Below are positions 1 to 64,000 of a stretch of DNA of 64,000 nucleotides, piece by piece. The translations under genes were made by a program, and so were the position numbers. The notes beneath the pieces were generated by a model. That model was not told the origin of the DNA, searched no databases, and saw only the letters and a program-made list of their open reading frames with translations. The stretch comes from Ilumatobacteraceae bacterium. Lineage in GTDB: Bacteria; Actinomycetota; Acidimicrobiia; Acidimicrobiales; Ilumatobacteraceae. Numbering within the stretch: position 1 is the first letter of the stretch; each line of letters opens with the position of its first letter. Location: NCBI GenBank assembly GCA_033344875.1, contig JAWPMO010000001.1, positions 4,861,595 through 4,925,594 on the forward strand. Direction: 5' to 3'.

Positions 1-221
1 GGTGACACTAAATCACACCCAGAGTGGGAAAGCTACCACGGAGAGTGATAACCCTGTGATTCCTGGCGTATTTCGTCGTGATGGACGAAATCGAGGTGGA
101 GTTGGGAATGCTCGGGCGTGAGCCGGAGATCGAACCCGGGCCCGGCGGTGTGTGCTTGACTCGGGACGGGCACCGGGGGATCGTCACCGGAGCCGTGGCG
201 CCCCGATACCCTGATCCCACC

Positions 222-1589
222 ATGAATCAACCCAACGCACGGCCCGCAGGCCGCGGACGTGGAGGCCGGCCCGGGGGGCGCCGCCGTGACACGTCGACAT
301 CCGACTCCTCTCGCAGCCATCGCGGCTCATCCGACGGCTCCCGCCACGATCGGCCCGTCGACGACGGTCCCGCCCGGACGGGCAACCTCACCTCGATCAA
401 TGCGCTGCCTCCCGTCGAGGCACCCACCGGCTTCGCCGAATTGGGTGTGCCGTCCCGGATCGACGACGGGCTCGCCAAGTGCGGGTTCGCCCAGCCGTTC
501 GCGATCCAGACCGAAGCCGTGCCGGTGGCGATGGAGGGCCGCGACGTCTGTGGCCGTGCCAAGACCGGTTCCGGCAAGACGCTGGCCTTCGGCGTGCCGA
601 TGCTCGCCCGCATCACCGACACCGCCGAGCCTCGTCGCCCGCTGGGCCTGGTCCTGGTGCCGACCCGTGAGCTCGCCGTGCAGGTCGCCGAGGTGCTCGA
701 GCCGATCGCGCAGCACGCAGGTCAGCGAGTGCTCGCCGTGTACGGCGGAGCGAGCCGCCACACCCAGATCGAGGCGCTCGCCAGGGGTGCCGAGCTCGTC
801 GTCGCCACACCGCTGCGGCTGATCGACCTGCTCAAGTCGAACGAGCTGGTGCTCGACGACATCCAGATCGTGTGTCTCGACGAGGCCGACCGGATGGCCG
901 ACGACGGGTTCACGCCGCAGGTCGAGTGGGTCCTCCGGCACTGCACGAACCGGAACCAGACCATGCTGTTCTCGGCGACGCTCGACGGCGACGTCGGCCA
1001 CCTGATCCGCCACTACCTGACCGACCCGATCGAGATCGCGGTCGACGAGGCGACCGACACCGTCGGCACGATGCATCACCTCTTCCTGGCGGTGCATCAC
1101 ATGGACAAGGACAAGGTGATCGGGGCGATCGGCCAGGGCATCCAGAAGGTCGTGGTGTTCTGCCAGACCAAGCGCAACTGTGACCGCGTCGCGCGCAACC
1201 TCGACGACCTGGGCGTGAGCTGTTCGGCCATCCACGGCGACCTGCCCCAGAAGGCCCGCGAACGCGCCCTGCAGCGGTTTGCCGAGGGCAAACTCGACGT
1301 GCTCGTCGCCACCGACGTCGCCGCTCGCGGTATCGACATCGACGACATCGGCGCGGTCATCCACTACGAGCCGGCCAAGGACGTCAAGGACTACCTGCAC
1401 CGGTCGGGACGCACCGCCCGTGCGGGCCGTGACGGCTGGGCGGTCACGCTCGTCGAGTACAACCAGCACACGCAGGTCCGGATCCTGCAGCGCGGCATGC
1501 GGCTGCCCAACGTTGCGCCGATCGAAGTGTTCTCGAACAATCCGAACCTCCGTGACCTGCCGTCGTTCGGCGTCGACGTCACGACCTGA
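222..1589 (+). CDS. DEAD-box ATP-dependent RNA helicase
   Basis: A 455-residue RNA helicase that unwinds RNA duplexes with ATP, probably in ribosome assembly or RNA decay. Motifs appear in order: Q motif around residue 96, Walker A AKTGSGKT near 112, PTRELA, DEAD near 220, SAT near 251, VATDVAARGID, and HRSGRTAR near 393. Motif Ib is TPLR rather than the usual TPGR. Residues 8-60 form an Arg/Gly-rich tail, as in RhlE/DeaD-like proteins. The frame is open upstream to base 78, but ATG 222 is preferred because TACCCT (207-212) lies 9 bases before it, fitting a leaderless start. Bases 1-221 hold nothing else recognisable. The exact subfamily is not resolved. Confidence 0.93.
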   Translation: MNQPNARPAGRGRGGRPGGRRRDTSTSDSSRSHRGSSDGSRHDRPVDDGPARTGNLTSINALPPVEAPTGFAELGVPSRIDDGLAKCGFAQPFAIQTEAVPVAMEGRDVCGRAKTGSGKTLAFGVPMLARITDTAEPRRPLGLVLVPTRELAVQVAEVLEPIAQHAGQRVLAVYGGASRHTQIEALARGAELVVATPLRLIDLLKSNELVLDDIQIVCLDEADRMADDGFTPQVEWVLRHCTNRNQTMLFSATLDGDVGHLIRHYLTDPIEIAVDEATDTVGTMHHLFLAVHHMDKDKVIGAIGQGIQKVVVFCQTKRNCDRVARNLDDLGVSCSAIHGDLPQKARERALQRFAEGKLDVLVATDVAARGIDIDDIGAVIHYEPAKDVKDYLHRSGRTARAGRDGWAVTLVEYNQHTQVRILQRGMRLPNVAPIEVFSNNPNLRDLPSFGVDVTT

Positions 1590-1652
1590 CGGGCTGGGCG
1601 GGTCCGCGATCGCGACGGCACGACGCCGCACGTGACCGGTACCGTTCACCTC

Positions 1653-2615
1653 ATGCGCAGCATCGTGGCGTCGTGCGGCGTGGTGCTCGCCCTCTGCGGC
1701 TGCTCGTCCGGGTCGGCGGCGCCGGACGACGTCCGGCCGTCGCCGTCGTCGATCCCCGCCGACGAGCCAGGGGCGGCCGAGTCGGGCGAGTCGGCGACAC
1801 CGACCACGGAGGTCGACGAGGCGGCCGCGGCATCCGCCTACCAGGTGATCATCGACGTGTCGGTCGATCGGCTCGGGCTCAGCGAGCGTTTCGACGTCGC
1901 CATCGATCCGGCCGAACTCGACGAGATCGATCCCTTCACGCGGTTCAGTTCGTGCTCGGGGCTCCGGGCGTCGATCGGGACGTTCACGGTCACCGCCGTC
2001 GACGCTTCGGCGGCGGTGAATTCGGTGTCGGTCGTCACCGCCGATCGGGTGGACGGCTCGGGGATCTACGACGCCGATGTCCGGGTCGAACTCGACGGCG
2101 AGGATCCCGTGACCGCCGTCGGAACCCTGACCCTCGACCAGAGCTCGAGGGCCGGTTCGTTCCAGGCGTTCGAGGCGACGGGTGAGCGGGTCGCGGGTAC
2201 GTTCGTCTGCGATGGTCCCCCCGGGACCCCGGTGCCGATCGTCGACCCCGCGGTCGACGACGGCGTGCTCCGGGCGGTCGAGGTCGTCGCGCTGCTCCGT
2301 CGAGGTTCCGAAGAGCGAATCGTGGGACTGACGCTCGACACGGCCGAGGTCGAGGCGGCCGCAGCCGAGTGCCGGGGCGCCACCGATGACGAGGGCGGAC
2401 CGCTCGTGCGGGTCGACGGCGGTCAGGCGGTCGGAGCGATCAACTCGTTCGAACTCGTCCCCGAGCAGTCTCCCGGCATGCGGATGCGGGTGGGCGGTGC
2501 GTCGTACGAGGTCGACGACGTCGAGATCACGGTCGACGAACGCGGGGCATCGGGGAGCTTCAGTGGGACGACCGTCGACGGCATCGCCGTCGACGGTGCG
2601 TTCCGCTGCGCCTGA
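1653..2615 (+). CDS. Secreted lipoprotein with a duplicated domain, unknown function
   Basis: A 320-residue predicted lipoprotein. The N-terminus is a short hydrophobic signal ending in LCGC, a plausible lipobox, followed by a Ser/Pro/Glu-rich spacer. The mature part holds two related halves of about 110 residues, each with a Cys early and ending in a G-x-F-x-C pattern, consistent with one disulphide per half; this is inference. No known family was recognised. TACCGT (1640-1645) sits 7 bases before ATG 1653, so this start is preferred over GTG 1632. It converges on leuD, with only six bases between the stop codons. Confidence 0.8.
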   Translation: MRSIVASCGVVLALCGCSSGSAAPDDVRPSPSSIPADEPGAAESGESATPTTEVDEAAAASAYQVIIDVSVDRLGLSERFDVAIDPAELDEIDPFTRFSSCSGLRASIGTFTVTAVDASAAVNSVSVVTADRVDGSGIYDADVRVELDGEDPVTAVGTLTLDQSSRAGSFQAFEATGERVAGTFVCDGPPGTPVPIVDPAVDDGVLRAVEVVALLRRGSEERIVGLTLDTAEVEAAAAECRGATDDEGGPLVRVDGGQAVGAINSFELVPEQSPGMRMRVGGASYEVDDVEITVDERGASGSFSGTTVDGIAVDGAFRCA

Positions 2616-2625
2616 TTCGAATCAG
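2612..2625. other. 14-base perfect palindrome containing both stop codons of convergent genes
   Basis: CTGATTCGAATCAG is fully self-complementary and contains the TGA of the lipoprotein gene and the TGA of leuD on the other strand. It may help terminate both transcripts, but there is no T-tract and the stem is short. Confidence 0.4.
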
Positions 2626-3209
2626 TTCGTCATCCAGCCCGGACGCGTGGCTTCGAACTCGTCGATCGCGTCACCGTGCGTGAGTGTGAGCGCGATGTCG
2701 TCGAGGCCCTCGAGGAAGCGGTGCTGCGTCGGCGGGTCCATCGGGAACTCGGCGGTGATGCCGGCGGCCGGGACCTCGACCATCAGCCGCTCCATGTCGA
2801 CGACGATCTCGGTGGTCGGATCGGCCTCGATCGCCGCCCAGATGGCCTCGACCGTTGATTCGGGCAGGACGACCGGGACGAGACCGTTCTTCGTGCAGTT
2901 GTTGCGGAAGATGTCGGAGAAGCTCGGAGCGATCACGGCGTCGAAGCCGCCTTGCTGGATCGCCCACACGGCATGTTCGCGGCTCGAACCGACCCCGAAC
3001 GCCGGCCCGGCGACCAGGACCGATGCGCCCTGGTACTGCTCCTGGTTGAGGACGAAGTCACGGTCGTCGCGCCACGTGGAGAACAGTCCCTTCTCGAAAC
3101 CGGTGCGCTCGACACGCTTCAGCCAGTCGGCGGGGATGATCTGGTCGGTGTCGACGTCGCTGCGTTTGAGCGGCACACCGGTTCCGGAGACGATGCGAAC
3201 GGCTTTCAT
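2622..3209 (-). CDS. leuD: 3-isopropylmalate dehydratase small subunit
   Basis: A 195-residue subunit that, with LeuC, isomerises 2-isopropylmalate to 3-isopropylmalate in leucine biosynthesis in the cytoplasm. The N-terminus MKAVRIVSGTGVPLKRSDVD, followed by TDQIIPA, is typical of LeuD, as are GPAFGVGSSREHAVWA and the FSDIFRNNCTKNGLVPV swivel-domain segment. Length matches the family. It lies downstream of leuC on the same strand, separated by 97 bases carrying two hairpins, so it is probably in the same operon. ATG 3209 begins the conserved N-terminus; the open frame further upstream is spurious. Confidence 0.96.
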   Translation of the reverse strand: MKAVRIVSGTGVPLKRSDVDTDQIIPADWLKRVERTGFEKGLFSTWRDDRDFVLNQEQYQGASVLVAGPAFGVGSSREHAVWAIQQGGFDAVIAPSFSDIFRNNCTKNGLVPVVLPESTVEAIWAAIEADPTTEIVVDMERLMVEVPAAGITAEFPMDPPTQHRFLEGLDDIALTLTHGDAIDEFEATRPGWMTN

Positions 3210-3236
3210 GATGTCGGTCCTTCTGCTGGTCCGGAA

Positions 3237-3259
3237 CGGAGGGGGTCGGACCCTCTCCG
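3237..3259. repeat. REP-like hairpin, copy 1, between leuC and leuD
   Basis: Arms CGGAGGGGGTC (3237-3247) and GACCCTCTCCG (3249-3259) flank a single central G. They pair over 11 positions with one G-T wobble. The same element recurs at 3283-3305 with only the central base changed. The core GGGTC-n-GACCC resembles bacterial REP palindromes. Confidence 0.75.
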
Positions 3260-3282
3260 AACGAGATGTGAACGGTCGGTCG

Positions 3283-3305
3283 CGGAGGGGGTCTGACCCT
3301 CTCCG
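3283..3305. repeat. REP-like hairpin, copy 2, next to the leuC stop codon
   Basis: Arms CGGAGGGGGTC (3283-3293) and GACCCTCTCCG (3295-3305) flank a central T. The arms are identical to copy 1, whose start lies 46 bases away. In the leuC transcript the hairpin begins one base after the stop codon, so it could block 3'-exonuclease decay of leuC RNA or attenuate read-through into leuD. No other copy was noticed in the window. Confidence 0.75.
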
Positions 3306-3306
3306 A

Positions 3307-4716
3307 TCACGGGAGATCCCGGGGGTCGGCGAAGGTGCCCTGGACCGCGGTGGCGGCGGCCACGGCAGGGGACACGAGGTGGGTGCGTCCACCTCGTCCC
3401 TGGCGTCCTTCGAAGTTACGGTTGCTCGTGCTCGCCGCCCGTTCGCCCTGAGTGAGTTTGTCGGGGTTCATGGCGAGGCACATCGAGCAGCCGGGTTCGC
3501 GCCAGTCGGCGCCGGCAGCCCGGAAGACCTCGTGGAGACCCTCGGCCTCGGCCTGCACCTTGACGCGGTGTGATCCGGGGACGACCATCACGCGGGGCAC
3601 GGTGACCTGGCGGCCCTCCATGACCGCGGCGGCCGCACGGAGGTCTTCGATCCGGCTGTTGGTGCACGACCCGATGAACACGGTGTCGACCGGGATGTCC
3701 TTGATCGCGGTGCCGGGTTCGAGGCCCATGTACTCGAGTGCACGTGCGACGGTCTCGCGGGTGGTCGCGTCGTCGTAGTCGTCGGGGGACGGGATCGTGC
3801 CGTCGATCGGGCCGACCTGGCCCGGGTTGGTGCCCCAGCTGACCTGCGGCGTGAGCGTGGAGGCGTCGATGACGACCTCCTTGTCCCAGACCGCCCCGTC
3901 GTCGGTCTGCAGGGTGCGCCAGTCGGCGACGGCAGCGTCCCAGTCAGCGCCCTTCGGTGCGTGGTCGCGGCCCTGTAGATACTCGAACGTGGTGTCGTCG
4001 GGGGCGATCATGCCCGCCTTGGCGCCGGCCTCGATCGACATGTTGCACACGGTCATGCGGCCCTCCATCGAGAGGTCGCGGATCGCCTGACCGCGGTACT
4101 CGATGACGTGGCCGATGCCGCCGCCGGTACCGATCTCGCCGATGATCGCGAGCACGATGTCCTTGGCGGTCACGCCCGCCGGCGCTTCGCCCTCGACGGT
4201 GACCGACATCCACTTCGGGCGACTCTGCGGCAGGGTTTGGGTGGCGAGCACGTGCTCGACCTCGCTGGTGCCGATCCCGAACGCCAGTGCCCCGAACGCT
4301 CCGTGGGTGGCGGTGTGGCTGTCGCCGCACACGATGGTCATGCCGGGCTTCGTGCGGCCCTGCTCGGGGCCGATCACGTGGACGATGCCCTGGTCGGGGT
4401 CGCCCATCGGGAAGTTGGTCACGCCGAACTCGGCGGTGTTCGCCCGGAGTGTGTCGACCTGCTTGGCGGAGATCTCGTCGGCGATCGGCTCGTGGATGTT
4501 CTCCGTCGGCACGTTGTGGTCTTCCGTGGCGATCGTGAGGTCGGGGCGACGGACGCTCCGACCCGAGAGCCGGAGGCCGTCGAACGCCTGCGGGCTGGTG
4601 ACCTCGTGCACGAGGTGCAGATCGATGTAGAGCAGTTCGGGCTCGCCCGGTGTGGAATGGACGAGATGGCGGTGCCAGAGCTTCTCCGGCAGTGTCATTG
4701 GGTGGTCGACGGACAT
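3307..4716 (-). CDS. leuC: 3-isopropylmalate dehydratase large subunit
   Basis: A 469-residue aconitase-family [4Fe-4S] enzyme, partner of LeuD in leucine biosynthesis. The three cluster cysteines are visible: GSCTN near residue 350 and PGCSMC near residues 409-412. [17 protein letters not shown] and [20 protein letters not shown] are family signatures. ATG 4716 starts [20 protein letters not shown] 4698 is an alternative. The divergent IclR regulator starts only 38 bases away, and the gap holds a palindrome, so expression is likely controlled from there. Confidence 0.97.
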
Positions 4717-4724
4717 GTACGTTG

Positions 4725-4739
4725 TCTCACTCTCTGAGA
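4725..4739. promoter_or_regulatory. Candidate IclR operator between leuC and its regulator
   Basis: TCTCA-CTCTC-TGAGA is a perfect inverted repeat with 5-base arms. It is centred in the 38-base divergent gap, upstream of the regulator's TACACT hexamer and within the expected leuC promoter. NdgR/LtbR-type regulators are known to act in this position in actinobacteria; assigning it to this site is inference. Confidence 0.5.
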
Positions 4740-4745
4740 TACACT
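4740..4745 (+). promoter_or_regulatory. -10 hexamer TACACT for the IclR regulator
   Basis: TACACT ends 9 bases before ATG 4755, so transcription would start at or beside the start codon (leaderless). It abuts the candidate operator at 4725-4739, consistent with autoregulation. Confidence 0.45.
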
Positions 4746-4754
4746 TCTTGCGGT

Positions 4755-5402
4755 ATGGACATCGTAACCGGCGTAGGAGTCCTCGACAAGGCGGTGCACG
4801 TGCTGCGTGCCGTCGCCGAACAGCCGCTGTCGCTCGGTGGGCTGCAGTCAGCCACCGGGTTGCCGCGGGCAACGGCCCATCGCCTGGCGGTGGCGCTGGA
4901 GCAGCACGGGTTGTTGCGCCGTGACGACGACGGACGGTTCGATCTCGGGCCCGAGCTCGCTTCGCTGGGCCGGGCCGCCGCCGATCGGTTCCCGCTCGCC
5001 GAGTTGGCGCTCCCAGCGCTCGAGTCGCTCCGGGTGAGCACCGAGGAGAGCGTGCAGTTGTTCGTCCGCGAGGGGGCCCATCGCCGATGTGTCATCTCGC
5101 TGCAGTCGCCGCATGCGCTGCGGTGGATCGTGCCAGAGGGCGTGCTGTTCCCGCTCGACGTCGGTTCGGCCGGCCGGGTGCTGTCGGGTGAAGCGCCAGT
5201 CGAGGGCTGGGTCGAGAGCGTCGAGGAGCGCGAGCCCGGTGTGGCGTCGGTCAGCGCCCCGGTCGTCGACGCCTCCGGCGTGATCGTCGCCGCGGTCAGC
5301 GTGTCGGGCCCCATCGACCGGCTGACTCGTTCGCCGGGTGAGCGGTTCGGCCGTCAGGTCTCCCAGGCGGCTGCGGCGGTGTCGTCGGCGCTGGCGACCT
5401 GA
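4755..5402 (+). CDS. IclR-family transcriptional regulator, NdgR/LtbR type
   Basis: A 215-residue DNA-binding regulator. An N-terminal winged helix-turn-helix spans about residues 10-70, with the recognition region [20 protein letters not shown]. It is followed by an IclR ligand-binding domain ending in [20 protein letters not shown]. Its place divergent from leuCD is the arrangement known for NdgR of Streptomyces and LtbR of Corynebacterium, which control leucine and related amino-acid genes. Its own -10 and the shared palindrome suggest control of both leuCD and itself. Ligand and regulon beyond leuCD cannot be read from the sequence. Confidence 0.9.
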
Positions 5403-5485
5403 GGTCGCTCACGTCGTTCCGCTCGAGCTCGAGACGATCGCGTTCGATCCGGGAACCCGACGGTGGTCGCTAGCGTCGAACCCAC

Positions 5486-6784
5486 ATGAAGACCTTTCGA
5501 TCGTCCTTTTCGCTGCTGGTCGCCCTGACGCTCGTCGCCGCCGGATGTGGCGACGAGAGCGACGACACCGGGCCGGCCGGCACGCCGGTGCCGACGGTGG
5601 ATGACACCACCGACGACACCACCGCCGACGCCACCGACGACGCAACCGACGAAACGGCTCAGGGCGACTGGGTGCTCGTGAGTGGGCATCTCGACGGTGA
5701 GGAGATCGAACTCGTGGACGGGTGGAACGTGACCATGTCGATCGACGGTGATCGCATCGGCGGCACCGCGGCGTGCAACGGCTACGGCGGCACCGTCGCG
5801 GTCGGCCACGAGTTGGGTCTCGGCGGCTCGTTCGTGGTCGGCGAGCTGAGTTGGACCGAGATGGGCTGCGAGCCCGAAGTGATGGAACTCGAGCAGCAAT
5901 TCCTCGCCGCGCTCGGCCGGGTCGATTCCTACGAGTTGGCCGACACCTTGTCGCTGGCCGAGACGGGAGTCGGCACCGGACTGCAGTTCGAACGCGTCGA
6001 ACCCGTTGCCGATACCGAACTCGTCGGCGTCGCCTGGAGGCTCGACACCCTGATCACCGGAGACGCCGCTTCGAACTCGCCCGGCATGGACGACGCCTTC
6101 ATCGAGTTCCACGACGACGGCACGCTCACCGGCTCGACGGGTTGCCGCCGGTTGGAGGGCGAGTGGGTGCTCCAGGGTGCCACGGTGCAGGTGCCGACCC
6201 TGTCGGCGATCGACGACCCGACCGCCGGAGCCTGCGCCCCCGAGTCGGAGGCCCTCGACGGCGCGATCATCGCCGTCGTCGAGTCGGGCATGACCGTCGA
6301 GATCGTCGGCAACCGGCTGACCCTGACCGCCCCGGGTGGCGATGGCCTCTCGTTCGTCGGCGAATCGGGCTCGGACGATGCGAGCTCGACCGAGCCTGTT
6401 GGTGGCGACACGGCAGGGCTCGACCCAGCCGGCGGTGTCGACGGTCTCGTGGCCTACGGGGCCGAGCGCCGCGATGGGGGAGGCGAAGACGCGTTGCTCG
6501 AGGGCGAGCTCGTCTTCGGCGGCGACGGTTGCCCCAGGGTCGGCGACTCGGTGTTGCTGTGGCCGTTCGGCGCCCGTTGGCAGGCCGAACCGCCCGCCGT
6601 GCTGGTCGACGGCCTGGTGCTCGTCGCGGGCGACCGCATCGCAGCGGGCGGCGGCTACCACGATCTCGACAACCTGGGCTGGTGGACCGAGAACCCCGAG
6701 GTGATCGAGTACCTCCGTGGCTGCGAGGCGGCGTCGGGAGACGGCGTGTTCGTCATCCAGCACCGCGTCGAGCCGCTCGGCTGA
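5486..6784 (+). CDS. Lipoprotein with two META/HslJ-like domains
   Basis: A 432-residue lipoprotein. A signal peptide ends in the lipobox VAAGC (Cys near residue 20), followed by an Asp/Thr-rich linker. The first META domain (about residues 60-170) has GGTAACNGYGG and an EMGCEP motif. The second (about 185-290) has a weaker GSTGC pattern. The C-terminal 140 residues match no family I recognise. META domains occur in HslJ and other envelope proteins of unclear function. TAGCGT (5471-5476) lies 9 bases before ATG 5486, a leaderless-type start. Confidence 0.82.
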   Translation: MKTFRSSFSLLVALTLVAAGCGDESDDTGPAGTPVPTVDDTTDDTTADATDDATDETAQGDWVLVSGHLDGEEIELVDGWNVTMSIDGDRIGGTAACNGYGGTVAVGHELGLGGSFVVGELSWTEMGCEPEVMELEQQFLAALGRVDSYELADTLSLAETGVGTGLQFERVEPVADTELVGVAWRLDTLITGDAASNSPGMDDAFIEFHDDGTLTGSTGCRRLEGEWVLQGATVQVPTLSAIDDPTAGACAPESEALDGAIIAVVESGMTVEIVGNRLTLTAPGGDGLSFVGESGSDDASSTEPVGGDTAGLDPAGGVDGLVAYGAERRDGGGEDALLEGELVFGGDGCPRVGDSVLLWPFGARWQAEPPAVLVDGLVLVAGDRIAAGGGYHDLDNLGWWTENPEVIEYLRGCEAASGDGVFVIQHRVEPLG

Positions 6785-7038
6785 CCCGGGACCCCACGGC
6801 CGGCGGTGTACCGATCCGGCGGGACCATCGCTCGTCGAGCCGCTGAGGGCCTGCTCGGCGCTTCCGAAGCTGACGGCACCGGGTGTGCCGAAGGTGAGGT
6901 CGGCGAAGCGGGCGCTGAGGTTGATCGGGGGACGGGCCGCTCGAACGCCGGCGGTTCGGAAGTTGGACGTGGTCATGTCGATGCGTCGTCTGGCGACGTA
7001 GATCCTGGACGCTCGACGAGTAGCTCCGGTCGGGCCGG

Positions 7039-8334
7039 TCAGGCCGATCGTGGTGGGTCGGACGATCGTCGTCGTTCCCGTTCCCGTTCCCGTTCCCGTT
7101 CCCGTTCCCGTTCCCGTTCCTGTTCTCGTTGCCGATTGATGCTGGGACCTTCGTGCCAGATCGTGCCGTCGGGCTGGATCCAGGTGCATCTTCGGTCGGC
7201 GGTCATCGTGAGTTGCCAGCCGCCTTCGTGCACCAGGTGATGATGCCGCTCGCACACCGGAATCAGGTTGTCCAGATCGGATCGGCCACCGTTGCGCCAG
7301 AACACGATGTGGTGGACTCGACACCGGTCGACGCCGACCTCGCAGTGCGGGTGGGCGCAGGTGGCATACATGGCCGAGAGCGCTCGTCGCTGGGCCCGGG
7401 TCGCCGTGCGGAACTCTCGGCCGACCGCCACCGCCTCACCGTGGTCGTCGATGGCGGCGAGCGCGATCGTCGCCTCGCAGCAGAGTCGCTGCGCCGTGCT
7501 CACCGGGATGGGGGTCCCGTCGGCGAGTTCGCACATCGTCGCGCCATGCCGCCCGTGGCATGCGGTCCCGAGATCGACGTGCATGGTCACGTCGGCAGAC
7601 TTGGGGGAGGGAGCGTCGGACGAGACGGTCGCCATGAACGCTTCCACCTGGAGTTCGGCGAAGGGGACTCCGGCCTGATCGGGCTCGGACCTCAAGCGCG
7701 CGAGTTGCGCCTGATGGGCGCTGTGGAACTGGGCATCGCGGATCGGGTCGAGTTCGATCAGGGTCTTGCACATACCCGTGGACTTCTCGACCCAGCGTGA
7801 CATCTTCGACGCGGCACGCTGACGTTCGAGTTCCGCGACGTCGCTGCCGGGGGAGTGGATCTCCTTGATCTTGTCGACGATGTTGCGCGTCTTGCGTTCG
7901 AACTCCGAGACCCAGTCGGACGTGGCCGACCCGATGATGTCGTCGGCCACGGAGTGCAGGTCGGATCGCTCGGCGTCGGTGAGCCCCTTGGTGAGCCGGT
8001 GCAACGCGTCGAGGTGGTCGGTCGAGCACGCCCCTGTTGCGAGGGCGTCTTCGAGCGGCGGGAACTCGTTGCAGACTTCTTCGCGCTGCTCGGTCGCCTT
8101 GGCTTCACGACCGGAGCGTCGGCCCTCGTCCATCAGGGCGTGCGAGGCCGACTCGGATTCGCCGGCTGCCTCGAGCTCGCGGAGCCGTCGTGCCAGACGG
8201 ACGTTGGCCGCCTGGACCCACCCCAACACGTGATTGGCCCGGCCGATCATGGTGCCGATGTCGGCGCGGTCGGCGACATCGGGGTCGAAGTGCAGCAGAT
8301 CGGTGAGTGCGTCGAGCACCCCGTCGTTTCGCAT
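7039..8334 (-). CDS. DUF222 / HNH endonuclease domain protein (13E12 type)
   Basis: A 431-residue member of the actinobacterial 13E12 family: an N-terminal DUF222 helical region (about 1-300), then an HNH nuclease domain with CAHPHCEVGVDRCRVHHI, WRNGGRSDLDNLIPVC and ERHHHLVHEGGW. These proteins are numerous in actinobacteria and their role is unknown. The C-terminus is a run of alternating Arg-Glu encoded by a hexanucleotide repeat. The frame is open far upstream under the sigma factor gene; ATG 8334 (or GTG 8343) is where family-like sequence begins. A paralogue lies at 40121-41392. Bases 6785-7038 between the flanking genes hold nothing recognisable. Confidence 0.88.
   Translation of the reverse strand: MRNDGVLDALTDLLHFDPDVADRADIGTMIGRANHVLGWVQAANVRLARRLRELEAAGESESASHALMDEGRRSGREAKATEQREEVCNEFPPLEDALATGACSTDHLDALHRLTKGLTDAERSDLHSVADDIIGSATSDWVSEFERKTRNIVDKIKEIHSPGSDVAELERQRAASKMSRWVEKSTGMCKTLIELDPIRDAQFHSAHQAQLARLRSEPDQAGVPFAELQVEAFMATVSSDAPSPKSADVTMHVDLGTACHGRHGATMCELADGTPIPVSTAQRLCCEATIALAAIDDHGEAVAVGREFRTATRAQRRALSAMYATCAHPHCEVGVDRCRVHHIVFWRNGGRSDLDNLIPVCERHHHLVHEGGWQLTMTADRRCTWIQPDGTIWHEGPSINRQREQERERERERERERERERRRSSDPPRSA
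7073..7120. repeat. Hexanucleotide tandem repeat (CGTTCC) x8 inside the DUF222-HNH gene
   Basis: Eight perfect CGTTCC units, followed by decayed units to about base 7132. On the coding strand each unit gives Arg-Glu. Loss or gain of a unit changes tail length by two residues without shifting frame. Confidence 0.9.
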
Positions 8335-8577
8335 GATCGTCACCCCCAGCCCCTGTCGAACCCCGTCGAACTTCCTGTAGATCGTTGTGTTCGAGCCCAA
8401 TCTACCAGCGGGAACGTCAAGAAAACGAACGTATGTTCGATTTCTGGTCAATCTCTGGTCAACTCGTCGATGCCGAGCCGTATGTCGGGCCGCGACCCGT
8501 GCTCGGTCGATCCATGCGAGTCGTCGTCGAGCATCGAACGGGTCCCGCTCGACGCCCACCGTTCCGTCGGTCGGGGC

Positions 8578-8583
8578 TACAGT
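8578..8583 (+). promoter_or_regulatory. -10 hexamer TACAGT for the ECF sigma gene
   Basis: TACAGT ends 8 bases before ATG 8592, consistent with a leaderless transcript. No convincing -35 element was chosen. Confidence 0.4.
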
Positions 8584-8591
8584 CCGCCGAG

Positions 8592-9560
8592 ATGACCGAC
8601 GTTGCCGACCGAGTGGTGGCGCTCGCCGACGAGCACCGTCGGGAGCTCCTCGGCTACTGCTACCGGTTCCTCGGCGCCGCCTCCGAGGCCGAGGATGCCG
8701 TGCAGGAAACGATGATCCGGGCGTGGAGGGCCGCCGACCGTTTCGAGGAACGGTCGTCGATGAAGACCTGGATCCACCGCATCGCGACCAACGTGTGCCT
8801 CGACATGCGAAAGGCCCCGCAGCGGCGTGCGCTCCCGATGGACCTCGCCGGACCGGGCACGCTCGGCACCGGTCAGCCGCATCTGTCGACGCGGCCGGCC
8901 GAGACGTGGGTCGGTCCGATCCGATCCGACCGACTCGCCGACGACCCAGCCGATGCCGCGGCGCTGCGCGACTCGGTCGGGCTCGCCTTCCTGTCCGCGC
9001 TCCAGCAGTTGCCACCGATGCAGCGAGCGGTCGTGGTGCTGCGCGACGTGTTGGCATGGTCGGCGGCCGAGTGCGCCGACGTGCTCGACACCTCGGTGGC
9101 CTCGGTCAACAGTGCGTTGGCCCGCGGTCGCCGCACCCTCGGCCGATCGAGCGACGGGCCACCGGCGCAGCCGGTCGACCCCCATGAGGCGCAGGTGCTG
9201 CAGCGGTACGTCGCTGCCTTCGAGGCCTACGACGTCGATCGCCTCGTGACGCTGCTGGCCGCCGACGTCGTGTTCTCCATGCCGCCGTTCGAGCTCTGGC
9301 TTCGAGGTGCCGAACAGGTCGAGCGGTGGTGGCGAGGACCTGGTGAAGTGTGTCGGGGCTCGCTCACGGTCGTCGCGTCGGCCAACCGGCGGCCTGCGGT
9401 CGGCGTGTACCACCCGGTCGGCGACGACCGCTGGGAGCCCTTCGCGCTGCACGTCCTCGACGTGGCCGACGGTCGCCTGACCGCGATCACCCACTTCATG
9501 GGCCCCGAGGTCTTCGCCGAGTTCGACCTCCCCGAGGTGCTCACGGCGGCCGCTCGGTGA
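8592..9560 (+). CDS. ECF-type sigma-70 factor with C-terminal SnoaL-like domain
   Basis: A 322-residue sigma factor. Sigma region 2 (about residues 10-80) shows GYCYRFLGAASEAEDAVQET and FEERSSMKTWIHRIATNVCLD. Region 4 (about 130-190) shows LPPMQRAVVVLRDVLAWSA and a helix-turn-helix in ASVNSALARGR. A SnoaL-like NTF2-fold domain follows (about 205-315). This layout matches the SigG/SigX5 group of ECF factors, which carry the C-terminal domain as a built-in control element and usually lack a separate anti-sigma factor; none is seen next to it. The DHFR-like gene downstream, in the same direction, is a plausible target. Confidence 0.9.
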   Translation: MTDVADRVVALADEHRRELLGYCYRFLGAASEAEDAVQETMIRAWRAADRFEERSSMKTWIHRIATNVCLDMRKAPQRRALPMDLAGPGTLGTGQPHLSTRPAETWVGPIRSDRLADDPADAAALRDSVGLAFLSALQQLPPMQRAVVVLRDVLAWSAAECADVLDTSVASVNSALARGRRTLGRSSDGPPAQPVDPHEAQVLQRYVAAFEAYDVDRLVTLLAADVVFSMPPFELWLRGAEQVERWWRGPGEVCRGSLTVVASANRRPAVGVYHPVGDDRWEPFALHVLDVADGRLTAITHFMGPEVFAEFDLPEVLTAAAR

Positions 9561-9678
9561 CGATCTCGTCCGATCGGACAGAAATGTCAGCGACGAGCGA
9601 TCAGTTTCGGCAGGTCACGTCGTCAGTACGGGCAGCAGCGGCGCATCCGGCTCCGCTCGACCGAAAGGACACCCCACC

Positions 9679-10224
9679 ATGACCCGCTCCGTCACCGCCC
9701 ACCTGTTCAGCTCCGTCAACGGCGTCAACGAGTCGCCCAACCTGTTCCAGTTCGATTCGTTCGGGCCGGAAGAAGGCGAAGCAATGGGCAGGGCGATCGC
9801 CGGTGTCACCGACGTCGTGATCGGACGCACGCTCTGGTCGGAGTGGGCGGAGTACTGGCCGGCGAACTCCGACGACGGCTTCGGCGACTTCATCAATCCG
9901 GTACGCAAACACGTCGTGTCCAACACGATCCGGGGCGACCTCGGCTGGAACAGTGTGCGTATCGAGGGCGACCCCGTCGAGTACGTGCGTGCCCTCGCCT
10001 CGGGCGACGGCGGTGGCATCACGGTCGCCGGCGGCATCGAAACCGTCCGCTCGCTCTTCCTGGCCGGCGTGATCGACACGCTGACGCTCACCATGCATCC
10101 GGCGATCACCGGCGAGGGTCGACGCGTCTTCGACGACAGCGTGCCGCTCACCCGCCTCCGGCTGGTCGACAGTCAGATCACGTCGGCGGGCAACGCCATG
10201 CTGACGTATTCGCTGCGCGACTGA
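9679..10224 (+). CDS. Dihydrofolate reductase family protein (RibD C-terminal type)
   Basis: A 181-residue NADPH-binding reductase-like protein. Features are an N-terminal strand with the SSVNGV motif, VTDVVIGRTLW, a GGITVAGGIETVRSLFLAG nucleotide-binding segment and an IDTLTLTMHPAITGEGRRVF segment typical of RibD-C/YwjB-like proteins. These are not true folate enzymes and substrates are mostly unknown. AAAGGA ending about 8 bases before ATG 9679 is a good ribosome site. It lies 118 bases downstream of the ECF sigma gene and converges on the monooxygenase gene, whose stop is 10 bases away. Confidence 0.88.
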   Translation: MTRSVTAHLFSSVNGVNESPNLFQFDSFGPEEGEAMGRAIAGVTDVVIGRTLWSEWAEYWPANSDDGFGDFINPVRKHVVSNTIRGDLGWNSVRIEGDPVEYVRALASGDGGGITVAGGIETVRSLFLAGVIDTLTLTMHPAITGEGRRVFDDSVPLTRLRLVDSQITSAGNAMLTYSLRD

Positions 10225-10234
10225 TCAGCGGCGG

Positions 10235-11871
10235 TCAGCGGGCGATCAGCTCGTCGGCGGTCGACATCGCGAGACCGGGGTAGCCGGCTTCGGCGACCTC
10301 GGTCACCACCCTGTTGTACTTCGGGGCTCCCCCGAAGTACGCCTGATAGCGAACCTTCGTGAGGTCGCGCCCGGCGATGTTGGTGTTGTAGCCGGTGAAC
10401 CATCCCTTGCCGTCGCGCATGAGCATCCGCTCCTGGGCCGTGACGACCTCGTCGAGCCACGCCCGCTCGGCATCGAGTTCGGCGTCGATGCGATCGACGC
10501 CGTGCTCGCGGGCGTGCTCCAGGAGTCGGACGATCCAGTCGACACCGGTCTCGATCGCTCGAGGAAGTTCGACGATCCCGAGACACTCTGCGGCCCGGCG
10601 ACCATGCACAGGTTCGGGAACCCGTTGGTCAGCAGGCCGTAGTAGGTGCTCGGACCATCCGCCCACTTGTCCGCCAGACGAACCCCGTCGACGCCTCGGA
10701 TGTCCATGCGGTCGTACGCGCCGGTGATGGCGTCGAATCCGGTGGCGAACACGATGATGTCGAGGTCGTGGTGGGCTGCGGTGGTCTGGATGCCGGTGGC
10801 GGTGATGCGTTCGATCGGCGACTCCGACAGGTCGACGAGGTGGACGTGATCCCGGTTGTAGACCTCGAAGTAGTTCGTCTCCAACGGCACCCGCTGCATG
10901 CCGAACCCGTGGTCCTTGGGGATCAGCTTCTCGGCGACGACCGGGTCGTCGACCCGACCCCGGATCCGGTCGGCGAGGTAGTCGGACAACTCGCGGTTCG
11001 CCGCCTCGTCCATGAACGTCTCCGCGTAGTTCGCGGCCCAGATCGCGAACCCCGGGGTCTCGTACAGTTCGTCCCACAGCGCCCGACGTTGCTCGGGGGT
11101 GTGCTCCGCGTAGTCGCGGCGGGGTCCGTGGATGAACCCTCCGGGTGTCGACGCGCACAGCGCGAAGATCTCGTCGTACCGGCTCCGGATGTCGGCCATC
11201 TCGGTCTCCGAGATCGGCCCGTTGTTGAGCGGCGCGCTCCAGTTGGGTCGCCGCTGGAACACCGTGAGCTCGCCGACCTGATCCGCGATCGCCCCGATCA
11301 CCTGGATGCCGGTCGCTCCGGTGCCGATCACGCCGACCCGCTTGCCGGTGAGGTCGATCGGCTCCTTCGGCCAGTGGTAGGTGTGGAACGCCTCCCCCTC
11401 GAAGTCGTCGATCCCCTCCAGCCGCGGCAGCGTCGGGGCCGACAGCGGACCGAGACTGGCGACCACGAACCGCGCCGTGTACTCGTCGCCGTCGGTCAGG
11501 CGGAGGTGCCACGTTCGGGCGTCGTCGTCCCACGTCATCTGCTCCACCCGGGCGTCGAACCGGATGTGACGACGCAGATCGAACCTGTCGGCGACGTGGT
11601 TGAGGTAGCGCAGGTTCTCGGGCTGTGACGAGAACCGTTCCTTCCAGTGCCACTCGTCCAGCAGTTCACGCGAGAACGAGTACCCGTACGTGTAGCTCTC
11701 CGAGTCGAACCGGCAGCCGGGGTACCGGTTGCGATACCACGTGCCGCCGAGGTCGTCGTCGGCTTCGAGGACGACGGCGTCGAACCCTTCGTCGATCAGG
11801 CGCTTGATCTGGTAGAGGCCAGACACGCCGGCACCGATCACCACCACCTCGTGGTGTCGCTGGCTGGTCAT
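10235..11871 (-). pseudogene. Flavin-dependent (Baeyer-Villiger type) monooxygenase, frameshifted near 10564
   Basis: The N-terminal frame (11871 to about 10566) encodes a cyclohexanone/phenylacetone-type monooxygenase: FAD Rossmann motif GAGVSGL, GGTWYRNRYPGCRFD, the Baeyer-Villiger fingerprint FEGEAFHTYHWP, and NADP motif GVIGTGATG. After SGSSNF the frame breaks. The expected continuation PRAIETGVDWIVRLLEHA and the C-terminal part ending DELIAR lie in the neighbouring frame and stop at 10235. One missing G in GAGGAAGTTC (10561-10570) explains it; restoring it gives an exact 545-codon gene. The disruption is real in this sequence, but it could be a sequencing error, a recent mutation or programmed slippage. 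Confidence 0.85.
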
Positions 11872-12047
11872 GGGTGCTCCTCGTCTCGTCGTGCCGTCGT
11901 ACCTGGGCCACTCGGCCCCGCTCTCGGCGACAGCGTAGGGATGCCGACCTGCCGCGGCGGTGTCGGCCGGTGGATCCGCTGCGAGTTTCGTCATCACCGG
12001 CGAGGGGTACGCGACGTGCAGCGGGCTCGTCAGCAAAGGAGTTCGAC

Positions 12048-12386
12048 ATGACCGACTTGTGGAGTTACCGCATCGACATCGAGACCACGGGTCTCGACCT
12101 CGACGGCTTCGACGTCGAGGCCACCGACGGGCACATCGGGACCGTCCACGAATGGAGCGGTGCGGCCGGCGACTCGTACCTGATCGTCGACACCGGCTTC
12201 TGGATCTTCGGCAAGAAGCGCGTCGTCCCGGCCCGCGCGGTGAAACAGATCGACGCCGATCGTCGGACCGTGTTCGTCGACATGACGAAGGACCAGGTCG
12301 AGGATGCGCCGGACCACCACGACGAGTGGGCGCATCCCGAACGACGCGAACCGTTCGTCGGCTACTACGGCGTGATGCCGTGGTGA
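12048..12386 (+). CDS. PRC-barrel domain protein
   Basis: A 112-residue protein with a PRC-barrel-like fold: DGFDVEATDGHIGTVHEW, then DSYLIVDTGFWIFGKKRVVP and ARAVKQIDADRRTVFVDMT. In actinobacteria such proteins are small, cytoplasmic and of unknown function, often stress-linked. AAAGGA about 8 bases before ATG 12048 supports this start. It is divergent from the frameshifted monooxygenase and convergent with ettA. Confidence 0.82.
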   Translation: MTDLWSYRIDIETTGLDLDGFDVEATDGHIGTVHEWSGAAGDSYLIVDTGFWIFGKKRVVPARAVKQIDADRRTVFVDMTKDQVEDAPDHHDEWAHPERREPFVGYYGVMPW

Positions 12387-12422
12387 CCGTGTCCGAGCTG
12401 CCCTGACCGATCGACCCGCCGG

Positions 12423-12440
12423 CCGCAGGGGAACCTGCGG
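12423..12440. terminator. Terminator-like hairpin between convergent genes
   Basis: CCGCAGG-GGAA-CCTGCGG has a perfect 7-bp stem with a GGAA tetraloop. It lies in the 112-base gap between the PRC-barrel gene and ettA and could serve both. There is no T-tract, as is common in G+C-rich genomes. Confidence 0.5.
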
Positions 12441-12498
12441 ACGGCGTCGCGTCGGCGGGCGTCGATCTCGCCCACCGGGCCGACGGTGAAGCTCGTCG

Positions 12499-14172
<1,674 letters not shown>

Positions 14173-14266
14173 GGTGTGGCCGAGGCTAGCGGTGCCACCC
14201 GTGGGAGATCATCCGAGCATCCGGGGTGGCGTCGATGTCGTCGCCGCCGGCCGCGGGCGAATTCGT

Positions 14267-14295
14267 TTGACCCGCCGGCGGACCCTTCGTAGGTT
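14267..14295 (+). promoter_or_regulatory. Sigma-70-like promoter for the RCC1-repeat protein
   Basis: TTGACC (14267-14272) and TAGGTT (14290-14295) are separated by 17 bases. The expected start of transcription is about 14302, leaving roughly 27 bases of leader before ATG 14329. Confidence 0.55.
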
Positions 14296-14328
14296 GCGGC
14301 GGACGACGAGTTGGTGCGGGGGTGCCAC

Positions 14329-16776
14329 ATGAAGCGGATGTTGATCGTTCTGTCGCTGTTGACGGGCTCGGTGGTGATGGCGGGTGGAAGCCAGGTCGTG
14401 GCCGAGCGCGCGTCGGCGCCGCCCGGGGCGGGCCGCGACGACGCCGCTCGCGTGTCGCTGGGGCACGGGACGGCGTGCGTCATCCTCGACAACGGTCAGG
14501 CACGGTGCTGGGGGAGCAACAACCAGGGGCAGGCCGGCAACGCCGTGCAACAGACCGTGCAGGGTCGCGACGAGACGCCTGACACCCTCCCGACGCTCCA
14601 ACTCGGAGCGGGTCGAACGGTCAGGGAGATCCAGACGGGGACGCAACACGGCTGTGCCGCCCTCGACAACGGCGATCTCCAGTGCTGGGGGCGCAACGTG
14701 CGCGGCCAGTTGGGCGTACCCGGCGCCGCGAGCACCGGCTACAGCGCTCCGCCGACCGCGAATCCGGTCACGGACGTCGGCGGCGACGTCGACTCGTATG
14801 CGGCCGGCTACCTGTTCGGGTGTGCGCTGCTGGAGAACGGCTCGGTTCGCTGCTTCGGATGGGGCGATGCCGGGCGAACCGGTCAGGGCAGCACCGACGA
14901 CGTGGGCGATGACGAGACACCGGCCAGCCGTCCGGTCGTCAGTCTCGGTGCCGATGCCACCGCTGTCGCCGCGGGTGGGTCCCACGCGTGCGCGATCCTG
15001 GACGACGGCATGATCCGCTGCTGGGGTGCCGGCAACTCGATGCCGTTCCAGCCGCCGGGCCCGCTGCCCGAGAACGTCGGCGACGACGAGGTGCCGAGCG
15101 ACGTCGCGGCGTTCGACCTCGACGGCTCCGCCGCCGTCGCGATCAGCGCCGGGTCCGGGAGCACCTGTGCGATCGACGTCGCCGGCGACGTCTACTGCTG
15201 GGGCTACGGCGTGGCGAGTAGGTACTCGTCCGGTACCAACACCAAGCCGGTCGAGCCGACGAAGGTCGATCTCGGCGGCAAGGAGGCGGTCGACATCGAT
15301 CTGGGCGACACCCACGCGTGCGTCGTGTTCGCCGATGGAACGTTGACGTGCTGGGGGAACGCGTCGTCGGGCAAGCTCGGCTACGGCAACACGGACGACA
15401 TCGGCGACGACGAGGCGCCCGATTCGGGTGGGCCCGTGGCGCTCGGAGCGGGACGCACCGCCAAGGCGGTGTCGGCCGGCTTCCACGGGACCTGTGCGCT
15501 GCTCGACAACGACACGGTCCGCTGCTGGGGCGACGCCAACGAGATCGGCTCCGGTCAGCCACTCGACATCGGCGACGACGAACTCCCGACCGCGATCCCA
15601 CCGGTCAACTACATCGGCACGGCGGCGTTCGTCCCGCTCACCCCGTCGCGCATCCTCGACACCCGGCCGGGTGAGGCGTCTCCCGCCGGCGCACCCAAGG
15701 GCTTCGTCGCCGGCGAGACCTCGATCGACGTGCCGGTCACCGGTGTCGGCGGTGTGCCCGACGACGACGTGTACGCGGTCGTGATGAACGTGACGGTGAC
15801 CCAGTCCGGCGGACCTGGGTTCGTGACCGCCTATCCGAAGGGCGTGAGCCGACCGACCGCGTCGAACATCAACGTGTCCGGTGTCGGTCAGACCGCCCCG
15901 AACCTCGTGGTCGTGCCCGTCGGCGACGACGGTGAGGTCTCGCTGTTCATCGGCGGTCCCGGTGGCGGACACCTGATCGCCGACGTCTTCGGCTACTACC
16001 GGCAGACGTCGTCGGCGACCGCCGGTCGCCTGATCGGGGTCACCCCGAAGCGGGTCTTCGACACCCGACCCGCCGAGACCCCGCCCGGCCCCAAGGGCAG
16101 GATCCCGGCCGGCGGGACGATCACGATCAAGATGACCGGTGCCAACGACGTGCCGGACAGCGGCGTCTCGGCGGTCGTCGTCAACCTGACCGGCACCGAG
16201 GCGGGCGCCCCTGGTTTCGTGACCGCCTACCCGTCGAACGTGGATCGTCCGAACACCTCGAACGTCAACCTGGTCACCGCCGGCGCGACGCGTGCCAACT
16301 CGGTGATCGTCCCGGTGTCCCCGTCGGGCGAGGTGACGTTCTACTCCCTGTCGTCGACCCACCTGCTCGCCGACATCACCGGCTATTACACCGACGACGC
16401 GGCGGAAGACACCGATGACGGCCTGTTCGTGCCGCTGGCGCCGGCCCGATTGCTCGACACCCGTGACACCCAGGCGAGTCCGGTCGCGGCCGGTGGAACC
16501 ACCGACTTCGCAGTGACCGGGCTGCTGGGGATCCCGTCGACCGCGAACGCCGTCGTGCTGAACCTGACCGTCACCGAGACGGGCGGCATCGGCTTCGTCA
16601 CGGGTTGGCCGTCCGACGAGCCGCAGCCAGGGTCGTCCAACGTCAACTACCTGGTGGCCGACGACACGATCGCCAACCTGGCGATCCTCCCGCTCTCGCA
16701 ACCTTCGGGTCGGATCAGCCTGTACACGCTCAACTCGACCCATCTCATCGCGGACACGAGCGGGTACCACCTGTAG
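14329..16776 (+). CDS. Secreted RCC1-repeat protein with three LLDTR-type beta modules
   Basis: An 815-residue secreted protein. Residues 1-25 look like a signal peptide. About 45-430 hold roughly seven RCC1/BLIP-II-type repeats, each with a Cys-A-I/V-L-D-N-G ... R-C-W-G pattern, giving two cysteines per repeat and a probable beta-propeller. Three modules of about 125 residues follow, beginning at about 433, 566 and 699, each opening with a P-x-R-h-h-D-T-R motif and closing with HLIAD...GYY. The same module occurs in the SGNH protein at 26401-28356. A surface or matrix role is inferred; no catalytic residues were seen. ATG 14329 follows a promoter at 14267-14295. Confidence 0.85.
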   Translation: MKRMLIVLSLLTGSVVMAGGSQVVAERASAPPGAGRDDAARVSLGHGTACVILDNGQARCWGSNNQGQAGNAVQQTVQGRDETPDTLPTLQLGAGRTVREIQTGTQHGCAALDNGDLQCWGRNVRGQLGVPGAASTGYSAPPTANPVTDVGGDVDSYAAGYLFGCALLENGSVRCFGWGDAGRTGQGSTDDVGDDETPASRPVVSLGADATAVAAGGSHACAILDDGMIRCWGAGNSMPFQPPGPLPENVGDDEVPSDVAAFDLDGSAAVAISAGSGSTCAIDVAGDVYCWGYGVASRYSSGTNTKPVEPTKVDLGGKEAVDIDLGDTHACVVFADGTLTCWGNASSGKLGYGNTDDIGDDEAPDSGGPVALGAGRTAKAVSAGFHGTCALLDNDTVRCWGDANEIGSGQPLDIGDDELPTAIPPVNYIGTAAFVPLTPSRILDTRPGEASPAGAPKGFVAGETSIDVPVTGVGGVPDDDVYAVVMNVTVTQSGGPGFVTAYPKGVSRPTASNINVSGVGQTAPNLVVVPVGDDGEVSLFIGGPGGGHLIADVFGYYRQTSSATAGRLIGVTPKRVFDTRPAETPPGPKGRIPAGGTITIKMTGANDVPDSGVSAVVVNLTGTEAGAPGFVTAYPSNVDRPNTSNVNLVTAGATRANSVIVPVSPSGEVTFYSLSSTHLLADITGYYTDDAAEDTDDGLFVPLAPARLLDTRDTQASPVAAGGTTDFAVTGLLGIPSTANAVVLNLTVTETGGIGFVTGWPSDEPQPGSSNVNYLVADDTIANLAILPLSQPSGRISLYTLNSTHLIADTSGYHL

Positions 16777-16838
16777 GCGCTGGGCTCCGTTGCGGTGGGC
16801 GACACGGATCCCGTGTCGCTGCGAACCATCATGGGGCG

Positions 16839-17645
16839 ATGGCCGACTCGACGCCCCCGTCCCTGCCGGCACCGGTCGAGGCGGCCGTCGAGGCGTGGCT
16901 CGGTCATCACGACCGGCTCGCGCCCGGGGTGGTCGAGGGGCTGTACCTCGTGGGATCGGTGGCGCTCGGCGATTGGACGCCGCGCAGCGACATCGACATC
17001 ATCGCCTTCGTCGCCGACCCGACCGACGCCGACGTCGTCGAACGACTCGATGCGGCCCACGAGGCGTACCGGCGGGATGGCGACGGGCCGACGGTCGACG
17101 GTCCGTTCCTGTCGTGGGCCGACGTGGCCTCGCCGCCGATGTCGGTGCAGCGGGCGTGGACGCTCGACGGCGAGTTCCGTTTCGACGCCGAGTGCTTCGA
17201 GACCAACCCGGTCGTCTGGCTCACGCTCGCGGAGCACGCCGTCGTGGTGCGAGGTCCGTCGACGGCGTCGCTCGACGTCCGTCTCGACGCCTCCGACCGA
17301 CGGGCCTGGGTGCGGGAGAACGTCGACACGTATTGGCGCAGCGTGCGCGGTGAGATCGCCGAGATCCTGGCAGCCGACCCCGATCGCACCGAGTTCGGTG
17401 GCGGCACCGTCGAGTGGTGTGCGCTCGGCATCGCCCGGATGTGGTTCACGGCCGAGACCGGGGACGTGACCTCCAAGAACGCCGCGGGTGCATGGGCGGC
17501 GGCGCGACTCCCGCAACACGCCGACCTGTTCGCCGTGGCGTCCGAGGTGCGATCGGGCGCCGCCGACCGGATGGTCGATCGGGCGGCGATCGAGTCGCTC
17601 GTCGACGCCATGGGGACGATGATCGACGCGATCGTGTCAACGTGA
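16839..17645 (+). CDS. Nucleotidyltransferase / aminoglycoside adenylyltransferase-like protein
   Basis: A 268-residue protein. The nucleotidyltransferase fold is shown by LYLVGSVALGDWTPRSDIDI near residues 30-49, with the G-S and D-x-D metal-binding residues. A C-terminal helical domain with ETGDVTSKNAAGAWA resembles AadA-type (DUF4111) adenylyltransferases. Family members adenylate aminoglycosides such as streptomycin/spectinomycin, but many chromosomal homologues have no shown activity, so resistance is not claimed. Its 3' end overlaps a short open remnant on the other strand. Confidence 0.8.
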   Translation: MADSTPPSLPAPVEAAVEAWLGHHDRLAPGVVEGLYLVGSVALGDWTPRSDIDIIAFVADPTDADVVERLDAAHEAYRRDGDGPTVDGPFLSWADVASPPMSVQRAWTLDGEFRFDAECFETNPVVWLTLAEHAVVVRGPSTASLDVRLDASDRRAWVRENVDTYWRSVRGEIAEILAADPDRTEFGGGTVEWCALGIARMWFTAETGDVTSKNAAGAWAAARLPQHADLFAVASEVRSGAADRMVDRAAIESLVDAMGTMIDAIVST

Positions 17646-17747
17646 GAGGCCCGACGGTCGGCGGTGGTACGCAGCGAGCCGGTCGCCCCAGATGTCGTGC
17701 ACGCTGAACGGCATCCCGTACACCGCCTCGAGGGGACGTTCAGGTGA
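17637..17747 (-). pseudogene. Possible C-terminal gene remnant
   Basis: A 36-codon open stretch on the minus strand reads LEAVYGMPFSVHDIWGDRLA and ends in RRPSGLSR. It looks protein-like, has a stop immediately upstream and no good start. It may be the tail of a decayed gene left between the nucleotidyltransferase and the ATPase genes. The short length makes this uncertain. Confidence 0.3.
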
Positions 17748-17786
17748 TCACCCCGTGCGGCGTCCACGCTGCGGAGCGGTCGATGG

Positions 17787-18935
17787 TCAGCGGGGGAGCG
17801 CCCGCCGTACGTACCGGTCGAAGTGCGGGATCGCGAACTCGACCCAGCCGTACCGAGGTGCGTAGATCACGCCCTCGGTGATCAGTCGTTCGCGGAAGGC
17901 GGCGACCTGCGGGGTCCGCATCGACATCGCCTCGGCGACCTCGCCCGACCGGTGCGGTCCGGGGCCGAGGGAGGCGAGTCCCTGGACGTACGCGACCTCC
18001 GACGAAGGAATCCGGGCGATCCGTGCGGCGAAGAACGAGGTGTCGAGGGCGTGATCGGCGTGCGGCTGTGCCCGCTCGACGTCGGCGGCCGAGATCGGCT
18101 CGTCGCGGGCGGTGTTCCACGTGTGGTACGCCCACGTCTGCACGAAGAACGGGAACCCGTCGGAGTGATCGACGATCGCATCGGTCGCGTCCTCCGTCCA
18201 TTCCACGCCGATCTCCGCCGACGGTTCGACGATCGCGCGCGCGACCTGCTCCGGGGTGAGCGGTCCGAGGTCGGCGACCGTGAACATCCGCTCGGCGTAC
18301 GTGGCCGCCCTCGCGACGTCGCCGACCAGGTTGGGGAGACCGGCCAGCACGCAGGCCAGCGGGAGGCCGTCCTGGCCGCACCGGTGCACCCCGGCGAGCA
18401 GCCGGCGCAGGTCGTCGCCGGCGATCGACTGGGCCTCGTCGATCGCGAGCATCACGCCGAGGTCGTGGTCGGCGGCGGCGGTGGCGAGGTCGGTGACCAC
18501 GTCGGCGAGTGCCTCGCGGTCGGGGGTGGCCGCGGTGCGCTCGATCGTGACGCCGGTGCCCGCCAGCGTGATCGCGACCGACTCGATCGAACGCAGGGCC
18601 CGCGTCACCTTCTGGCTGCGATCGAGATCCTCGAGGATGCGCCGCGACTGGCGGAGCAGGCTGCGGAGCGTGTCGTCGCCACCGACCGCCTCGATCCGGA
18701 TGACCCGATAGCCGACGTGCTGTGCGAGGGCGGAGAGCTTGCCCAGCAGCACGGTCTTGCCGACGCCGCGCAGGCCGGTGATCAACCGGTGTTGGCTCGT
18801 CCGTGCCGCCCGCAGCCGCTGCAGCGAGATGTCGGCAGCCTCGAGGATCGCATCTCGTCCGACGAGGGCGGGGGGAGGGGTCCCGGCCCCGGGCGCGTAC
18901 GGGTTGGCGACCGGGTCGTAACGTTCCTCCAACAT
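17787..18935 (-). CDS. AAA-type ATPase, unknown role
   Basis: A 382-residue cytoplasmic ATPase. Walker A is GLRGVGKT near residues 53-60 and Walker B is VMLAIDEAQS near 165. The C-terminal third looks like a winged-helix region. It resembles the ORC/Cdc6-like or STAND-type AAA_16 ATPases found next to mobile or toxin genes, but no partner is seen here. It is divergent from the 2-keto-4-pentenoate hydratase-like gene. The shared gap contains GTTTA-N11-TAAAC (18943-18963), a weak dyad of unknown meaning. Confidence 0.82.
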   Translation of the reverse strand: MLEERYDPVANPYAPGAGTPPPALVGRDAILEAADISLQRLRAARTSQHRLITGLRGVGKTVLLGKLSALAQHVGYRVIRIEAVGGDDTLRSLLRQSRRILEDLDRSQKVTRALRSIESVAITLAGTGVTIERTAATPDREALADVVTDLATAAADHDLGVMLAIDEAQSIAGDDLRRLLAGVHRCGQDGLPLACVLAGLPNLVGDVARAATYAERMFTVADLGPLTPEQVARAIVEPSAEIGVEWTEDATDAIVDHSDGFPFFVQTWAYHTWNTARDEPISAADVERAQPHADHALDTSFFAARIARIPSSEVAYVQGLASLGPGPHRSGEVAEAMSMRTPQVAAFRERLITEGVIYAPRYGWVEFAIPHFDRYVRRALPR

Positions 18936-19027
18936 GCCCTGAGTTTAGCGGTATCTGATAAACCGTGTGCAGATCCGAGGAACCCCGATCGCCCGGCGAC
19001 GTTCACCACGACGCTTACCATGACGTC

Positions 19028-19816
19028 ATGGAGCCCGAACGGATCAGAGCTGCGGCCGACGAGTTGTCGGCGATGCGGCGTGACAAGCGGATCCGCGCCG
19101 ACCTCGATCCGATGCACCGGCCCGCCGACCTGGGCGACGCCTACGCCGTGCAGGCGCAACTGGTCGCCGGACTGCTGCCCCCCGGCGAGACGCCGATCGG
19201 GTACAAGGTCGCGTGCACCAGTCGGATCGCCCAGGCGGCGTTGCACATCGACCGACCCGTCTTCGGCCGCCTGCTGCCACACACCACGTCGCGGTCCGGC
19301 GCGGTGCTGCCGGCCGACCGATTCGTGCACCGCGTGGTCGAGGCCGAGTTCGCATTCCGCCTGGGTGCCGACGTGCCCCACCGGCCGCGCGGGCACACCC
19401 ACGAGTCGATCGCCGAGTTCATCGACACCGCGATGCCCGCTGTCGAGATCGTCGACCATCGGTTCGAATCGTGGGCGATCGGTGCGCTGCCGATCGCCGC
19501 CGACAACGCCATCCACGGATGGTGGATCCACGGGGAGCCGATCGAGGCGTGGCGCGAGATCGACCTCGGCCGGGCCGAGGTGGTCGTGGCCCGGAACGGC
19601 GAGACGGTCACCACCGGCACCGGTGCTGCGGCGCTCGGGCACCCGCTCACCGTGATGGCCTGGCTCGCCGACGAACTGCCGAAGTACGGCGCGGCGCTCG
19701 CGGCCGGCGACGTGGTCACCACCGGGGTGACGACCGACGTGTTCGAGGCCGACGCCGGTGACGAGCTGCGTGCCGAGTTCGACGGACTGGGTGCGGTCGA
19801 ACTGCGGTTCGAGTGA
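19028..19816 (+). CDS. 2-keto-4-pentenoate hydratase-like protein (FAH superfamily)
   Basis: A 262-residue enzyme of the fumarylacetoacetate hydrolase superfamily. GYKVACTSRIAQAALHIDRP, the metal-binding stretch VVEAEFAFRLGADVP with two Glu, and PAVEIVDHRFESW are characteristic of 2-hydroxypenta-2,4-dienoate hydratases that act after aromatic ring cleavage. No other meta-cleavage genes are nearby, so the substrate is uncertain. TACCAT lies 6 bases before ATG 19028. An aminotransferase follows 40 bases downstream on the same strand. Confidence 0.88.
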   Translation: MEPERIRAAADELSAMRRDKRIRADLDPMHRPADLGDAYAVQAQLVAGLLPPGETPIGYKVACTSRIAQAALHIDRPVFGRLLPHTTSRSGAVLPADRFVHRVVEAEFAFRLGADVPHRPRGHTHESIAEFIDTAMPAVEIVDHRFESWAIGALPIAADNAIHGWWIHGEPIEAWREIDLGRAEVVVARNGETVTTGTGAAALGHPLTVMAWLADELPKYGAALAAGDVVTTGVTTDVFEADAGDELRAEFDGLGAVELRFE

Positions 19817-19856
19817 GGCCCCGGCACAGCCGGCCGCTGCCTGGCAGACTCTCGCC

Positions 19857-21038
19857 GTGATCCCGCTCTCCGCCGACCAGGACCTCGTCGCGATCCCCGG
19901 GCCCTCCGTCGTGCCCGAACGTGTGCTCTCGGCGATGCATCGCTCGATGCCCGACATCTACGACGGCGAACTGCTGTCGGTCACCGACGAGGTGTTCGAC
20001 GCGCTGCCCGCCCTGGCCGGAACCTCGCATCGGGCGTTCGTCACCATCGGCAACGGACACAGTGCCTGGGAGATGGCGCTGACCAACACGCTGTCGCGTG
20101 GCGACCGTGTGCTGGTGCTCGACTGCGGACGCTTCGCCGCGATCTGGGGCGAGATGGCGACGTTCCTCGGCCTCGACGTCGAACTGGTCGAGTCGGCGCC
20201 GGGATGCGCCAACGACCCCGAGGCGTTCGAACAGCGCCTCCGCGACGACGCCGCGCACGACATCAAGGCCGTCCTGATGGCGCATGTCGACACCGCGTCG
20301 TCGGTGCGCAACGACGTTCCCGCCTTCCGCCGCGCCCTCGATGCGGCCGCTCATCCGGCGTTGCTGATGGTCGACTGCATCGCATCGATGGCCTGCGAAC
20401 CGTTCGAGTTGGACGAATGGGGTGTCGACCTCGCACTCTCCGCATCGCAGAAGGGCCTGATGACCCCGCCCGGCCTCGGCATCGTGTGGCCGGGCGAGCG
20501 GGCGCTCGCCGCTCATCCGCAGGCCGACCTCCGGACGCGCTATTGGGACTGGACCGCGCGGACCGAGGACGGGCCGCACTACCTGCGCTTCTGTGGCACG
20601 CCACCGGTCACCCACCTGTTCGGTCTGCGCGAGGCGCTCCGCATGATCGACGAGGAGGGGCTCGACGCCCGCTGGCGACGACACCGCGTGCTGGGCGGAG
20701 CGATCCGGGCGGCGGTCGCAGCGTGGTCGGCGCCGGGCGGGATCGGGTTCCACGTCGTCGACGAACGCGAGCGCTCCAACGCGGTCACGACGATCCGCTG
20801 CGGGAACATCGACGCGGTCGAACTCCGTCGTCGCTGCCAGGAGTCGCTCGGCGTCACGCTCGGCGTCGGCATCGGAGCGATGGTCGGCTCGTCGTTCCGG
20901 ATCGGGCACATGGGTCACGTGAACCCGCCGATGGTGCTGGGCGTGCTCGGATCGATCGAGTCGGCGCTGACGGCGATGGGTCACGCCCCGGCCGTGTCCG
21001 GCGTCGGCGCCGCTGCTGCGTTCATCGGTCGACCCTGA
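19857..21038 (+). CDS. Class V aminotransferase (serine/alanine-glyoxylate type)
   Basis: A 393-residue PLP enzyme. PGPSVVPERVLSAM at the N-terminus and ALSASQKGLMTPPGLG with the PLP-binding Lys are typical of serine-pyruvate/alanine-glyoxylate aminotransferases. The aspartate contacting PLP is in LLMVDCIASMA. It would interconvert an amino acid and glyoxylate or pyruvate; exact donors are not readable. GTG 19857 is the start that begins the conserved part. It probably shares a transcript with the hydratase-like gene upstream. Confidence 0.9.
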   Translation: MIPLSADQDLVAIPGPSVVPERVLSAMHRSMPDIYDGELLSVTDEVFDALPALAGTSHRAFVTIGNGHSAWEMALTNTLSRGDRVLVLDCGRFAAIWGEMATFLGLDVELVESAPGCANDPEAFEQRLRDDAAHDIKAVLMAHVDTASSVRNDVPAFRRALDAAAHPALLMVDCIASMACEPFELDEWGVDLALSASQKGLMTPPGLGIVWPGERALAAHPQADLRTRYWDWTARTEDGPHYLRFCGTPPVTHLFGLREALRMIDEEGLDARWRRHRVLGGAIRAAVAAWSAPGGIGFHVVDERERSNAVTTIRCGNIDAVELRRRCQESLGVTLGVGIGAMVGSSFRIGHMGHVNPPMVLGVLGSIESALTAMGHAPAVSGVGAAAAFIGRP

Positions 21039-21168
21039 CGCCGGACCCCCATCGACCGGCTCCGAACGGTGTGACCGTTCACACAGTCGCTACGTCTACG
21101 GATGCATCTCGGGTGACGGCTAGCGTGTCGCCATCTGGGGAAACGGTTTCGACATCACCTTCCACGGC

Positions 21169-21987
21169 GTGCGGGGTTCCACGCCGTGCCACGGCGACGA
21201 GATTGCTCGATACGGCGGCAATACATCGTGCGTCTCCGTCGACGTGCCCGGACACGACCCGATCCTGTTCGACCTGGGCACGGGTGCTCGCTACTTCGGC
21301 CGTCGATGTGATCCGAACGTGCCGTTCCACGGCAGTTGCCTGATCACCCATCTGCACTGGGACCACGTACAGGGCCTGCCGTTCTTCCCGCCCCTGCTCC
21401 GTGCCGACAGCCGACTCGACTTCTACGCGCCGGTCCAGGAAGACGGCGGCTCGATCGGGGACGTGATCCGAAACGCGCTCGGCCCACCGATGTTCCCGAT
21501 CGGTCTCGACGAGTTCCCCGGCCAGGTCGTGTTCCACGCCAAGGGCGACGAAGAGTTCTCGGTCGGTGACGTCTCGATCATGTCGCGGCTGATTCCGCAC
21601 CTCGGCAACACGCTCGGTTATCGCGTCGAGTTCGGAGGGGCGACGGTTGCGTACCTCAGCGATCATCAGCAGCCCGGCGTCGACGTGTACGAGGCCACCG
21701 ACAACGCGCTCGAGCTGTGCGACGGTGTCGACCTGCTGATCCACGACGCGCAGTACAACCGTGCCGAGTTCGCCCGAAAGGCCAACTGGGGTCACTGCAC
21801 GGCCGAGTACGCCGCCTGGCTCGCGGTGGAGTCAGGTGCCAAGCAGCTGGCACTGTTCCACCACGACCCCAACCACGACGACGACCAGATCGACGCCGCA
21901 CTGGCTTCGGCTCGTGAGCGGTGTGACGGCACCGGGACACACGTCGTCGCGGCCAGCGAGGGGCTGACGCTCCACGTCGGCTCGTGA
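21169..21987 (+). CDS. MBL-fold metallo-hydrolase (phosphodiesterase-like), start uncertain
   Basis: A 272-residue metallo-beta-lactamase-fold protein with the zinc motif THLHWDHVQG, then IHDAQYNRAEF and LALFHHDP further on. It resembles cyclic-nucleotide or phosphoribosyl 1,2-cyclic phosphodiesterases. The only standard start is GTG 21169, but in-frame codons just upstream read ITFHG, which belongs to the conserved N-terminus of the family (ITFHGVRGSTPCHG). An in-frame TAG at 21121 and the absence of ATG/GTG/TTG in between imply either an ATC start at 21154 (GGGGAAA ends 10 bases before it) or a truncated N-terminus. It overlaps the next gene by 4 bases. Confidence 0.85.
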   Translation: MRGSTPCHGDEIARYGGNTSCVSVDVPGHDPILFDLGTGARYFGRRCDPNVPFHGSCLITHLHWDHVQGLPFFPPLLRADSRLDFYAPVQEDGGSIGDVIRNALGPPMFPIGLDEFPGQVVFHAKGDEEFSVGDVSIMSRLIPHLGNTLGYRVEFGGATVAYLSDHQQPGVDVYEATDNALELCDGVDLLIHDAQYNRAEFARKANWGHCTAEYAAWLAVESGAKQLALFHHDPNHDDDQIDAALASARERCDGTGTHVVAASEGLTLHVGS

Positions 21988-22361
21988 GCGCGGTCGCGTT
22001 CGTTGCGTCGATCCTCGTCGGCGTTGCCTTCCTGGTGGCCGGTGGATCGAAACTCGCCGCCGGACCGTCATGGCCGGCGCAAGCCGCAGACCTCGGCGCA
22101 CCGGCGATCGCGATCCCGACCCTGCCGTGGATCGAACTGGTCATCGGTGCCGCGCTCGTGCTGCAGCTCGGGAGTCCGGTGCCGGAGATGGCGGCGATCG
22201 TGTTGCTCGCAGCATTCAGCGGTCTGATCGCGCTGCGGATGTCGCAGGGCCGAAGGCCGGCATGCGCCTGTTTCGGCGCGTGGTCGGCCAAGCCGATCGG
22301 CCCGTCACACCTGATCCGCAACGGGGCGCTGCTCGGCCTCGCCGTGCTGGCGTTGGCGTGA
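21984..22361 (+). CDS. MauE/DoxX-like integral membrane protein
   Basis: A 125-residue membrane protein with four predicted transmembrane segments and a cytosol-edge ACACFG motif, as in MauE/DoxX redox-associated proteins linked to disulphide or thiol chemistry. It starts with GTG overlapping the upstream stop codon (GTGA), so it is translationally coupled to the metallo-hydrolase. Function is inferred only from family. Confidence 0.75.
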   Translation: MSAVAFVASILVGVAFLVAGGSKLAAGPSWPAQAADLGAPAIAIPTLPWIELVIGAALVLQLGSPVPEMAAIVLLAAFSGLIALRMSQGRRPACACFGAWSAKPIGPSHLIRNGALLGLAVLALA

Positions 22362-22385
22362 GGACGGACCCGTCGCCGGGGTGGC

Positions 22386-24404
22386 TCAGGTGGTGACGAG
22401 GAGGAACGCAAGAACGCGGGCTTCGTCGCGCCACGCCTCGTAGCGTCCGCTCGGCCCGGCGTGTCCTGCCCCCATCTCGGTGCGGAGGATCAGCGGCGCG
22501 TCGTTGGTGCGGACCTCGCGCAGCTTGGCGGCCCACTTCGCCGGCTCGTGATAGCTGACCCGCGGGTCGTTCAGGCCGGCGGTGATCATCAGCGCCGGAT
22601 AATCGCACGCGACCGTGTTGTCGTACGGCGAGTAGCTCGCGATGTACGACGCGGCGGGCTCGGCGCGTGGGTCGCCCCACTCCTCCCACTCGGTCACGGT
22701 GAGCGGCAGCGACGGGTCGCTCATCGTGGTCGTGACGTCGACGAACGGCACCTCGGCGACCGCGGATCGGAACCGCGCCGGATCGATCGTGACGCACGCT
22801 CCGACCAGCAGGCCGCCGGCGCTGCCGCCGCGGATCGCGACACGATCGGGGCTCGCGATGCCGGCCGACGTGAGGTGCTCGCACACAGCGAGCGTGTCGG
22901 TGAACGTGTTGCGCTTGGTGTGGAGCTTGCCGTCGAGGTACCACGACCGGCCGAGTTCGCCGCCCCCGCGCGGGTGGGCGAGGGCCCACACGACGCCACG
23001 GTCGAGCAGCGACAGTCGGGCGACCGAGAACCACGGCGGCATCGACACCTCGTACGACCCGTAGCCGTAGACGCAGCAGGGTGCGGTGCCGTCGACGGGG
23101 GTGTCGACGTGACGGACGACATCGACGGGAACCTGGGTCCCGTCGTCGGCGGTCGCCCAGTGCCTGCTCGCCACGTACCGATCGAGGTCGACATTGGGGG
23201 TCGGTGTCTCCTTGACGACGGTGATGTCACCGTTCGCCATGTCGACGTCGATGACGCGGGCCGGCGTGGTCAGGGACTGGTGGGTGAGTCGGACGACGTC
23301 GGTGTCCCACTGCTCGTTGGGCCCGAAGCCGACGTCGTGCGGCGTCGGGTCGATCTGGAGCATGCGCTCGCCGCCGTCTCGGTCGAGGACGCGGATCATC
23401 GGCTGCGCCCGGTTCCACTCGTGGACGGCGAGGAACCGCTCGAAGGGCTCGACCGCCGTGATCCGCCGACCCTCCTGGTGGGGGATCAGCTCCGACCATG
23501 TGCCGGGCTCGTCGTCGGCGGCTTCCATCACGCGGAAGTCGATCGCGTCGTCGTTCGTCACGATCACGAAGCGGTCGCCCCAATGGTCGATCTGGTACTC
23601 GACATCGTCGGTGCGCTCGCGCACGCACTGCGCGTCGGCGGTCGGATCGGCGGCCGGGACGAGCCGGCACTCCGACGATGTCCGGCTGCCCGAATGGATC
23701 ACGATCCATTCGGCGCTGCGGGTGGCGCCCACGCCGACGAAGAATCGTTCGTCGTGATCGGCGTAGACCTCGACGTCGTCGGCTTGCGGGGTGCCCAGTC
23801 GGTGGCGCATCACCCGGTACGGGCGCTCCTGCTCGTCGGCCTCGACGTAGAAGAGATGCGTCCCGTCGTGGCTCCACGCGGCGCCGGCCCACGTCGTGTC
23901 GAGCAGTTCGTCGTCGAGGTCGCGCTGGTGGGCGATGTCGCGGATTCGGAGGGTGTAGTGCTCGTCGCCGCTGGTGTCCATCGACCAGGCGACGAGGCGG
24001 TGGTCGGGGCTGATCTCGAACGCACCGAGGTCGAAGAACTCGTGCCCCTCGGCCTCGGCGTTCTGGTCGAGGACCAGTTCGTCGGTGGCGGTGGCCGCCG
24101 ACCGTCCGCGGCAGTGGATCGGGTACGACCGACCCTCCTCGGTGCGGGCCGAGTAGAACCACTCGGCCTTGGGCACCGGTGCCGCCACGTCGGTCTCCTG
24201 GACGCGCGACTTGATCTCCTCGAACAGCTCGGTCACGAGGTCGTCGTGGCCGGCGAAGAACTCGTCGGCGTAGGCGTTCTCGGCCTCGAGGTAGGCCGCC
24301 GTGTCGGGGTCGTCACGGTCGCGGAGCCAGGCGAAGTGATCGGGTACCTCGCCGGTCGGACGGTTCCAGACATGGGGTATGCGCTTGGCAGATGGCTCTG
24401 ACAC
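22386..24404 (-). CDS. ptrB: Oligopeptidase B (prolyl oligopeptidase family, S9A)
   Basis: A 672-residue serine peptidase that cuts short peptides after basic residues. An N-terminal seven-blade propeller (to about residue 400) is followed by the alpha/beta-hydrolase domain with catalytic Ser in RGGSAGGLLVGA, Asp in GLNDPRVSYHEP and His in EMGAGHAGPSGR. AHPRGGGELGRSWYLDGK is a family signature. No signal peptide, so cytoplasmic. GTG 24404 gives VSEPSAKRIPHVWNRPTGE, close to the usual N-terminus; the frame is open further up and the start is not certain. It is divergent from the ferredoxin gene. Confidence 0.92.
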   Translation of the reverse strand: MSEPSAKRIPHVWNRPTGEVPDHFAWLRDRDDPDTAAYLEAENAYADEFFAGHDDLVTELFEEIKSRVQETDVAAPVPKAEWFYSARTEEGRSYPIHCRGRSAATATDELVLDQNAEAEGHEFFDLGAFEISPDHRLVAWSMDTSGDEHYTLRIRDIAHQRDLDDELLDTTWAGAAWSHDGTHLFYVEADEQERPYRVMRHRLGTPQADDVEVYADHDERFFVGVGATRSAEWIVIHSGSRTSSECRLVPAADPTADAQCVRERTDDVEYQIDHWGDRFVIVTNDDAIDFRVMEAADDEPGTWSELIPHQEGRRITAVEPFERFLAVHEWNRAQPMIRVLDRDGGERMLQIDPTPHDVGFGPNEQWDTDVVRLTHQSLTTPARVIDVDMANGDITVVKETPTPNVDLDRYVASRHWATADDGTQVPVDVVRHVDTPVDGTAPCCVYGYGSYEVSMPPWFSVARLSLLDRGVVWALAHPRGGGELGRSWYLDGKLHTKRNTFTDTLAVCEHLTSAGIASPDRVAIRGGSAGGLLVGACVTIDPARFRSAVAEVPFVDVTTTMSDPSLPLTVTEWEEWGDPRAEPAASYIASYSPYDNTVACDYPALMITAGLNDPRVSYHEPAKWAAKLREVRTNDAPLILRTEMGAGHAGPSGRYEAWRDEARVLAFLLVTT

Positions 24405-24417
24405 GTGGAGCAGGGTA

Positions 24418-24426
24418 GGCGGTAGC
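24418..24426 (+). promoter_or_regulatory. Half copy of the Fe-S box upstream of ferredoxin
   Basis: GGCGGTAGC matches the centre and right arm of the ACTAC-N4-GTAGT element found at three suf promoters, but the left arm is not conserved. It overlaps the -10 hexamer TAGCTT (24423-24428) and lies 12 bases before ATG 24439, close to the spacing at sufD. Confidence 0.35.
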
Positions 24427-24438
24427 TTGGCTCGTGCG

Positions 24439-24777
24439 ATGCGCGTGTGGATCGACCAGGACCTCTGCACCGGTGACGGCCTGTGCGTCGATCACTGTCA
24501 CGACGTGTTCACGCTGCTCGAGGACGGGATCGCCTACGTGGTCGAGAACCAGCAGGTGCTCAACGATCCCGGGAGCTCCGGCAGCCTGGCCGAGGTCTCG
24601 CCCCGCAACGTTCCCGACGTGATCCGTGCCGCCGAGGTGTGTCCGGGGGAGTGCATCTTCATCGAGATCGACGCACCGCGCGACGCCGAGCTCGACGTGT
24701 CGGTCGACGGCAAGATCGCTGCCCGGATCGAGATCCGCGACGACCGCGACGACCTCGACGACGAAGCCGCGGCCTGA
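24439..24777 (+). CDS. Single-cluster ferredoxin with acidic C-terminal extension
   Basis: A 112-residue electron carrier. Cluster cysteines are in [11 protein letters not shown] near residues 9-19 and VCPGEC near 76-80, the arrangement of monocluster [3Fe-4S]/[4Fe-4S] actinobacterial ferredoxins. The C-terminal 30 residues are rich in Asp and Glu. TAGCTT lies 10 bases before ATG 24439 (leaderless type). It precedes sufB by 155 bases and carries a half Fe-S box, so it may be co-regulated with the cluster assembly genes. Its redox partner is not identifiable. Confidence 0.88.
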
Positions 24778-24873
24778 AGCCCGACCGCTCGGGTACACCC
24801 TCCTGGCGTCCAGCCGATCGGCGTCGAGGCGAACGATCCTCGTCCTGCCGTGGGCATCGGCTCGGGGATTGTT

Positions 24874-24887
24874 ACTATGGCGGTAGT
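24874..24887. promoter_or_regulatory. Fe-S box upstream of sufB
   Basis: ACTAT-GGCG-GTAGT is an inverted repeat with one mismatch in the left arm. The possible -10 GCAAAT (24888-24893) follows directly, leaving about 30 bases of leader with GGAG (24923-24926) before ATG 24933. The same element lies at the sufD and sufC2 promoters. Confidence 0.6.
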
Positions 24888-24932
24888 GCAAATACCTCGA
24901 TTCGCCCACACTGCACGGCACCGGAGCTGATC

Positions 24933-26336
24933 ATGACCTCGTTCGATCTCGACCTCAGCAAGTACGACCTCGGCTGGAACGACGAAGGCGTCGAGTACGC
25001 CTTCGAGCCCGAGAAGGGCATCAACCCCGGTGTCGTCGAGCAGATCTCGTGGTGGAAGGGTGAGCCGCGCTGGATGACCGACATGCGGCTGCGCAGCCTG
25101 CGCCTGTTCGAGCGCAAGCCGATGGCCGAGTGGTTCGCCGTCAACATGCCCGACATCGACTTCCAGGACATCTACTACTACCTGCGCCCCAAGGGCGAGC
25201 AGGTCAGCGAGTGGGACGAGCTGCCCGAAGAGATGATGCGCACCTACGAGAAGCTCGGCATCCCCGAAGCCGAGCGGCAGTACCTCGCGGGCGTGACCGC
25301 GCAGTACGAATCCGAGGTCGTCTACCACAAGAACCGCGAAGACCTCGAGGCCCAGGGGATCCTGTTCTGCGACATGGACACGGCGCTGCGTGAGTACCCG
25401 CACCTGGTCAAGGAGTACTTCGGCACGGTCATCCCCCCGGGCGACAACAAGTTCGCCGCCCTCAACACCTCGGTCTGGTCGGGTGGCTCGTTCATCTACG
25501 TGCCGCCGGGCGTCGAGGTCGAGATGCCGCTGCAGGCGTACTTCCGGATCAATTCCGAGAGCGCCGGTCAGTTCGAACGGACGCTGATCATCGCCGACGA
25601 GGGCTCCAAGGTCCACTACATCGAAGGTTGCTCGGCGCCGGTGTACACCAAGGACTCGCTGCACTCGGCCGTCGTCGAGATCGTCGTCAAGCCCAACGCC
25701 CGGGTGACCTACACCACGATCCAGAACTGGTCGCCCAACGTGTACAACCTCGTGACCAAGCGGGCACGCGTCGAGGCCCACGGCCACATGGAGTGGATCG
25801 ACGGCAACATCGGCTCCAAGCTCACCATGAAGTACCCGGCCGTGTACCTGGTCGGCGAAGGCGCCACCGGCGAAGTGCTCTCCGTCGCCTACGCCGGCGA
25901 GGGTCAGCACCAGGATGCCGGCGCCAAGATGGTGCACGCCGCCCCGAACACCACCTCCAAGATCGTGTCGAAGTCGATCAGCAAGGACGGCGGCATCACC
26001 ACGTACCGCGGTCTCGTCCGCGTCGACGAGGGAGCCACCGGCGCCAAGAGCCATGTCGAGTGCGATGCGCTCATCCTCGACGAGGACTCGGTCTCCAAGA
26101 CGCTGCCGTACATGGAGATCGGCGAACGCGACGCCCAGATCGGCCACGAGGCCACGGTCTCCAAGATCGCCGACGAGCAGATCTTCTACCTGACCAGCCG
26201 CGGCCTCTCCGAGGAGCAGGCGATGGGGATGGTCGTCAACGGCTTCATCGAGCCGATCACCAAGACGCTGCCGATGGAGTACGCCGTCGAGTGGAGTCGC
26301 CTGATCGAGCTGCAGATGGAAGGCTCGGTCGGCTGA
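24933..26336 (+). CDS. sufB: Fe-S cluster assembly scaffold protein SufB
   Basis: A 467-residue SufB, which with SufC and SufD forms the SUF scaffold that builds Fe-S clusters in the cytoplasm. [32 protein letters not shown] and [15 protein letters not shown] are family signatures. The Cys in SHVECDAL near residue 376 corresponds to the essential scaffold cysteine. Unlike most actinobacterial suf operons, sufB is not adjacent to sufD: a hairpin follows its stop and two unrelated genes intervene. No SufR regulator gene is upstream. GGAG lies 6 bases before ATG. Confidence 0.97.
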
Positions 26337-26345
26337 CGTCGACTC

Positions 26346-26365
26346 GGCGGGCCCCTCGGCCCGCC
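26346..26365 (+). terminator. Hairpin terminator after sufB
   Basis: GGCGGGCC-CCTC-GGCCCGCC has a perfect 8-bp G+C stem starting 10 bases after the sufB stop. It suggests that sufB is transcribed alone. Confidence 0.6.
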
Positions 26366-26400
26366 TCAACCATCACGCGGGCGCGGTCGATACTGGAGAG

Positions 26401-28356
26401 ATGTCCGTGAAGCGTTCGCACCAGTGGTCGAGAACCCTGACGACGGTTGCGCTGGGCGCCCTCGTCGCCGGCGCTGCGATCGTGGCGCCCGCCGCATCCG
26501 ACACACAGCGGGTCGAGGCGGCGACCACCGCGGCGTCGGCATTCGAGCCGGTGACGCCGTGCCGTCTCCTCGACACGCGTGACGGCGAACGTCTGGGAGC
26601 CGGCAAGGCCGTCGGGATCCAGGTCGCCGGCCGCTGTGGTGTGCCCGACGACGCAACCGCCGTCGCGGTGACGATCACCGTGGTCCAGCCTGATGCGCCC
26701 GGGTTCGTGGTCGGCTACCCGACGGGGACCGAGCGTCCGACCGCGTCGAGCGTCAACTACCAGCCGGGCGAGGTCGTCGCGAACCTGCAGTTGTTGCAGC
26801 TCGGTTCGGGACGCATCTCGATCTACTCCCTGGCCGCGAGCGATGTGGTCGTCGACGTGAGCGGCGCGTTCGTTCCGGCCGAGTCGGGTCGGGCCCGCGC
26901 CGGTCGGTTCGTGCCCCTCGAGCCCACTCGGGTCGTCGACACGCGCGAGACGCGTCGTCCCGCAGCAGGGTCCACCGTGCGGGTTCGCACCGACGTGCCC
27001 GACGACGCGGTCGCCGTCGCGGTCAACATCACCACGACCGCGGCCAGGGGGCCCGACGTGTTCACGGCGTTCGCGGCGGGAGGCGACCTGCCGCTCGCCT
27101 CGTCACTCAACGTCGACGCTCCCGGTCAGACGAGGGCGGCGGCGGCGGTCGTCCCTGTCCGCAACGGTGACCTCGACGTGTACACGCTGCGTGGCAATCA
27201 CGTGATCGTCGACGTCGTGGGCTACTACACCGGCCCGTCCGAGCAGTCGTCGTCGGCCGGTCTGTTCGTCTCCGAACAGCCGACGCGTCTGGTCGACACC
27301 CGCGAGCCGTACGGCACGTCGGGCGGACCCCGGCTGTGGGCGGGTGGAGCCCGCGAGTTCTCGCTCGACGACGTGGCGGGCGGTCCGATCAGGGCGGTCG
27401 CGGCGAACATCACGGTGACCGAGACCGAAGATGCCGGCTTCGTGGCGGCGTATCCCGCCGGAACCGATCGGCCCGCCACGTCGACGCTCAACTACGACCG
27501 GCCCGGGCGCACGGTCGCCAACCTCGCGTTGATCGGCGCGTCCGAGCGCGGCATCACGGTCTACGCGCTCGACTCGACCGAACTCGTCGTCGACGTCACC
27601 GGATGGTTCACGGGCGAACCCGAGGCCGCCTCGGCAGCGGTGCCGGAGAACCAGCCACCACCCGACCGGAAGGTCACGATCATCGGCGACTCGGCCAGTG
27701 CGGGCATGCGGTGGAACGGTGCCCTGGGCGGTCTCCAGGGTTTCCGGGCCGATGCGCGCCTCGAGTCGTGCCGACGCCTCGTGCAGTGGTCGTGTCGAGG
27801 CCGTGAGGGCTACGCACCACGCACGGTCGTCGCAGAGATCGAGACCCTCGCACCGGCCGGCATCGACGACATCCTCGTGGTGATGACCGGCTACAACGAC
27901 TGGCACGAACGATTCGCCGCCGACTTCGACGCCGTCATCGCAGCGGCCCGGCAACGCGGCTTCCATCACATCGCCTGGGTCGACTATCGGTCGAGCGTCG
28001 GCTACACGCTGCCGAGCAGCGGGGGCACCCGGTCGAACTACGGCGAGATGAACCGGATCATCGGCGAGAAGCTCGCGTCGGGCGCCTATCCCGAGGTGCG
28101 CCGATGGTACTTCGACCTCTACACGGCGGACACCTCCGGCTGGTTCCGCAGCGACGGTGTGCACGAGACGACGTTCGGGTCGTGGGGCGTCGCCGATTGG
28201 CTCTCCCGGCACGTCCGGGCGTTCGACGACCGGCCGTGTGCGCAGCCGTTTCGGCCGGGCGATCCGATTCCCGATCCGTGTCCCGATCCCGACCCGTTGC
28301 CCGCCACCGTCGGCTACCCCGACATCGGTGGCCTGTATCCCGACGCGGTCGACTGA
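26401..28356 (+). CDS. Secreted protein: three LLDTR beta modules plus SGNH hydrolase domain
   Basis: A 651-residue exported protein. Residues 1-40 form a signal peptide with a basic start and AGAAIVAPAAS. Three modules of about 115 residues begin at about 47, 168 and 284, each with a P-x-R-h-h-D-T-R opening (CRLLDTR, TRVVDTR, TRLVDTR). A C-terminal SGNH/GDSL hydrolase domain (about 423-620) shows IIGDSASAGMRW with the catalytic Ser and SDGVH with Asp and His near 583, pointing to removal of acyl groups from a surface glycan or lipid; the substrate is unknown. GATACT ends 6 bases before ATG. It interrupts the suf genes. Confidence 0.82.
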   Translation: MSVKRSHQWSRTLTTVALGALVAGAAIVAPAASDTQRVEAATTAASAFEPVTPCRLLDTRDGERLGAGKAVGIQVAGRCGVPDDATAVAVTITVVQPDAPGFVVGYPTGTERPTASSVNYQPGEVVANLQLLQLGSGRISIYSLAASDVVVDVSGAFVPAESGRARAGRFVPLEPTRVVDTRETRRPAAGSTVRVRTDVPDDAVAVAVNITTTAARGPDVFTAFAAGGDLPLASSLNVDAPGQTRAAAAVVPVRNGDLDVYTLRGNHVIVDVVGYYTGPSEQSSSAGLFVSEQPTRLVDTREPYGTSGGPRLWAGGAREFSLDDVAGGPIRAVAANITVTETEDAGFVAAYPAGTDRPATSTLNYDRPGRTVANLALIGASERGITVYALDSTELVVDVTGWFTGEPEAASAAVPENQPPPDRKVTIIGDSASAGMRWNGALGGLQGFRADARLESCRRLVQWSCRGREGYAPRTVVAEIETLAPAGIDDILVVMTGYNDWHERFAADFDAVIAAARQRGFHHIAWVDYRSSVGYTLPSSGGTRSNYGEMNRIIGEKLASGAYPEVRRWYFDLYTADTSGWFRSDGVHETTFGSWGVADWLSRHVRAFDDRPCAQPFRPGDPIPDPCPDPDPLPATVGYPDIGGLYPDAVD

Positions 28357-28404
28357 CGGGTCGCGTCCTGATGCTGGCCACGATCGCTCGGTAGGATCGA
28401 CACC

Positions 28405-28767
28405 ATGCCCATGCGGACGGAGTGCAAGAACTTCGAGAGCCGCACATACCCGAACGGCGACACGGTTCGGAAGTGCAACCTCGACCTCGCCCCCGACGCC
28501 CCGTGGCGGTGCCCCGAGGAGTGCGTGGGGTACCAGCGTCGGCTCGCCGACCAGGCATGGACCCACGGCTCGCTGGTCGTGCCCCCGACGCCGCCCGAAC
28601 CCTCGTCGGTCGACGACGGCACCGCCGCCTCCCTGCTCGACGAGGCCGAGGACATCCTCAACGAGGCCGGTGCCCGCATCATGGCCGAGGTCAACGAGCA
28701 GCAGCTCGAAGAAGAGCGCCGGTCGCGTGGCCTCCGGCGGTTCCTCAAGCGTCGCCGCGATCGCTGA
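28405..28767 (+). CDS. Small four-cysteine protein between sufB and sufD
   Basis: A 120-residue soluble protein of no family I recognise. The N-terminal 45 residues hold four cysteines: ECKNFESRTY, VRKCNLDL and WRCPEECVGYQ, a spacing suited to zinc or an Fe-S cluster. The C-terminal half is acidic then basic, with a helical stretch (about 70-120) ending in RGLRRFLKRRRDR. TAGGAT (28392-28397) lies 7 bases before ATG 28405, so it has its own leaderless-type promoter. It ends 43 bases before the sufD start, and the Fe-S box lies in that gap. A role in Fe-S assembly is suggested only by position and cysteines. Confidence 0.75.
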   Translation: MPMRTECKNFESRTYPNGDTVRKCNLDLAPDAPWRCPEECVGYQRRLADQAWTHGSLVVPPTPPEPSSVDDGTAASLLDEAEDILNEAGARIMAEVNEQQLEEERRSRGLRRFLKRRRDR

Positions 28768-28782
28768 CCCGGTCGGATTTCC

Positions 28783-28796
28783 ACTACCGCCGTAGT
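28783..28796. promoter_or_regulatory. Fe-S box upstream of sufD (perfect copy)
   Basis: ACTAC-CGCC-GTAGT is a perfect inverted repeat. Its last T is the first base of the -10 hexamer TAGAAT, a typical place for a repressor to exclude RNA polymerase. Confidence 0.7.
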
Positions 28797-28801
28797 AGAA
28801 T
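28796..28801 (+). promoter_or_regulatory. -10 hexamer TAGAAT for sufD
   Basis: TAGAAT ends 9 bases before ATG 28811, so the sufD-Rieske-sufC transcript is probably leaderless. It overlaps the Fe-S box. Confidence 0.55.
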
Positions 28802-28810
28802 TCCCCTCCG

Positions 28811-29914
28811 ATGACTGTGCTGGACCTCGACCACCTCGACGCGATCGAACTGCCGACTGCCGATGAGGAGATCTGGCGTTACAGCCGCATCGGCGACCTC
28901 GACCTGTCGGCGTTCCGACGCGTCGACACCACGCCGGACGTCACCGGTCCGACCGAGTTCGTGCAGGTCGGTGGTGACGGCCTCGACCTGTTCCCCGATG
29001 ACACGCCCGACGTGTTCGCCGCGATCAATCTGCGGGCGGCGAGCCAGGTGCACGTCGTCGTGCCGGCCAACACCACGGTCGACGGGTCGATCGTCATCAC
29101 CCATACGGTGCCCGCCGACGGGTCGCTCGTGTCGCCACGCCTCGTCGTCGAAGCCGGCGACAACTGCGAGGTCACGATCGTCGAACGGTTCGTGTCGGCA
29201 GCCGACGGCGCCGCACTGGTCCTTCCGGTGCTGCAGATGGCCGTGGGCCAGGCGGCCCGCGTCAACTACCTCGCCGTCAACGAACTCAGCGAGCAGGCGT
29301 GGTCGATCGGGAACCAGCAGGCGGTGGGGCAGCGCGATTCGCAGACGCTGCTCGCGACCGTCGCACTCGGTGGCGACTACGCCCGCGTCAGCACCAACGC
29401 CCGGGTCTCGGGTCGCGGCGCATCCACCCGTCAGGTCGCCCTCTATTTCGCCGGCGGCACGCAGATGCACGACTTCCGCACCACTCAAGATCACGACGCG
29501 CCCAACACCAACAGCGACCTCCTCTTCAAGGGTGCCGTGCAAGATCATGCCGCCAGCGTCTACACCGGTCTGATCAAGATCCGTGAGCACGCCAACGGCA
29601 CGGCGGCGTACCAGACCAACCGCAACCTGACGCTCTCCGAGGGCGCCTGGGCCGAGAGCGTGCCGAACCTCGACATCCGCACCAACGACGTCAAGTGCTC
29701 GCACGCATCCACCGTCGGCCCCATCGACGAAGACCAGCGCTTCTACCTCGAGAGCCGCGGCGTCCAGCCCGAGATCGCCGAGCGTCTCGTCGTGCTCGGA
29801 TTCTTCGACGAGGTCCTGTCGCAGCTCCCGGCCCACGACCTCGCCGCCGAGCTCCGGGCCCGCGTCGCCGCCAAGCTGAACATCGGCGCCACCGACGAGG
29901 AGGCCACCTCATGA
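28811..29914 (+). CDS. sufD: Fe-S cluster assembly protein SufD
   Basis: A 367-residue SufD, partner of SufB and SufC in the SUF scaffold and linked to iron entry. The conserved C-terminal core LDIRTNDVKCSHASTVGPID contains the His used at the SufB-SufD interface, and FYLESRGVQPEIAERLVVLG follows as in the family. It starts 43 bases after the four-cysteine gene and overlaps the Rieske gene by four bases (ATGA), so sufD-Rieske-sufC form one operon. Confidence 0.96.
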   Translation: MTVLDLDHLDAIELPTADEEIWRYSRIGDLDLSAFRRVDTTPDVTGPTEFVQVGGDGLDLFPDDTPDVFAAINLRAASQVHVVVPANTTVDGSIVITHTVPADGSLVSPRLVVEAGDNCEVTIVERFVSAADGAALVLPVLQMAVGQAARVNYLAVNELSEQAWSIGNQQAVGQRDSQTLLATVALGGDYARVSTNARVSGRGASTRQVALYFAGGTQMHDFRTTQDHDAPNTNSDLLFKGAVQDHAASVYTGLIKIREHANGTAAYQTNRNLTLSEGAWAESVPNLDIRTNDVKCSHASTVGPIDEDQRFYLESRGVQPEIAERLVVLGFFDEVLSQLPAHDLAAELRARVAAKLNIGATDEEATS

Positions 29915-30246
29915 GCACCGCAACCACCACGGTCTGTGCACTCGACGAGCTCGAGCCGGGCACCGCTCGCAAGTTCGACGTCGGCGGCATCGCCGTCGCG
30001 GTCGTCCGCATCGACGACGACGTGTACGCGATCGGCGACGTGTGCAGCCATGCCAACGTGTCGTTGTCCGAGGGTGAGGTGTGGTGCGACGAGAAGGAGC
30101 TCGAGTGTCCCAAGCACAGCAGCGCCTTCAGCCTCGTCACCGGTGAACCGCAGACGCTCCCGGCCACGCAGCCCGTGCCGGTGTTCGATGCATCGGTCGT
30201 CGACGGCAGCATCGTCGTGTCGGTCGCTCTGGAGGTGGAGTCATGA
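29911..30246 (+). CDS. Rieske-type [2Fe-2S] ferredoxin of the suf operon
   Basis: A 111-residue Rieske protein. The cluster ligands are in CSHANVSLSEGEVW and ECPKHSSAF (C-x-H and C-x2-H). There is no membrane anchor, as in non-haem dioxygenase-type ferredoxins. It overlaps both sufD and sufC by ATGA, so the three are translationally coupled. Such a ferredoxin is common between sufD and sufC in actinobacteria and is thought to supply electrons or accept a cluster; that role is not shown here. Confidence 0.93.
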   Translation: MSTATTTVCALDELEPGTARKFDVGGIAVAVVRIDDDVYAIGDVCSHANVSLSEGEVWCDEKELECPKHSSAFSLVTGEPQTLPATQPVPVFDASVVDGSIVVSVALEVES

Positions 30247-31028
30247 GCACCCTGAAGATCGAGAACCTGCACGCCACGGTCGGCGGCAAGGAGATCCTGA
30301 GGGGCATCGACCTGACGATCTCGTCGGGCGAGGTCCACGCCGTCATGGGGCCGAACGGCGCCGGCAAGAGCACGCTGTCCGCGGTCATCATGGGCAGGCC
30401 CGGCTACGAGGTCACCGAGGGATCGGTCACGCTCGACGACGTCGACGTGCTGGCGCTGCCGGCATGGAAGCGCGCCGTCGCCGGTCTGCACCTGGTGATG
30501 CAGTACCCGACCGAAGTGCCCGGCGTCCTGCTCGACGACGTGCTCGGCGAGGCGCTGACCAGCCGTGGTCGCGACATCTCCGGCCTCGGCGACGTGCTGC
30601 GGACCGAGGCCGCACGCATCAACTTCGAAGAACGGTTCCTCCATCGGCCGCTCAACGTCGACCTGTCCGGCGGCGAGAAGAAGCGCAACGAGACCCTGCA
30701 GCTCGCGGTGCTCCAGCCGAAGATCGCGATCCTCGACGAACTCGACTCCGGCCTCGACATCGACGCGCTCCGCGACTGTTCGCGGCGGGTCGAAGACCTC
30801 AGCAACGAAGGTGATCTCGGGGTGCTCGCCATCACGCACTACAGCCGCCTGCTGACCGAGCTCAAGCCCGACCACGTCCACATCCTCGTGAAGGGTCGGA
30901 TCGTCACCTCCGGCGGGCCCGAACTCGCCGATGTGCTCGAGTCCGACGGGTACGGAGCCTTCGTGCCCGACGACGACGCCGACGAACCGGCCTCGTCGGG
31001 CGGGCTCGACGACCTGTTCGCCCTCTGA
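30243..31028 (+). CDS. sufC: Fe-S cluster assembly ATPase SufC (first copy)
   Basis: A 261-residue ABC-type ATPase that drives the SufBD scaffold. Walker A is GPNGAGKST near residues 38-46, signature LSGGEKKRNETLQ, and Walker B ILDELDSGLDIDALRD, followed by ITHYSR. Length is normal. It is the last gene of the sufD operon, followed by a hairpin. A second SufC with intact motifs is encoded at 56509-57279, so the genome has two ATPases for one visible SufBD pair. Confidence 0.95.
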   Translation: MSTLKIENLHATVGGKEILRGIDLTISSGEVHAVMGPNGAGKSTLSAVIMGRPGYEVTEGSVTLDDVDVLALPAWKRAVAGLHLVMQYPTEVPGVLLDDVLGEALTSRGRDISGLGDVLRTEAARINFEERFLHRPLNVDLSGGEKKRNETLQLAVLQPKIAILDELDSGLDIDALRDCSRRVEDLSNEGDLGVLAITHYSRLLTELKPDHVHILVKGRIVTSGGPELADVLESDGYGAFVPDDDADEPASSGGLDDLFAL

Positions 31029-31042
31029 TCCGAGCTGAGCGC

Positions 31043-31063
31043 CCGCCGACTTCGGCTCGGCGG
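31043..31063 (+). terminator. Hairpin terminator after sufC
   Basis: CCGCCGA and TCGGCGG form a perfect 7-bp stem around CTTCGGC, which contains a TTCG-type loop. It starts 15 bases after the sufC stop. Confidence 0.6.
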
Positions 31064-31086
31064 TGACAGTCTGCAACCATCTCGGC

Positions 31087-32367
31087 ATGGCAGACGCGAC
31101 CGATGAACTCCAGGGCTGGCTCGACGACAATTGGGATCCGGACCTGACGGTCGCCGAGTGGTGGCAGCGGCTCGGACTCGCCGGGTGGTCGGCGCCGTCG
31201 CTGCCCGAGCACGCCTACGGCAAGGGGCTGTCACGCAACGACGCCAACCGGGTCGCCGAGACGATCTCCGACCACGGAGCCCTCGGGGCACCCGGTGGCC
31301 TCGGGCTGCTGCTGGCCGCGCCCACGATCGCGATGCACGGCTCACAGGAGCAGATCGACCACTACGTCCGTGACATCGTGACGGGGCAGCGGGCGTGGTG
31401 TCAGCTCTTCAGCGAGCCGGTCGCCGGCAGCGATCTGGCCGGGCTGCAGACGAAGGCCGAACTCGACGGTGAGGAGTGGATCGTCAACGGCCAGAAGGTC
31501 TGGACCTCCGGTGGGCACTTCGCCGACCTCGGCATGTTGATCGCCCGCACCAACTCCGACGCACCCAAGCACCAGGGCATCAGCTACTTCGCGATCGACA
31601 TGCACCAGCCGGGCGTCGACATCCGCCCGCTGCGCGAGATGACCGGTCGGGCGCTGTTCAACGAGGTCTTCATGAGCGATGCTCGCGTCGCCGACGATGC
31701 GCTGATCGGCGACCGCAACAACGGGTGGGCGGTCGCCAACTCGACGCTGATGTTCGAGCGGGCCGGTCTCAGCTCGGGCTCGGGGCACGCGGCCTCGAGC
31801 GCCGCGCTGCCGGGCACGGTCGCCGGGCACCTCGACCAGCGTGCCGGCGACTTCGTCAGCAAGCGATCGGGTGGCGGAGGTGGCCAGTTCCGCGGCGCCG
31901 GTCGGATGCTGATCGAGCTCGCCAAGTCGGAAGGCAGGGCCGACGACCCGAGTATCCGCCAGGACCTGATGCGGCTCCACACGCTCGCCGAGATCGGCCG
32001 GTACAACAACCTGCGGCTCAAGGGCGAGAAGGCCCGCGGTGGCGACATCCCCGGAATCGGCAACATCGGCAAGCTGTCGATGAGCGAGATGATGCGGCTC
32101 CAGCGCGATCTCGGTCTCCGGGTGATCGGCGCCAACGCCATGCTGCACGCGTACGACGGCGACGGCAAGCAAGCGCTCGACGCTGCCACCGGCAAGCCGA
32201 TGAACGGCTTCGTCACCGAACTGGCGCTGTTCGCACAAGCGCCCCCGATCTACGGCGGGACCGACCAGGTGCAGCGCAACATCATCGGCGAGCGGGTCCT
32301 CGGCCTCCCCAAGGAACCGGGCCACGACCGCAACACCCCCTTCAGCGACCTCCCCAAGAACGCCTGA
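31087..32367 (+). CDS. Acyl-CoA dehydrogenase family protein
   Basis: A 426-residue flavoprotein that oxidises an acyl-CoA to the enoyl-CoA. CQLFSEPVAGSDLAGLQTKA and NGQKVWTSGGHFADLGMLIA are the FAD-binding and substrate signatures, and PPIYGGTDQVQRNIIGERVLG near the C-terminus is the usual ending. The substrate may be branched or steroid-like, but this is not readable. It is convergent with htpX, with seven bases between the stops. Confidence 0.92.
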   Translation: MADATDELQGWLDDNWDPDLTVAEWWQRLGLAGWSAPSLPEHAYGKGLSRNDANRVAETISDHGALGAPGGLGLLLAAPTIAMHGSQEQIDHYVRDIVTGQRAWCQLFSEPVAGSDLAGLQTKAELDGEEWIVNGQKVWTSGGHFADLGMLIARTNSDAPKHQGISYFAIDMHQPGVDIRPLREMTGRALFNEVFMSDARVADDALIGDRNNGWAVANSTLMFERAGLSSGSGHAASSAALPGTVAGHLDQRAGDFVSKRSGGGGGQFRGAGRMLIELAKSEGRADDPSIRQDLMRLHTLAEIGRYNNLRLKGEKARGGDIPGIGNIGKLSMSEMMRLQRDLGLRVIGANAMLHAYDGDGKQALDAATGKPMNGFVTELALFAQAPPIYGGTDQVQRNIIGERVLGLPKEPGHDRNTPFSDLPKNA

Positions 32368-32374
32368 CTCGCGA

Positions 32375-33238
32375 TCAGATGGCGAGGAGGCGGCGGATGC
32401 GCTCGTCGGTCGGCGGGTGGGTCGAGAACAGCTTGGCGAAGTTGTTGCCCTGGCTGCCGCCCCGAGCCTCGGCGAGCGGGTTGTGGATGTAGTGCGAGGC
32501 CTGTGCCGGCTGCACGGCCATCGGCCGTTGCGTCGCGATCGCCTCGATCTTCTGCAGCGCCCGAGCCAGCGGGGCGCCCGAGCCGATCAACTCGGCGGCG
32601 CCTCGGTCGGCCTCGTATTCGCGCGACCGTGACACGGCCATCTGGATCAGCGACGCGGCGATCGGAGCGATGATCGCCACCGCGATCATGATCAGCGGGT
32701 TCCCGCCGTTGCGGCGATCACGGCCGCCGAACATCGACGAGTACATGGCGATCTGGGCCATGAACGAGATCGCCGTCGCGATGGCGGCAGCGACCGAACC
32801 GATGAGGATGTCGCGGTGCTTCACGTGCATCAGTTCGTGTGCCATCACGGCTTCGACCTCGTCGCGGGTCAACGACTGCAGGAGCCCTTCGGTGGCGCAC
32901 ACGACGGCATGTTTGGGCCCCCGGCCGGTGGCGAACGCGTTGGGTTGGGCGTTCGGTGAGATCGCGATCGTCGGCATCGGCATGTTCGCCCGAGTCGCGA
33001 GTTGTTCGATCATGTCGTAGAAGTCGGGCGCCTGCTCTCGCGTGATCACGCGGGCCTTGGCCGACTTCAGCGCGAGCTTGTCGCTGAACCAGTAGGAGCC
33101 GCCGACCATCACGAGCGCGGCGACGAGGCCGATCACCAGTGACGTGCTGCTGCCCCCGCCGAGAATGCCGGCGACGGCCACGATCAGCCCGCCGAGGCCA
33201 GCGAGGAGGACGGTGGTCTTCATCGTGTTCTTGAACAT
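32375..33238 (-). CDS. htpX: Membrane zinc metalloprotease HtpX
   Basis: A 287-residue M48 protease for quality control of membrane proteins. There are two N-terminal transmembrane segments (about 8-50), the zinc motif HELMHVKH near residue 130 and the third ligand in SREYEADRGAAELIG. Two further hydrophobic segments lie between. The C-terminus FSTHPPTDERIRRLLAI is typical. ATG 33238 begins MFKNTMKTTVLLAGL, the family N-terminus; upstream codons are read-through. Confidence 0.95.
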   Translation of the reverse strand: MFKNTMKTTVLLAGLGGLIVAVAGILGGGSSTSLVIGLVAALVMVGGSYWFSDKLALKSAKARVITREQAPDFYDMIEQLATRANMPMPTIAISPNAQPNAFATGRGPKHAVVCATEGLLQSLTRDEVEAVMAHELMHVKHRDILIGSVAAAIATAISFMAQIAMYSSMFGGRDRRNGGNPLIMIAVAIIAPIAASLIQMAVSRSREYEADRGAAELIGSGAPLARALQKIEAIATQRPMAVQPAQASHYIHNPLAEARGGSQGNNFAKLFSTHPPTDERIRRLLAI

Positions 33239-33302
33239 CGTGCGACTCACGATATCGACGGCGCGATCGGTACGGTTCGGAGATGGCCGGTCCCGACGAC
33301 GC

Positions 33303-34577
33303 ATGTCCCGCTGCGGTCAGCCGAGTGCGGCAGTGAGTCGAGACAAGTTCCCGGGCTGGCGGGTCGTCACCGGCTGCTTCATCTGCCTGACCACGGGGTC
33401 GGGCCTCGGCTTCTACGGTCTGGCCGTCTACCTCAATGCGCTGAGCAACGAACGTGGCTGGGACGTCGCGTCGATCTCGCTCGCGACCACGTGGTTCTTC
33501 TTCGTCAGCGGCATCGCCGGGGTCTGGGCCGCGAGGCTGATCGTACGGTACGACATCCGGTACGTCGCGTCGGGTGGTGCGGTCGTCGCCGGGATCTCCC
33601 TCGCCGGGCTCGGTCAGGTCGACCGCCAGTGGCAGCTGTTCGTGGTGTACGGGTTCTTCGCGATCGGGTGGGCGCTGTCCGGCTTGGTCCCGATGACGAC
33701 GGTCGTGACGAGATGGTTCCACGCCAAACGTTCGGTGGCGCTCTCGGTGGCGTCGACCGGGCTGTCGGCCGGCGGCATCCTCATCACGCCGGCCGCGAAG
33801 TGGCTGCTCGACCGCCAGGGGCTCGCGACCGGGACGCCGTGGCTCGGTCTGGTGTTCGTGGTCGGCATCGTGCCGTTCACGCTCTGGCTGATCCGGCCCG
33901 ACCCTGCGGTGCTCGGCTGGCTCCCCGACGGCGAACGGGCAACGCCCGGCGCGGCGGCCCCGCAGGCGACCGGCACTCCGTATCGAGAAGCGATCGCGAG
34001 CAAGTTCTTCCTCTTCGTGACCATCGGCTACGTCCTCGCGCTGGGCTCCCAGGTCGGTGGGATCCAGCAGCTCGTCAAGCTCGTCGAGGAACGGACCACC
34101 GCCGACACGGCCGCCCTGGCCACGCTCGTGCTGGCGGCGACGTCGGTCGTCGCCCGGCTCATCGGCGGGAGGGTGATCGCCTCGCTCCCGATGATTCCGT
34201 TCACCGCTGGGCTGGCGTCGCTGCAGATGGTCGCCATGGTCGGGCTGGCCTTCGCCATGTCGACCACGCCGATCTTCGCGGCGATCATCCTGTTCGGTGC
34301 GACGATCGGCAACATCTTGATGCTGCAGCCGCTCCTGATCGCCGAGCGGTTCGGCGTGCGCGACTATCCCCGGATCTACAGCCGAGCGCAGCTGCTCGGC
34401 CTGGTGGGCACCGCCGGTGGCCCGCTCCTGCTCGGCTGGCTCCACGACGCCGCCGGCGGCTACCGGTCGTCGTATCTCGTCGCCGGCGCGCTCTCGCTGG
34501 CGGGAGCGATCGCCATCCTCTTCGCCGGACCGGCCAAGGTGTCGCTCGACGCCGAGCCCCGGGAGGTGCTGGTGTGA
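33303..34577 (+). CDS. Major facilitator superfamily transporter (monocarboxylate/oxalate-formate type)
   Basis: A protein of about 424 residues with twelve predicted membrane segments. FPGWRVVTGCFICLTTGSGL opens the first helix as in oxalate:formate antiporter-like MFS proteins. GLSAGGILITPAAKWL and YRSSYLVAGALSLAGA lie in later helices. The start is uncertain between ATG 33303 and GTG 33333. It heads a run of six genes in which most starts overlap the previous stop, suggesting a shared transport and catabolic role. The substrate is unknown. Confidence 0.88.
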   Translation: MSRCGQPSAAVSRDKFPGWRVVTGCFICLTTGSGLGFYGLAVYLNALSNERGWDVASISLATTWFFFVSGIAGVWAARLIVRYDIRYVASGGAVVAGISLAGLGQVDRQWQLFVVYGFFAIGWALSGLVPMTTVVTRWFHAKRSVALSVASTGLSAGGILITPAAKWLLDRQGLATGTPWLGLVFVVGIVPFTLWLIRPDPAVLGWLPDGERATPGAAAPQATGTPYREAIASKFFLFVTIGYVLALGSQVGGIQQLVKLVEERTTADTAALATLVLAATSVVARLIGGRVIASLPMIPFTAGLASLQMVAMVGLAFAMSTTPIFAAIILFGATIGNILMLQPLLIAERFGVRDYPRIYSRAQLLGLVGTAGGPLLLGWLHDAAGGYRSSYLVAGALSLAGAIAILFAGPAKVSLDAEPREVLV

Positions 34578-35980
34578 CCGAGCTGGTTCGTCGATCGGCG
34601 GTCGAACTCCGCGACATGATCGCCCGTCGTGAGGTGTCGGCGTGCGAGTTGCTCGACGCCTGCCTCGAACGGATCGAACGCGTGAATCCCCAGCTCAACG
34701 CCATCGTCACCATGGTCCCCGAGATGGCGCGCGAGTGGGCGGAAGCCGCCGATGCGGCCGTGGTCGCCGGTGACGACCTCGGTCCGCTCCACGGCTTGCC
34801 GATCGCGCACAAGGACCTCGAACCGACGGCCGGGATCCGCACCACCATGGGTTCGCCCCTGCTCGCCGACTTCGTCCCGTCGGAGGACGGCCTCGTGGTG
34901 CAGCGTCTCCGGGCCGCCGGTGCGGTCACGATCGGCAAGACCAACACCCCAGAGCTCGGCGCCGGCTCGCAGACGTTCAACCCGGTCTTCGGCGCGACCG
35001 TCAACCCGTACGACCTCACCCGGACCTGCGGCGGATCGAGTGGGGGAGCGGCGGTGGCGCTGGCCGCCGACATGATCCCGATCGCCGACGGCTCCGACAT
35101 GGGAGGCTCACTTCGCAACCCGGCCTCGTTCTGCAACGTGGTCGGCCTACGGCCCTCGGCGGGCCGGGTGCCGTCGTGGCCGAACAGCACCCCGTGGTCG
35201 TCGCTCGCGACGAAGGGTGCCATGGCCCGATCGGTCCGAGATCTCGCCCTGCAACTCCAGGTGCTCGCCGGGCCCGACCCGAGGGTACCGATCTCCCTGC
35301 CCGAGTCGGGCTCGCTGTTCACCGCCGACCTCGACGTCGATCTGGGTCAGGTTCGCGTCGCCTGGACACCGGATCTCGGCCTGCCGGTCGATGGTGCGGT
35401 CCGCGACGCGTTGGCCTTCGTGCCCGCGCAACTCGAGGAGTTGGGATGCGCCGTCGGCGAGGCGATGCCCGACCTGACCGACGCGCGCGAAATCTTCCAG
35501 ACGTTGAGGGCATGGCAGTTCGAGATCGCAGGCGGAGCCCTGTACGACCAGGCGCCCGACGACGTGAAGGACACGGTTCGGTGGAACATCGACGAGGCAC
35601 GTCGCCGCACGATGGTCGACCACACGCGAGCGACGGTCGAGCATGCTGCCCTGGTCGAGCGGGTGCGCAGCTTCTTCGACGAGTACGACGTCCTCGCACT
35701 GCCGACGTCGCAGGTCGTGCCGTTCGACGTCGGGCTCGACTGGCCGCGTGAGATCGACGGCACCACGATGCCCACGTACATCGACTGGATGCGGACCTGC
35801 TGCGACATCTCGCTCACGGGGTGCCCGGCGATCTCGATGCCCGCTGCGTTCACGCCCGACGGGCTCCCGGTGGGCGTGCAGTTCGTCGGCCGCCCGAGCG
35901 ACGACGTCGGCCTCCTGCGGTTCGCCCGGATGTGGGAACGATCGGTCGCCCCGACCCGTACTACGGTCCTCGATTCGTGA
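34574..35980 (+). CDS. Amidase (amidase signature family)
   Basis: A 468-residue hydrolase. The Ser-Ser-Lys triad is visible: Lys in GLPIAHKD near residue 77, Ser in the TCGGSSGGAAVALAADM stretch near 156 and Ser in DGSDMGGSLR near 180. SFCNVVGLRPSAGRVPSWP is a family signature. It starts with GTG overlapping the transporter stop (GTGA), so it is coupled to it and may act on an imported amide; that is inference. The alternative GatA role is unlikely because no gatB or gatC is near. Confidence 0.93.
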   Translation: MTELVRRSAVELRDMIARREVSACELLDACLERIERVNPQLNAIVTMVPEMAREWAEAADAAVVAGDDLGPLHGLPIAHKDLEPTAGIRTTMGSPLLADFVPSEDGLVVQRLRAAGAVTIGKTNTPELGAGSQTFNPVFGATVNPYDLTRTCGGSSGGAAVALAADMIPIADGSDMGGSLRNPASFCNVVGLRPSAGRVPSWPNSTPWSSLATKGAMARSVRDLALQLQVLAGPDPRVPISLPESGSLFTADLDVDLGQVRVAWTPDLGLPVDGAVRDALAFVPAQLEELGCAVGEAMPDLTDAREIFQTLRAWQFEIAGGALYDQAPDDVKDTVRWNIDEARRRTMVDHTRATVEHAALVERVRSFFDEYDVLALPTSQVVPFDVGLDWPREIDGTTMPTYIDWMRTCCDISLTGCPAISMPAAFTPDGLPVGVQFVGRPSDDVGLLRFARMWERSVAPTRTTVLDS

Positions 35981-36453
35981 CCCATCACAAGAACGTCCAG
36001 CGAGTGATCGACGCCGGTGCGGCGCTCGGCGTCGAGGTGCGACCGCACCACTTCCCCGAAGGCGCCAAGACCGCGCAGGATGCGGCCGACGCGATCGGCT
36101 GCGCCGTCGGCCAGATCGTGAAGAGCCTCATCTTCGGCGTCGACGGTGAGATCGTGCTCGCCTATGTGAGCGGCAGCAATCAGCTGGCCGAGCCGAAGCT
36201 GGCGGCCGCGGCAGGCGGCGAACGATGCGGCCGCGTCGACGCCGATGCCGTGCGAGCGGCGACCGGGTACCCGATCGGCGGTGTCCCACCCTTCGGCCAC
36301 ACGACCGAGCTCCGCGTCTTCATCGACCCCGATCTGTTGCAGTACGACGAGGTCTGGGCGGCCGCCGGCACCTGGAACGACGTCTTCCCGATCGAGCCGG
36401 CAGCGCTCGTCGAGGCCAGCGGCGGCACGGTCGTGGAGCTCCGCCGCGGATGA
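35977..36453 (+). CDS. YbaK/ProX-type aminoacyl-tRNA deacylase-like protein
   Basis: A 158-residue YbaK/EbsC-family protein that clears mischarged tRNA (for example Cys-tRNAPro) or acts on a free analogue. AAALGVEVRPHHFPEGAKTA, QIVKSLIFGVDGEIVLAYVS with the conserved Lys, and GYPIGGVPPFGH are diagnostic. It starts with GTG overlapping the amidase stop, and its stop overlaps the next start. Confidence 0.93.
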   Translation: MTHHKNVQRVIDAGAALGVEVRPHHFPEGAKTAQDAADAIGCAVGQIVKSLIFGVDGEIVLAYVSGSNQLAEPKLAAAAGGERCGRVDADAVRAATGYPIGGVPPFGHTTELRVFIDPDLLQYDEVWAAAGTWNDVFPIEPAALVEASGGTVVELRRG

Positions 36454-38000
36454 GCTGGCAGCCCGAGCTCGACGAACTTCGCCGCCGCGAAGCGCTCGCC
36501 GAGCAGTTGGGCGGTGCCGACAAGGTCGAGCGACAGCACCATTTCGGCAAGTTGACCGTGCGAGAGCGGGTCGCCGAGATCGCCGACGACGGCAGCTTCT
36601 GGGAACTGGGGAAGACGGCCGGCGTCGCCCGCTACGACGACCAGGGCAACCTGGTCGAGTTCACGCCGTCGAACTTCGTGTTCGGGATCGCCGAACTCGA
36701 CGGCCGGCCCGTGGTCCTGTCGGGCGACGACTTCACGGTGCGCGGCGGTTCGAACGACGCATCGATCTCGGCCAAGCGGGAAGCATCCGAGTCGATCGCC
36801 GCCGAGATGCGGCTCCCGCACGTCCGGCTCCTCGACGGGATGTCCGGCGGCGGGTCGGTCAAGACGATCGAACAGGCGGGCCGCACCTACATCCCGGTCC
36901 TGCCCGGGTGGCACGTCGTCGTCGACCATCTGAACATCGCGCCGTCGGTGTCGCTCGTGCTCGGCTCGGTCGCCGGGTTCGGCGCGGCCCGGGCGGTCGC
37001 ATCGCACTACTCGGTGATGGTGCGAGACACCTCGCAGATGATGATCGCCGGACCGGCGTTGGTCGAACAGGCGGGGTTGGGTTCGGTGTCCAAGGAGGAG
37101 CTCGGACACGCCGACGTCCACACGACCAACGGGGCGATCGACGACGCGGTCGCATCGGAGGCCGAGGCGTTCGAGCGGGCGTCGCAGTTCCTGTCGTACC
37201 TGCCGACGAGCGTCGACGAGTTGCCGCCGATCGACGACTGGGGTGACGATCCGGCGCGCCGCGAGCCCCGGCTGGCCGATCTCGTGCCCCGCAACCCTCG
37301 CCAGTCGTACGACATGCGGTCGCTGATGTCGCTCGTCGTCGACGACGGCAGCTTCTTCGAGATCGGTCGCGACTGGGGGACGTCGGTGATCGGTGGGCTC
37401 GCCCGTCTCGACGGCATCCCGGTCGCGGTGTTCGGCGAGAATCCGATGATGTACGGCGGTGGATGGACGGCAGCGTCGTGCCGGAAGCTCACCCGGCTGA
37501 TCGACCTGGCATCGATGTTCAAGCTGCCGATGGTCCACTTCGAGGACTGTCCCGGGTTCTTGATCGGCAAGCAGTCGGAGCAGGACGCCACGGTGCGGTA
37601 CGGGACCGAGGTGCTCGTCGCGCTCCGTGAAGCGCAGATGCCGTACTGCACCGTCGTGATCCGCAAGGCGTTCGGTATCGCGGGCGCGGCCAACCGCAAG
37701 CCCGGGAGCGAGTCGATGCGGATGGCGTGGCCATCGGGCGATTGGGGCTCGCTCCCGCTCGAAGGTGGTCTCGAGGTCGCGTACAAGGCCGAGCTCGCGG
37801 CCAGCGACGCCCCCGACGAACTGAAGGCGCAGATCACCGAACGGTTGAACCGACTCCGCTCGCCGCACCGGTCGGCCGAGTTCTACGAGATCGAGCAGAT
37901 CATCGACCCGCTCGACACCCGCCCCATGCTGTGCGATTGGGCGCGGCTGGCCCGTCGGTCGCTCACGCCGTCGGCGCCCTCGTGGGGTTACCGACCGTGA
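36450..38000 (+). CDS. Acyl-CoA carboxylase beta subunit / carboxyltransferase
   Basis: A 516-residue carboxyltransferase of the propionyl/methylcrotonyl-CoA carboxylase family. The N-terminal half has RERVAEIADDGSFWELG and an oxyanion region RLLDGMSGGGSVKTIEQAG. The C-terminal half has FEDCPGFLIGKQSEQDATVR and AFGIAGAANRKPG. The biotin-carboxylase alpha subunit is not in the window, so the partner is encoded elsewhere. It is coupled by ATGA to the YbaK-like gene. Confidence 0.92.
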   Translation: MSWQPELDELRRREALAEQLGGADKVERQHHFGKLTVRERVAEIADDGSFWELGKTAGVARYDDQGNLVEFTPSNFVFGIAELDGRPVVLSGDDFTVRGGSNDASISAKREASESIAAEMRLPHVRLLDGMSGGGSVKTIEQAGRTYIPVLPGWHVVVDHLNIAPSVSLVLGSVAGFGAARAVASHYSVMVRDTSQMMIAGPALVEQAGLGSVSKEELGHADVHTTNGAIDDAVASEAEAFERASQFLSYLPTSVDELPPIDDWGDDPARREPRLADLVPRNPRQSYDMRSLMSLVVDDGSFFEIGRDWGTSVIGGLARLDGIPVAVFGENPMMYGGGWTAASCRKLTRLIDLASMFKLPMVHFEDCPGFLIGKQSEQDATVRYGTEVLVALREAQMPYCTVVIRKAFGIAGAANRKPGSESMRMAWPSGDWGSLPLEGGLEVAYKAELAASDAPDELKAQITERLNRLRSPHRSAEFYEIEQIIDPLDTRPMLCDWARLARRSLTPSAPSWGYRP

Positions 38001-38019
38001 CCGGCGGGGGAGACGTGAC

Positions 38020-38532
38020 GTGCCGAAGCTGACCGATGCCGAACTCGAGGTGTTCCTCGACGAGCGTGGGCACCTCGCCCGGGTCGGCACCGTCGACGAC
38101 GACGGGTTACCGCGTGTGCTGCCCCTGTGGTTCGTCCGTGACGGGCGTCGGCTGCTCTTCACGCCTCGTTCGCCGGCGGTGATCTGGCGCAACATCCAAC
38201 GCGACCCGAAGGTCGGCATCACGATCGACGAGAGCGAGCAGCCGTACCGCAAGGTGACCGTGCAGGGGGTGTGCGAGGTGGTGCACCCGCCCGGCGACGA
38301 CGACGTCTGGCGTGACCTGTACCGCACGATCACCGGGCGCTACACCGCCGACTGGTTCGCCGACGAGTACGTCGAGGGAACCGACGATCAGCCACGAGCC
38401 CTCTGTGCCGTCGACCTCGACGCACCGACGACACGGTGGTCGACCTGGCGGATGCCGATCTCGGGCGAGGACCGACGCGGGGTGTGGGCGAAGCGGTACT
38501 TCCTGCCCGGCACGAAGTGGGCCGACTCGTGA
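38020..38532 (+). CDS. PPOX-class FMN/F420-binding protein
   Basis: A 170-residue protein with a pyridoxamine 5'-phosphate oxidase-like split barrel. RGHLARVGTVDDDGLPRVLP and NIQRDPKVGITIDESEQPYR are typical of actinobacterial F420- or FMN-dependent members. The reaction cannot be assigned. GTG 38020 has GGGGGAG about 8 bases upstream. It overlaps the adenosine deaminase-like gene by four bases. Confidence 0.87.
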   Translation: MPKLTDAELEVFLDERGHLARVGTVDDDGLPRVLPLWFVRDGRRLLFTPRSPAVIWRNIQRDPKVGITIDESEQPYRKVTVQGVCEVVHPPGDDDVWRDLYRTITGRYTADWFADEYVEGTDDQPRALCAVDLDAPTTRWSTWRMPISGEDRRGVWAKRYFLPGTKWADS

Positions 38533-39557
38533 CGCTGACCGACGCCGACCGGGCCTGGTTGCTGGCGCTGCCGAAGGTCGAGCTCCACGTCCATCTCGAG
38601 GGGTCGATGTCGGTCGCCACGGTGCGCGAGCTGACCGAACGCCATGGGATCGATCCGACGCCGGTGTGGCCCGGCGGCTTCCCCGCGGCGTTCTCGTTCG
38701 ACGGGTTCCCGTCGTTCGCCGCGCAGTACTTCTACGGACTCTCGCTGCTGCGCTCGGCCGACGATCTCGCCACGATCACCGACGACCTGGCGGCCACGCT
38801 CGCGTCGCAGCACGTCCGCTACGCCGAGATCACCACCACGGCGTACACACACTTCCTCGACAAGGACGACCGACCGGGGATGTCGTGGGGCGAGTACCGC
38901 GACGGGCTCGACGAGGGGCAGCGTCGCGCTCGCGAACGTGGCGTCGAGCTGGGCTGGGTCGTCGACATCCCTCGCGACCTCGAAATGCCCGACGAGACGG
39001 TGACGATCGAGTACCTCGAGAGCTCCGAGACGCCGACGGGGCTGGTCGCGGTCGGGCTGGGTGGGTACGAGGTCGACTTCCCGGCGGCGCCGTATGCACC
39101 GCACTTCGCCAGGGCTGCTGCGCTCGGCCTGCCGGCGGTTCCGCACGCCGGCGAGACCGAAGGGGCCGACAGCGTCCGTCAGGCCGTCGAGCGACTGGGT
39201 GCGGTCCGTATCGGCCACGGTGTGCGCTGCCTCGAGGACCCGTCGGTCGTCGAGTTGCTGCGCGAGCGCGAGATCATGCTCGAGGTGTGTCCGACCAGCA
39301 ACGATCTGCTCCAGGTGATCGAACGGATCGAGGACCATCCGCTGCCGGCGCTGATCGAGGCCGGCCTCCGGGTGTGCCTCAACACCGATGACCCCGGCTG
39401 GTTCGACACCGACCTCGTGCACGAGCTGGAGGTCGCCACCGAGTTCCTGGGGGTGTCGCTCGAACAGCACCGGGGAATGCAGCTCGACGCGGTGGCCGCG
39501 TCGTTCATGTCCGCCGAGTCGGCGGCGGCGTGCCGACAGGCGATCTCCGCCCACTGA
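38529..39557 (+). CDS. add: Adenosine deaminase family protein
   Basis: A 342-residue metal-dependent deaminase of adenosine or a modified adenine. Zinc ligands are in KVELHVHLEGS near residue 20, the catalytic Glu region in VPHAGETEGADSVRQAV near 200, and Asp-Asp in VCLNTDDPGWF near 280. SNDLLQVIERIEDHPLPALI replaces the usual SN-xx-T-x-h pattern, as in adenine-deaminase-like members, so the substrate is open. It is the last gene of the overlapping operon and is followed by a hairpin. Confidence 0.9.
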   Translation: MTLTDADRAWLLALPKVELHVHLEGSMSVATVRELTERHGIDPTPVWPGGFPAAFSFDGFPSFAAQYFYGLSLLRSADDLATITDDLAATLASQHVRYAEITTTAYTHFLDKDDRPGMSWGEYRDGLDEGQRRARERGVELGWVVDIPRDLEMPDETVTIEYLESSETPTGLVAVGLGGYEVDFPAAPYAPHFARAAALGLPAVPHAGETEGADSVRQAVERLGAVRIGHGVRCLEDPSVVELLREREIMLEVCPTSNDLLQVIERIEDHPLPALIEAGLRVCLNTDDPGWFDTDLVHELEVATEFLGVSLEQHRGMQLDAVAASFMSAESAAACRQAISAH

Positions 39558-40120
39558 ATCAGTTCGGGGCAGGGACCGGTTCGGTGTATTCCGACGGATG
39601 CCCACGCCTGCTCGTCGGTGCGATCCTCGGGGAGGATCGGGTTCAGGTGGGGGTTCGATCGGCGTGATCGCTGCCGCTCGGGGTGAGCAAGAGCCGTCGG
39701 ACGGACGGATGCCGCGACCGGACCTCGGTGGCGCGGAACCGACGGTTCCTCAGCCTTCCGGGTCGGCCCGCCGTCGGCGGCCGTACCGTCGACGATGCGG
39801 ACGCGGCACACGCTCGTCCGAGGTCGACGTTCCGGGGCGCGCGGCAGCCCGGGCTGCCGAGCGGCCGGTCCGATCGTGTTGGTCTCGCTCCCGGTCGCTT
39901 CCGTTTCGGCCGATGGCCGGAAACACGGCTCGGTCAGACGTCGCCTGCTTCCGGAACGCTGCGGCACATCGTGCGACGGTCCGGGGCCGGCGTCGGTGGG
40001 GCAGAGGGCTTCGCCCGTCAGCGTGCCCAGCCCGATCGGGGCTCCTCGATCGCAGGAGCAGGTCGCCTCGTCACTGTCGTCCGGCGGGTCACGGCCGGCG
40101 ACGGGGGTTCGGTCGGGTGG
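39558..40120. other. Intergenic region with no gene recognised
   Basis: A 563-base gap between the deaminase and the second DUF222-HNH gene. Apart from a hairpin at 39621-39639 I see only scattered short dyads. Frames open across parts of it have Arg/Pro/Ser-rich composition typical of non-coding high-G+C DNA. Confidence 0.5.
39621..39639 (+). terminator. Hairpin terminator after the six-gene operon
   Basis: CGATCCTC-GGG-GAGGATCG has a perfect 8-bp stem with a 3-base loop, 63 bases after the deaminase stop. It has no T-tract. Confidence 0.5.
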
Positions 40121-41392
40121 TCACGCGGTGGCTCCCACCGTTGTCGGTGGGGATGTCCGCCGCGGCGTCGACCGGTCGCCGAAACCAGCTCGATCGACGG
40201 TGCTGCCGGTGTGGTGGTGCACCCCGTCGGGCCGGGTCCAGGTGGCGACCCGATCGGCGGTCATCGTCAGGCCCCATCCGCCCTCGTGGACGAGATGGTG
40301 GTGTGGCTCGCAGACCGGCACGAGGTGGTCGAGATCGGTCGGGCCGCCCGACTGCCACGGGATGACGTGGTGGATGCGGCACGCGTCGAACGTCACGGTG
40401 CAGTCGGGATGCACGCACGTGCGATGCATCGCACGCAGCGCTCGTCGCTGGACTCGCGTTGCGACACGTTTCGATGTGCCGACGTCGAGTACCTGACCGG
40501 CACCGCCGAGCACCACGGGAACGATCTCTGCTTCGCAGCACAGCCGCCGCACGGTGGAGACCGGGAGCGGAACACCGTTGTCGGTCTCGCAGATGCCTCG
40601 GGCGTGCAACCCGTCGATCAGTGTCCGGTAGTCGATCAGGACGGTGATCTCGGGCACACGATCGACGTGATCGCCGCCGCCGATCGCGGCGACGACGGCG
40701 TCGACCGTGAGCTGGTCCCATGGTGTACGCCGATTGCCGTCCTGTCGACGCAACGATGCCCGGGCGGCTTCGATCGCGGCCCAGAGCGCTCGGTCGCGAA
40801 CGGGGTCGAGTTCGACGTGCGTGTGACACATGCCGGTGCGTTGATCGACCCATCGCCGCACGTTCGAGGCCGCCCGCTGGCGGTCGAGCTCGTCGGCGTC
40901 GGATGCGGCTGCAGCCTGTGCGATGAGGCTCTTGGCCAGCTCACGGCAACTGCGGCCGAATGCGTCGACCCCGAGCCGAACCGCATCGGTCAGCAGGTCG
41001 TCGTGCTGTGCGTTGAACTCGGATGCGAGGGCTTCGTCGAGGTTGCGGGTCGCGTTGGCGATGGCGTCGACGTGTCCGGCGGCGACGGTGCCGGCGTTGA
41101 GTGCATCTTCGAAGCCGGGCATCGCGGTGCAGATGCGTTCGCGTTCGTCGGCGGCATGCGCCTCTTTCGACGAGTTGCGTCCGTGCCGTGACAGCGTGTT
41201 GCGGGGATCGTCGGCGCGCCCCTCGGCAGCGAGCGTGCGCTGGCGGCGCGTGGTCCGCACCTGGAGCGAGTCGCACCAGCTCTTGAGCTGAGCGATCTGC
41301 CCGGTGAGGACCGCGAGTTCGTCGCTGTCCATCACGTCGGGGTCGGCGGCACGCAACACCCCGAAGAGGGCGTCGGTGTCTGGTGGGCTCAT
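40121..41392 (-). CDS. DUF222 / HNH endonuclease domain protein (second copy)
   Basis: A 423-residue 13E12-family protein, paralogous to the one at 7039-8334. The DUF222 region (about 1-300) includes QRAASNVRRWVDQRTGMCHT, close to QRAASKMSRWVEKSTGMCKT in the first copy. The HNH domain includes CVHPDCTVTFDACRIHHVIP and CEPHHHLVHEGGW. The Arg-Glu tail of the first copy is missing. GGAGACGAC precedes ATG 41392, a good ribosome site. Function is unknown. Confidence 0.88.
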   Translation of the reverse strand: MSPPDTDALFGVLRAADPDVMDSDELAVLTGQIAQLKSWCDSLQVRTTRRQRTLAAEGRADDPRNTLSRHGRNSSKEAHAADERERICTAMPGFEDALNAGTVAAGHVDAIANATRNLDEALASEFNAQHDDLLTDAVRLGVDAFGRSCRELAKSLIAQAAAASDADELDRQRAASNVRRWVDQRTGMCHTHVELDPVRDRALWAAIEAARASLRRQDGNRRTPWDQLTVDAVVAAIGGGDHVDRVPEITVLIDYRTLIDGLHARGICETDNGVPLPVSTVRRLCCEAEIVPVVLGGAGQVLDVGTSKRVATRVQRRALRAMHRTCVHPDCTVTFDACRIHHVIPWQSGGPTDLDHLVPVCEPHHHLVHEGGWGLTMTADRVATWTRPDGVHHHTGSTVDRAGFGDRSTPRRTSPPTTVGATA

Positions 41393-41807
41393 GTCGTCTC
41401 CGATCTGTCGATGGTTCGAGATCGGGGAAGTCGGATACGAACAGTGTGGACGCGGGGTGTGACAGAGTTGTTGTGGGGGCCGGCCCGCACGCAGGAGCAG
41501 CCTCCCGGTGTGGTGGGTCCGGTGCTCAGCCCTGACCTCGGGTGGCATCCACCGACGTCTCGTCACGGTCACGTGCGAGCTGACTCGTCGAGGGTGACCC
41601 GCGGCGGCGGAACGCAGACCTCCACCATTGACCGGCCGTGCATCGTCGAGACCGAGCAGCCCCGAGTGCGCTGGTTCGGCCGGTCCTGTGCGACCTGGTG
41701 CACTTCTGTCCGTGTCGAGATGGGCGCAGCCGGGGCGGAAGCCATGAGCGAACGATTCGAGATGGTCGACGTAGTCGTCCCTCCCGCGCACGTGCCGAGT
41801 CGCGCCA
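41393..41807. other. Intergenic region with no gene recognised
   Basis: A 415-base gap between two minus-strand genes. It must hold the promoter of the DUF222-HNH gene and the 3' end of the FAD oxidoreductase transcript. No hairpin or coding sequence stands out. Confidence 0.45.
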
Positions 41808-43241
41808 TCATGTCTCCGGGGGGATGTTGGCGTTGAGGCGGAACCGGTTGTCGGGGTCGTACTCGCGCTTCACCTGTCGGAGGCGGTCGAGGTTGCGGCC
41901 GAAGGCCCGCTCGCGGGCGCGGTCGTCGATGTCGCGGTCGCCGCCGAAGTTGAGGTAGGTGCCCGATGCGACGTCGAGTTGTGTCGCGTCGTCCCACGCC
42001 GATCGGATCCAGGCGATGTTCGCGTCGTTGTCGGCCGGGTCGGGCCAGCCGCCGTCGAAGCTCAACATGTAGTCCGCGCTGCGGTCGCCGTAGGCGGTGG
42101 CGCCGGCGTCGACCCGTGACATGGCGCCGCCCAGCATCGGGACGTGGACGAGCGTGAGCGGGTCGGGACGGTGGTTGGCGCGGTCCGCGATCAATCGACG
42201 TGCGTCGACGTCGACGTCGTCGAGGTACACCGACTTCCAGTAGTTCTGAACCTCGCCCTTCGGAAAGAAGGGGTCGAAGTTCGACTGTGCCACCCGGTAG
42301 GGCAGCGTCTCGCTCAGGTCGGCGAGCGGTTCGCCCATGGCCGACAGCGGCGCACAGAGACGTTCGCCGTCATCGGGGGCACCCGAGTGGAGCGCGGCGA
42401 GGATGATCACGTCGCGGTTGTGGACCGCAGGGGGGAGCAGGGGTGCTTCCGGCATGGTCCAGCACAACGCGCGCGTGGTGATCTCGTCGGGGATGTTGGT
42501 CGCCCAGTCGTGCCAGCGTTCGATCACGCCCTCGGCTTCGCCGAGGGGGTACATGACGGCGCTGTTCCACACGGTCGGACCAACCGGGGATGCGTCGAAC
42601 TCGAAGGTCGTGACGACACCGAAGTTGCCGCCTCCGCCACGCAGCGCCCAGAAGAGGTCGGGGTGTTCGTCCGCCGATGCGCGCACGACACGTCCGTCGG
42701 CGAGGACGACCTCGGCGGCACGGAGTGCGTCGCACGCCAGGCCGTACTTTCGGTGCAGCCAGCCGATGCCACCGCCGAGTGTGAGTCCGGCGACGCCGGT
42801 GGTGGAGATCACCCCACCGGGCACGGCGAGGCCGTGGAGTTGGGTTTCACGGTCGACGTCGCCCCAGACGGCCCCTCCTTGGACGCGGACCCGTCGCTCG
42901 GATGCGTCGACCCAGACGCCACGCATCCGTGACAGGTCGAGCATCAACGCGTCATCTGCGGTGCAGGTGCCGGCGATGCTGTGTCCACCGCCGCGCACCG
43001 ACAACAGGAGATCGCGTTCCCGAGCGATCCGGACGCAGTCGACGACGTCGGCGACGCCCGTGCATTGCACGATCAGGCCGGGGCGCCGGTCGAACATGCC
43101 GTTCTGGACGACACGCGTCTCGTCGTAGGTGCTGTCGTCGGGTGTGACCACGTCGCCGTGGAAGATCTCCCGGATCTCGGCGATCGTTTCGTCGCTCAAC
43201 TCGTGGCGAGTACCGTCGAGGGTGGTGATTTCGGTTGACAT
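41808..43241 (-). CDS. FAD-binding oxidoreductase (berberine bridge enzyme-like)
   Basis: A 477-residue flavoenzyme of the PCMH/BBE group. LLSVRGGGHSIAGTCTADDA carries the His used for covalent FAD attachment. TGVAGLTLGGGIGWLHRKYG follows, and the C-terminus KREYDPDNRFRLNANIPPE is the BBE signature. The second attachment Cys is not obvious, so a single covalent link is likely. Relatives oxidise sugars, alkaloids or polyketides. AAGGAGC lies 5 bases before ATG 43241. The TPR regulator gene upstream on the same strand may control it. Confidence 0.92.
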   Translation of the reverse strand: MSTEITTLDGTRHELSDETIAEIREIFHGDVVTPDDSTYDETRVVQNGMFDRRPGLIVQCTGVADVVDCVRIARERDLLLSVRGGGHSIAGTCTADDALMLDLSRMRGVWVDASERRVRVQGGAVWGDVDRETQLHGLAVPGGVISTTGVAGLTLGGGIGWLHRKYGLACDALRAAEVVLADGRVVRASADEHPDLFWALRGGGGNFGVVTTFEFDASPVGPTVWNSAVMYPLGEAEGVIERWHDWATNIPDEITTRALCWTMPEAPLLPPAVHNRDVIILAALHSGAPDDGERLCAPLSAMGEPLADLSETLPYRVAQSNFDPFFPKGEVQNYWKSVYLDDVDVDARRLIADRANHRPDPLTLVHVPMLGGAMSRVDAGATAYGDRSADYMLSFDGGWPDPADNDANIAWIRSAWDDATQLDVASGTYLNFGGDRDIDDRARERAFGRNLDRLRQVKREYDPDNRFRLNANIPPET

Positions 43242-43286
43242 AGGGGCTCCTTTCGTCTCCGGCACCCGGAAGCGAAGGTTGGCCCT

Positions 43287-43302
43287 GCGAGCACCGGCTC
43301 GC
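43287..43302. terminator. Short hairpin between the TPR gene and the FAD oxidoreductase
   Basis: GCGAGC-ACCG-GCTCGC has a perfect 6-bp stem in the 194-base gap. It could be a terminator for the TPR gene or an operator for the oxidoreductase. Confidence 0.3.
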
Positions 43303-43435
43303 TTGTCATCGATCACTCCCACCGTTACCAGGTGTCGTACCGAGATGCAACGACGGCGACGCAACCAGCGTTCGGAGGTTTCGCCCGACGTGTCGGCTGG
43401 TGTTCCTGCCCGTTTCGTCGTCTCTCGGCGCGGTG

Positions 43436-45568
43436 TCAGTGTTGCTCCATGATCCCGGTCGTGTTCCACCGGACCGCGACCAAGGGATCTGGCCGGTAGC
43501 AGCAGTACGTCCCCGTGGAGACGCAACGGTCGAGGTGAGCAGCAACCGCCGGGTGTTGCTCGTGGAGACGTGCGATCGCGTAGCGGACGGAACGCGTGAC
43601 ACTGCTGCGGGCCCGTTCGGCGCTGCCGCCCACCGCTCGTCGTCGTCCTCCGAGGCCGACGGCACGGCGGAGCTCGGCGACGAGGAACTCCCGGTCGCGC
43701 TGGGCGAGTTCGACGCGTCCGACGTCGTTGAGCCGGGACGCCTCGTCGATGTCGTCGTCGATCTCGGCGAGACGTCGCCGGTACGCCTCTCGGGCCTCGT
43801 CGTCGATGGTCGGCAGGGGACCGCCGGTGCCCTCGATCGTCTCGAGCTCGTCGTCAGCGCGCGCTGCAGACGCACCGAGACCACTCTCGGACGCGACGAG
43901 GTCGAGAACATGATGCTCACGATCCGGTGAGTCGAGGAGGCGTTCGATGTACCGCAAGCCCTTGAGGTCCCGCATCTCCACTTCTGCGTCACCGAACGCA
44001 ACCACGCGCACGTCTCCGTCGACGCGGAAGACACCCTCGGACATCGCACGCTCCGGCTGCTCATCGCGGTGCCCGTCCGGCAGCTCGTCGAGCAGTCGTT
44101 GCGTCGTATCCGCACGTCGATGGGCCCCGAACGAGTGAAACGCCGCGCGCGCGGTCGACCACTCGAGCCGCGCCGCCGCATCGTTGCCCGACCGGTGGCA
44201 CACCGTTCCGAGGACCGTGCGTGCCGTGGCCGCCTCGTACGGCGCCCCGACCGCGACCCAGGCCTCGATCGCCGCCGTGCAGTGCGCCGCCGCGCCGTCC
44301 AAGTCGTCGCTGATGAGCGCAGCGCGCCCCTCGGCCAGATGCGCCGAGGCGTCGAGTACCCGCGTCGGAAACGCGTCCGCGATCGAGCGCAACCGTCGCG
44401 CTCCCCGGTCGGCGCTGTCGGCGTCGCCGGCGGCGACGGCGATCTCGACCTGGGCGTCGAGCAGCGGCGCCAGACGCAGATCACCGAAGGGCGGTCGCTC
44501 CTTCCATGGGAGATCGAAGGGACGCTCGATCGCATCGGCGATCAGCGATGCCGCCGTCGACGTCTCGCCGCGCTCGAGATGTACGAGTGCCAGGCCCGGT
44601 TGTGCGGACCATGCGTGGTCGTGGGCCTCGAGGAACGCTTCCTCGGCCGCGTCGAGGTCGCCCTTGCGGAGCCTGATCGTGCCCAGTTCGACCAGCGGCC
44701 AGCCGTACTCGCGGCGCATCCACGGGCGGAGTTCGGCACACGCAGCGAGGGCCTCGGCTTCGGCGGCGTCGCATGGCCCCGAGACGCGCAACAGCTCGGC
44801 GCGATGTACCCGGCAGCGGCCGTTGATGCCACCGAAGGCCACGCCGTGTCGCCAGCGCTCCATCACCTCGGTCCACTCCGCGGCGCGTTCGTGGAGACTG
44901 AGGCCCTGCGCCGCACAGATCAGCTCGCAATACATCATCCCGGTCGTCAGCGGGTCGACGTCGCCCGACATCAACAACGTCGCGATCTCGTCGAGCTGGG
45001 CGATGCCCCCGTCGACGTCGCCTGACAGGATCGTCACCCGCGCCGTCACCACCCGACCGATCACCACCGCCGGCTCCACAGCGAAACGCTCGCCGAGTTC
45101 GATCGCGGCCGCCGCCTCCACCCGTACCGCCTCCATGTCACCGCACATGAACCGCTCGTAGGCGCGAGTCATCGCGATCAGCGCCAGCGCCGGCGCCTCG
45201 TCATCGCCCGTCACGAGCCGCTCGGCGCGGCCCAGCCAACCCCGTACCGGTGCCATCAGCCCGGTGTCCATCATCAGGTACATCGCCACCATCGCCGCCG
45301 CCCGCGCCGCCGCGCGGACGTCACCCGCGTCGACGCAGTGCGAATGCAGATCCTCCCAGGCGCCAACCGCCGCCTCGAATCCGCCGCTGCCGTACTCGGC
45401 CAGCGCCCGAAGCTCCAGCAGGTCGGTGACGGTCGACGGCTCGGGCTCGACGGCGGCGAGCGCCTCCAGGGCGTCGTCCCACTCGCCGCGTTCGACACAA
45501 CGGCGCGCCTGATGCAGGGCCGCGTCGGTCACCGCGAGTCTCCGTCCGCTTGCTGCGGGCGGGCGCAT
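43436..45568 (-). CDS. TPR-repeat protein related to LuxR/AAA regulator C-termini, without ATPase or HTH
   Basis: A 710-residue, Ala-rich helical protein. Residues 1-480 look like tandem TPR helices. About 510-560 hold GDVRVVAFGDAEVEMRDLKG and RYIERLLDSPDREHHVLDLV, the small domain found after the TPRs of large AAA/adenylate-cyclase-type regulators. The end has AVGGSAERARSSVTRSVRYA and DRCVSTGTYCCYRPDP, also as in those proteins. The usual N-terminal NB-ARC/AAA ATPase is absent and no LuxR HTH is seen. ATG 45568 is chosen; GTG 45532 is possible. It is divergent from the DinB-cupin pair. Confidence 0.75.
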   Translation of the reverse strand: MRPPAASGRRLAVTDAALHQARRCVERGEWDDALEALAAVEPEPSTVTDLLELRALAEYGSGGFEAAVGAWEDLHSHCVDAGDVRAAARAAAMVAMYLMMDTGLMAPVRGWLGRAERLVTGDDEAPALALIAMTRAYERFMCGDMEAVRVEAAAAIELGERFAVEPAVVIGRVVTARVTILSGDVDGGIAQLDEIATLLMSGDVDPLTTGMMYCELICAAQGLSLHERAAEWTEVMERWRHGVAFGGINGRCRVHRAELLRVSGPCDAAEAEALAACAELRPWMRREYGWPLVELGTIRLRKGDLDAAEEAFLEAHDHAWSAQPGLALVHLERGETSTAASLIADAIERPFDLPWKERPPFGDLRLAPLLDAQVEIAVAAGDADSADRGARRLRSIADAFPTRVLDASAHLAEGRAALISDDLDGAAAHCTAAIEAWVAVGAPYEAATARTVLGTVCHRSGNDAAARLEWSTARAAFHSFGAHRRADTTQRLLDELPDGHRDEQPERAMSEGVFRVDGDVRVVAFGDAEVEMRDLKGLRYIERLLDSPDREHHVLDLVASESGLGASAARADDELETIEGTGGPLPTIDDEAREAYRRRLAEIDDDIDEASRLNDVGRVELAQRDREFLVAELRRAVGLGGRRRAVGGSAERARSSVTRSVRYAIARLHEQHPAVAAHLDRCVSTGTYCCYRPDPLVAVRWNTTGIMEQH

Positions 45569-45713
45569 TCTCGGCCACTTCCGCTCGTCCAAGTCATTTG
45601 TTCCATTGTGACAGCCCGTTCTCACGCCTTCATGGGTGTCGGACGATCAACCGCCGAACAGCGGCGATCCCGACGACGACAGACCGCCGACAACACCACC
45701 GAGGTGACCGCAC

Positions 45714-46289
45714 ATGACACCGACCGAACAGCTCTCCCAGATCCTCCCGGCCCTGAACGACACCGTGGGCCAGATCCGAGCCGACCAGCTCGACAACCCG
45801 ACACCGTGTGACGAGTTCACCGTCCACGACATCCTTGATCACATGATGGTCCTGGGCGCGACCTTCACCTACCAGTACCACGGAGAGACTCCGCCCGAGA
45901 TCACGCCACCCCCGGTCTACGGCCGCGTCCCCCTCGCCGAGTTCCGCGAGGTCATGGACGACCTCCTCGACGCCGTGACGGCCCCCGGCGCGCTCGACCG
46001 CACGATCGACTCCCCACTTGGGGAACTTCCCGGCGACACCTTCGCCAGGTTCCTCGCCTTCGACGGCCTCGTCCACGGCTGGGACATCGCCGTCTCCACA
46101 GGTACGAAGCTGGCGGTCAACGACGACGTCGTCGACGCGGTCGATTCGTTCGCCCGAACCGCACTCACCGACGACCTGCGCGACGGCGACACCTTCAAGC
46201 GACCTGCCGAACCGCTCGCACTGTCGTCCAACCTCGACGACCTCGCAGCGTTCAGCGGCCGAACCGTCAAGACCCACGCGATGACCTGA
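45714..46289 (+). CDS. TIGR03086-type DinB/mycothiol maleylpyruvate isomerase-like protein
   Basis: A 191-residue four-helix-bundle protein. Metal-binding residues are in TPCDEFTVHDILDHMM and in FDGLVHGWDIAVSTG. Such proteins use mycothiol or bacillithiol in actinobacteria and are often annotated as metal-binding proteins; the substrate is unknown. GAGGTGACC lies 5 bases before ATG 45714. A cupin gene follows 46 bases downstream. Confidence 0.85.
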   Translation: MTPTEQLSQILPALNDTVGQIRADQLDNPTPCDEFTVHDILDHMMVLGATFTYQYHGETPPEITPPPVYGRVPLAEFREVMDDLLDAVTAPGALDRTIDSPLGELPGDTFARFLAFDGLVHGWDIAVSTGTKLAVNDDVVDAVDSFARTALTDDLRDGDTFKRPAEPLALSSNLDDLAAFSGRTVKTHAMT

Positions 46290-46335
46290 CCCAGATTCTC
46301 CACACATCCCCAACACGAACCAACGAAAGGAACCC

Positions 46336-46719
46336 ATGCATCTCGCAACCCACGACATCCCCGTCAAGGTCCACACCGACGGCGCCACCGCCCGCCAACA
46401 GCGCGACTTCGGCGACGTCGCCGGCCGACTCGGCGCCGAACACTTCGCCATGCAGGCCGGCACCGACCTCGCCCCACTCCTGAAAGGGCTCGAAGGCGAC
46501 ACATGCCAATCCGCGCACTGGGGCTACATCATCAGCGGACGCGTCGTGATCGACTACGCCGACGGCACCAGCGAGACCTGCGTAGGCGGCGACATCGTCC
46601 ACTGGCCCGCCGGACACAGCGTCCGAGTCGACGAAGACGCTGAGCTCGTGCTCTTCAGCCCTCAAGCCGACCACACCCCGGTCCTCGACCACCTCGCCGA
46701 ACAACTCAACACGAACTGA
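46336..46719 (+). CDS. Cupin domain protein
   Basis: A 127-residue single-domain cupin. The first motif region is SAHWGYIISGRVVIDYADGT and the second GGDIVHWPAGHSVRVDEDAE. Metal ligands are sparse (one His in each motif), so catalytic activity is uncertain. AAAGGAA lies about 8 bases before ATG 46336. It is probably co-transcribed with the DinB-like gene. Confidence 0.83.
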   Translation: MHLATHDIPVKVHTDGATARQQRDFGDVAGRLGAEHFAMQAGTDLAPLLKGLEGDTCQSAHWGYIISGRVVIDYADGTSETCVGGDIVHWPAGHSVRVDEDAELVLFSPQADHTPVLDHLAEQLNTN

Positions 46720-47117
46720 TCGGCCAACCGACCGACCGTCCGCCGGCATCCGATGCAGGCGGGCGGTCTCGGCGCGTGAGGACCGACATGGGAGAGACGG
46801 CTCGGTTTCGACCACGCGGTGCCCACGCATGGCGGCCGGGCGAGACGGCTGTCCGCATGTTGGCTGCCGTGCCCCCAACCCTGAGGAGCACGCTGACGCG
46901 TTCCATTCGTCGCTGTCGGCGACGCGCCGACGATCGTGGTGTGGTCGCCGACCGAGAGTCAGGCCGTGCAGTTCGGCGTGAAGGCCGACCCCGGGCGAGG
47001 CCTCGAGATCGCCCGCGGCATCGGCTCGGTGGCCGAGGAGACCTCGAACTCGGTAGCCCGGCCGCCCGACGCACACGCGATGGCTGTAACACCTTCGTGT
47101 GCTAACGAATCAACCTC

Positions 47118-47136
47118 CGATGTGACACACACATCG
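47118..47136. repeat. Inverted repeat CGATGTG-N5-CACATCG
   Basis: Perfect 7-base arms around ACACA, 28 bases before the larger inverted repeat. It has the size and symmetry of a regulator site, but no gene starts within 450 bases on either side in a way that explains it. Confidence 0.5.
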
Positions 47137-47164
47137 CAAATCGCCCCATCGCCTTGGAACCAGG

Positions 47165-47202
47165 CTCGCCGAACCCGGTCGGCACCGACCGGGTTCGGCG
47201 AG
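47165..47202. repeat. Perfect 18-bp inverted repeat with a 2-base centre
   Basis: The left arm CTCGCCGAACCCGGTCGG (47165-47182) is followed by CA and then its exact reverse complement (47185-47202). This is the longest perfect palindrome noticed in the window. It could be a strong hairpin terminator, a cruciform or a recombination site. Confidence 0.85.
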
Positions 47203-47316
47203 ATCCGCATCAGCGTGCGGCCGAGGCCGCTGGGGACCCTGCCGCGGGCGGTTGGGCGGTTGGGGGAGGTCACGCTCAACATGCACCGCCGCGGGGGTTT
47301 CCTTCCTACGGCGACG

Positions 47317-47652
47317 TTACACGTGCTCCATCGACGACTGCCCGCTGGTGAGACGCCGCCGGATGTACCACTCCCCGACCTTCGGCGACGCTAGCCCGAG
47401 GGCAGCGAGGACGACCCCGATCCCGAGTCGAACCGGCACCGTCACGAAGAGCGAAGCGATGCCAGCCGTTGCGAAGAGACCTGCCCAGGCCAACGTGAGG
47501 AGCCGAGCCATGTCGTCGAAGACCTGCATCGACCGGATCTCCGCCGGCGCGGTCCGCGACGCCGGACGGCGCACCCACGGCCGCCCGACCGCCACGCTTC
47601 CGAGCGACCACAGGGCCGCGGCGAAGTACAACATCGGGAACACAGGGCTCAT
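47317..47652 (-). CDS. Small membrane protein, unknown function
   Basis: A 111-residue protein with about three hydrophobic segments: FPMLYFAAALWSLGSVAVG, LLTLAWAGLFATAGIASLFV and LGIGVVLAALGLA. No family recognised. Its ATG overlaps the stop of the gene at 47649-48269 (ATGA), so the two membrane proteins are translationally coupled and may form one complex. Confidence 0.68.
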   Translation of the reverse strand: MSPVFPMLYFAAALWSLGSVAVGRPWVRRPASRTAPAEIRSMQVFDDMARLLTLAWAGLFATAGIASLFVTVPVRLGIGVVLAALGLASPKVGEWYIRRRLTSGQSSMEHV

Positions 47653-48269
47653 GAGTGCTCACCGGCCCAAACGTGTCGCGACTCCGCAGCGTCGTCGAGT
47701 TCGATGACAGGTTCAGGGTCTCGCAGCACTGCCGCCAATGCAACACCCACCGCCAACATGCCGATCAGCTCCAGCCCAAGTTCGACGAGCACCAGCCCGA
47801 ACGGCTCGTGCAACGCGTTGTAGGGCACCCATGTCTCAAAGAACATGTACGCCAACGCCCACGCGCCCACGCCGAATGCGATGCCGCGCCCGAACCATCT
47901 CGACGGCAGGGAGGCTCGCACGTATTCGAAGGCTGCGGCCAGAGCGATACCCCAGAGCGTGAGCATGCCCATCACGGCAAGCAGCCGAGAACCTTCGACG
48001 ACGTCGCCGTAGGGCGTGATCGTCGGGGGCGGATCACCCTGCCAGAACTCGAGCACGCTGTCGGTCTGACCATTGCCAGCCTCGAACAGAAGCGACTCGA
48101 CGGCTGGATTCCCGAACAACACGGTGAATGCAAGCATCTGCACGGCCGTCGCCACGACCCCCGCGATCAGCACTCGACGCCAACGGAAATGCCTCGGCGA
48201 ATCTCCCGCTCGCTCGCCGGGCGGCGGGCCACCGGGCGCGTGTGGGCGGTCATCGATCTGTGTAGTCAT
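47649..48269 (-). CDS. Membrane protein with four predicted transmembrane segments
   Basis: A 206-residue protein. A Pro-rich cytoplasmic N-terminus (about 1-28) is followed by VLIAGVVATAVQMLAFTVLF, an exposed loop, then three more helices including LLAVMGMLTLWGIALAAAFE and GLVLVELGLELIGMLAVGVA. It is unrecognised. GGAGG lies 6 bases before ATG 48269. Codon use is somewhat less G+C-biased than in neighbours, in keeping with an accessory region. Confidence 0.7.
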   Translation of the reverse strand: MTTQIDDRPHAPGGPPPGERAGDSPRHFRWRRVLIAGVVATAVQMLAFTVLFGNPAVESLLFEAGNGQTDSVLEFWQGDPPPTITPYGDVVEGSRLLAVMGMLTLWGIALAAAFEYVRASLPSRWFGRGIAFGVGAWALAYMFFETWVPYNALHEPFGLVLVELGLELIGMLAVGVALAAVLRDPEPVIELDDAAESRHVWAGEHS

Positions 48270-48732
48270 ATCGACCCTCCAGGTTGCTGTAGCGATACCC
48301 CTTTCCAGGCATGGTTGACGTGGGCCTACCCACTCGAACCTGGGCCGAAACGACGTCGCCCACCCTCACCGCCTCTGCCAACACCTTCGAGGGCAGCCCC
48401 TTCTGAGGACGATCCGACCAAGCAACATGTACCGCCAGACCAGTGACACCAATCGTCTGGCAGTCCCGCCCATGACGCTCGGCGGCGCACCTGACAGGGT
48501 TGTCATCTGTCGCCGGGCAGGTGACGCGTGCTGAACCATGCCGGCTGGTGCGCGCTCGGGCACTCGCGCCACGTCGTGCGGAGGAGGAACGGGTTGGACA
48601 CGAGATGTGCTGATTGCCGATCTCCGCTCCCGGCTCTGGTCGGGGTCCGAGCTTCGTGCATGGCGACACGCGTCGAGCGCGAGCGCGAGGGCGAGATGGC
48701 CGACGGGGTCGGGAGCTGAGAGACTGGGACAC
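48270..48732. other. 463-base intergenic region, possible decayed minus-strand gene
   Basis: Lies between divergent genes. On the minus strand a frame ending at 48250, inside the next gene's start, reads QTIGVTGLAVHVAWSDRPQK and then SKVLAEAVRVGDVVSAQVRV without a credible start codon. It may be the tail of a decayed gene, or chance. Confidence 0.35.
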
Positions 48733-49377
48733 GTGAGCCCCGGCTGCTGTGGAAGTGACGACGACACGCTCGTCGCGCTGCGAAACCGCCAGCGCACGTT
48801 GCTGTGGCTGGTCCTCGGGATCAACGCCGTCCTCTTCGTCGTCGAGTTCGGGGTCGGTTGGTGGGCGCGCTCGACGGCGCTGCTCGCCGATTCGCTCGAC
48901 ATGCTCGGCGACGCATTCGTCTATGCGTTCAGCTTGTGGGTGCTCCACCGCGGCACCCGCTGGCGTGCGCGGGCGGCGCTCTCCAAAGGTGTCGTGCAGC
49001 TGATCTTCGGGCTCGTCGTGCTGAGCCAGGCCGCGTGGCGAGCCGTCGAGGGCACACCGCCGGTCGCCGACGCGATGGCGCTCATGGGACTCGTCGCGCT
49101 CGCCGGCAACACGTGGTCGTTCGCGCTCTTGTGGCGGCACCGCTCGGACGACATCAACATGACCTCCACGTGGCTGTGCTCACGCAACGACCTGATCGCC
49201 AACGCCGCCGTGCTCGCTGCTGCGGTGGCGGTCTGGCGACTCGACAGCGTCTGGCCCGACGTGATCGTCGGCGTCGCGATCGCTGCCCTGTTCCTCCGCA
49301 CTGCCGGCCAGGTGATTCGAGACGCTCGCGTCGAGTTGGCGAAGCCCGACCAGGACCTGCCGCAGGTTACGGCTTGA
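48733..49377 (+). CDS. Cation diffusion facilitator (CzcD-like) transporter
   Basis: A 214-residue inner-membrane transporter with about five to six helices that exports divalent cations such as Zn2+. The N-terminus SPGCCGSDDDTL carries two cysteines as in CzcD-like proteins. NAVLFVVEFGVGWWARSTAL and LLADSLDMLGDAFVYAFSLW supply the metal-binding Asp residues, and INMTSTWLCSRNDLIAN repeats the pattern. It lacks the usual cytoplasmic C-terminal domain. GTG 48733 starts the conserved region. Confidence 0.87.
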   Translation: MSPGCCGSDDDTLVALRNRQRTLLWLVLGINAVLFVVEFGVGWWARSTALLADSLDMLGDAFVYAFSLWVLHRGTRWRARAALSKGVVQLIFGLVVLSQAAWRAVEGTPPVADAMALMGLVALAGNTWSFALLWRHRSDDINMTSTWLCSRNDLIANAAVLAAAVAVWRLDSVWPDVIVGVAIAALFLRTAGQVIRDARVELAKPDQDLPQVTA

Positions 49378-49704
49378 CAGATCGCCGCCAGGCGCTCCAG
49401 GTCGGCCGTCCGCCGGCGAGACCTTCGCAGCGCCCGCAAAACGAAGACGGCCCCTGGGGCAACGACCGTCAGGGAGCGGCACATCGGTGTGCGCCTCGTG
49501 GCCCGGAAGGGTGCGATCGCCCAGCGGTCTCGGCGGGGATTGAGCTCGACATGCGCGGCCGGAACGGCCGGAGGGCTCGGACGGGGCCGACGAACACCCA
49601 GAGGGCGGCGTCGCCGGAGTCGCTCGACCGCTGACGAGGTGCGTTCGTCCCGGCAGCGCGACCCGTTGTCGTAGTCTCTCGTGTCGCGAGTGTGAGGGGG
49701 CGTC
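49378..49704. other. Intergenic region with no gene recognised
   Basis: A 327-base gap on the plus strand. It contains a short hairpin GCACA-TCGG-TGTGC and, at its end, TAGTCT and GAGGGGG, which may serve as -10 and ribosome site for the acetyltransferase. Confidence 0.4.
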
Positions 49705-50469
49705 GTGGAACGGGACCAGCGGGCAGATCTGGAGACGAACTGGGCGGCATGGCTGAGTTTCATGACCGACCAAGTCCCGGCAGGCGAAACGCACACCGTC
49801 GGGTCGATCCGCTGCTGCTCCGTCGGCGTCCCCATTCCGCTGTTCAACCAGGCGTTCGTGTTCGAAGAGCCTTCGGTCGACGATCTGCAGTCTGCGGTGG
49901 GTTGGTTGTCGCAGCGAGAGGTTCCGTTCTGGGTGACTGCACCCGAATCGGTGGCGAACGCGATCGGCGAGATCGCCGTGACCCCGGGTCTGGTGTCGGA
50001 GGGAACGATGCCGGGGATGGCGTTGGCACCACTCGGCGATGTGCCGGCGGGCGCCGTGGGCGCGGCCGACAGACAGCTCGTCACCGACCCTGCGCTGTTG
50101 TCCGATGTCGCCGTGGTGACAGCGGAGGCATTCGGCGCTCCGTTGGAGGCAGCGCAGATGCTCGCGCCGGCATCGATGCTGGATGACGAGCGCTGTTCCT
50201 GGTTCGTCACGCACGTCGACGGCGAGCCGGCGGCGTGCGGGCAACTGCTCCGCACCGACGACGTGGCGGGCGTCTACTCGATCGCGGTGCGCGAGCAGTT
50301 CCGGCGACGGGGGCTCGGAGCTGCGATCAGCTGGACCGTGCTCGCCGCCGGTCGCGACGCCGGTTGCTCGGTCGGGGTCCTCCAGGCCAGTCCGATGGGC
50401 GAGCCGGTCTACCGCCGGATGGGCTTCGAAACCGTCACGCCGTACCACCTCCTCGTCCCGTCGGCCTGA
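49705..50469 (+). CDS. GNAT-family N-acetyltransferase
   Basis: A 254-residue acetyltransferase. The acetyl-CoA motif is VREQFRRRGLGAAISWTVLA (about 193-212), followed by GEPVYRRMGFETVTPYHLL, the usual GNAT ending. The N-terminal 130 residues form a second, degenerate domain. The acceptor is unknown. GTG 49705 is supported by GAGGGGG about 8 bases upstream. Confidence 0.87.
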   Translation: MERDQRADLETNWAAWLSFMTDQVPAGETHTVGSIRCCSVGVPIPLFNQAFVFEEPSVDDLQSAVGWLSQREVPFWVTAPESVANAIGEIAVTPGLVSEGTMPGMALAPLGDVPAGAVGAADRQLVTDPALLSDVAVVTAEAFGAPLEAAQMLAPASMLDDERCSWFVTHVDGEPAACGQLLRTDDVAGVYSIAVREQFRRRGLGAAISWTVLAAGRDAGCSVGVLQASPMGEPVYRRMGFETVTPYHLLVPSA

Positions 50470-50636
50470 TCGGTCACAGACCGCGAGCGCAGAGGCTGCT
50501 CGCCCTGCGAGAGCGTCGCGTTCATCACCGACTCGAAGTGCACCGGCACGCGTCCGGGGAACGGCGTGGGAGTGAGCGCGCGTCCGGTTCGGAACCCGTG
50601 ACTGGCGTCGACCGGAGTGCGCTGGATCAGGCCTGG

Positions 50637-51143
50637 TCAGCCGAGGTCGACGAGGTGGGCGGCGAGCTTGTCGATGGCCATGTTCCAGCCCATCGCTCCG
50701 CCGGAGTCGGCGGGCACCCCGCGGTGGGTCATCACCATCCTGGTCCGGCCGCCCACGTCTTCGAGCTCGACGATCACCTCGGTGACCTCCGGGTGGCCGT
50801 CGGGCATGCCCATCTCGGCGGGGGAGAGGACCTGGCCGGTCTCGTCGGCCATGCTCTCGGTGTAGGCGAGGCGATCGGTCGGGTCGACGACGCGGTACTC
50901 GCCCACGAACCACATCGTCATCGGACCGTTCGGCGTCTGCATCTCCATCGAGATCCGTCTCGACCCGCCGACGCGCACGTCCATCTCGGCGACCGGCACC
51001 GTGGCGCCCTGGGGGCCGTACCAGGCCCGGAAGTGCTCCGGCTCGGTCCACATGTCCCACACGGTGGCGACCGGAGCGTCGAACGTCCGCTCGATCACCA
51101 CCGCATCGGCCGCGGCGTCGTCGGGGTTCTGGTGCTCGGTCAT
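50637..51143 (-). CDS. SRPBCC/AHSA1-domain protein
   Basis: A 168-residue START-like protein: RTFDAPVATVWDMWTEPEHF followed by RAWYGP, then GGSRRISMEMQTPNGPMTMW and LVDLG at the end. These proteins bind hydrophobic ligands and are commonly paired with an ArsR regulator, as here. Its ATG overlaps the ArsR stop (ATGA), so the two are coupled. Confidence 0.9.
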   Translation of the reverse strand: MTEHQNPDDAAADAVVIERTFDAPVATVWDMWTEPEHFRAWYGPQGATVPVAEMDVRVGGSRRISMEMQTPNGPMTMWFVGEYRVVDPTDRLAYTESMADETGQVLSPAEMGMPDGHPEVTEVIVELEDVGGRTRMVMTHRGVPADSGGAMGWNMAIDKLAAHLVDLG

Positions 51144-51562
51144 ACGTCGTCCTTCTGGTCGGTGTTCGGGTGGTCGGTGTTCGGGTGGTCGATGTCGGGG
51201 TGGTCGGTGTTCGGGTGGTCGGTGGCGCGGCCGCGGTCGAGTTGGTGGAGGTAGGACTCGAGTTGGTCGAAGCGACCTTCCCAGATCGGTCGGTACCGTT
51301 CGGCCCAGCTCGCGATCTCGCGCAGCGGTGTGGCGTCGATCGCGCACGGCCGGTACTGGGCGCGCTGCCCCTGGGTGACGAGGCCGGCGTGCTCCAGCAC
51401 CTTGATGTGGCGCGAGATCGCCGGCAGCGACATCGAGAACGGCTCGGCGAGCTCGTTGACGGTGGCCCCGCCGTGAGCGAGCCGTTCGAGCATCGAGCGC
51501 CGGACCGGGTGGGCGAGCGCGGAGAACGTCACGCTCAGTCGATCGTCGGTCGCGGTGGGCAT
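51140..51562 (-). CDS. ArsR-family regulator with a repeated C-terminal tail
   Basis: A 140-residue winged-helix repressor. FSALAHPVRRSMLERLAHGG and MSLPAISRHIKVLEHAGLV mark the DNA-binding domain. No metal-binding ELCV-type cysteines are present, as usual for ArsR proteins paired with AHSA1 genes. Residues about 115-140 are tandem DHPNT units encoded by a 15-base repeat. It probably controls its own operon, including the AHSA1 gene. Confidence 0.9.
   Translation of the reverse strand: MPTATDDRLSVTFSALAHPVRRSMLERLAHGGATVNELAEPFSMSLPAISRHIKVLEHAGLVTQGQRAQYRPCAIDATPLREIASWAERYRPIWEGRFDQLESYLHQLDRGRATDHPNTDHPDIDHPNTDHPNTDQKDDV
51157..51228. repeat. 15-base tandem repeat in the arsR-like gene
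   Basis: About 4.8 units of GGTCGGTGTTCGGGT, one unit carrying substitutions (51187-51201). On the coding strand each unit adds five residues (DHPNT or DHPDI), so copy-number change keeps the frame. Confidence 0.85.
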
Positions 51563-51595
51563 GACCGCGATACTAAACAACTCAGTTAATTAACG

Positions 51596-52054
51596 TCAAG
51601 GTGAAATATGGCCGGGTCCGGTTTCGGCTCGCACCGACCGGGTGTCGAGGTGTTCACCGCATTCCGAGCAGGTCGCCTCGACGTGGGTGAGCTCGCCGCA
51701 GTCGAGGTGGCGGAGCACGACCGGCTCGTTGCCCTCGCCGAGCAGCCACTCGTCGCCCCACTGGCGCAGTGCCGTGAGAACGGGCCAGAGCGCGCGCCCG
51801 CGTTCGGTGAGCACGTAGTCGTAGCGGTTGCGACCCTCGTCGTAGGGGCGGCGCTCGAGGATCTCGGTGTCGACGAGCTTGTCGAGACGGTCGGTCAGCA
51901 CGTTGCGGGAGATGCCGAGGCGTTCGACGAAGTCGTCGAACCGACGGACACCGAGGAAGCTGTCGCGCAGGATCAGCAGGGTCCACCACTCGCCGACGAG
52001 TTCGAGGGTCTGCGCGATCGAGCAGTTCATGTCGGCGAACGAGACCTTGCGCAT
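51596..52054 (-). CDS. HxlR-family transcriptional regulator
   Basis: A 152-residue winged-helix regulator. NCSIAQTLELVGEWWTLLIL and ISRNVLTDRLDKLVDTEILE followed by RRPY are diagnostic for HxlR. A C-terminal extension has LDCGELTHVEATCSECGEHL, a likely zinc-ribbon-like site with three Cys and a His. It is divergent from a thioesterase-like gene, with two similar palindromes in the 54-base gap that may be its operators. Confidence 0.92.
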   Translation of the reverse strand: MRKVSFADMNCSIAQTLELVGEWWTLLILRDSFLGVRRFDDFVERLGISRNVLTDRLDKLVDTEILERRPYDEGRNRYDYVLTERGRALWPVLTALRQWGDEWLLGEGNEPVVLRHLDCGELTHVEATCSECGEHLDTRSVRAETGPGHISP

Positions 52055-52069
52055 GCCGCCATCGTACGC

Positions 52070-52088
52070 GAGTTGCGTGACGCAACTC
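52070..52088. promoter_or_regulatory. Candidate HxlR operator 1
   Basis: GAGTTGCGTGACGCAACTC has perfect 8-base arms around TGA. It overlaps TTGCGT (52073-52078), which lies 17 bases before CATGCT (52096-52101), so it covers the likely -35 of the thioesterase gene. Confidence 0.65.
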
Positions 52089-52101
52089 AACCTGTCATGC
52101 T

Positions 52102-52120
52102 CAGTTGTATGACGCAACTC
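52102..52120. promoter_or_regulatory. Candidate HxlR operator 2, overlapping the thioesterase start codon
   Basis: CAGTTGTATGACGCAACTC matches operator 1 at 16 of 19 positions and is itself an imperfect dyad. It covers ATG 52109 and the expected transcription start. Its start lies 32 bases from that of operator 1, about three helical turns, so both would face the same side. Confidence 0.6.
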
Positions 52121-52948
52121 ACGCACGAGGAACTCGGCACGGCCGAGCCGAAGTCAGCGGCACCGACCGACTTCGATCGGACGACGGCCGTCGTCCCGAC
52201 CGACGATGCGAGCCGCTACGACCTGGAACTCTCCGACGGCTGGACCGCACTGGTCGGGACGCACGGCGGCTACCTGGCCGCGCTGACATCGAACGTGGCC
52301 GAGGCGTTCGTGCCCGGCCGCTCGGTACGAACGGTGACGACCACGTTCCTCCGTCCCGGCCACGCCGGGCCGGCGACGGCACGGGCCACGACGGTGCGAC
52401 ACGGCCGGACGATCAGCACCGTCGTGGTCGACCTCGAACAGGACGGCCGCACGATGGCCACCTCACGGCTGACGCTCGTCCCGCCGGTCACCGGGACCGA
52501 ATGGAGGACGCCGGTGATCTTCGACCTGCCGCCTCCCAGTGAGTGCTCACGGATCCAGGAGCGCTCGTCGTCCGAACACTTCAACCGGGTCGACGGCTAC
52601 CTCGACCCGTCGAGCCTGCCCTTCTCCGACGGTGAGCGAGCCATGGTCCAGGGGTACATGCGCCCGATCGAACCCCGGCCCATCGACGCCGCGTGGCTGG
52701 CGATGGCGACCGACTGGTTCCCGCCGCCGGCGTTCGTCCGGGTCGCCCCACCCCTCGGCGGCATCAGCATCGACCTCACCACCCACGTCCACCGTACGAT
52801 CGCCACCGATCAGCACGACTGGCTCGCCGCTCGATTCGAGATCGACACGCGCTCGGCGGGCCTGGCCGTCGAGCACGGCCGGATCTGCACGCTCGACGGC
52901 ACGGTGCTCGCCGAGTCGTTCCAGACCCGCTGGTTCGCCGAGGTCTGA
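52109..52948 (+). CDS. TesB-like acyl-CoA thioesterase
   Basis: A 279-residue double hot-dog thioesterase-like protein. The first half has WTALVGTHGGYLAALTSNVA and SVRTVTTTFLRPGHAGPATA, the second ISIDLTTHVHRT and SFQTRWF. Members hydrolyse acyl-CoA esters. CATGCT ends 7 bases before ATG, so the transcript is likely leaderless and its start lies inside operator 2. It is probably repressed by the divergent HxlR protein. Confidence 0.87.
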   Translation: MTQLTHEELGTAEPKSAAPTDFDRTTAVVPTDDASRYDLELSDGWTALVGTHGGYLAALTSNVAEAFVPGRSVRTVTTTFLRPGHAGPATARATTVRHGRTISTVVVDLEQDGRTMATSRLTLVPPVTGTEWRTPVIFDLPPPSECSRIQERSSSEHFNRVDGYLDPSSLPFSDGERAMVQGYMRPIEPRPIDAAWLAMATDWFPPPAFVRVAPPLGGISIDLTTHVHRTIATDQHDWLAARFEIDTRSAGLAVEHGRICTLDGTVLAESFQTRWFAEV

Positions 52949-53035
52949 CGGCGATGAGCGACACCGACCTCCGAACCGGCGCTCCGCCCGCAGGTGGGAT
53001 CGCACGCACGACGGGTGCCGAACCCACGAGCCCGA

Positions 53036-54094
53036 TCAGCTGACGCGAGCCACGGCCAACGGGCCGGTCATCCGGTCGATGCGTCGCCGCGGCCCGGCGA
53101 CGAGCACGTACTCGAGATTGCGGGTGTGGCTGACCTCGCCGACCTTGTCGCCACCGGGGCCGTGGATGCCGATCTGCGCCCCCACGTAGCGTTTGGAATC
53201 GAACGCCAGGGCCACCACGTCGCCGTGGACGGCACACATCTCCCGCAGTTCGTCCAGCTCGACCCACGACTCGTCGTTGTACGACACGACCACGATCTCG
53301 GCATCGACCGCAGCGATCGTCCGCGCGAGCGCATCGGGCATCTCGCGCTTGCGGTTGAACACACTCTTGGTCTCGTCGTCGCGGGCGTCGACCCGCTTGC
53401 AGGCGACGCCGTAGAACTCCGGTCGATCCCACGCGACGATCGTCTCCCACACGTGGTAGTTCGTGAAGTAGCGGTGCTGGTTGTAGGGCGGGTCGAGATA
53501 CGCGAGGTCGAACGAACCGAGCGTCCCGGCGACCTCGGTGGCGTCGCCCCGCACCGCCCGGCCGGTGCCCGGCAGCAGCGACGGCACCTCCAGCGTGACC
53601 GGCTTGTACGACCTCGGCGCCCACTGCTTGATGTACGCCATCTGGACACCGGCGGTGGAGTCGACCTTGTCGGCAGCCAGCAGCAGGCTGGTCAGCAGGA
53701 TCGGTTCGAGCGGGGAACCGGCGTGATCGCGGGCGATCGCGTCGCGGATCGCGTCGATCCGTTCACCGTTGAACGGCTGGAAGAACCGTGACTGCACACA
53801 GAACGTGTCGGTGACGTACCCCGGCTCGCCCGGAATGCGGTTCAGATCGTCGATCGCGGAGCGCAGTTCGTCCTGGTCGACCGAGGCGGCGTCCAGCTCG
53901 ATCCAGGTGCGAGCGAACACCTCGGAGTAGCGGGCGACGTCGACGGCGGTGACGTGAGCCCCTGTCGTCTTGAACGCCTGTGCCACCCGGGTGGTGCCGG
54001 TGAACAGGTCGAGCGCCGTCGAGGCGCCGGATCGCTCGAACAGATCGGCGAGCACCGGGATCAGCCGACGCTTCGATCCGAGGTACTTGATCAT
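53036..54094 (-). CDS. DNA adenine (N6) methyltransferase, D12 class
   Basis: A 352-residue Dam-like methylase. The SAM site is LDLFTGTTRVAQAFK near residues 29-43, and the catalytic motif is LAYLDPPYNQHRYFTNYH near 200-217. MIKYLGSKRRLIPVLADL is the usual N-terminus. No restriction endonuclease or specificity gene is adjacent, so it may be a solitary methylase. Its ATG overlaps the stop of the thioesterase upstream, and that gene follows sufU closely, so it appears to be the last gene of the second suf operon. The recognition site cannot be predicted. Confidence 0.9.
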   Translation of the reverse strand: MIKYLGSKRRLIPVLADLFERSGASTALDLFTGTTRVAQAFKTTGAHVTAVDVARYSEVFARTWIELDAASVDQDELRSAIDDLNRIPGEPGYVTDTFCVQSRFFQPFNGERIDAIRDAIARDHAGSPLEPILLTSLLLAADKVDSTAGVQMAYIKQWAPRSYKPVTLEVPSLLPGTGRAVRGDATEVAGTLGSFDLAYLDPPYNQHRYFTNYHVWETIVAWDRPEFYGVACKRVDARDDETKSVFNRKREMPDALARTIAAVDAEIVVVSYNDESWVELDELREMCAVHGDVVALAFDSKRYVGAQIGIHGPGGDKVGEVSHTRNLEYVLVAGPRRRIDRMTGPLAVARVS

Positions 54095-54765
54095 GCGCCT
54101 TCGTCGGGCGGTGCCGGCCGCGCAGCCGTCGCGCTCGCGAACGCGTCGGGATCGACCGAGATGAACGTCGCCTTCGCGGTCACGACGACCTGGTCGGACT
54201 CGGTGTCGACCAGTTCGCCGGTCATGAAGATGCGCCGGCCCTCACGATCGGTCATCCTCACCCGGCATGCCAGTTCACGGAACAGCGGGGTGGGAGCTGC
54301 ATAGCGGATGTAGATGTCGCCCGTGAACGCGGCCTGCTTGATCACGTCGAGCACGGAGCCGAACACGTCGTCGAACAGCGCCGCCACCACGCCGCCGTGC
54401 GCGCGCCCGGGTGCTCCCTCGTGCGCGGCTCGCAGGGTGACCAGCGCCACGATCTCGTCGCCGTGCCGGTGCAGCTCGGGGTCGAGCCCCCACGGCGAGG
54501 AGCGTCCGGTGATCGGCCGGTCGTCGAACGTGTGCTGGAACCGACCCTGCGGCACGTCGAGGCGTTCCGGGTGCGAGAACTCGTGACCGCGACCTCTGGT
54601 CCGCTCGGCCCCGGGCCAGAGGGCGGCGGTGACTCCTTCGACGACGTCGCTCAGGTGTTCGATCTGTTCGAGGGTCGCGTGGCGACCGATGAAGGCGTGG
54701 CCGAGGTCGCGGATCGCCTGTCCTGCTCGCGCCCGGGCCTCGATGATGTCGGTCTCATCACTCAT
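54091..54765 (-). CDS. PaaI-type hot-dog thioesterase
   Basis: A 224-residue protein with a C-terminal hot-dog fold. EGAPGRAHGGVVAALFDDVF carries the HGG-x-h-A motif of PaaI-like acyl-CoA thioesterases, and DIYIRYAAPTPL follows. The N-terminal 80 residues are a helical extension. It sits 33 bases after sufU and overlaps the methylase by ATGA, so it is likely co-transcribed with the suf genes; the link in function is unclear. Confidence 0.87.
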   Translation of the reverse strand: MSDETDIIEARARAGQAIRDLGHAFIGRHATLEQIEHLSDVVEGVTAALWPGAERTRGRGHEFSHPERLDVPQGRFQHTFDDRPITGRSSPWGLDPELHRHGDEIVALVTLRAAHEGAPGRAHGGVVAALFDDVFGSVLDVIKQAAFTGDIYIRYAAPTPLFRELACRVRMTDREGRRIFMTGELVDTESDQVVVTAKATFISVDPDAFASATAARPAPPDEGA

Positions 54766-54798
54766 TCGGAACCGACTCTCGCAGCCCGACGGCCCGGA

Positions 54799-55242
54799 TC
54801 AGGAATCGGGTGACTCGAGTGCCTCGAGGAGGGTGTTCCAGGCGAGGGTGGCGCACTTGATGCGGACGGGGAACTTGACGACGCCCTGGAGCGCCTCGAG
54901 GTCACCCAACTCGACGTCGTCGACCGGGTCGTCGCCCTCGGTCTCGATCGACATCATGCCCTTGAACCGGCGCACGAGCGCTCGGACCTCGGCCACCGAC
55001 TTCCCCTTCACCGCGGCGCTCATCATCGATGCCGACGACTGCGAGATCGAACAGCCTTGGCCGCTGACCTTGACGTCGTTGACGGTGTCGCCGTCGACGT
55101 CGAGGTAGACGGTGATCTCGTCGCCGCACAGTGGGTTGTGACCCTCGGCGTGACGCGCCGGGGGCGGCAACTCACCGCGGTTGCGGGGGGTGCGGTAGTG
55201 ATCGAGGATGATCTCGCGATAGAGGTCTTCGAGGCCTGGCAT
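54799..55242 (-). CDS. sufU: Fe-S assembly sulphur carrier / zinc-dependent sulphurtransferase SufU
   Basis: A 147-residue SufU that accepts sulphur from SufS. LYREIILDHYRTPRNRG is the family N-terminus. The three cysteines are in HNPLCGDEITVYLD, GQGCSISQSS and IKCATLAWNTL, and the Asp next to the first Cys completes the zinc site. The roughly 19-residue insertion separating SufU from IscU is present (KGKSVAEV onwards). It lies 31 bases after sufS. Confidence 0.95.
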   Translation of the reverse strand: MPGLEDLYREIILDHYRTPRNRGELPPPARHAEGHNPLCGDEITVYLDVDGDTVNDVKVSGQGCSISQSSASMMSAAVKGKSVAEVRALVRRFKGMMSIETEGDDPVDDVELGDLEALQGVVKFPVRIKCATLAWNTLLEALESPDS

Positions 55243-55273
55243 GGGTGTCTCCCGCAGTCGAGGGGCGGCTCGG

Positions 55274-56506
55274 TCAGAGACCGAAGATATCGGTGGCGCC
55301 GTCGAGCGCATCGGTCAACGCGTCGACGTCGGAACGGTCGTTGTACAGGTAGAGGCTCGCCCGGGCGGTGGCGTTCGCTCCGAGGATGCGCATGAGCGGC
55401 TTGGCGCAGTGGTGCCCGGCCCGGACGCACACGTTGCGCTCGTCGAGGACCTGGCTGACGTCGTGCGGATGGATGTCGCGGAACGCGAAGCTGAGCACGC
55501 CGCCGCGGACCTCGACGTCGTCGGGCCCGTGGATCGTGATGCCGTCGCCGTACCGCCCCTTGAGCGTGTCGATCGCGTACCTGGTGAGTTCCATCTCGTG
55601 GTGACGGATCTCGTCCATGCTGATCGCCTCGAGGTACTCGACGGCAGCGCCGAACCCGATGACGTCGACGATCGGGGGAGTGCCGGCTTCGAACTTGGCC
55701 GGGACCGGCGCGGTGGTGAAACCGTCGAGGCGGACGTCGGCGATCATGTTGCCGCCGCCGATGTAGGGCGGCATCGCACCGAGGAGCTCCATGCGCCCCC
55801 AGAGCGCTCCGACGCCGGCCGGACCACACATCTTGTGGCTGGAGAACGCCACGAAATCGGCGTCCCACGCCTGGAGATCGGTCGGATTGTGCGGCACGTA
55901 CTGGCACGCATCGACGACCGCGATGGCGCCGGCGTCGTGCGCCGCGTCGACGAGCCGCCGGACCGGTGTGATCGTGCCGAGCACATTGCTCATCGCCGTG
56001 AACGACAGCACCTTGGCGCCATCGAGCAGACGATCGAGGTCGGTGAGATCGAGCTGGCCGTCGCTCGTCAGTGGGATCCAGCGGATCTCGGACCCGGTCC
56101 GAGTGGCGAGGATCTGCCACGGCACGATGTTGGCGTGGTGCTCCATGTGGGTGAGCACGATCGCGTCGCCCTCGCCGAGGTTCGAGCCGCCCCACGACGA
56201 TGCGACCAGGTTCAGCGCCTCGGTCGCGTTCTTGGTGAACACGATCTCGTCGGCACGCGGCGCGTTGACGAGCCGAGCGACGGCGGATCTGGCGCCTTCG
56301 AAGCGATCGGTGGCCTCGCCGGCGAGCCGGTACGCACTGCGATTGATCGGGGCGTAACCGGTGCGGACGAAATGGTCCATCGCCTCGATCACCTGGACCG
56401 GCTTCTGCGAGGTGTTGCCCGAGTCGAGGTACACGATCGGAGCACCGTCGATCTCGCGGCGGAGCACCGGAAAGTCGTTGCGGACGGCAGCCCAGTCGAC
56501 GCCCAT
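55274..56506 (-). CDS. sufS: Cysteine desulphurase SufS
   Basis: A 410-residue PLP enzyme that takes sulphur from cysteine for Fe-S clusters. The PLP-binding Lys is in FSSHKMCGPAGVGALWG near residue 224, the catalytic Cys in VRAGHHCAKPLMR near 366, and the cofactor-stacking His in THMEHHANIVPWQ. Length and the N-terminus VRNDFPVLRREIDGAPIVYL are typical. It starts 2 bases after the sufC2 stop and precedes sufU. Confidence 0.96.
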   Translation of the reverse strand: MGVDWAAVRNDFPVLRREIDGAPIVYLDSGNTSQKPVQVIEAMDHFVRTGYAPINRSAYRLAGEATDRFEGARSAVARLVNAPRADEIVFTKNATEALNLVASSWGGSNLGEGDAIVLTHMEHHANIVPWQILATRTGSEIRWIPLTSDGQLDLTDLDRLLDGAKVLSFTAMSNVLGTITPVRRLVDAAHDAGAIAVVDACQYVPHNPTDLQAWDADFVAFSSHKMCGPAGVGALWGRMELLGAMPPYIGGGNMIADVRLDGFTTAPVPAKFEAGTPPIVDVIGFGAAVEYLEAISMDEIRHHEMELTRYAIDTLKGRYGDGITIHGPDDVEVRGGVLSFAFRDIHPHDVSQVLDERNVCVRAGHHCAKPLMRILGANATARASLYLYNDRSDVDALTDALDGATDIFGL

Positions 56507-56508
56507 CG

Positions 56509-57279
56509 TCAGCTGGTCACCTTGAACGCCTCGTAGCCGTCGCGTTCGAGCTGCTCGACGAGCTCCATGCCGCCGGACTGGACGATGCGCCCGTCGACGA
56601 GGATGTGAACGTGGTCGGGCTGGATCTCGTCGAGGAGCCGCTGGTAGTGCGTGATGAGCACCACGCCCATCCCTGGCCGCTCGTTGCGGACCTCGCGGAT
56701 GCCCTGGGCGACGATCCGAAGCGCGTCGATGTCGAGTCCGGAGTCGGTCTCGTCGAGGATCGCGAGCTCGGGCTCGAGGATCGCCATCTGCATGATCTCG
56801 TTGCGCTTCTTCTCGCCGCCGGAGAATCCTTCGTTGAGGTAGCGGTCGACGAACGACGAATCCATGCCGAGCCGCTTCATCCAGTCCATCGTGGCGAGCC
56901 GCAGTTCGAGCACCGACAGATCGACGCCCTTGCGTGCGGACAGCGCTGCCCGCAGGAACTGGATCACCGAGACGCCGGCGATCTCCTGGGGGTACTGGAA
57001 CGCCAGGAACATGCCGGCCTTGGCGCGCTCCTCGGTGGGCCAATCCGTGACGTCGTCACCCTGGAACGTGATCGAACCGGAGGTGACCTCGTACTCGGGT
57101 GAGCCGAGCAGCGTGGTGCCGAGGGTGCTCTTGCCCGACCCGTTGGGCCCCATGATCGCGTGCACCTCACCCGCCTTCACGGTCAGTGAGAGGCCTCGGA
57201 GGATGTCGTCAGCGGGGGTCGCACCCGGCTCGGTGGTCGGTCGGGCGTGCAACCCATCGACCTGAAACAGCTCGGTCAT
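56509..57279 (-). CDS. sufC: Fe-S cluster assembly ATPase SufC (second copy)
   Basis: A 256-residue ABC ATPase. Walker A GPNGSGKST near residues 44-52, signature FSGGEKKRNEIMQ, Walker B ILDETDSGLDIDALRIVA and ITHYQRLL are all intact. It is closer to textbook SufC than the copy at 30243-31028 and has a 10-residue N-terminal insertion. It heads the operon sufC2-sufS-sufU. GGAG precedes ATG 57279, and the Fe-S box with -10 GATAAT (57309-57314, minus strand) lies just upstream. Confidence 0.95.
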   Translation of the reverse strand: MTELFQVDGLHARPTTEPGATPADDILRGLSLTVKAGEVHAIMGPNGSGKSTLGTTLLGSPEYEVTSGSITFQGDDVTDWPTEERAKAGMFLAFQYPQEIAGVSVIQFLRAALSARKGVDLSVLELRLATMDWMKRLGMDSSFVDRYLNEGFSGGEKKRNEIMQMAILEPELAILDETDSGLDIDALRIVAQGIREVRNERPGMGVVLITHYQRLLDEIQPDHVHILVDGRIVQSGGMELVEQLERDGYEAFKVTS

Positions 57280-57314
57280 GGTCTCCAGTCTACGATGCAG
57301 GGGTCGGGATTATC

Positions 57315-57328
57315 ACTACGGCGGTAGG
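57315..57328. promoter_or_regulatory. Fe-S box in the divergent sufC2 / LCP promoter region
   Basis: ACTAC-GGCG-GTAGG is the third copy of the ACTAC-N4-GTAGT element, with one mismatch at the end. On the minus strand it directly precedes GATAAT, the likely -10 of sufC2-sufS-sufU. On the plus strand AGAAAT follows it, 5 bases before the GTG of the LCP gene, so one site could affect both promoters. Confidence 0.6.
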
Positions 57329-57339
57329 AGAAATAGCTC

Positions 57340-58788
57340 GTGCACACGGAGATCGCGGCCACGCTGGTGGCACCCGGCTGGGCGGCGCGCGAGCGGCGAC
57401 GCTCGGTGGCGATCGCGATGCTGGTCGTCGGCGTCGGTCTGCCCCTGCTCATGGCGCTGTACGTCGTCGTGGGGGGCCGCAGTTGGGTGGCGCTCACACT
57501 CGACCGAGAGTTCCTGGGGCTGGTCGTACTGGTCGGCTGCCTCGGCATCGCGGTTCGGCTCGCGGCGTTGGTCGAGGTGTGGCTCGCGGCAGGCAGACGG
57601 CGGTCGCTCGATCGCATCGAGACCGCAGCGGCGGTGGTGGCGATGGTCGGACTGATCGCCGGCAGCGTGGCGGTGGTGGAGGTCGGCCGGGCGCGGGCCG
57701 CGCTCGCCCCGACGTTCACCGCGACGGCGGGTGAGCCACTCTTCGATCCTGATCGGCCGGTCACGTCGGCGCCGGTCGAGTCGACCGCACCGGTGACGAC
57801 CGCGGCAGCAACGACCACGTCGACGACCCGACCCGACCTCGAACCGAGGGGCGGTGTCGGCGAGATCGTGGTCGTGACGACCACGACCACGACGTTGCCG
57901 CCGAAGCCGGCGCAACCCGATAGCGGTGTGAGCGCCGCAGACCTGGCCGACGTGACGACCGTGCTCCTGCTCGGCGGTGACGCCGGGCCGGGACGTGGCG
58001 GCCTGCGGACCGATTCGATGATGCTGTTCAGCCTGCACCGGCCATCCGGCCGGGCGGCGCTGATCTCGATCCCGCGCAACCTGGAACGGCTGCTGTTCCC
58101 GCCGGGGAGCGCGCTCGAATCGTCGTACCCGTACGGGTTCGGTGACATCGCCAACGCCGTGTACCCCATCGTCTCCTCGCGCGGGAGCCTGCGCGACGCG
58201 TACGCGGTCGGCGACATCCGCCCCGGGGTCGTCGCCATCGCTCAGGGCATCGGCTACTCGCTCGACGTCAAGATCGACGACTACGTGCTCGTCGACATGC
58301 AGGGGTTCCTCGACCTCATCGACGCGATCGGTGGGGTCACGCTCACCCTCACGTCGGCGATCCCGATGCCGGGCAACGTCCCGGGTGCGCGGACCCAGTA
58401 CCCCGACACGATCGGTCCGGGCGTGGTCCAGATGGACGGATCGACCGCGCTCGGGTACGCGCGCAGCAGGAAGGGTGACAACGACTACCGGCGGGCGCGT
58501 CGCCAGCGCGATCTGCTCGCAGCCCTCGCGCAGCAGGTGTCGCTCACCGATGTGGCCCTGTCGTTCGGGTCGGTGGCCGCGGCGATCGGGGGCACGCTGC
58601 GCACATCGCTGACACCCGACGAGCTCACCGAGACCCTGAACGTGATCGGCGGTGAGACGGCGATCGTCGAGTCGGTCGGACTCGTCCCGCCCCTGGTCGA
58701 CGTGCGGCGACCCGACTACGACGCGATGGCCAAGATCGTCGGTGCGGTCCACATGGCGCTCGTCACCGGCGCGAGCTCCGGCTACTGA
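57340..58788 (+). CDS. LytR-CpsA-Psr (LCP) family protein, copy 1
   Basis: A 482-residue membrane-anchored enzyme that ligates polymers such as arabinogalactan or teichoic-type glycans to peptidoglycan. Three N-terminal membrane segments (about 23-45, 57-84, 93-115) are followed by a Thr-rich linker (about 145-190) and the LCP domain: LLLGGDAGPGRGGLRTDSMM, LISIPRNLERL with the catalytic Arg, and YARSRKGDNDYRRARRQRDL. GTG 57340 is close to the divergent suf promoter. The tandem copy downstream is clearly paralogous. Confidence 0.9.
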   Translation: MHTEIAATLVAPGWAARERRRSVAIAMLVVGVGLPLLMALYVVVGGRSWVALTLDREFLGLVVLVGCLGIAVRLAALVEVWLAAGRRRSLDRIETAAAVVAMVGLIAGSVAVVEVGRARAALAPTFTATAGEPLFDPDRPVTSAPVESTAPVTTAAATTTSTTRPDLEPRGGVGEIVVVTTTTTTLPPKPAQPDSGVSAADLADVTTVLLLGGDAGPGRGGLRTDSMMLFSLHRPSGRAALISIPRNLERLLFPPGSALESSYPYGFGDIANAVYPIVSSRGSLRDAYAVGDIRPGVVAIAQGIGYSLDVKIDDYVLVDMQGFLDLIDAIGGVTLTLTSAIPMPGNVPGARTQYPDTIGPGVVQMDGSTALGYARSRKGDNDYRRARRQRDLLAALAQQVSLTDVALSFGSVAAAIGGTLRTSLTPDELTETLNVIGGETAIVESVGLVPPLVDVRRPDYDAMAKIVGAVHMALVTGASSGY

Positions 58789-58835
58789 CGCCGCGACGAG
58801 AATTCGACATCGCCGGGTCGTACGCTTCGCGGTCG

Positions 58836-60230
58836 ATGTCCAACACCAACGACACCCAGGCCCTGCGGGGTCTCGACGACCTCGAGAGCCGACTGCGCGG
58901 TCCCGATCTCCAAGAGGGATCCCCCGGCGCGCAGATGGCCATTTCGGTCGTCCTGCCGGGTGTTCCGGCGTTTCGCCGAACGCCGCCGTTGGCCCTGCTC
59001 CTGTCGGTGCTCGGCGTGATCGTGCCGGTGCTCGGCGTGCTCTGGGCCTACGCGAACCGCAGCGATCTGATCGGCTTCGCCCTCGACCAGCGTGTGCTCC
59101 TCGGTGTGGTCGTGGTCGGGCTGCTCGCCGTGGTGGTCCGTCTGGCGGCGATCGCCGAGATCGCGCACGCATTCCGACGCACGCCCGGGATCGGCGGGCG
59201 GACCGCCGTCGCCACCGTCGTCGTGCTCGCGCTGAGCATCCCGGTGCTCTGGGTCGCGTTCCGTGCCAACGAGGCCCGGAGCGCGGTGGGCAACGTGTTC
59301 TCGTCGTCCGACGGTGACCCGCTGTTCGAGCCGACTGTCGGCGACGGCGCCGCGTCCGATGGTGCCGAACCGATCGATCCCGACTCCGTCAAGAACATCC
59401 TGCTGCTCGGTGGCGACGCCGGCCCCGGGCGCTGGGGCCTGCGCACCGACACGATGATCATCGTCTCGGTCCACGAGTCGTCGGGCCGCACGTCGTTGGT
59501 CTCGATCCCGCGCAACCTCACCCGGCTCCAGTTCCCGCCGGGCAGCCCGCTTCGCGATGCATTCCCCGACGGCTTCAACGACCTGGCGAACGCCGTGTTC
59601 CCCTACGTGTCGACCCGCGACGAACTGATGGCCCACTATGGCCGCAACGGGCTGCAGGCCGAGGCCGTCGCGCTGTCCGAGGCGATCGGGTACTCGCTCG
59701 ATGTCAAGATCGACGACTACGCGCTGGTCAACATGCAGGGGTTCCTCGAGGTGATCGACGCGATCGGCGGGGTCGACATCCAGATCGATCAACGGTTGCC
59801 GATGCCGGGCACGATCCCCGGTGCGAAGCGCGAACTGCCCGACACGCTCGGCCCGGGGCTCGAACACCTCGACGGCACCCTCGCGATCGCCTACGTGCGT
59901 TCCCGCTCCGGTGACTCCGACTATCAGCGAATGGGGCGGCAACGCCAGTTGCTGTCCGCGCTCGGTTCGCAGGTGTCCACGACCGAGGCGATCGGGGCTT
60001 TCGGTTCCGTCACCGGCGACCTCGAGAACTCGATGCGGACGTCGCTGTCGTCGGGTGAGTTCAGCAACCTGCTCGACCGACTCGGTGACAACGACGGGAT
60101 CCACGAGTCGATCGGTCTGACCCCGCCGCTGATCACGCCGGGATCGCCCGACTACCCGTTCATCCAGAGCGTGATCGACGCCGTCGAGCTGGCACTCGTC
60201 ACCGGGGCCGGCAGCGGGTTCGCCTCCTGA
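58836..60230 (+). CDS. LytR-CpsA-Psr (LCP) family protein, copy 2
   Basis: A 464-residue LCP protein, paralogous to the one upstream. An acidic cytoplasmic N-terminus (about 1-45) is followed by three membrane segments and the LCP domain: NILLLGGDAGPGRWGLRTDT, LVSIPRNLTRLQFPPGSPLR and YVRSRSGDSDYQRMGRQRQL. The Thr-rich linker of copy 1 is missing. TACGCT (58821-58826) lies 9 bases before ATG 58836, so it has its own leaderless-type promoter. Its stop codon abuts the structured element at 60231. Confidence 0.9.
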   Translation: MSNTNDTQALRGLDDLESRLRGPDLQEGSPGAQMAISVVLPGVPAFRRTPPLALLLSVLGVIVPVLGVLWAYANRSDLIGFALDQRVLLGVVVVGLLAVVVRLAAIAEIAHAFRRTPGIGGRTAVATVVVLALSIPVLWVAFRANEARSAVGNVFSSSDGDPLFEPTVGDGAASDGAEPIDPDSVKNILLLGGDAGPGRWGLRTDTMIIVSVHESSGRTSLVSIPRNLTRLQFPPGSPLRDAFPDGFNDLANAVFPYVSTRDELMAHYGRNGLQAEAVALSEAIGYSLDVKIDDYALVNMQGFLEVIDAIGGVDIQIDQRLPMPGTIPGAKRELPDTLGPGLEHLDGTLAIAYVRSRSGDSDYQRMGRQRQLLSALGSQVSTTEAIGAFGSVTGDLENSMRTSLSSGEFSNLLDRLGDNDGIHESIGLTPPLITPGSPDYPFIQSVIDAVELALVTGAGSGFAS

Positions 60231-60378
60231 ATCACGAGTTGTGCCAGGAGGTCGAGCGGACAGGTGAGGCTCTGCCGAACCTGGCCGCTCGACACTCCCA
60301 ATGGATACGGGGAGGAATCAGCGGAATGAACAGGAGCGGAGCGACCTATCCGCTGATCCTCCAGGCACAACTCGCGAT
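60231..60378. repeat. 148-base multi-hairpin element between convergent genes
   Basis: Outer arms 60231-60251 and 60358-60378 pair at 19 of 21 positions (core CGAGTTGTGCC). Inside, GTCGAGCGGACAGGT (60251-60265) pairs with 60279-60293 at 14 of 15 positions, with a GGC-TCT-GCC cap in its loop. A third arm pair, GGAGGAATCAGCGGA (60311-60325) with 60349-60362, has one bulge. The CCTCC at 60358-60362 can pair with either the outer arm or the third stem, so two folds compete. It starts at the base after the LCP stop and ends 14 bases before the methyltransferase stop. Confidence 0.75.
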
Positions 60379-60392
60379 CGGTCGCGGTGTGG

Positions 60393-60992
60393 TCATGCCC
60401 GCGGACGGGCCGCCAGCATCATCCACGGAAGCGGCCGTCGCACGGCCGTGACGTCGAACTGACCGCTCACGAACCGCTCGAACGAGCGCGACGACCAGTG
60501 GTTGACGTGACCCGGGGTGTTGCCCAGCTCGCGGAGGTACCGGCCCCTGGCCATGTTGCCGGCTCGCCAGATCGGCTCCCTCGGTACCGAGAGCACGGTG
60601 GCGTGCCGGCAGACCCTGGCGATCTCACGCAGCGCGTCGTCGGGTCGCGGGATGTGCTCCATGACCTCGAGCCCGACGACGAGGTCGATCGAGGCGTCGG
60701 CGAACGGCAACCGAGTCGCGTCTCCGAAGAACATGGGGAGGCCGAGCTCGGCCCAGTCGCCGGCGAGGTCGTCGTCGAGCAGGTCGAGACCGATCACGGT
60801 CGCGTCGGGAAAGCGCTCCACGAGCCGTGCGGTGACCCGTCCCTCGCCCGCTCCGACCTCGACGACGGTCGACGGCGACATGTCCTCGAGCATCGTGTCG
60901 AGCGCTTCGAAGAACCCGCTCATCATCCGCTGCTCGATCGGGTTGGTCGAGGCGTACTTGTCGTAGTTGTTCCCCGCAACGTTGGCGTTCAC
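60393..60992 (-). CDS. Class I SAM-dependent methyltransferase
   Basis: A 199-residue methyltransferase. Motif I is VVEVGAGEGRVTARL near residues 43-57, followed by TVIGLDLLDDD, FGDATRLPFADASIDLVVGL and EHIPRPDDALREIARV. It resembles UbiE/Methyltransf_11 enzymes that modify small molecules or glycolipids. GTG 60992 gives VNANVAGNNYDKYASTNP, a usual opening for this group. It is divergent from the glycosyltransferase and may act on the same lipid-linked product. Confidence 0.88.
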   Translation of the reverse strand: MNANVAGNNYDKYASTNPIEQRMMSGFFEALDTMLEDMSPSTVVEVGAGEGRVTARLVERFPDATVIGLDLLDDDLAGDWAELGLPMFFGDATRLPFADASIDLVVGLEVMEHIPRPDDALREIARVCRHATVLSVPREPIWRAGNMARGRYLRELGNTPGHVNHWSSRSFERFVSGQFDVTAVRRPLPWMMLAARPRA

Positions 60993-61036
60993 GCATCCGG
61001 ACCGTATCCGGATCTCACGCCTATGCTCGGGCAACC

Positions 61037-62011
61037 ATGGCTGAATCCGCGACGCCTCTCGCCAAGTTGCTCATCCAGATCCCGTGCTTCAACGAAGCCG
61101 ACACGCTGGCTGCGACCCTCGCCGACCTGCCCCGGTCCGTGCCGGGTGTCGACGTCGTCGAATGGCTGATCATCGACGACGGCAGCACCGACGGCACCGC
61201 GGACGTCGCCCGAGCGAACGGTGTCGATCACGTCGTCACCCATGCTCGCAATCGCGGCCTGGCTGCAGCGTTCCTGACCGGGCTCGATGCGGGCCTCCGT
61301 CTGGGTGCCGACGTCATCGTCAACACCGACGCCGACAACCAGTACGTGGCCGACTGCATCCCCGAACTCATCGCCCCGATCTGTGACGGATCGGCCGACA
61401 TGGTGGTGGGGGAGCGGCCGATCACCAGCATCGACGACTTCTCGTGGGCCAAGAAGAAGTTGCAGCGGTTCGGCTCGTGGGTCGTCAGGAAGTTCTCCGG
61501 GACCGACGTGGCCGATGCGCCGAGCGGGTTCCGTGCGATCGGCCGCGAGGCAGCGCTGAGGCTCCAGGTGTTCGGCAGGTTCAGTTACACGATGGAGACG
61601 CTCGTGCAGGCGAACGCCGAGGGGCTCTCCGTCGTGTCGGTCCCGGTCCGCGTCAACCCGCAGACCCGTCCCTCGCGGCTCGCCAAGAGCACGTTCCAGT
61701 ACCTGCGCTCGTCGAGCCAGACCATCGTGCGCAGCTTCGCGCTGTACCACCCGTTCAAGTTCTTCTTCCGGGTCGGCCTGGTGCCGTTCGCGCTCGGGAT
61801 GGTGCTCCTGATCCGCTGGGGACTGCTGTGGCTGATCGACGACGAGTACCGGAGCCGCATCCCGAGCCTCGTCGTCGGTGCCGTCTTCGTCGTCGTCGCC
61901 GTGCAGATCTGGGTGGTGGCGTTCCTCGCCGACCTCCAGGCGGCCAGTCGTCGTCTGCTCGCCGAGTCGAGGGTGCGTGAGCGTCGGCGTGCGCTCGACG
62001 ACGCCGCCTGA
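61037..62011 (+). CDS. Family 2 glycosyltransferase with C-terminal membrane helices
   Basis: A 324-residue membrane-anchored glycosyltransferase of the dolichol/polyprenol-phosphate sugar synthase type. IQIPCFNEADTLAATL, IIDDGSTDGTADVA and VIVNTDADNQYVADCIPEL carry the nucleotide-sugar and metal-binding residues. Two C-terminal hydrophobic segments lie at about 240-265 and 275-300. TATGCT ends 9 bases before ATG 61037 (leaderless type). It probably makes a lipid-linked sugar for envelope glycans, consistent with the nearby LCP ligases. Confidence 0.91.
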   Translation: MAESATPLAKLLIQIPCFNEADTLAATLADLPRSVPGVDVVEWLIIDDGSTDGTADVARANGVDHVVTHARNRGLAAAFLTGLDAGLRLGADVIVNTDADNQYVADCIPELIAPICDGSADMVVGERPITSIDDFSWAKKKLQRFGSWVVRKFSGTDVADAPSGFRAIGREAALRLQVFGRFSYTMETLVQANAEGLSVVSVPVRVNPQTRPSRLAKSTFQYLRSSSQTIVRSFALYHPFKFFFRVGLVPFALGMVLLIRWGLLWLIDDEYRSRIPSLVVGAVFVVVAVQIWVVAFLADLQAASRRLLAESRVRERRRALDDAA

Positions 62012-62012
62012 G

Positions 62013-62648
62013 TCACCAGCCCCGGTCGACCCACTCCTGCAGGTGCGGGCGCTCGCGTCCGATCGTGGTGTCGACGCCGTGGCCGGGCAGCAGGATCGTC
62101 TCCGCCGGGAACGTGAACAGCTTGGTGTCGATCGAGTCGATGATCGCTGCGAAGTCGCCGCCGTCGAACGAGGTGTTGCCGGGGCCGCCGGGGAACAGCG
62201 TGTCACCGGTGAACAGCAGCGGCGTGCCGGCCAGGTGGAACGAGATCGAGCCGGGCGTGTGCCCCGGGTTGTGGATCGCGTCGAGGCGGAGACGACCGAA
62301 CTCGATGACCTCGGCGTCGTCGAGGAACACGTCGTACCCGACCTTGGCGAGCATCGGCGCATCGGCGGCGGTGACCGCGACCTCGTACCCGGCCTCGCGC
62401 AGCTGGCTGACCGCTCCGATGTGGTCGAAGTGGCCGTGCGTCTCCAGGACGCGCCGTACCCCGAGCTGCTGGCACAGTTCGAGGAGGAGCTCGTGCTCGT
62501 TCGCGGCGTCGATCAGCACGGCCTCGCCGGTCCGTCGGCACCGGACGACGAAGACGTTGTTGTCGTACGAACCGACGACGACCCGGTGGACCTCGACGTC
62601 GGCATCGGCCCAGTGCAGCGTCGTGGACGGGATCGCGGCGGTCGTCAT
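62013..62648 (-). CDS. MBL-fold hydrolase, glyoxalase II-like
   Basis: A 211-residue metallo-hydrolase. Zinc ligands are in LETHGHFDHIGAV, NPGHTPGSISFH, LFTGDTLFPGG and LLPGHGVDTTIG. The layout matches hydroxyacylglutathione hydrolase-like proteins; in actinobacteria the thiol partner would be mycothiol. It converges on the glycosyltransferase with a one-base gap and is divergent from the ABC transporter. Confidence 0.91.
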   Translation of the reverse strand: MTTAAIPSTTLHWADADVEVHRVVVGSYDNNVFVVRCRRTGEAVLIDAANEHELLLELCQQLGVRRVLETHGHFDHIGAVSQLREAGYEVAVTAADAPMLAKVGYDVFLDDAEVIEFGRLRLDAIHNPGHTPGSISFHLAGTPLLFTGDTLFPGGPGNTSFDGGDFAAIIDSIDTKLFTFPAETILLPGHGVDTTIGRERPHLQEWVDRGW

Positions 62649-62692
62649 CCGACCAGTGTCGCGCGTGGCGCCGTTTGGTTACGGTTCGTGTC

Positions 62693-63391
62693 GTGCCGTC
62701 GTCGTTCGAGCTCCGTGAGGTCACGGCGGGACCGCCGGGAGCACCGATCCTGCGGTCGGTGTCGGTCGCGGTCCCGTGCGCGGGCATCACGGTGTTGGCC
62801 GGACCGTCGGGCGCCGGCAAGTCGAGCCTGCTGCGACTCCTGAACCGGTTGGACGACCCGCACCGGGGTGAGGTCGCGCGGGACGGGCGCGATGTTCGGA
62901 CCTGGGAGCCGACCGAGCTCCGTCGGCGAGTCGCCATGGTCTTCCAGCGCGCACCGGTGTTCCCGGGCACGGTGCTCGACAACCTGCAGGTCGCCTGCCC
63001 GAGCCTCGATGCCGAAGCTGCCGAGGCGGCCCTCTCGCGAGTCGGGCTCGATCCAGCGTTGCTCGGACGCACAGCGACCGACCTGAGCGGTGGCGAGGCG
63101 CAGCGGATGTGCTTCGCGCGTGCGCTCGCGACGGAGCCGCAGGTGATGCTCGCCGACGAGCCGACCGCCTCGCTCGACGGGGCGTCGCGTCGGACGATCG
63201 AGGCGCTCGGACGCGACCTCGCCGACGGCGGGATGCCGTTCGTGTGGGTCAGCCACGATGTAGTGCAACTCCGCCGGCTCGCCGATCACGTGATCGTCCT
63301 CGTCGACGGCGCCGTCGCTGCGTCGGGTCCGTTGGCCGAGCTCGACGAGCACGACGATGCGCTGGTGCGTGACCTGGTGGGAGCGACGTGA
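62693..63391 (+). CDS. ABC transporter ATP-binding protein (FetA/YbbL-like)
   Basis: A 232-residue ATPase. Walker A is [20 protein letters not shown] near residues 38-57, Q-loop AMVFQRAPVFPGTVLDNL, signature LSGGEAQRMCFARALA and Walker B VMLADEPTASLDG. With the next gene it forms a FetAB-type pair, which in E. coli exports iron. TACGGT lies 7 bases before GTG 62693. Confidence 0.9.
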   Translation: MPSSFELREVTAGPPGAPILRSVSVAVPCAGITVLAGPSGAGKSSLLRLLNRLDDPHRGEVARDGRDVRTWEPTELRRRVAMVFQRAPVFPGTVLDNLQVACPSLDAEAAEAALSRVGLDPALLGRTATDLSGGEAQRMCFARALATEPQVMLADEPTASLDGASRRTIEALGRDLADGGMPFVWVSHDVVQLRRLADHVIVLVDGAVAASGPLAELDEHDDALVRDLVGAT

Positions 63392-64000
63392 TCGCAGCGG
63401 CGGCGACGACCGACATCGGTCTGGTCGGAATGGCGGCCTCGGGCATCCTGGTCGCGGTGGCGCTCGGTGTCTCGATGTGGCGCCGGCTCGGTCTCGAACG
63501 GAGTCTGCTGTGGTCGGCGCTGCGAGCGCTCGGCCAGCTGGTCGTCGTGGGCTGGGCGCTGCAACTGATCGTCGACGACGACGATCCGCTGGTGTTCTCG
63601 TTCCTGTGGCTGGCGGTGATGCTCGGCCTGGCCGGGTACACGACGTGGCAGCGCGCCGGCCGGGTCCGGGCGGTGCTGCCGTTGTCGCTCGCCGCCTACG
63701 CGGCCTCGGCCGCGGTCACGCTCGGTGTGCTGTTCGGATTCGGCATCTACGAGCTCGAGGGACGCACGATCGTGCCGCTCGCCGGCATTGTCGTCGGCAA
63801 CTCGCTGTCGGCCACCGTGCTGGTCTCCCGGCGACTGTTCGACGCCGCCGACGATCACCGCGACCTGATCGAGGCCCGACTCGCCCTCGGGCTCTCCGCA
63901 TCCGAAGCGTTCGCTCCCGATCTGCGCGAGTCGCTGCGCACGGCGCTCGTCCCGCAGATCGAGACCACGAAAGCGGTCGGCATCATCGCGTTGCCGGGAG
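63388..64000 (+). CDS. FetB/YbbM-like permease, truncated by the window end
   Basis: The frame opens at GTG 63388 overlapping the ATPase stop (GTGA) and stays open to the window edge, giving 204 residues with about six hydrophobic segments. LGLERSLLWSALRALGQLVV, VPLAGIVVGNSLSATVLVSR and LVPQIETTKAVGIIALPG match the UPF0014 (YbbM/FetB) family. About 50 residues should follow outside the window. It is the membrane partner of the upstream ATPase, probably for metal or iron export. Confidence 0.88.
   Translation, partial: MIAAAATTDIGLVGMAASGILVAVALGVSMWRRLGLERSLLWSALRALGQLVVVGWALQLIVDDDDPLVFSFLWLAVMLGLAGYTTWQRAGRVRAVLPLSLAAYAASAAVTLGVLFGFGIYELEGRTIVPLAGIVVGNSLSATVLVSRRLFDAADDHRDLIEARLALGLSASEAFAPDLRESLRTALVPQIETTKAVGIIALPG

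Follow-up and report, generated by a model that had tools for sequence, protein, structure and literature searches.

Among the regulators of suf genes, the SufR proteins provide the closest described systems. As far as the accessible parts of the sources go, the operator of cyanobacterial SufR is CAAC-N6-GTTG (PMC8593673), the same sequence is quoted for SufR of Streptomyces avermitilis (PMC11995493), and in Synechocystis the sufR gene is divergent from sufBCDS (PMC6034842). For SufR of Mycobacterium tuberculosis, C203, C216 and C244 are given as the proposed ligands in the available portion of PMC6034842. A 2021 review, in its accessible text, describes SufR in only two Actinobacteria and calls suf control unknown in most Gram-positives that do not have SufR (PMC8593673).

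Here we analysed a stretch of 64,000 nucleotides (the window, G000:C1:4861595-4925594) from the genome of an Ilumatobacteraceae bacterium (G000; a single contig of 4,968,626 bases), in which three suf promoters share a palindrome. In our reading, to which we assign a probability of about 0.86, this palindrome would be the operator of a SufR-type, Fe-S-sensing winged-helix repressor that controls the suf genes. A search of the literature, covering chiefly openly accessible papers, found no description of this regulon and no paper in which SufR and the Acidimicrobiia are named together.

Palindromic sites in the window and the genome

The three 14-bp dyads of the window were found where the initial annotation had located them (Table 1), and all three are embraced by a 26-bp inverted repeat, ATT-N4-CTA-N6-TAG-N4-AAT, from whose consensus the sufD operator departs by one mismatch. 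The gene names sufB, sufD and sufC2-sufS-sufU were likewise borne out by TIGR and Pfam profiles. The third site had been described as standing before sufC2-sufS-sufU; its position was right, and its setting is now corrected to the region between sufC2 and a divergent LytR-CpsA-Psr family gene, for which a share in the operator may be a matter of location alone. A LytR-CpsA-Psr gene adjoins the operator in G006 as well.

Table 1 Candidate operators, neighbouring genes and the gene of the SufR-like protein
Feature	Coordinates	Strand	Evidence
Operator at sufB	24868..24893	.	Dyad 24874-24887 = ACTATGGCGGTAGT; 26-bp pattern and matrix score of 37.7 bits
Operator at sufD	28777..28802	.	Dyad 28783-28796 = ACTACCGCCGTAGT; matrix score of 36.0 bits
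Operator at sufC2-sufS-sufU	57309..57334	.	Dyad 57315-57328 = ACTACGGCGGTAGG; matrix score of 38.8 bits
sufB	24933..26336	+	TIGR01980, 703 bits; SUFBD_core
sufD	28811..29914	+	TIGR01981, 232 bits (cut-off 222)
sufC, 3' of sufD	30243..31028	+	TIGR01978, 271.7 bits (cut-off 212.8)
sufC2	56509..57279	-	TIGR01978, 317.9 bits (cut-off 212.8)
sufS (approximate start)	55274..56479	-	Aminotran_5, 444.6 bits; between sufC2 and sufU
sufU (approximate start)	54799..55311	-	TIGR01994, 167.1 bits (cut-off 92.5)
LytR-CpsA-Psr family gene	57340..58788	+	PF03816, 86.3 bits; divergent from sufC2
SufR-like gene	L001:1526-2242; G000:C1 4260610 onwards		238-residue protein; dyad at L001 1501-1514

The window also carries two sufC genes, one with sufD and the other with sufS-sufU, both above the TIGR01978 cut-off; the SUF system is split here, and its ATPase is duplicated. 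Immediately upstream of sufD, a 120-aa cysteine-containing protein is encoded (28405-28767); it has no Pfam match at E<=0.001 and is kept at the same place in relatives, with matches of 56-79% identity. A 4Fe-4S ferredoxin gene (24379-24777; Fer4_15, 64 bits) is located directly upstream of the sufB operator.

What marks the operator is its genome-wide rarity, its placement and its length. The loose dyad (ACTAC-N4-GTAGT with up to two mismatches) shows no enrichment within the window, where 4 matches compare with 6.36 expected in shuffles, and the 26-bp pattern, also with up to two mismatches, matched the three suf sites in the window and nothing in each of 100 shuffles. Over the whole 4.97 Mb, exact ACTAC-N4-GTAGT occurs in two copies, at sufD and at C1:4260585, and with at most one mismatch at 11 sites, compared with 83 for the reversed control. 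The degenerate pattern ATTNNNMCTAYNNNNRTAGK, which has ATT in front, gave six strand-hits at four places in a full count of the genome (control, 0), namely the three window sites and C1:4260585. The shorter MCTAYNNNNRTAGK (MCTAY-N4-RTAGK) was mismatch-free at the same four places among the matches listed (100 of 206), a set taken as complete because the matches came in order of fewest mismatches and reached 4.92 Mb. The distribution is thus not random, all four places being suf or sufR promoters. When a matrix was built from 98 sites outside the family Ilumatobacteraceae, the window operators scored 36.0-38.8 bits and the next window position -8.4; in 100 simulated windows, where the positions scored were those with part of the core, none of these pre-filtered positions exceeded 2.7 bits.

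That the dyad sits against or over the -10 box, as had been claimed, is right as a prediction. The predicted hexamer TACTAT (24873-24878) coincides with the left half of the sufB operator, GATAAT is placed on the minus strand at sufC2 (57314-57309), and TAGAAT at sufD (28796-28801) leaves 9 nt to the ATG, so that a leaderless or near-leaderless mRNA appears likely there. Consensus sequences made by promoter class showed a constant 26-bp frame, within which the predicted -10 falls in the left half for the sufB class (TTGTTACTAT), whereas it stands immediately to the right of the dyad in the sufR (TAGAAT) and sufC2 classes; in G000, both sufD and sufR have the right-hand AAT one base out of register. 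A constant frame with a moving -10 points away from a promoter signature and towards an operator, and would favour repression by occlusion. The median distance from the dyad centre to the match-derived start was 33 at sufR, 34 at sufC2, 50 at sufB and 44 at sufD. We also considered compensatory change between the dyad halves and rejected it (outer pairs 45/34/31/21, inner pairs 36/35/31/29), as no covariation between halves was seen at the four variable dyad positions in 145 unique sites.

The SufR-like gene and the conservation of the candidate operator

The fourth genomic site lies about 630 kb from the suf loci; it is a perfect copy of the dyad, 11 bases upstream of a SufR-like gene. In the retrieved locus (L001), the dyad is followed by TAGAAT and then by the ATG at 1526, and from the distance between the two this gene likely looks leaderless. 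Its opposite-strand neighbour is the Fe-S carrier gene apbC (ApbC/Mrp; PF10609, 293 bits; PF01883, 57 bits). The N terminus of the encoded protein is a winged helix (PF12840 HTH_20, 37 bits, cut-off 27), its Pfam matches at E<=0.001 do not include PF02082 (Rrf2), and a canonical SufR profile search had its best match in G000 at this gene (E=7.7e-26). No SufR-like or Rrf2 gene was found in the window, in line with the initial annotation; all profile and protein matches in the genome fall elsewhere.

All 30 of the 30 aligned orthologs keep three cysteines of the SufR-like protein, C186, C199 and C234, at spacings of X12 and X32-34. The extra cysteine that forms C-X3-C ahead of C-X12-C is missing from all 14 Acidimicrobiia rows of a 40-row alignment, and also from the operonic SufR rows L335, L340 and L341, so it is not universal in operonic SufR. 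Of the 14 Acidimicrobiia rows, 12 have HPNVARHHL(D/E) as the putative recognition helix, and the other two deviate from it by one residue. An AlphaFold model of an 87% identical ortholog has the order helix-helix-helix-strand-strand at a weak pLDDT of 65.4, and no PDB match was obtained by fold at E<=0.001 or by sequence at E<=0.01, the first-ranked fold match being a weak one to an ArsR repressor (E=0.0088); structural use was therefore limited to the winged-helix assignment.

The pattern ATTNNNMCTAYNNNNRTAGK was matched in 64 of the 79 genomes of the order, with 221 strand-hits compared with 12 in the reversed control, and a match to the SufR-like protein was present in 70 of the 79 at E<=0.001 and in 57 at E<=1e-50. 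Of 145 unique sites retrieved from order and class, 131 were at suf or sufR/apbC genes (45 sufB, 41 sufC2, 29 in the apbC/sufR intergenic region, 12 sufD, 2 sufS, 1 sufC and 1 apbC) and 14 were elsewhere, a neighbour being counted when its match-derived start fell -70 to +200 nt from the dyad centre with more than 55 bits. The 145 sites were drawn from loci retrieved for part of the matches listed, and protein-matched sufR loci with the pattern were included, so that sufR is favoured.

Counts at sufB and sufR loci picked by protein match, not by motif, are fairer than the tally of 131/145, these loci being best matches rather than a random draw. With a matrix blind to sufB sites, an operator of at least 15 bits within 200 bases of the start was present at 27 of 30 sufB genes, which demonstrates the conservation at suf promoters of relatives that the initial annotation had proposed to check. 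The three without it are from G035, G076 and G037, in none of which the regulator was matched at E<=1e-50; G055 (86% complete) bears the operator and likewise gave no regulator match at that threshold. With a matrix blind to sufR sites, the operator was found within 300 bases upstream in 22 of 30 orthologs of the order and in 76 of 79 loci from named genomes, mostly Ilumatobacteraceae and their kin (80 named loci less L268, whose upstream sequence was short), and the reversed control gave 0 in both sets. For the other 8 of the 30 orthologs, the 300 bases upstream contain no operator, and none lies upstream of the regulator homolog of G250 (L388, 193.8 bits); autoregulation is therefore not universal.

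At wider range, pattern matches in a scan of 396 genomes of the phylum concentrate, by eye, in the family and the order. They are patchy in the eight genomes of the class outside the order: suf-gene sites were found in G094 (5 strand-hits) and G250 (10), G134 and G372 had one strand-hit each, G272 had two compared with four control hits, and G122, G398 and G407 had no pattern match. In G134, CCTATCCGGATAGT lies upstream of a sufR homolog and a 26.2-bit site is found at sufB (L315). Beyond the class the pattern does not rise above the reversed control by eye; a few genomes there gave several hits, those of G169, for example, being of one repeated sequence. A SufR-type regulon with a distinct operator that spans the order and part of the class is well supported.

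Nine of the 14 sites elsewhere have no recognised iron or Fe-S neighbour and were treated as chance (L134, L146, L147, L149, L150, L151, L152, L168 and L172). Other sites are located about 156 nt upstream of a ferredoxin gene related to the ferredoxin upstream of the window's sufB (L153, in G048), upstream of an ABM-domain gene (L173), at a SufE gene with a divergent rhodanese gene in another order of the class (L174), at a ferritin gene with a divergent solute-binding protein gene (L175), and at an imelysin gene, where 12 of 13 positions are symmetric (L178). The last two are from G250, a genome of another order that has six sites and the same putative recognition helix as given above; one site of this genome, tallied under apbC (L176), also faces an A-type carrier (Fe-S_biosyn) gene. 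The G250 sites suggest that regulation of the SufR-like kind may reach further into iron homeostasis, and the best reading of their neighbours is that one lineage has probably added ferritin and putative iron-uptake genes to the regulon.

In G073, G045, G010, G113, G122, G079 and G088, the sufB matches fell in two or three pieces within one longer frame (851-1269 aa), with breaks near SufB residues 118-126 and/or 294-295. This looks like putative inteins at two insertion sites in these Actinobacteria.

Co-occurrence, proposed mechanism and alternatives

Across the 79 genomes of the order, the motif was present in 55 and absent from 2 of those in which the ortholog was found, and present in 9 and absent from 13 of those in which it was not found at E<=1e-50 (Fisher p=1.5e-7, relatedness not corrected). 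Among the nine motif-bearing genomes with no ortholog, G055 and G062, both with suf sites, are incomplete. In G032 a site at sufB goes with no more than a 41% homolog, the pattern sites of G020 and G073 are away from suf genes, and G039, G060 and G071 have a pattern match and no strong ortholog, the positions of their sites not being among the matches listed. When genomes were chosen for the missing ortholog, the sequence upstream of sufB scored below 0 with the matrix in 11 of 12 loci, three of the 12 having a sufB merely 42-47% identical to that of G000; the exception, G004, has an operator at sufB and no strong ortholog. One natural replacement is seen in G187, a 99% complete genome of the same family with no motif site, whose best regulator match has E=7.5e-24 and whose best sufB is 42% identical to that of G000; beside this sufB, on the opposite strand, is a canonical-type SufR gene (canonical profile E=7.9e-33).

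These results bear on the undescribed Fe-S regulon that the initial annotation had put forward. A shared regulon is strongly supported. Of the two outcomes that the initial annotation had named as refuting it, a random distribution of the motif and a lack of conservation at suf promoters of relatives, neither was observed. The regulator is not of an unknown kind but probably SufR-like: the promoter of the SufR-like gene itself bears this operator, and genomes with no ortholog are more often operator-free (13/22 vs 2/57). Given the common site at three suf promoters and its copy at the SufR-like gene, sufB, sufD, sufC2-sufS-sufU and the SufR-like gene very probably form one self-adjusting regulon. 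Direct support comes from the sites, their rarity, gene context and conservation, the site in the regulator's own promoter, the three cysteines and the co-occurrence; from these we infer the dimer, the binding, the repression, the Fe-S ligation and the signal. A dimer of the cluster-bearing (holo) protein would bind ATT-N4-CTA-N6-TAG-N4-AAT at or against the -10 and shut off its own gene along with sufB, sufD(C) and sufC2-sufS-sufU, and possibly the divergent apbC as well. Upon loss of the cluster under iron shortage or oxidative stress, the apo-protein would release the DNA, and the assembly genes and sufR would be expressed.

Among the alternatives, it is quite improbable that the SufR-like protein binds the operator and activates, or that it senses something other than Fe-S, such as a metal ion or thiol oxidation through its cysteines. 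The absence of the first of the four cysteines of several canonical operonic SufR proteins and the weak ArsR fold match lean that way, but the operators overlap or abut the -10 box, which would be the usual position for repression, the C-X12-C spacing is as in SufR, and the genes targeted serve Fe-S assembly, joined in G250 by ferritin and putative iron-uptake genes.

IscR and other Rrf2-family regulators tune Fe-S assembly to supply, belong to another protein family than the SufR-like regulator, and have published motifs that are not known to match the present dyad. We consider it very improbable that such an IscR/NsrR-like protein reads the palindrome with the SufR-like gene as merely another target. 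G000 does have several Rrf2 genes above the Pfam cut-off, among them one only 5.6 kb past the end of the window (G000:C1:4931223-4931609, 111 bits), but none of its four operators is at an Rrf2 gene. Moreover, every one of the 22 genomes queried gave an Rrf2 match, in 21 of them above the cut-off, and the motif-free G187, G035, G056 and G059 are among the 22, so that Rrf2 presence does not track the motif, whereas that of the SufR-like gene does.

A promoter signature (a conserved -10 with its flanks) or chance is scarcely credible as the source of the similarity. In its favour, every promoter class has the predicted -10 overlapping or adjoining the site, and the loose pattern shows no enrichment in the window. 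Against it, the 26-bp frame stays constant although the predicted -10 falls in the left half for sufB and at the right end for sufR and sufC2, the site occurs at only four places in the genome, and scores are negative at 11 of 12 sufB loci of genomes chosen for the missing regulator. A BlaI/MecI-type repressor had also been guessed from the dyad; a literature search on it gave nothing useful, and the genomic operator copy at the SufR-like gene makes that reading unnecessary.

The SufR-type repressor may further stand for a larger pattern, which we put forward tentatively, at a little under even odds. Acidimicrobiales and some other Acidimicrobiia would use a second, non-orthologous family of Fe-S-sensing repressors with its own operator code that replaces canonical SufR and coordinates multi-locus suf; in at least one other order it would act as a wider iron regulator (ferritin, putative iron uptake, A-type carrier and suf), and regulator, operator and native suf would form a module whose parts can disappear jointly, G187 being the example, where another suf system with a canonical-type SufR of its own stands in their place.

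Comparison with known SufR systems

The SufR-like protein shares with the operonic SufR of Streptomyces avermitilis, Corynebacterium glutamicum and Mycobacterium tuberculosis, as described in the accessible parts of the three sources, a winged-helix N terminus, C-terminal cysteines that match those for [4Fe-4S], the cluster being putative here, and the placement of the operator, which in the operonic systems overlaps the sufR -10 and controls suf and sufR itself (PMC11995493, PMC8593673, PMC6034842). Its C-X12-C spacing equals the first spacing of the proposed M. tuberculosis ligands in the available portion of PMC6034842. An Fe-S-sensing suf repressor with autoregulation, as in cyanobacterial SufR (TIGR02702), is what we likewise propose here, although the SufR-like protein scores far below the TIGR02702 (SufR_cyano) cut-off (27.8 vs 178.8 bits, E=1.7e-6). 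Two operonic actinobacterial SufR proteins, at 70.3 and 79.8 bits, are also below it.

Unlike operonic sufR, which lies directly before sufB, the SufR-like gene is unlinked to suf and divergent from apbC, and its candidate regulon has several dispersed operators in place of one operon. Several operonic SufR proteins have four cysteines, the first of which the SufR-like protein does not have; operonic homologs in relatives carry (C)xxHHC-type cysteine motifs. In a tree of 40 homologs, which is unrooted and has several long rows and long branches between the two clades, 14 Acidimicrobiia proteins formed one clade (95/94) and nine operonic SufR another (100/100).

The operators differ as well: the dyad departs from the published SufR motif, as the initial annotation had stated, with CAAC-N6-GTTG given for S. 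avermitilis and ATT-N4-CTA-N6-TAG-N4-AAT found here. Exact CAAC-N6-GTTG was present in two of six operonic sufR upstream sequences inspected (CAACAATGGCGTTG in L326, from a 9.2-Mb genome, and CAACACGAATGTTG in L341) and not in those of L331, L332, L334 and L308; the window has no exact copy, and L001 has one at 87-100, away from the sufR promoter. In another actinobacterial group (family f79), SufR homologs are divergent from sufB (L295, L297, L298 and L299), with neither CAAC-N6-GTTG nor the present dyad within 230 bases upstream; this group possibly has another operator type. The homologs L301 and L302 have the helix HPNVARGHL, yet no such dyad is found in the 230 bases inspected, which counts against a simple helix-operator rule.

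For one actinobacterial group there are now a candidate for the regulator, a precisely defined operator, a list of targets and a set of natural losses. Within one sensor superfamily, the operator CAAC-N6-GTTG is set against CTA-N6-TAG, and the putative recognition helices differ too, HPNVARHHLD being found here and forms such as APAGVRRHLD or APAGVRRHLDAL in operonic SufR.
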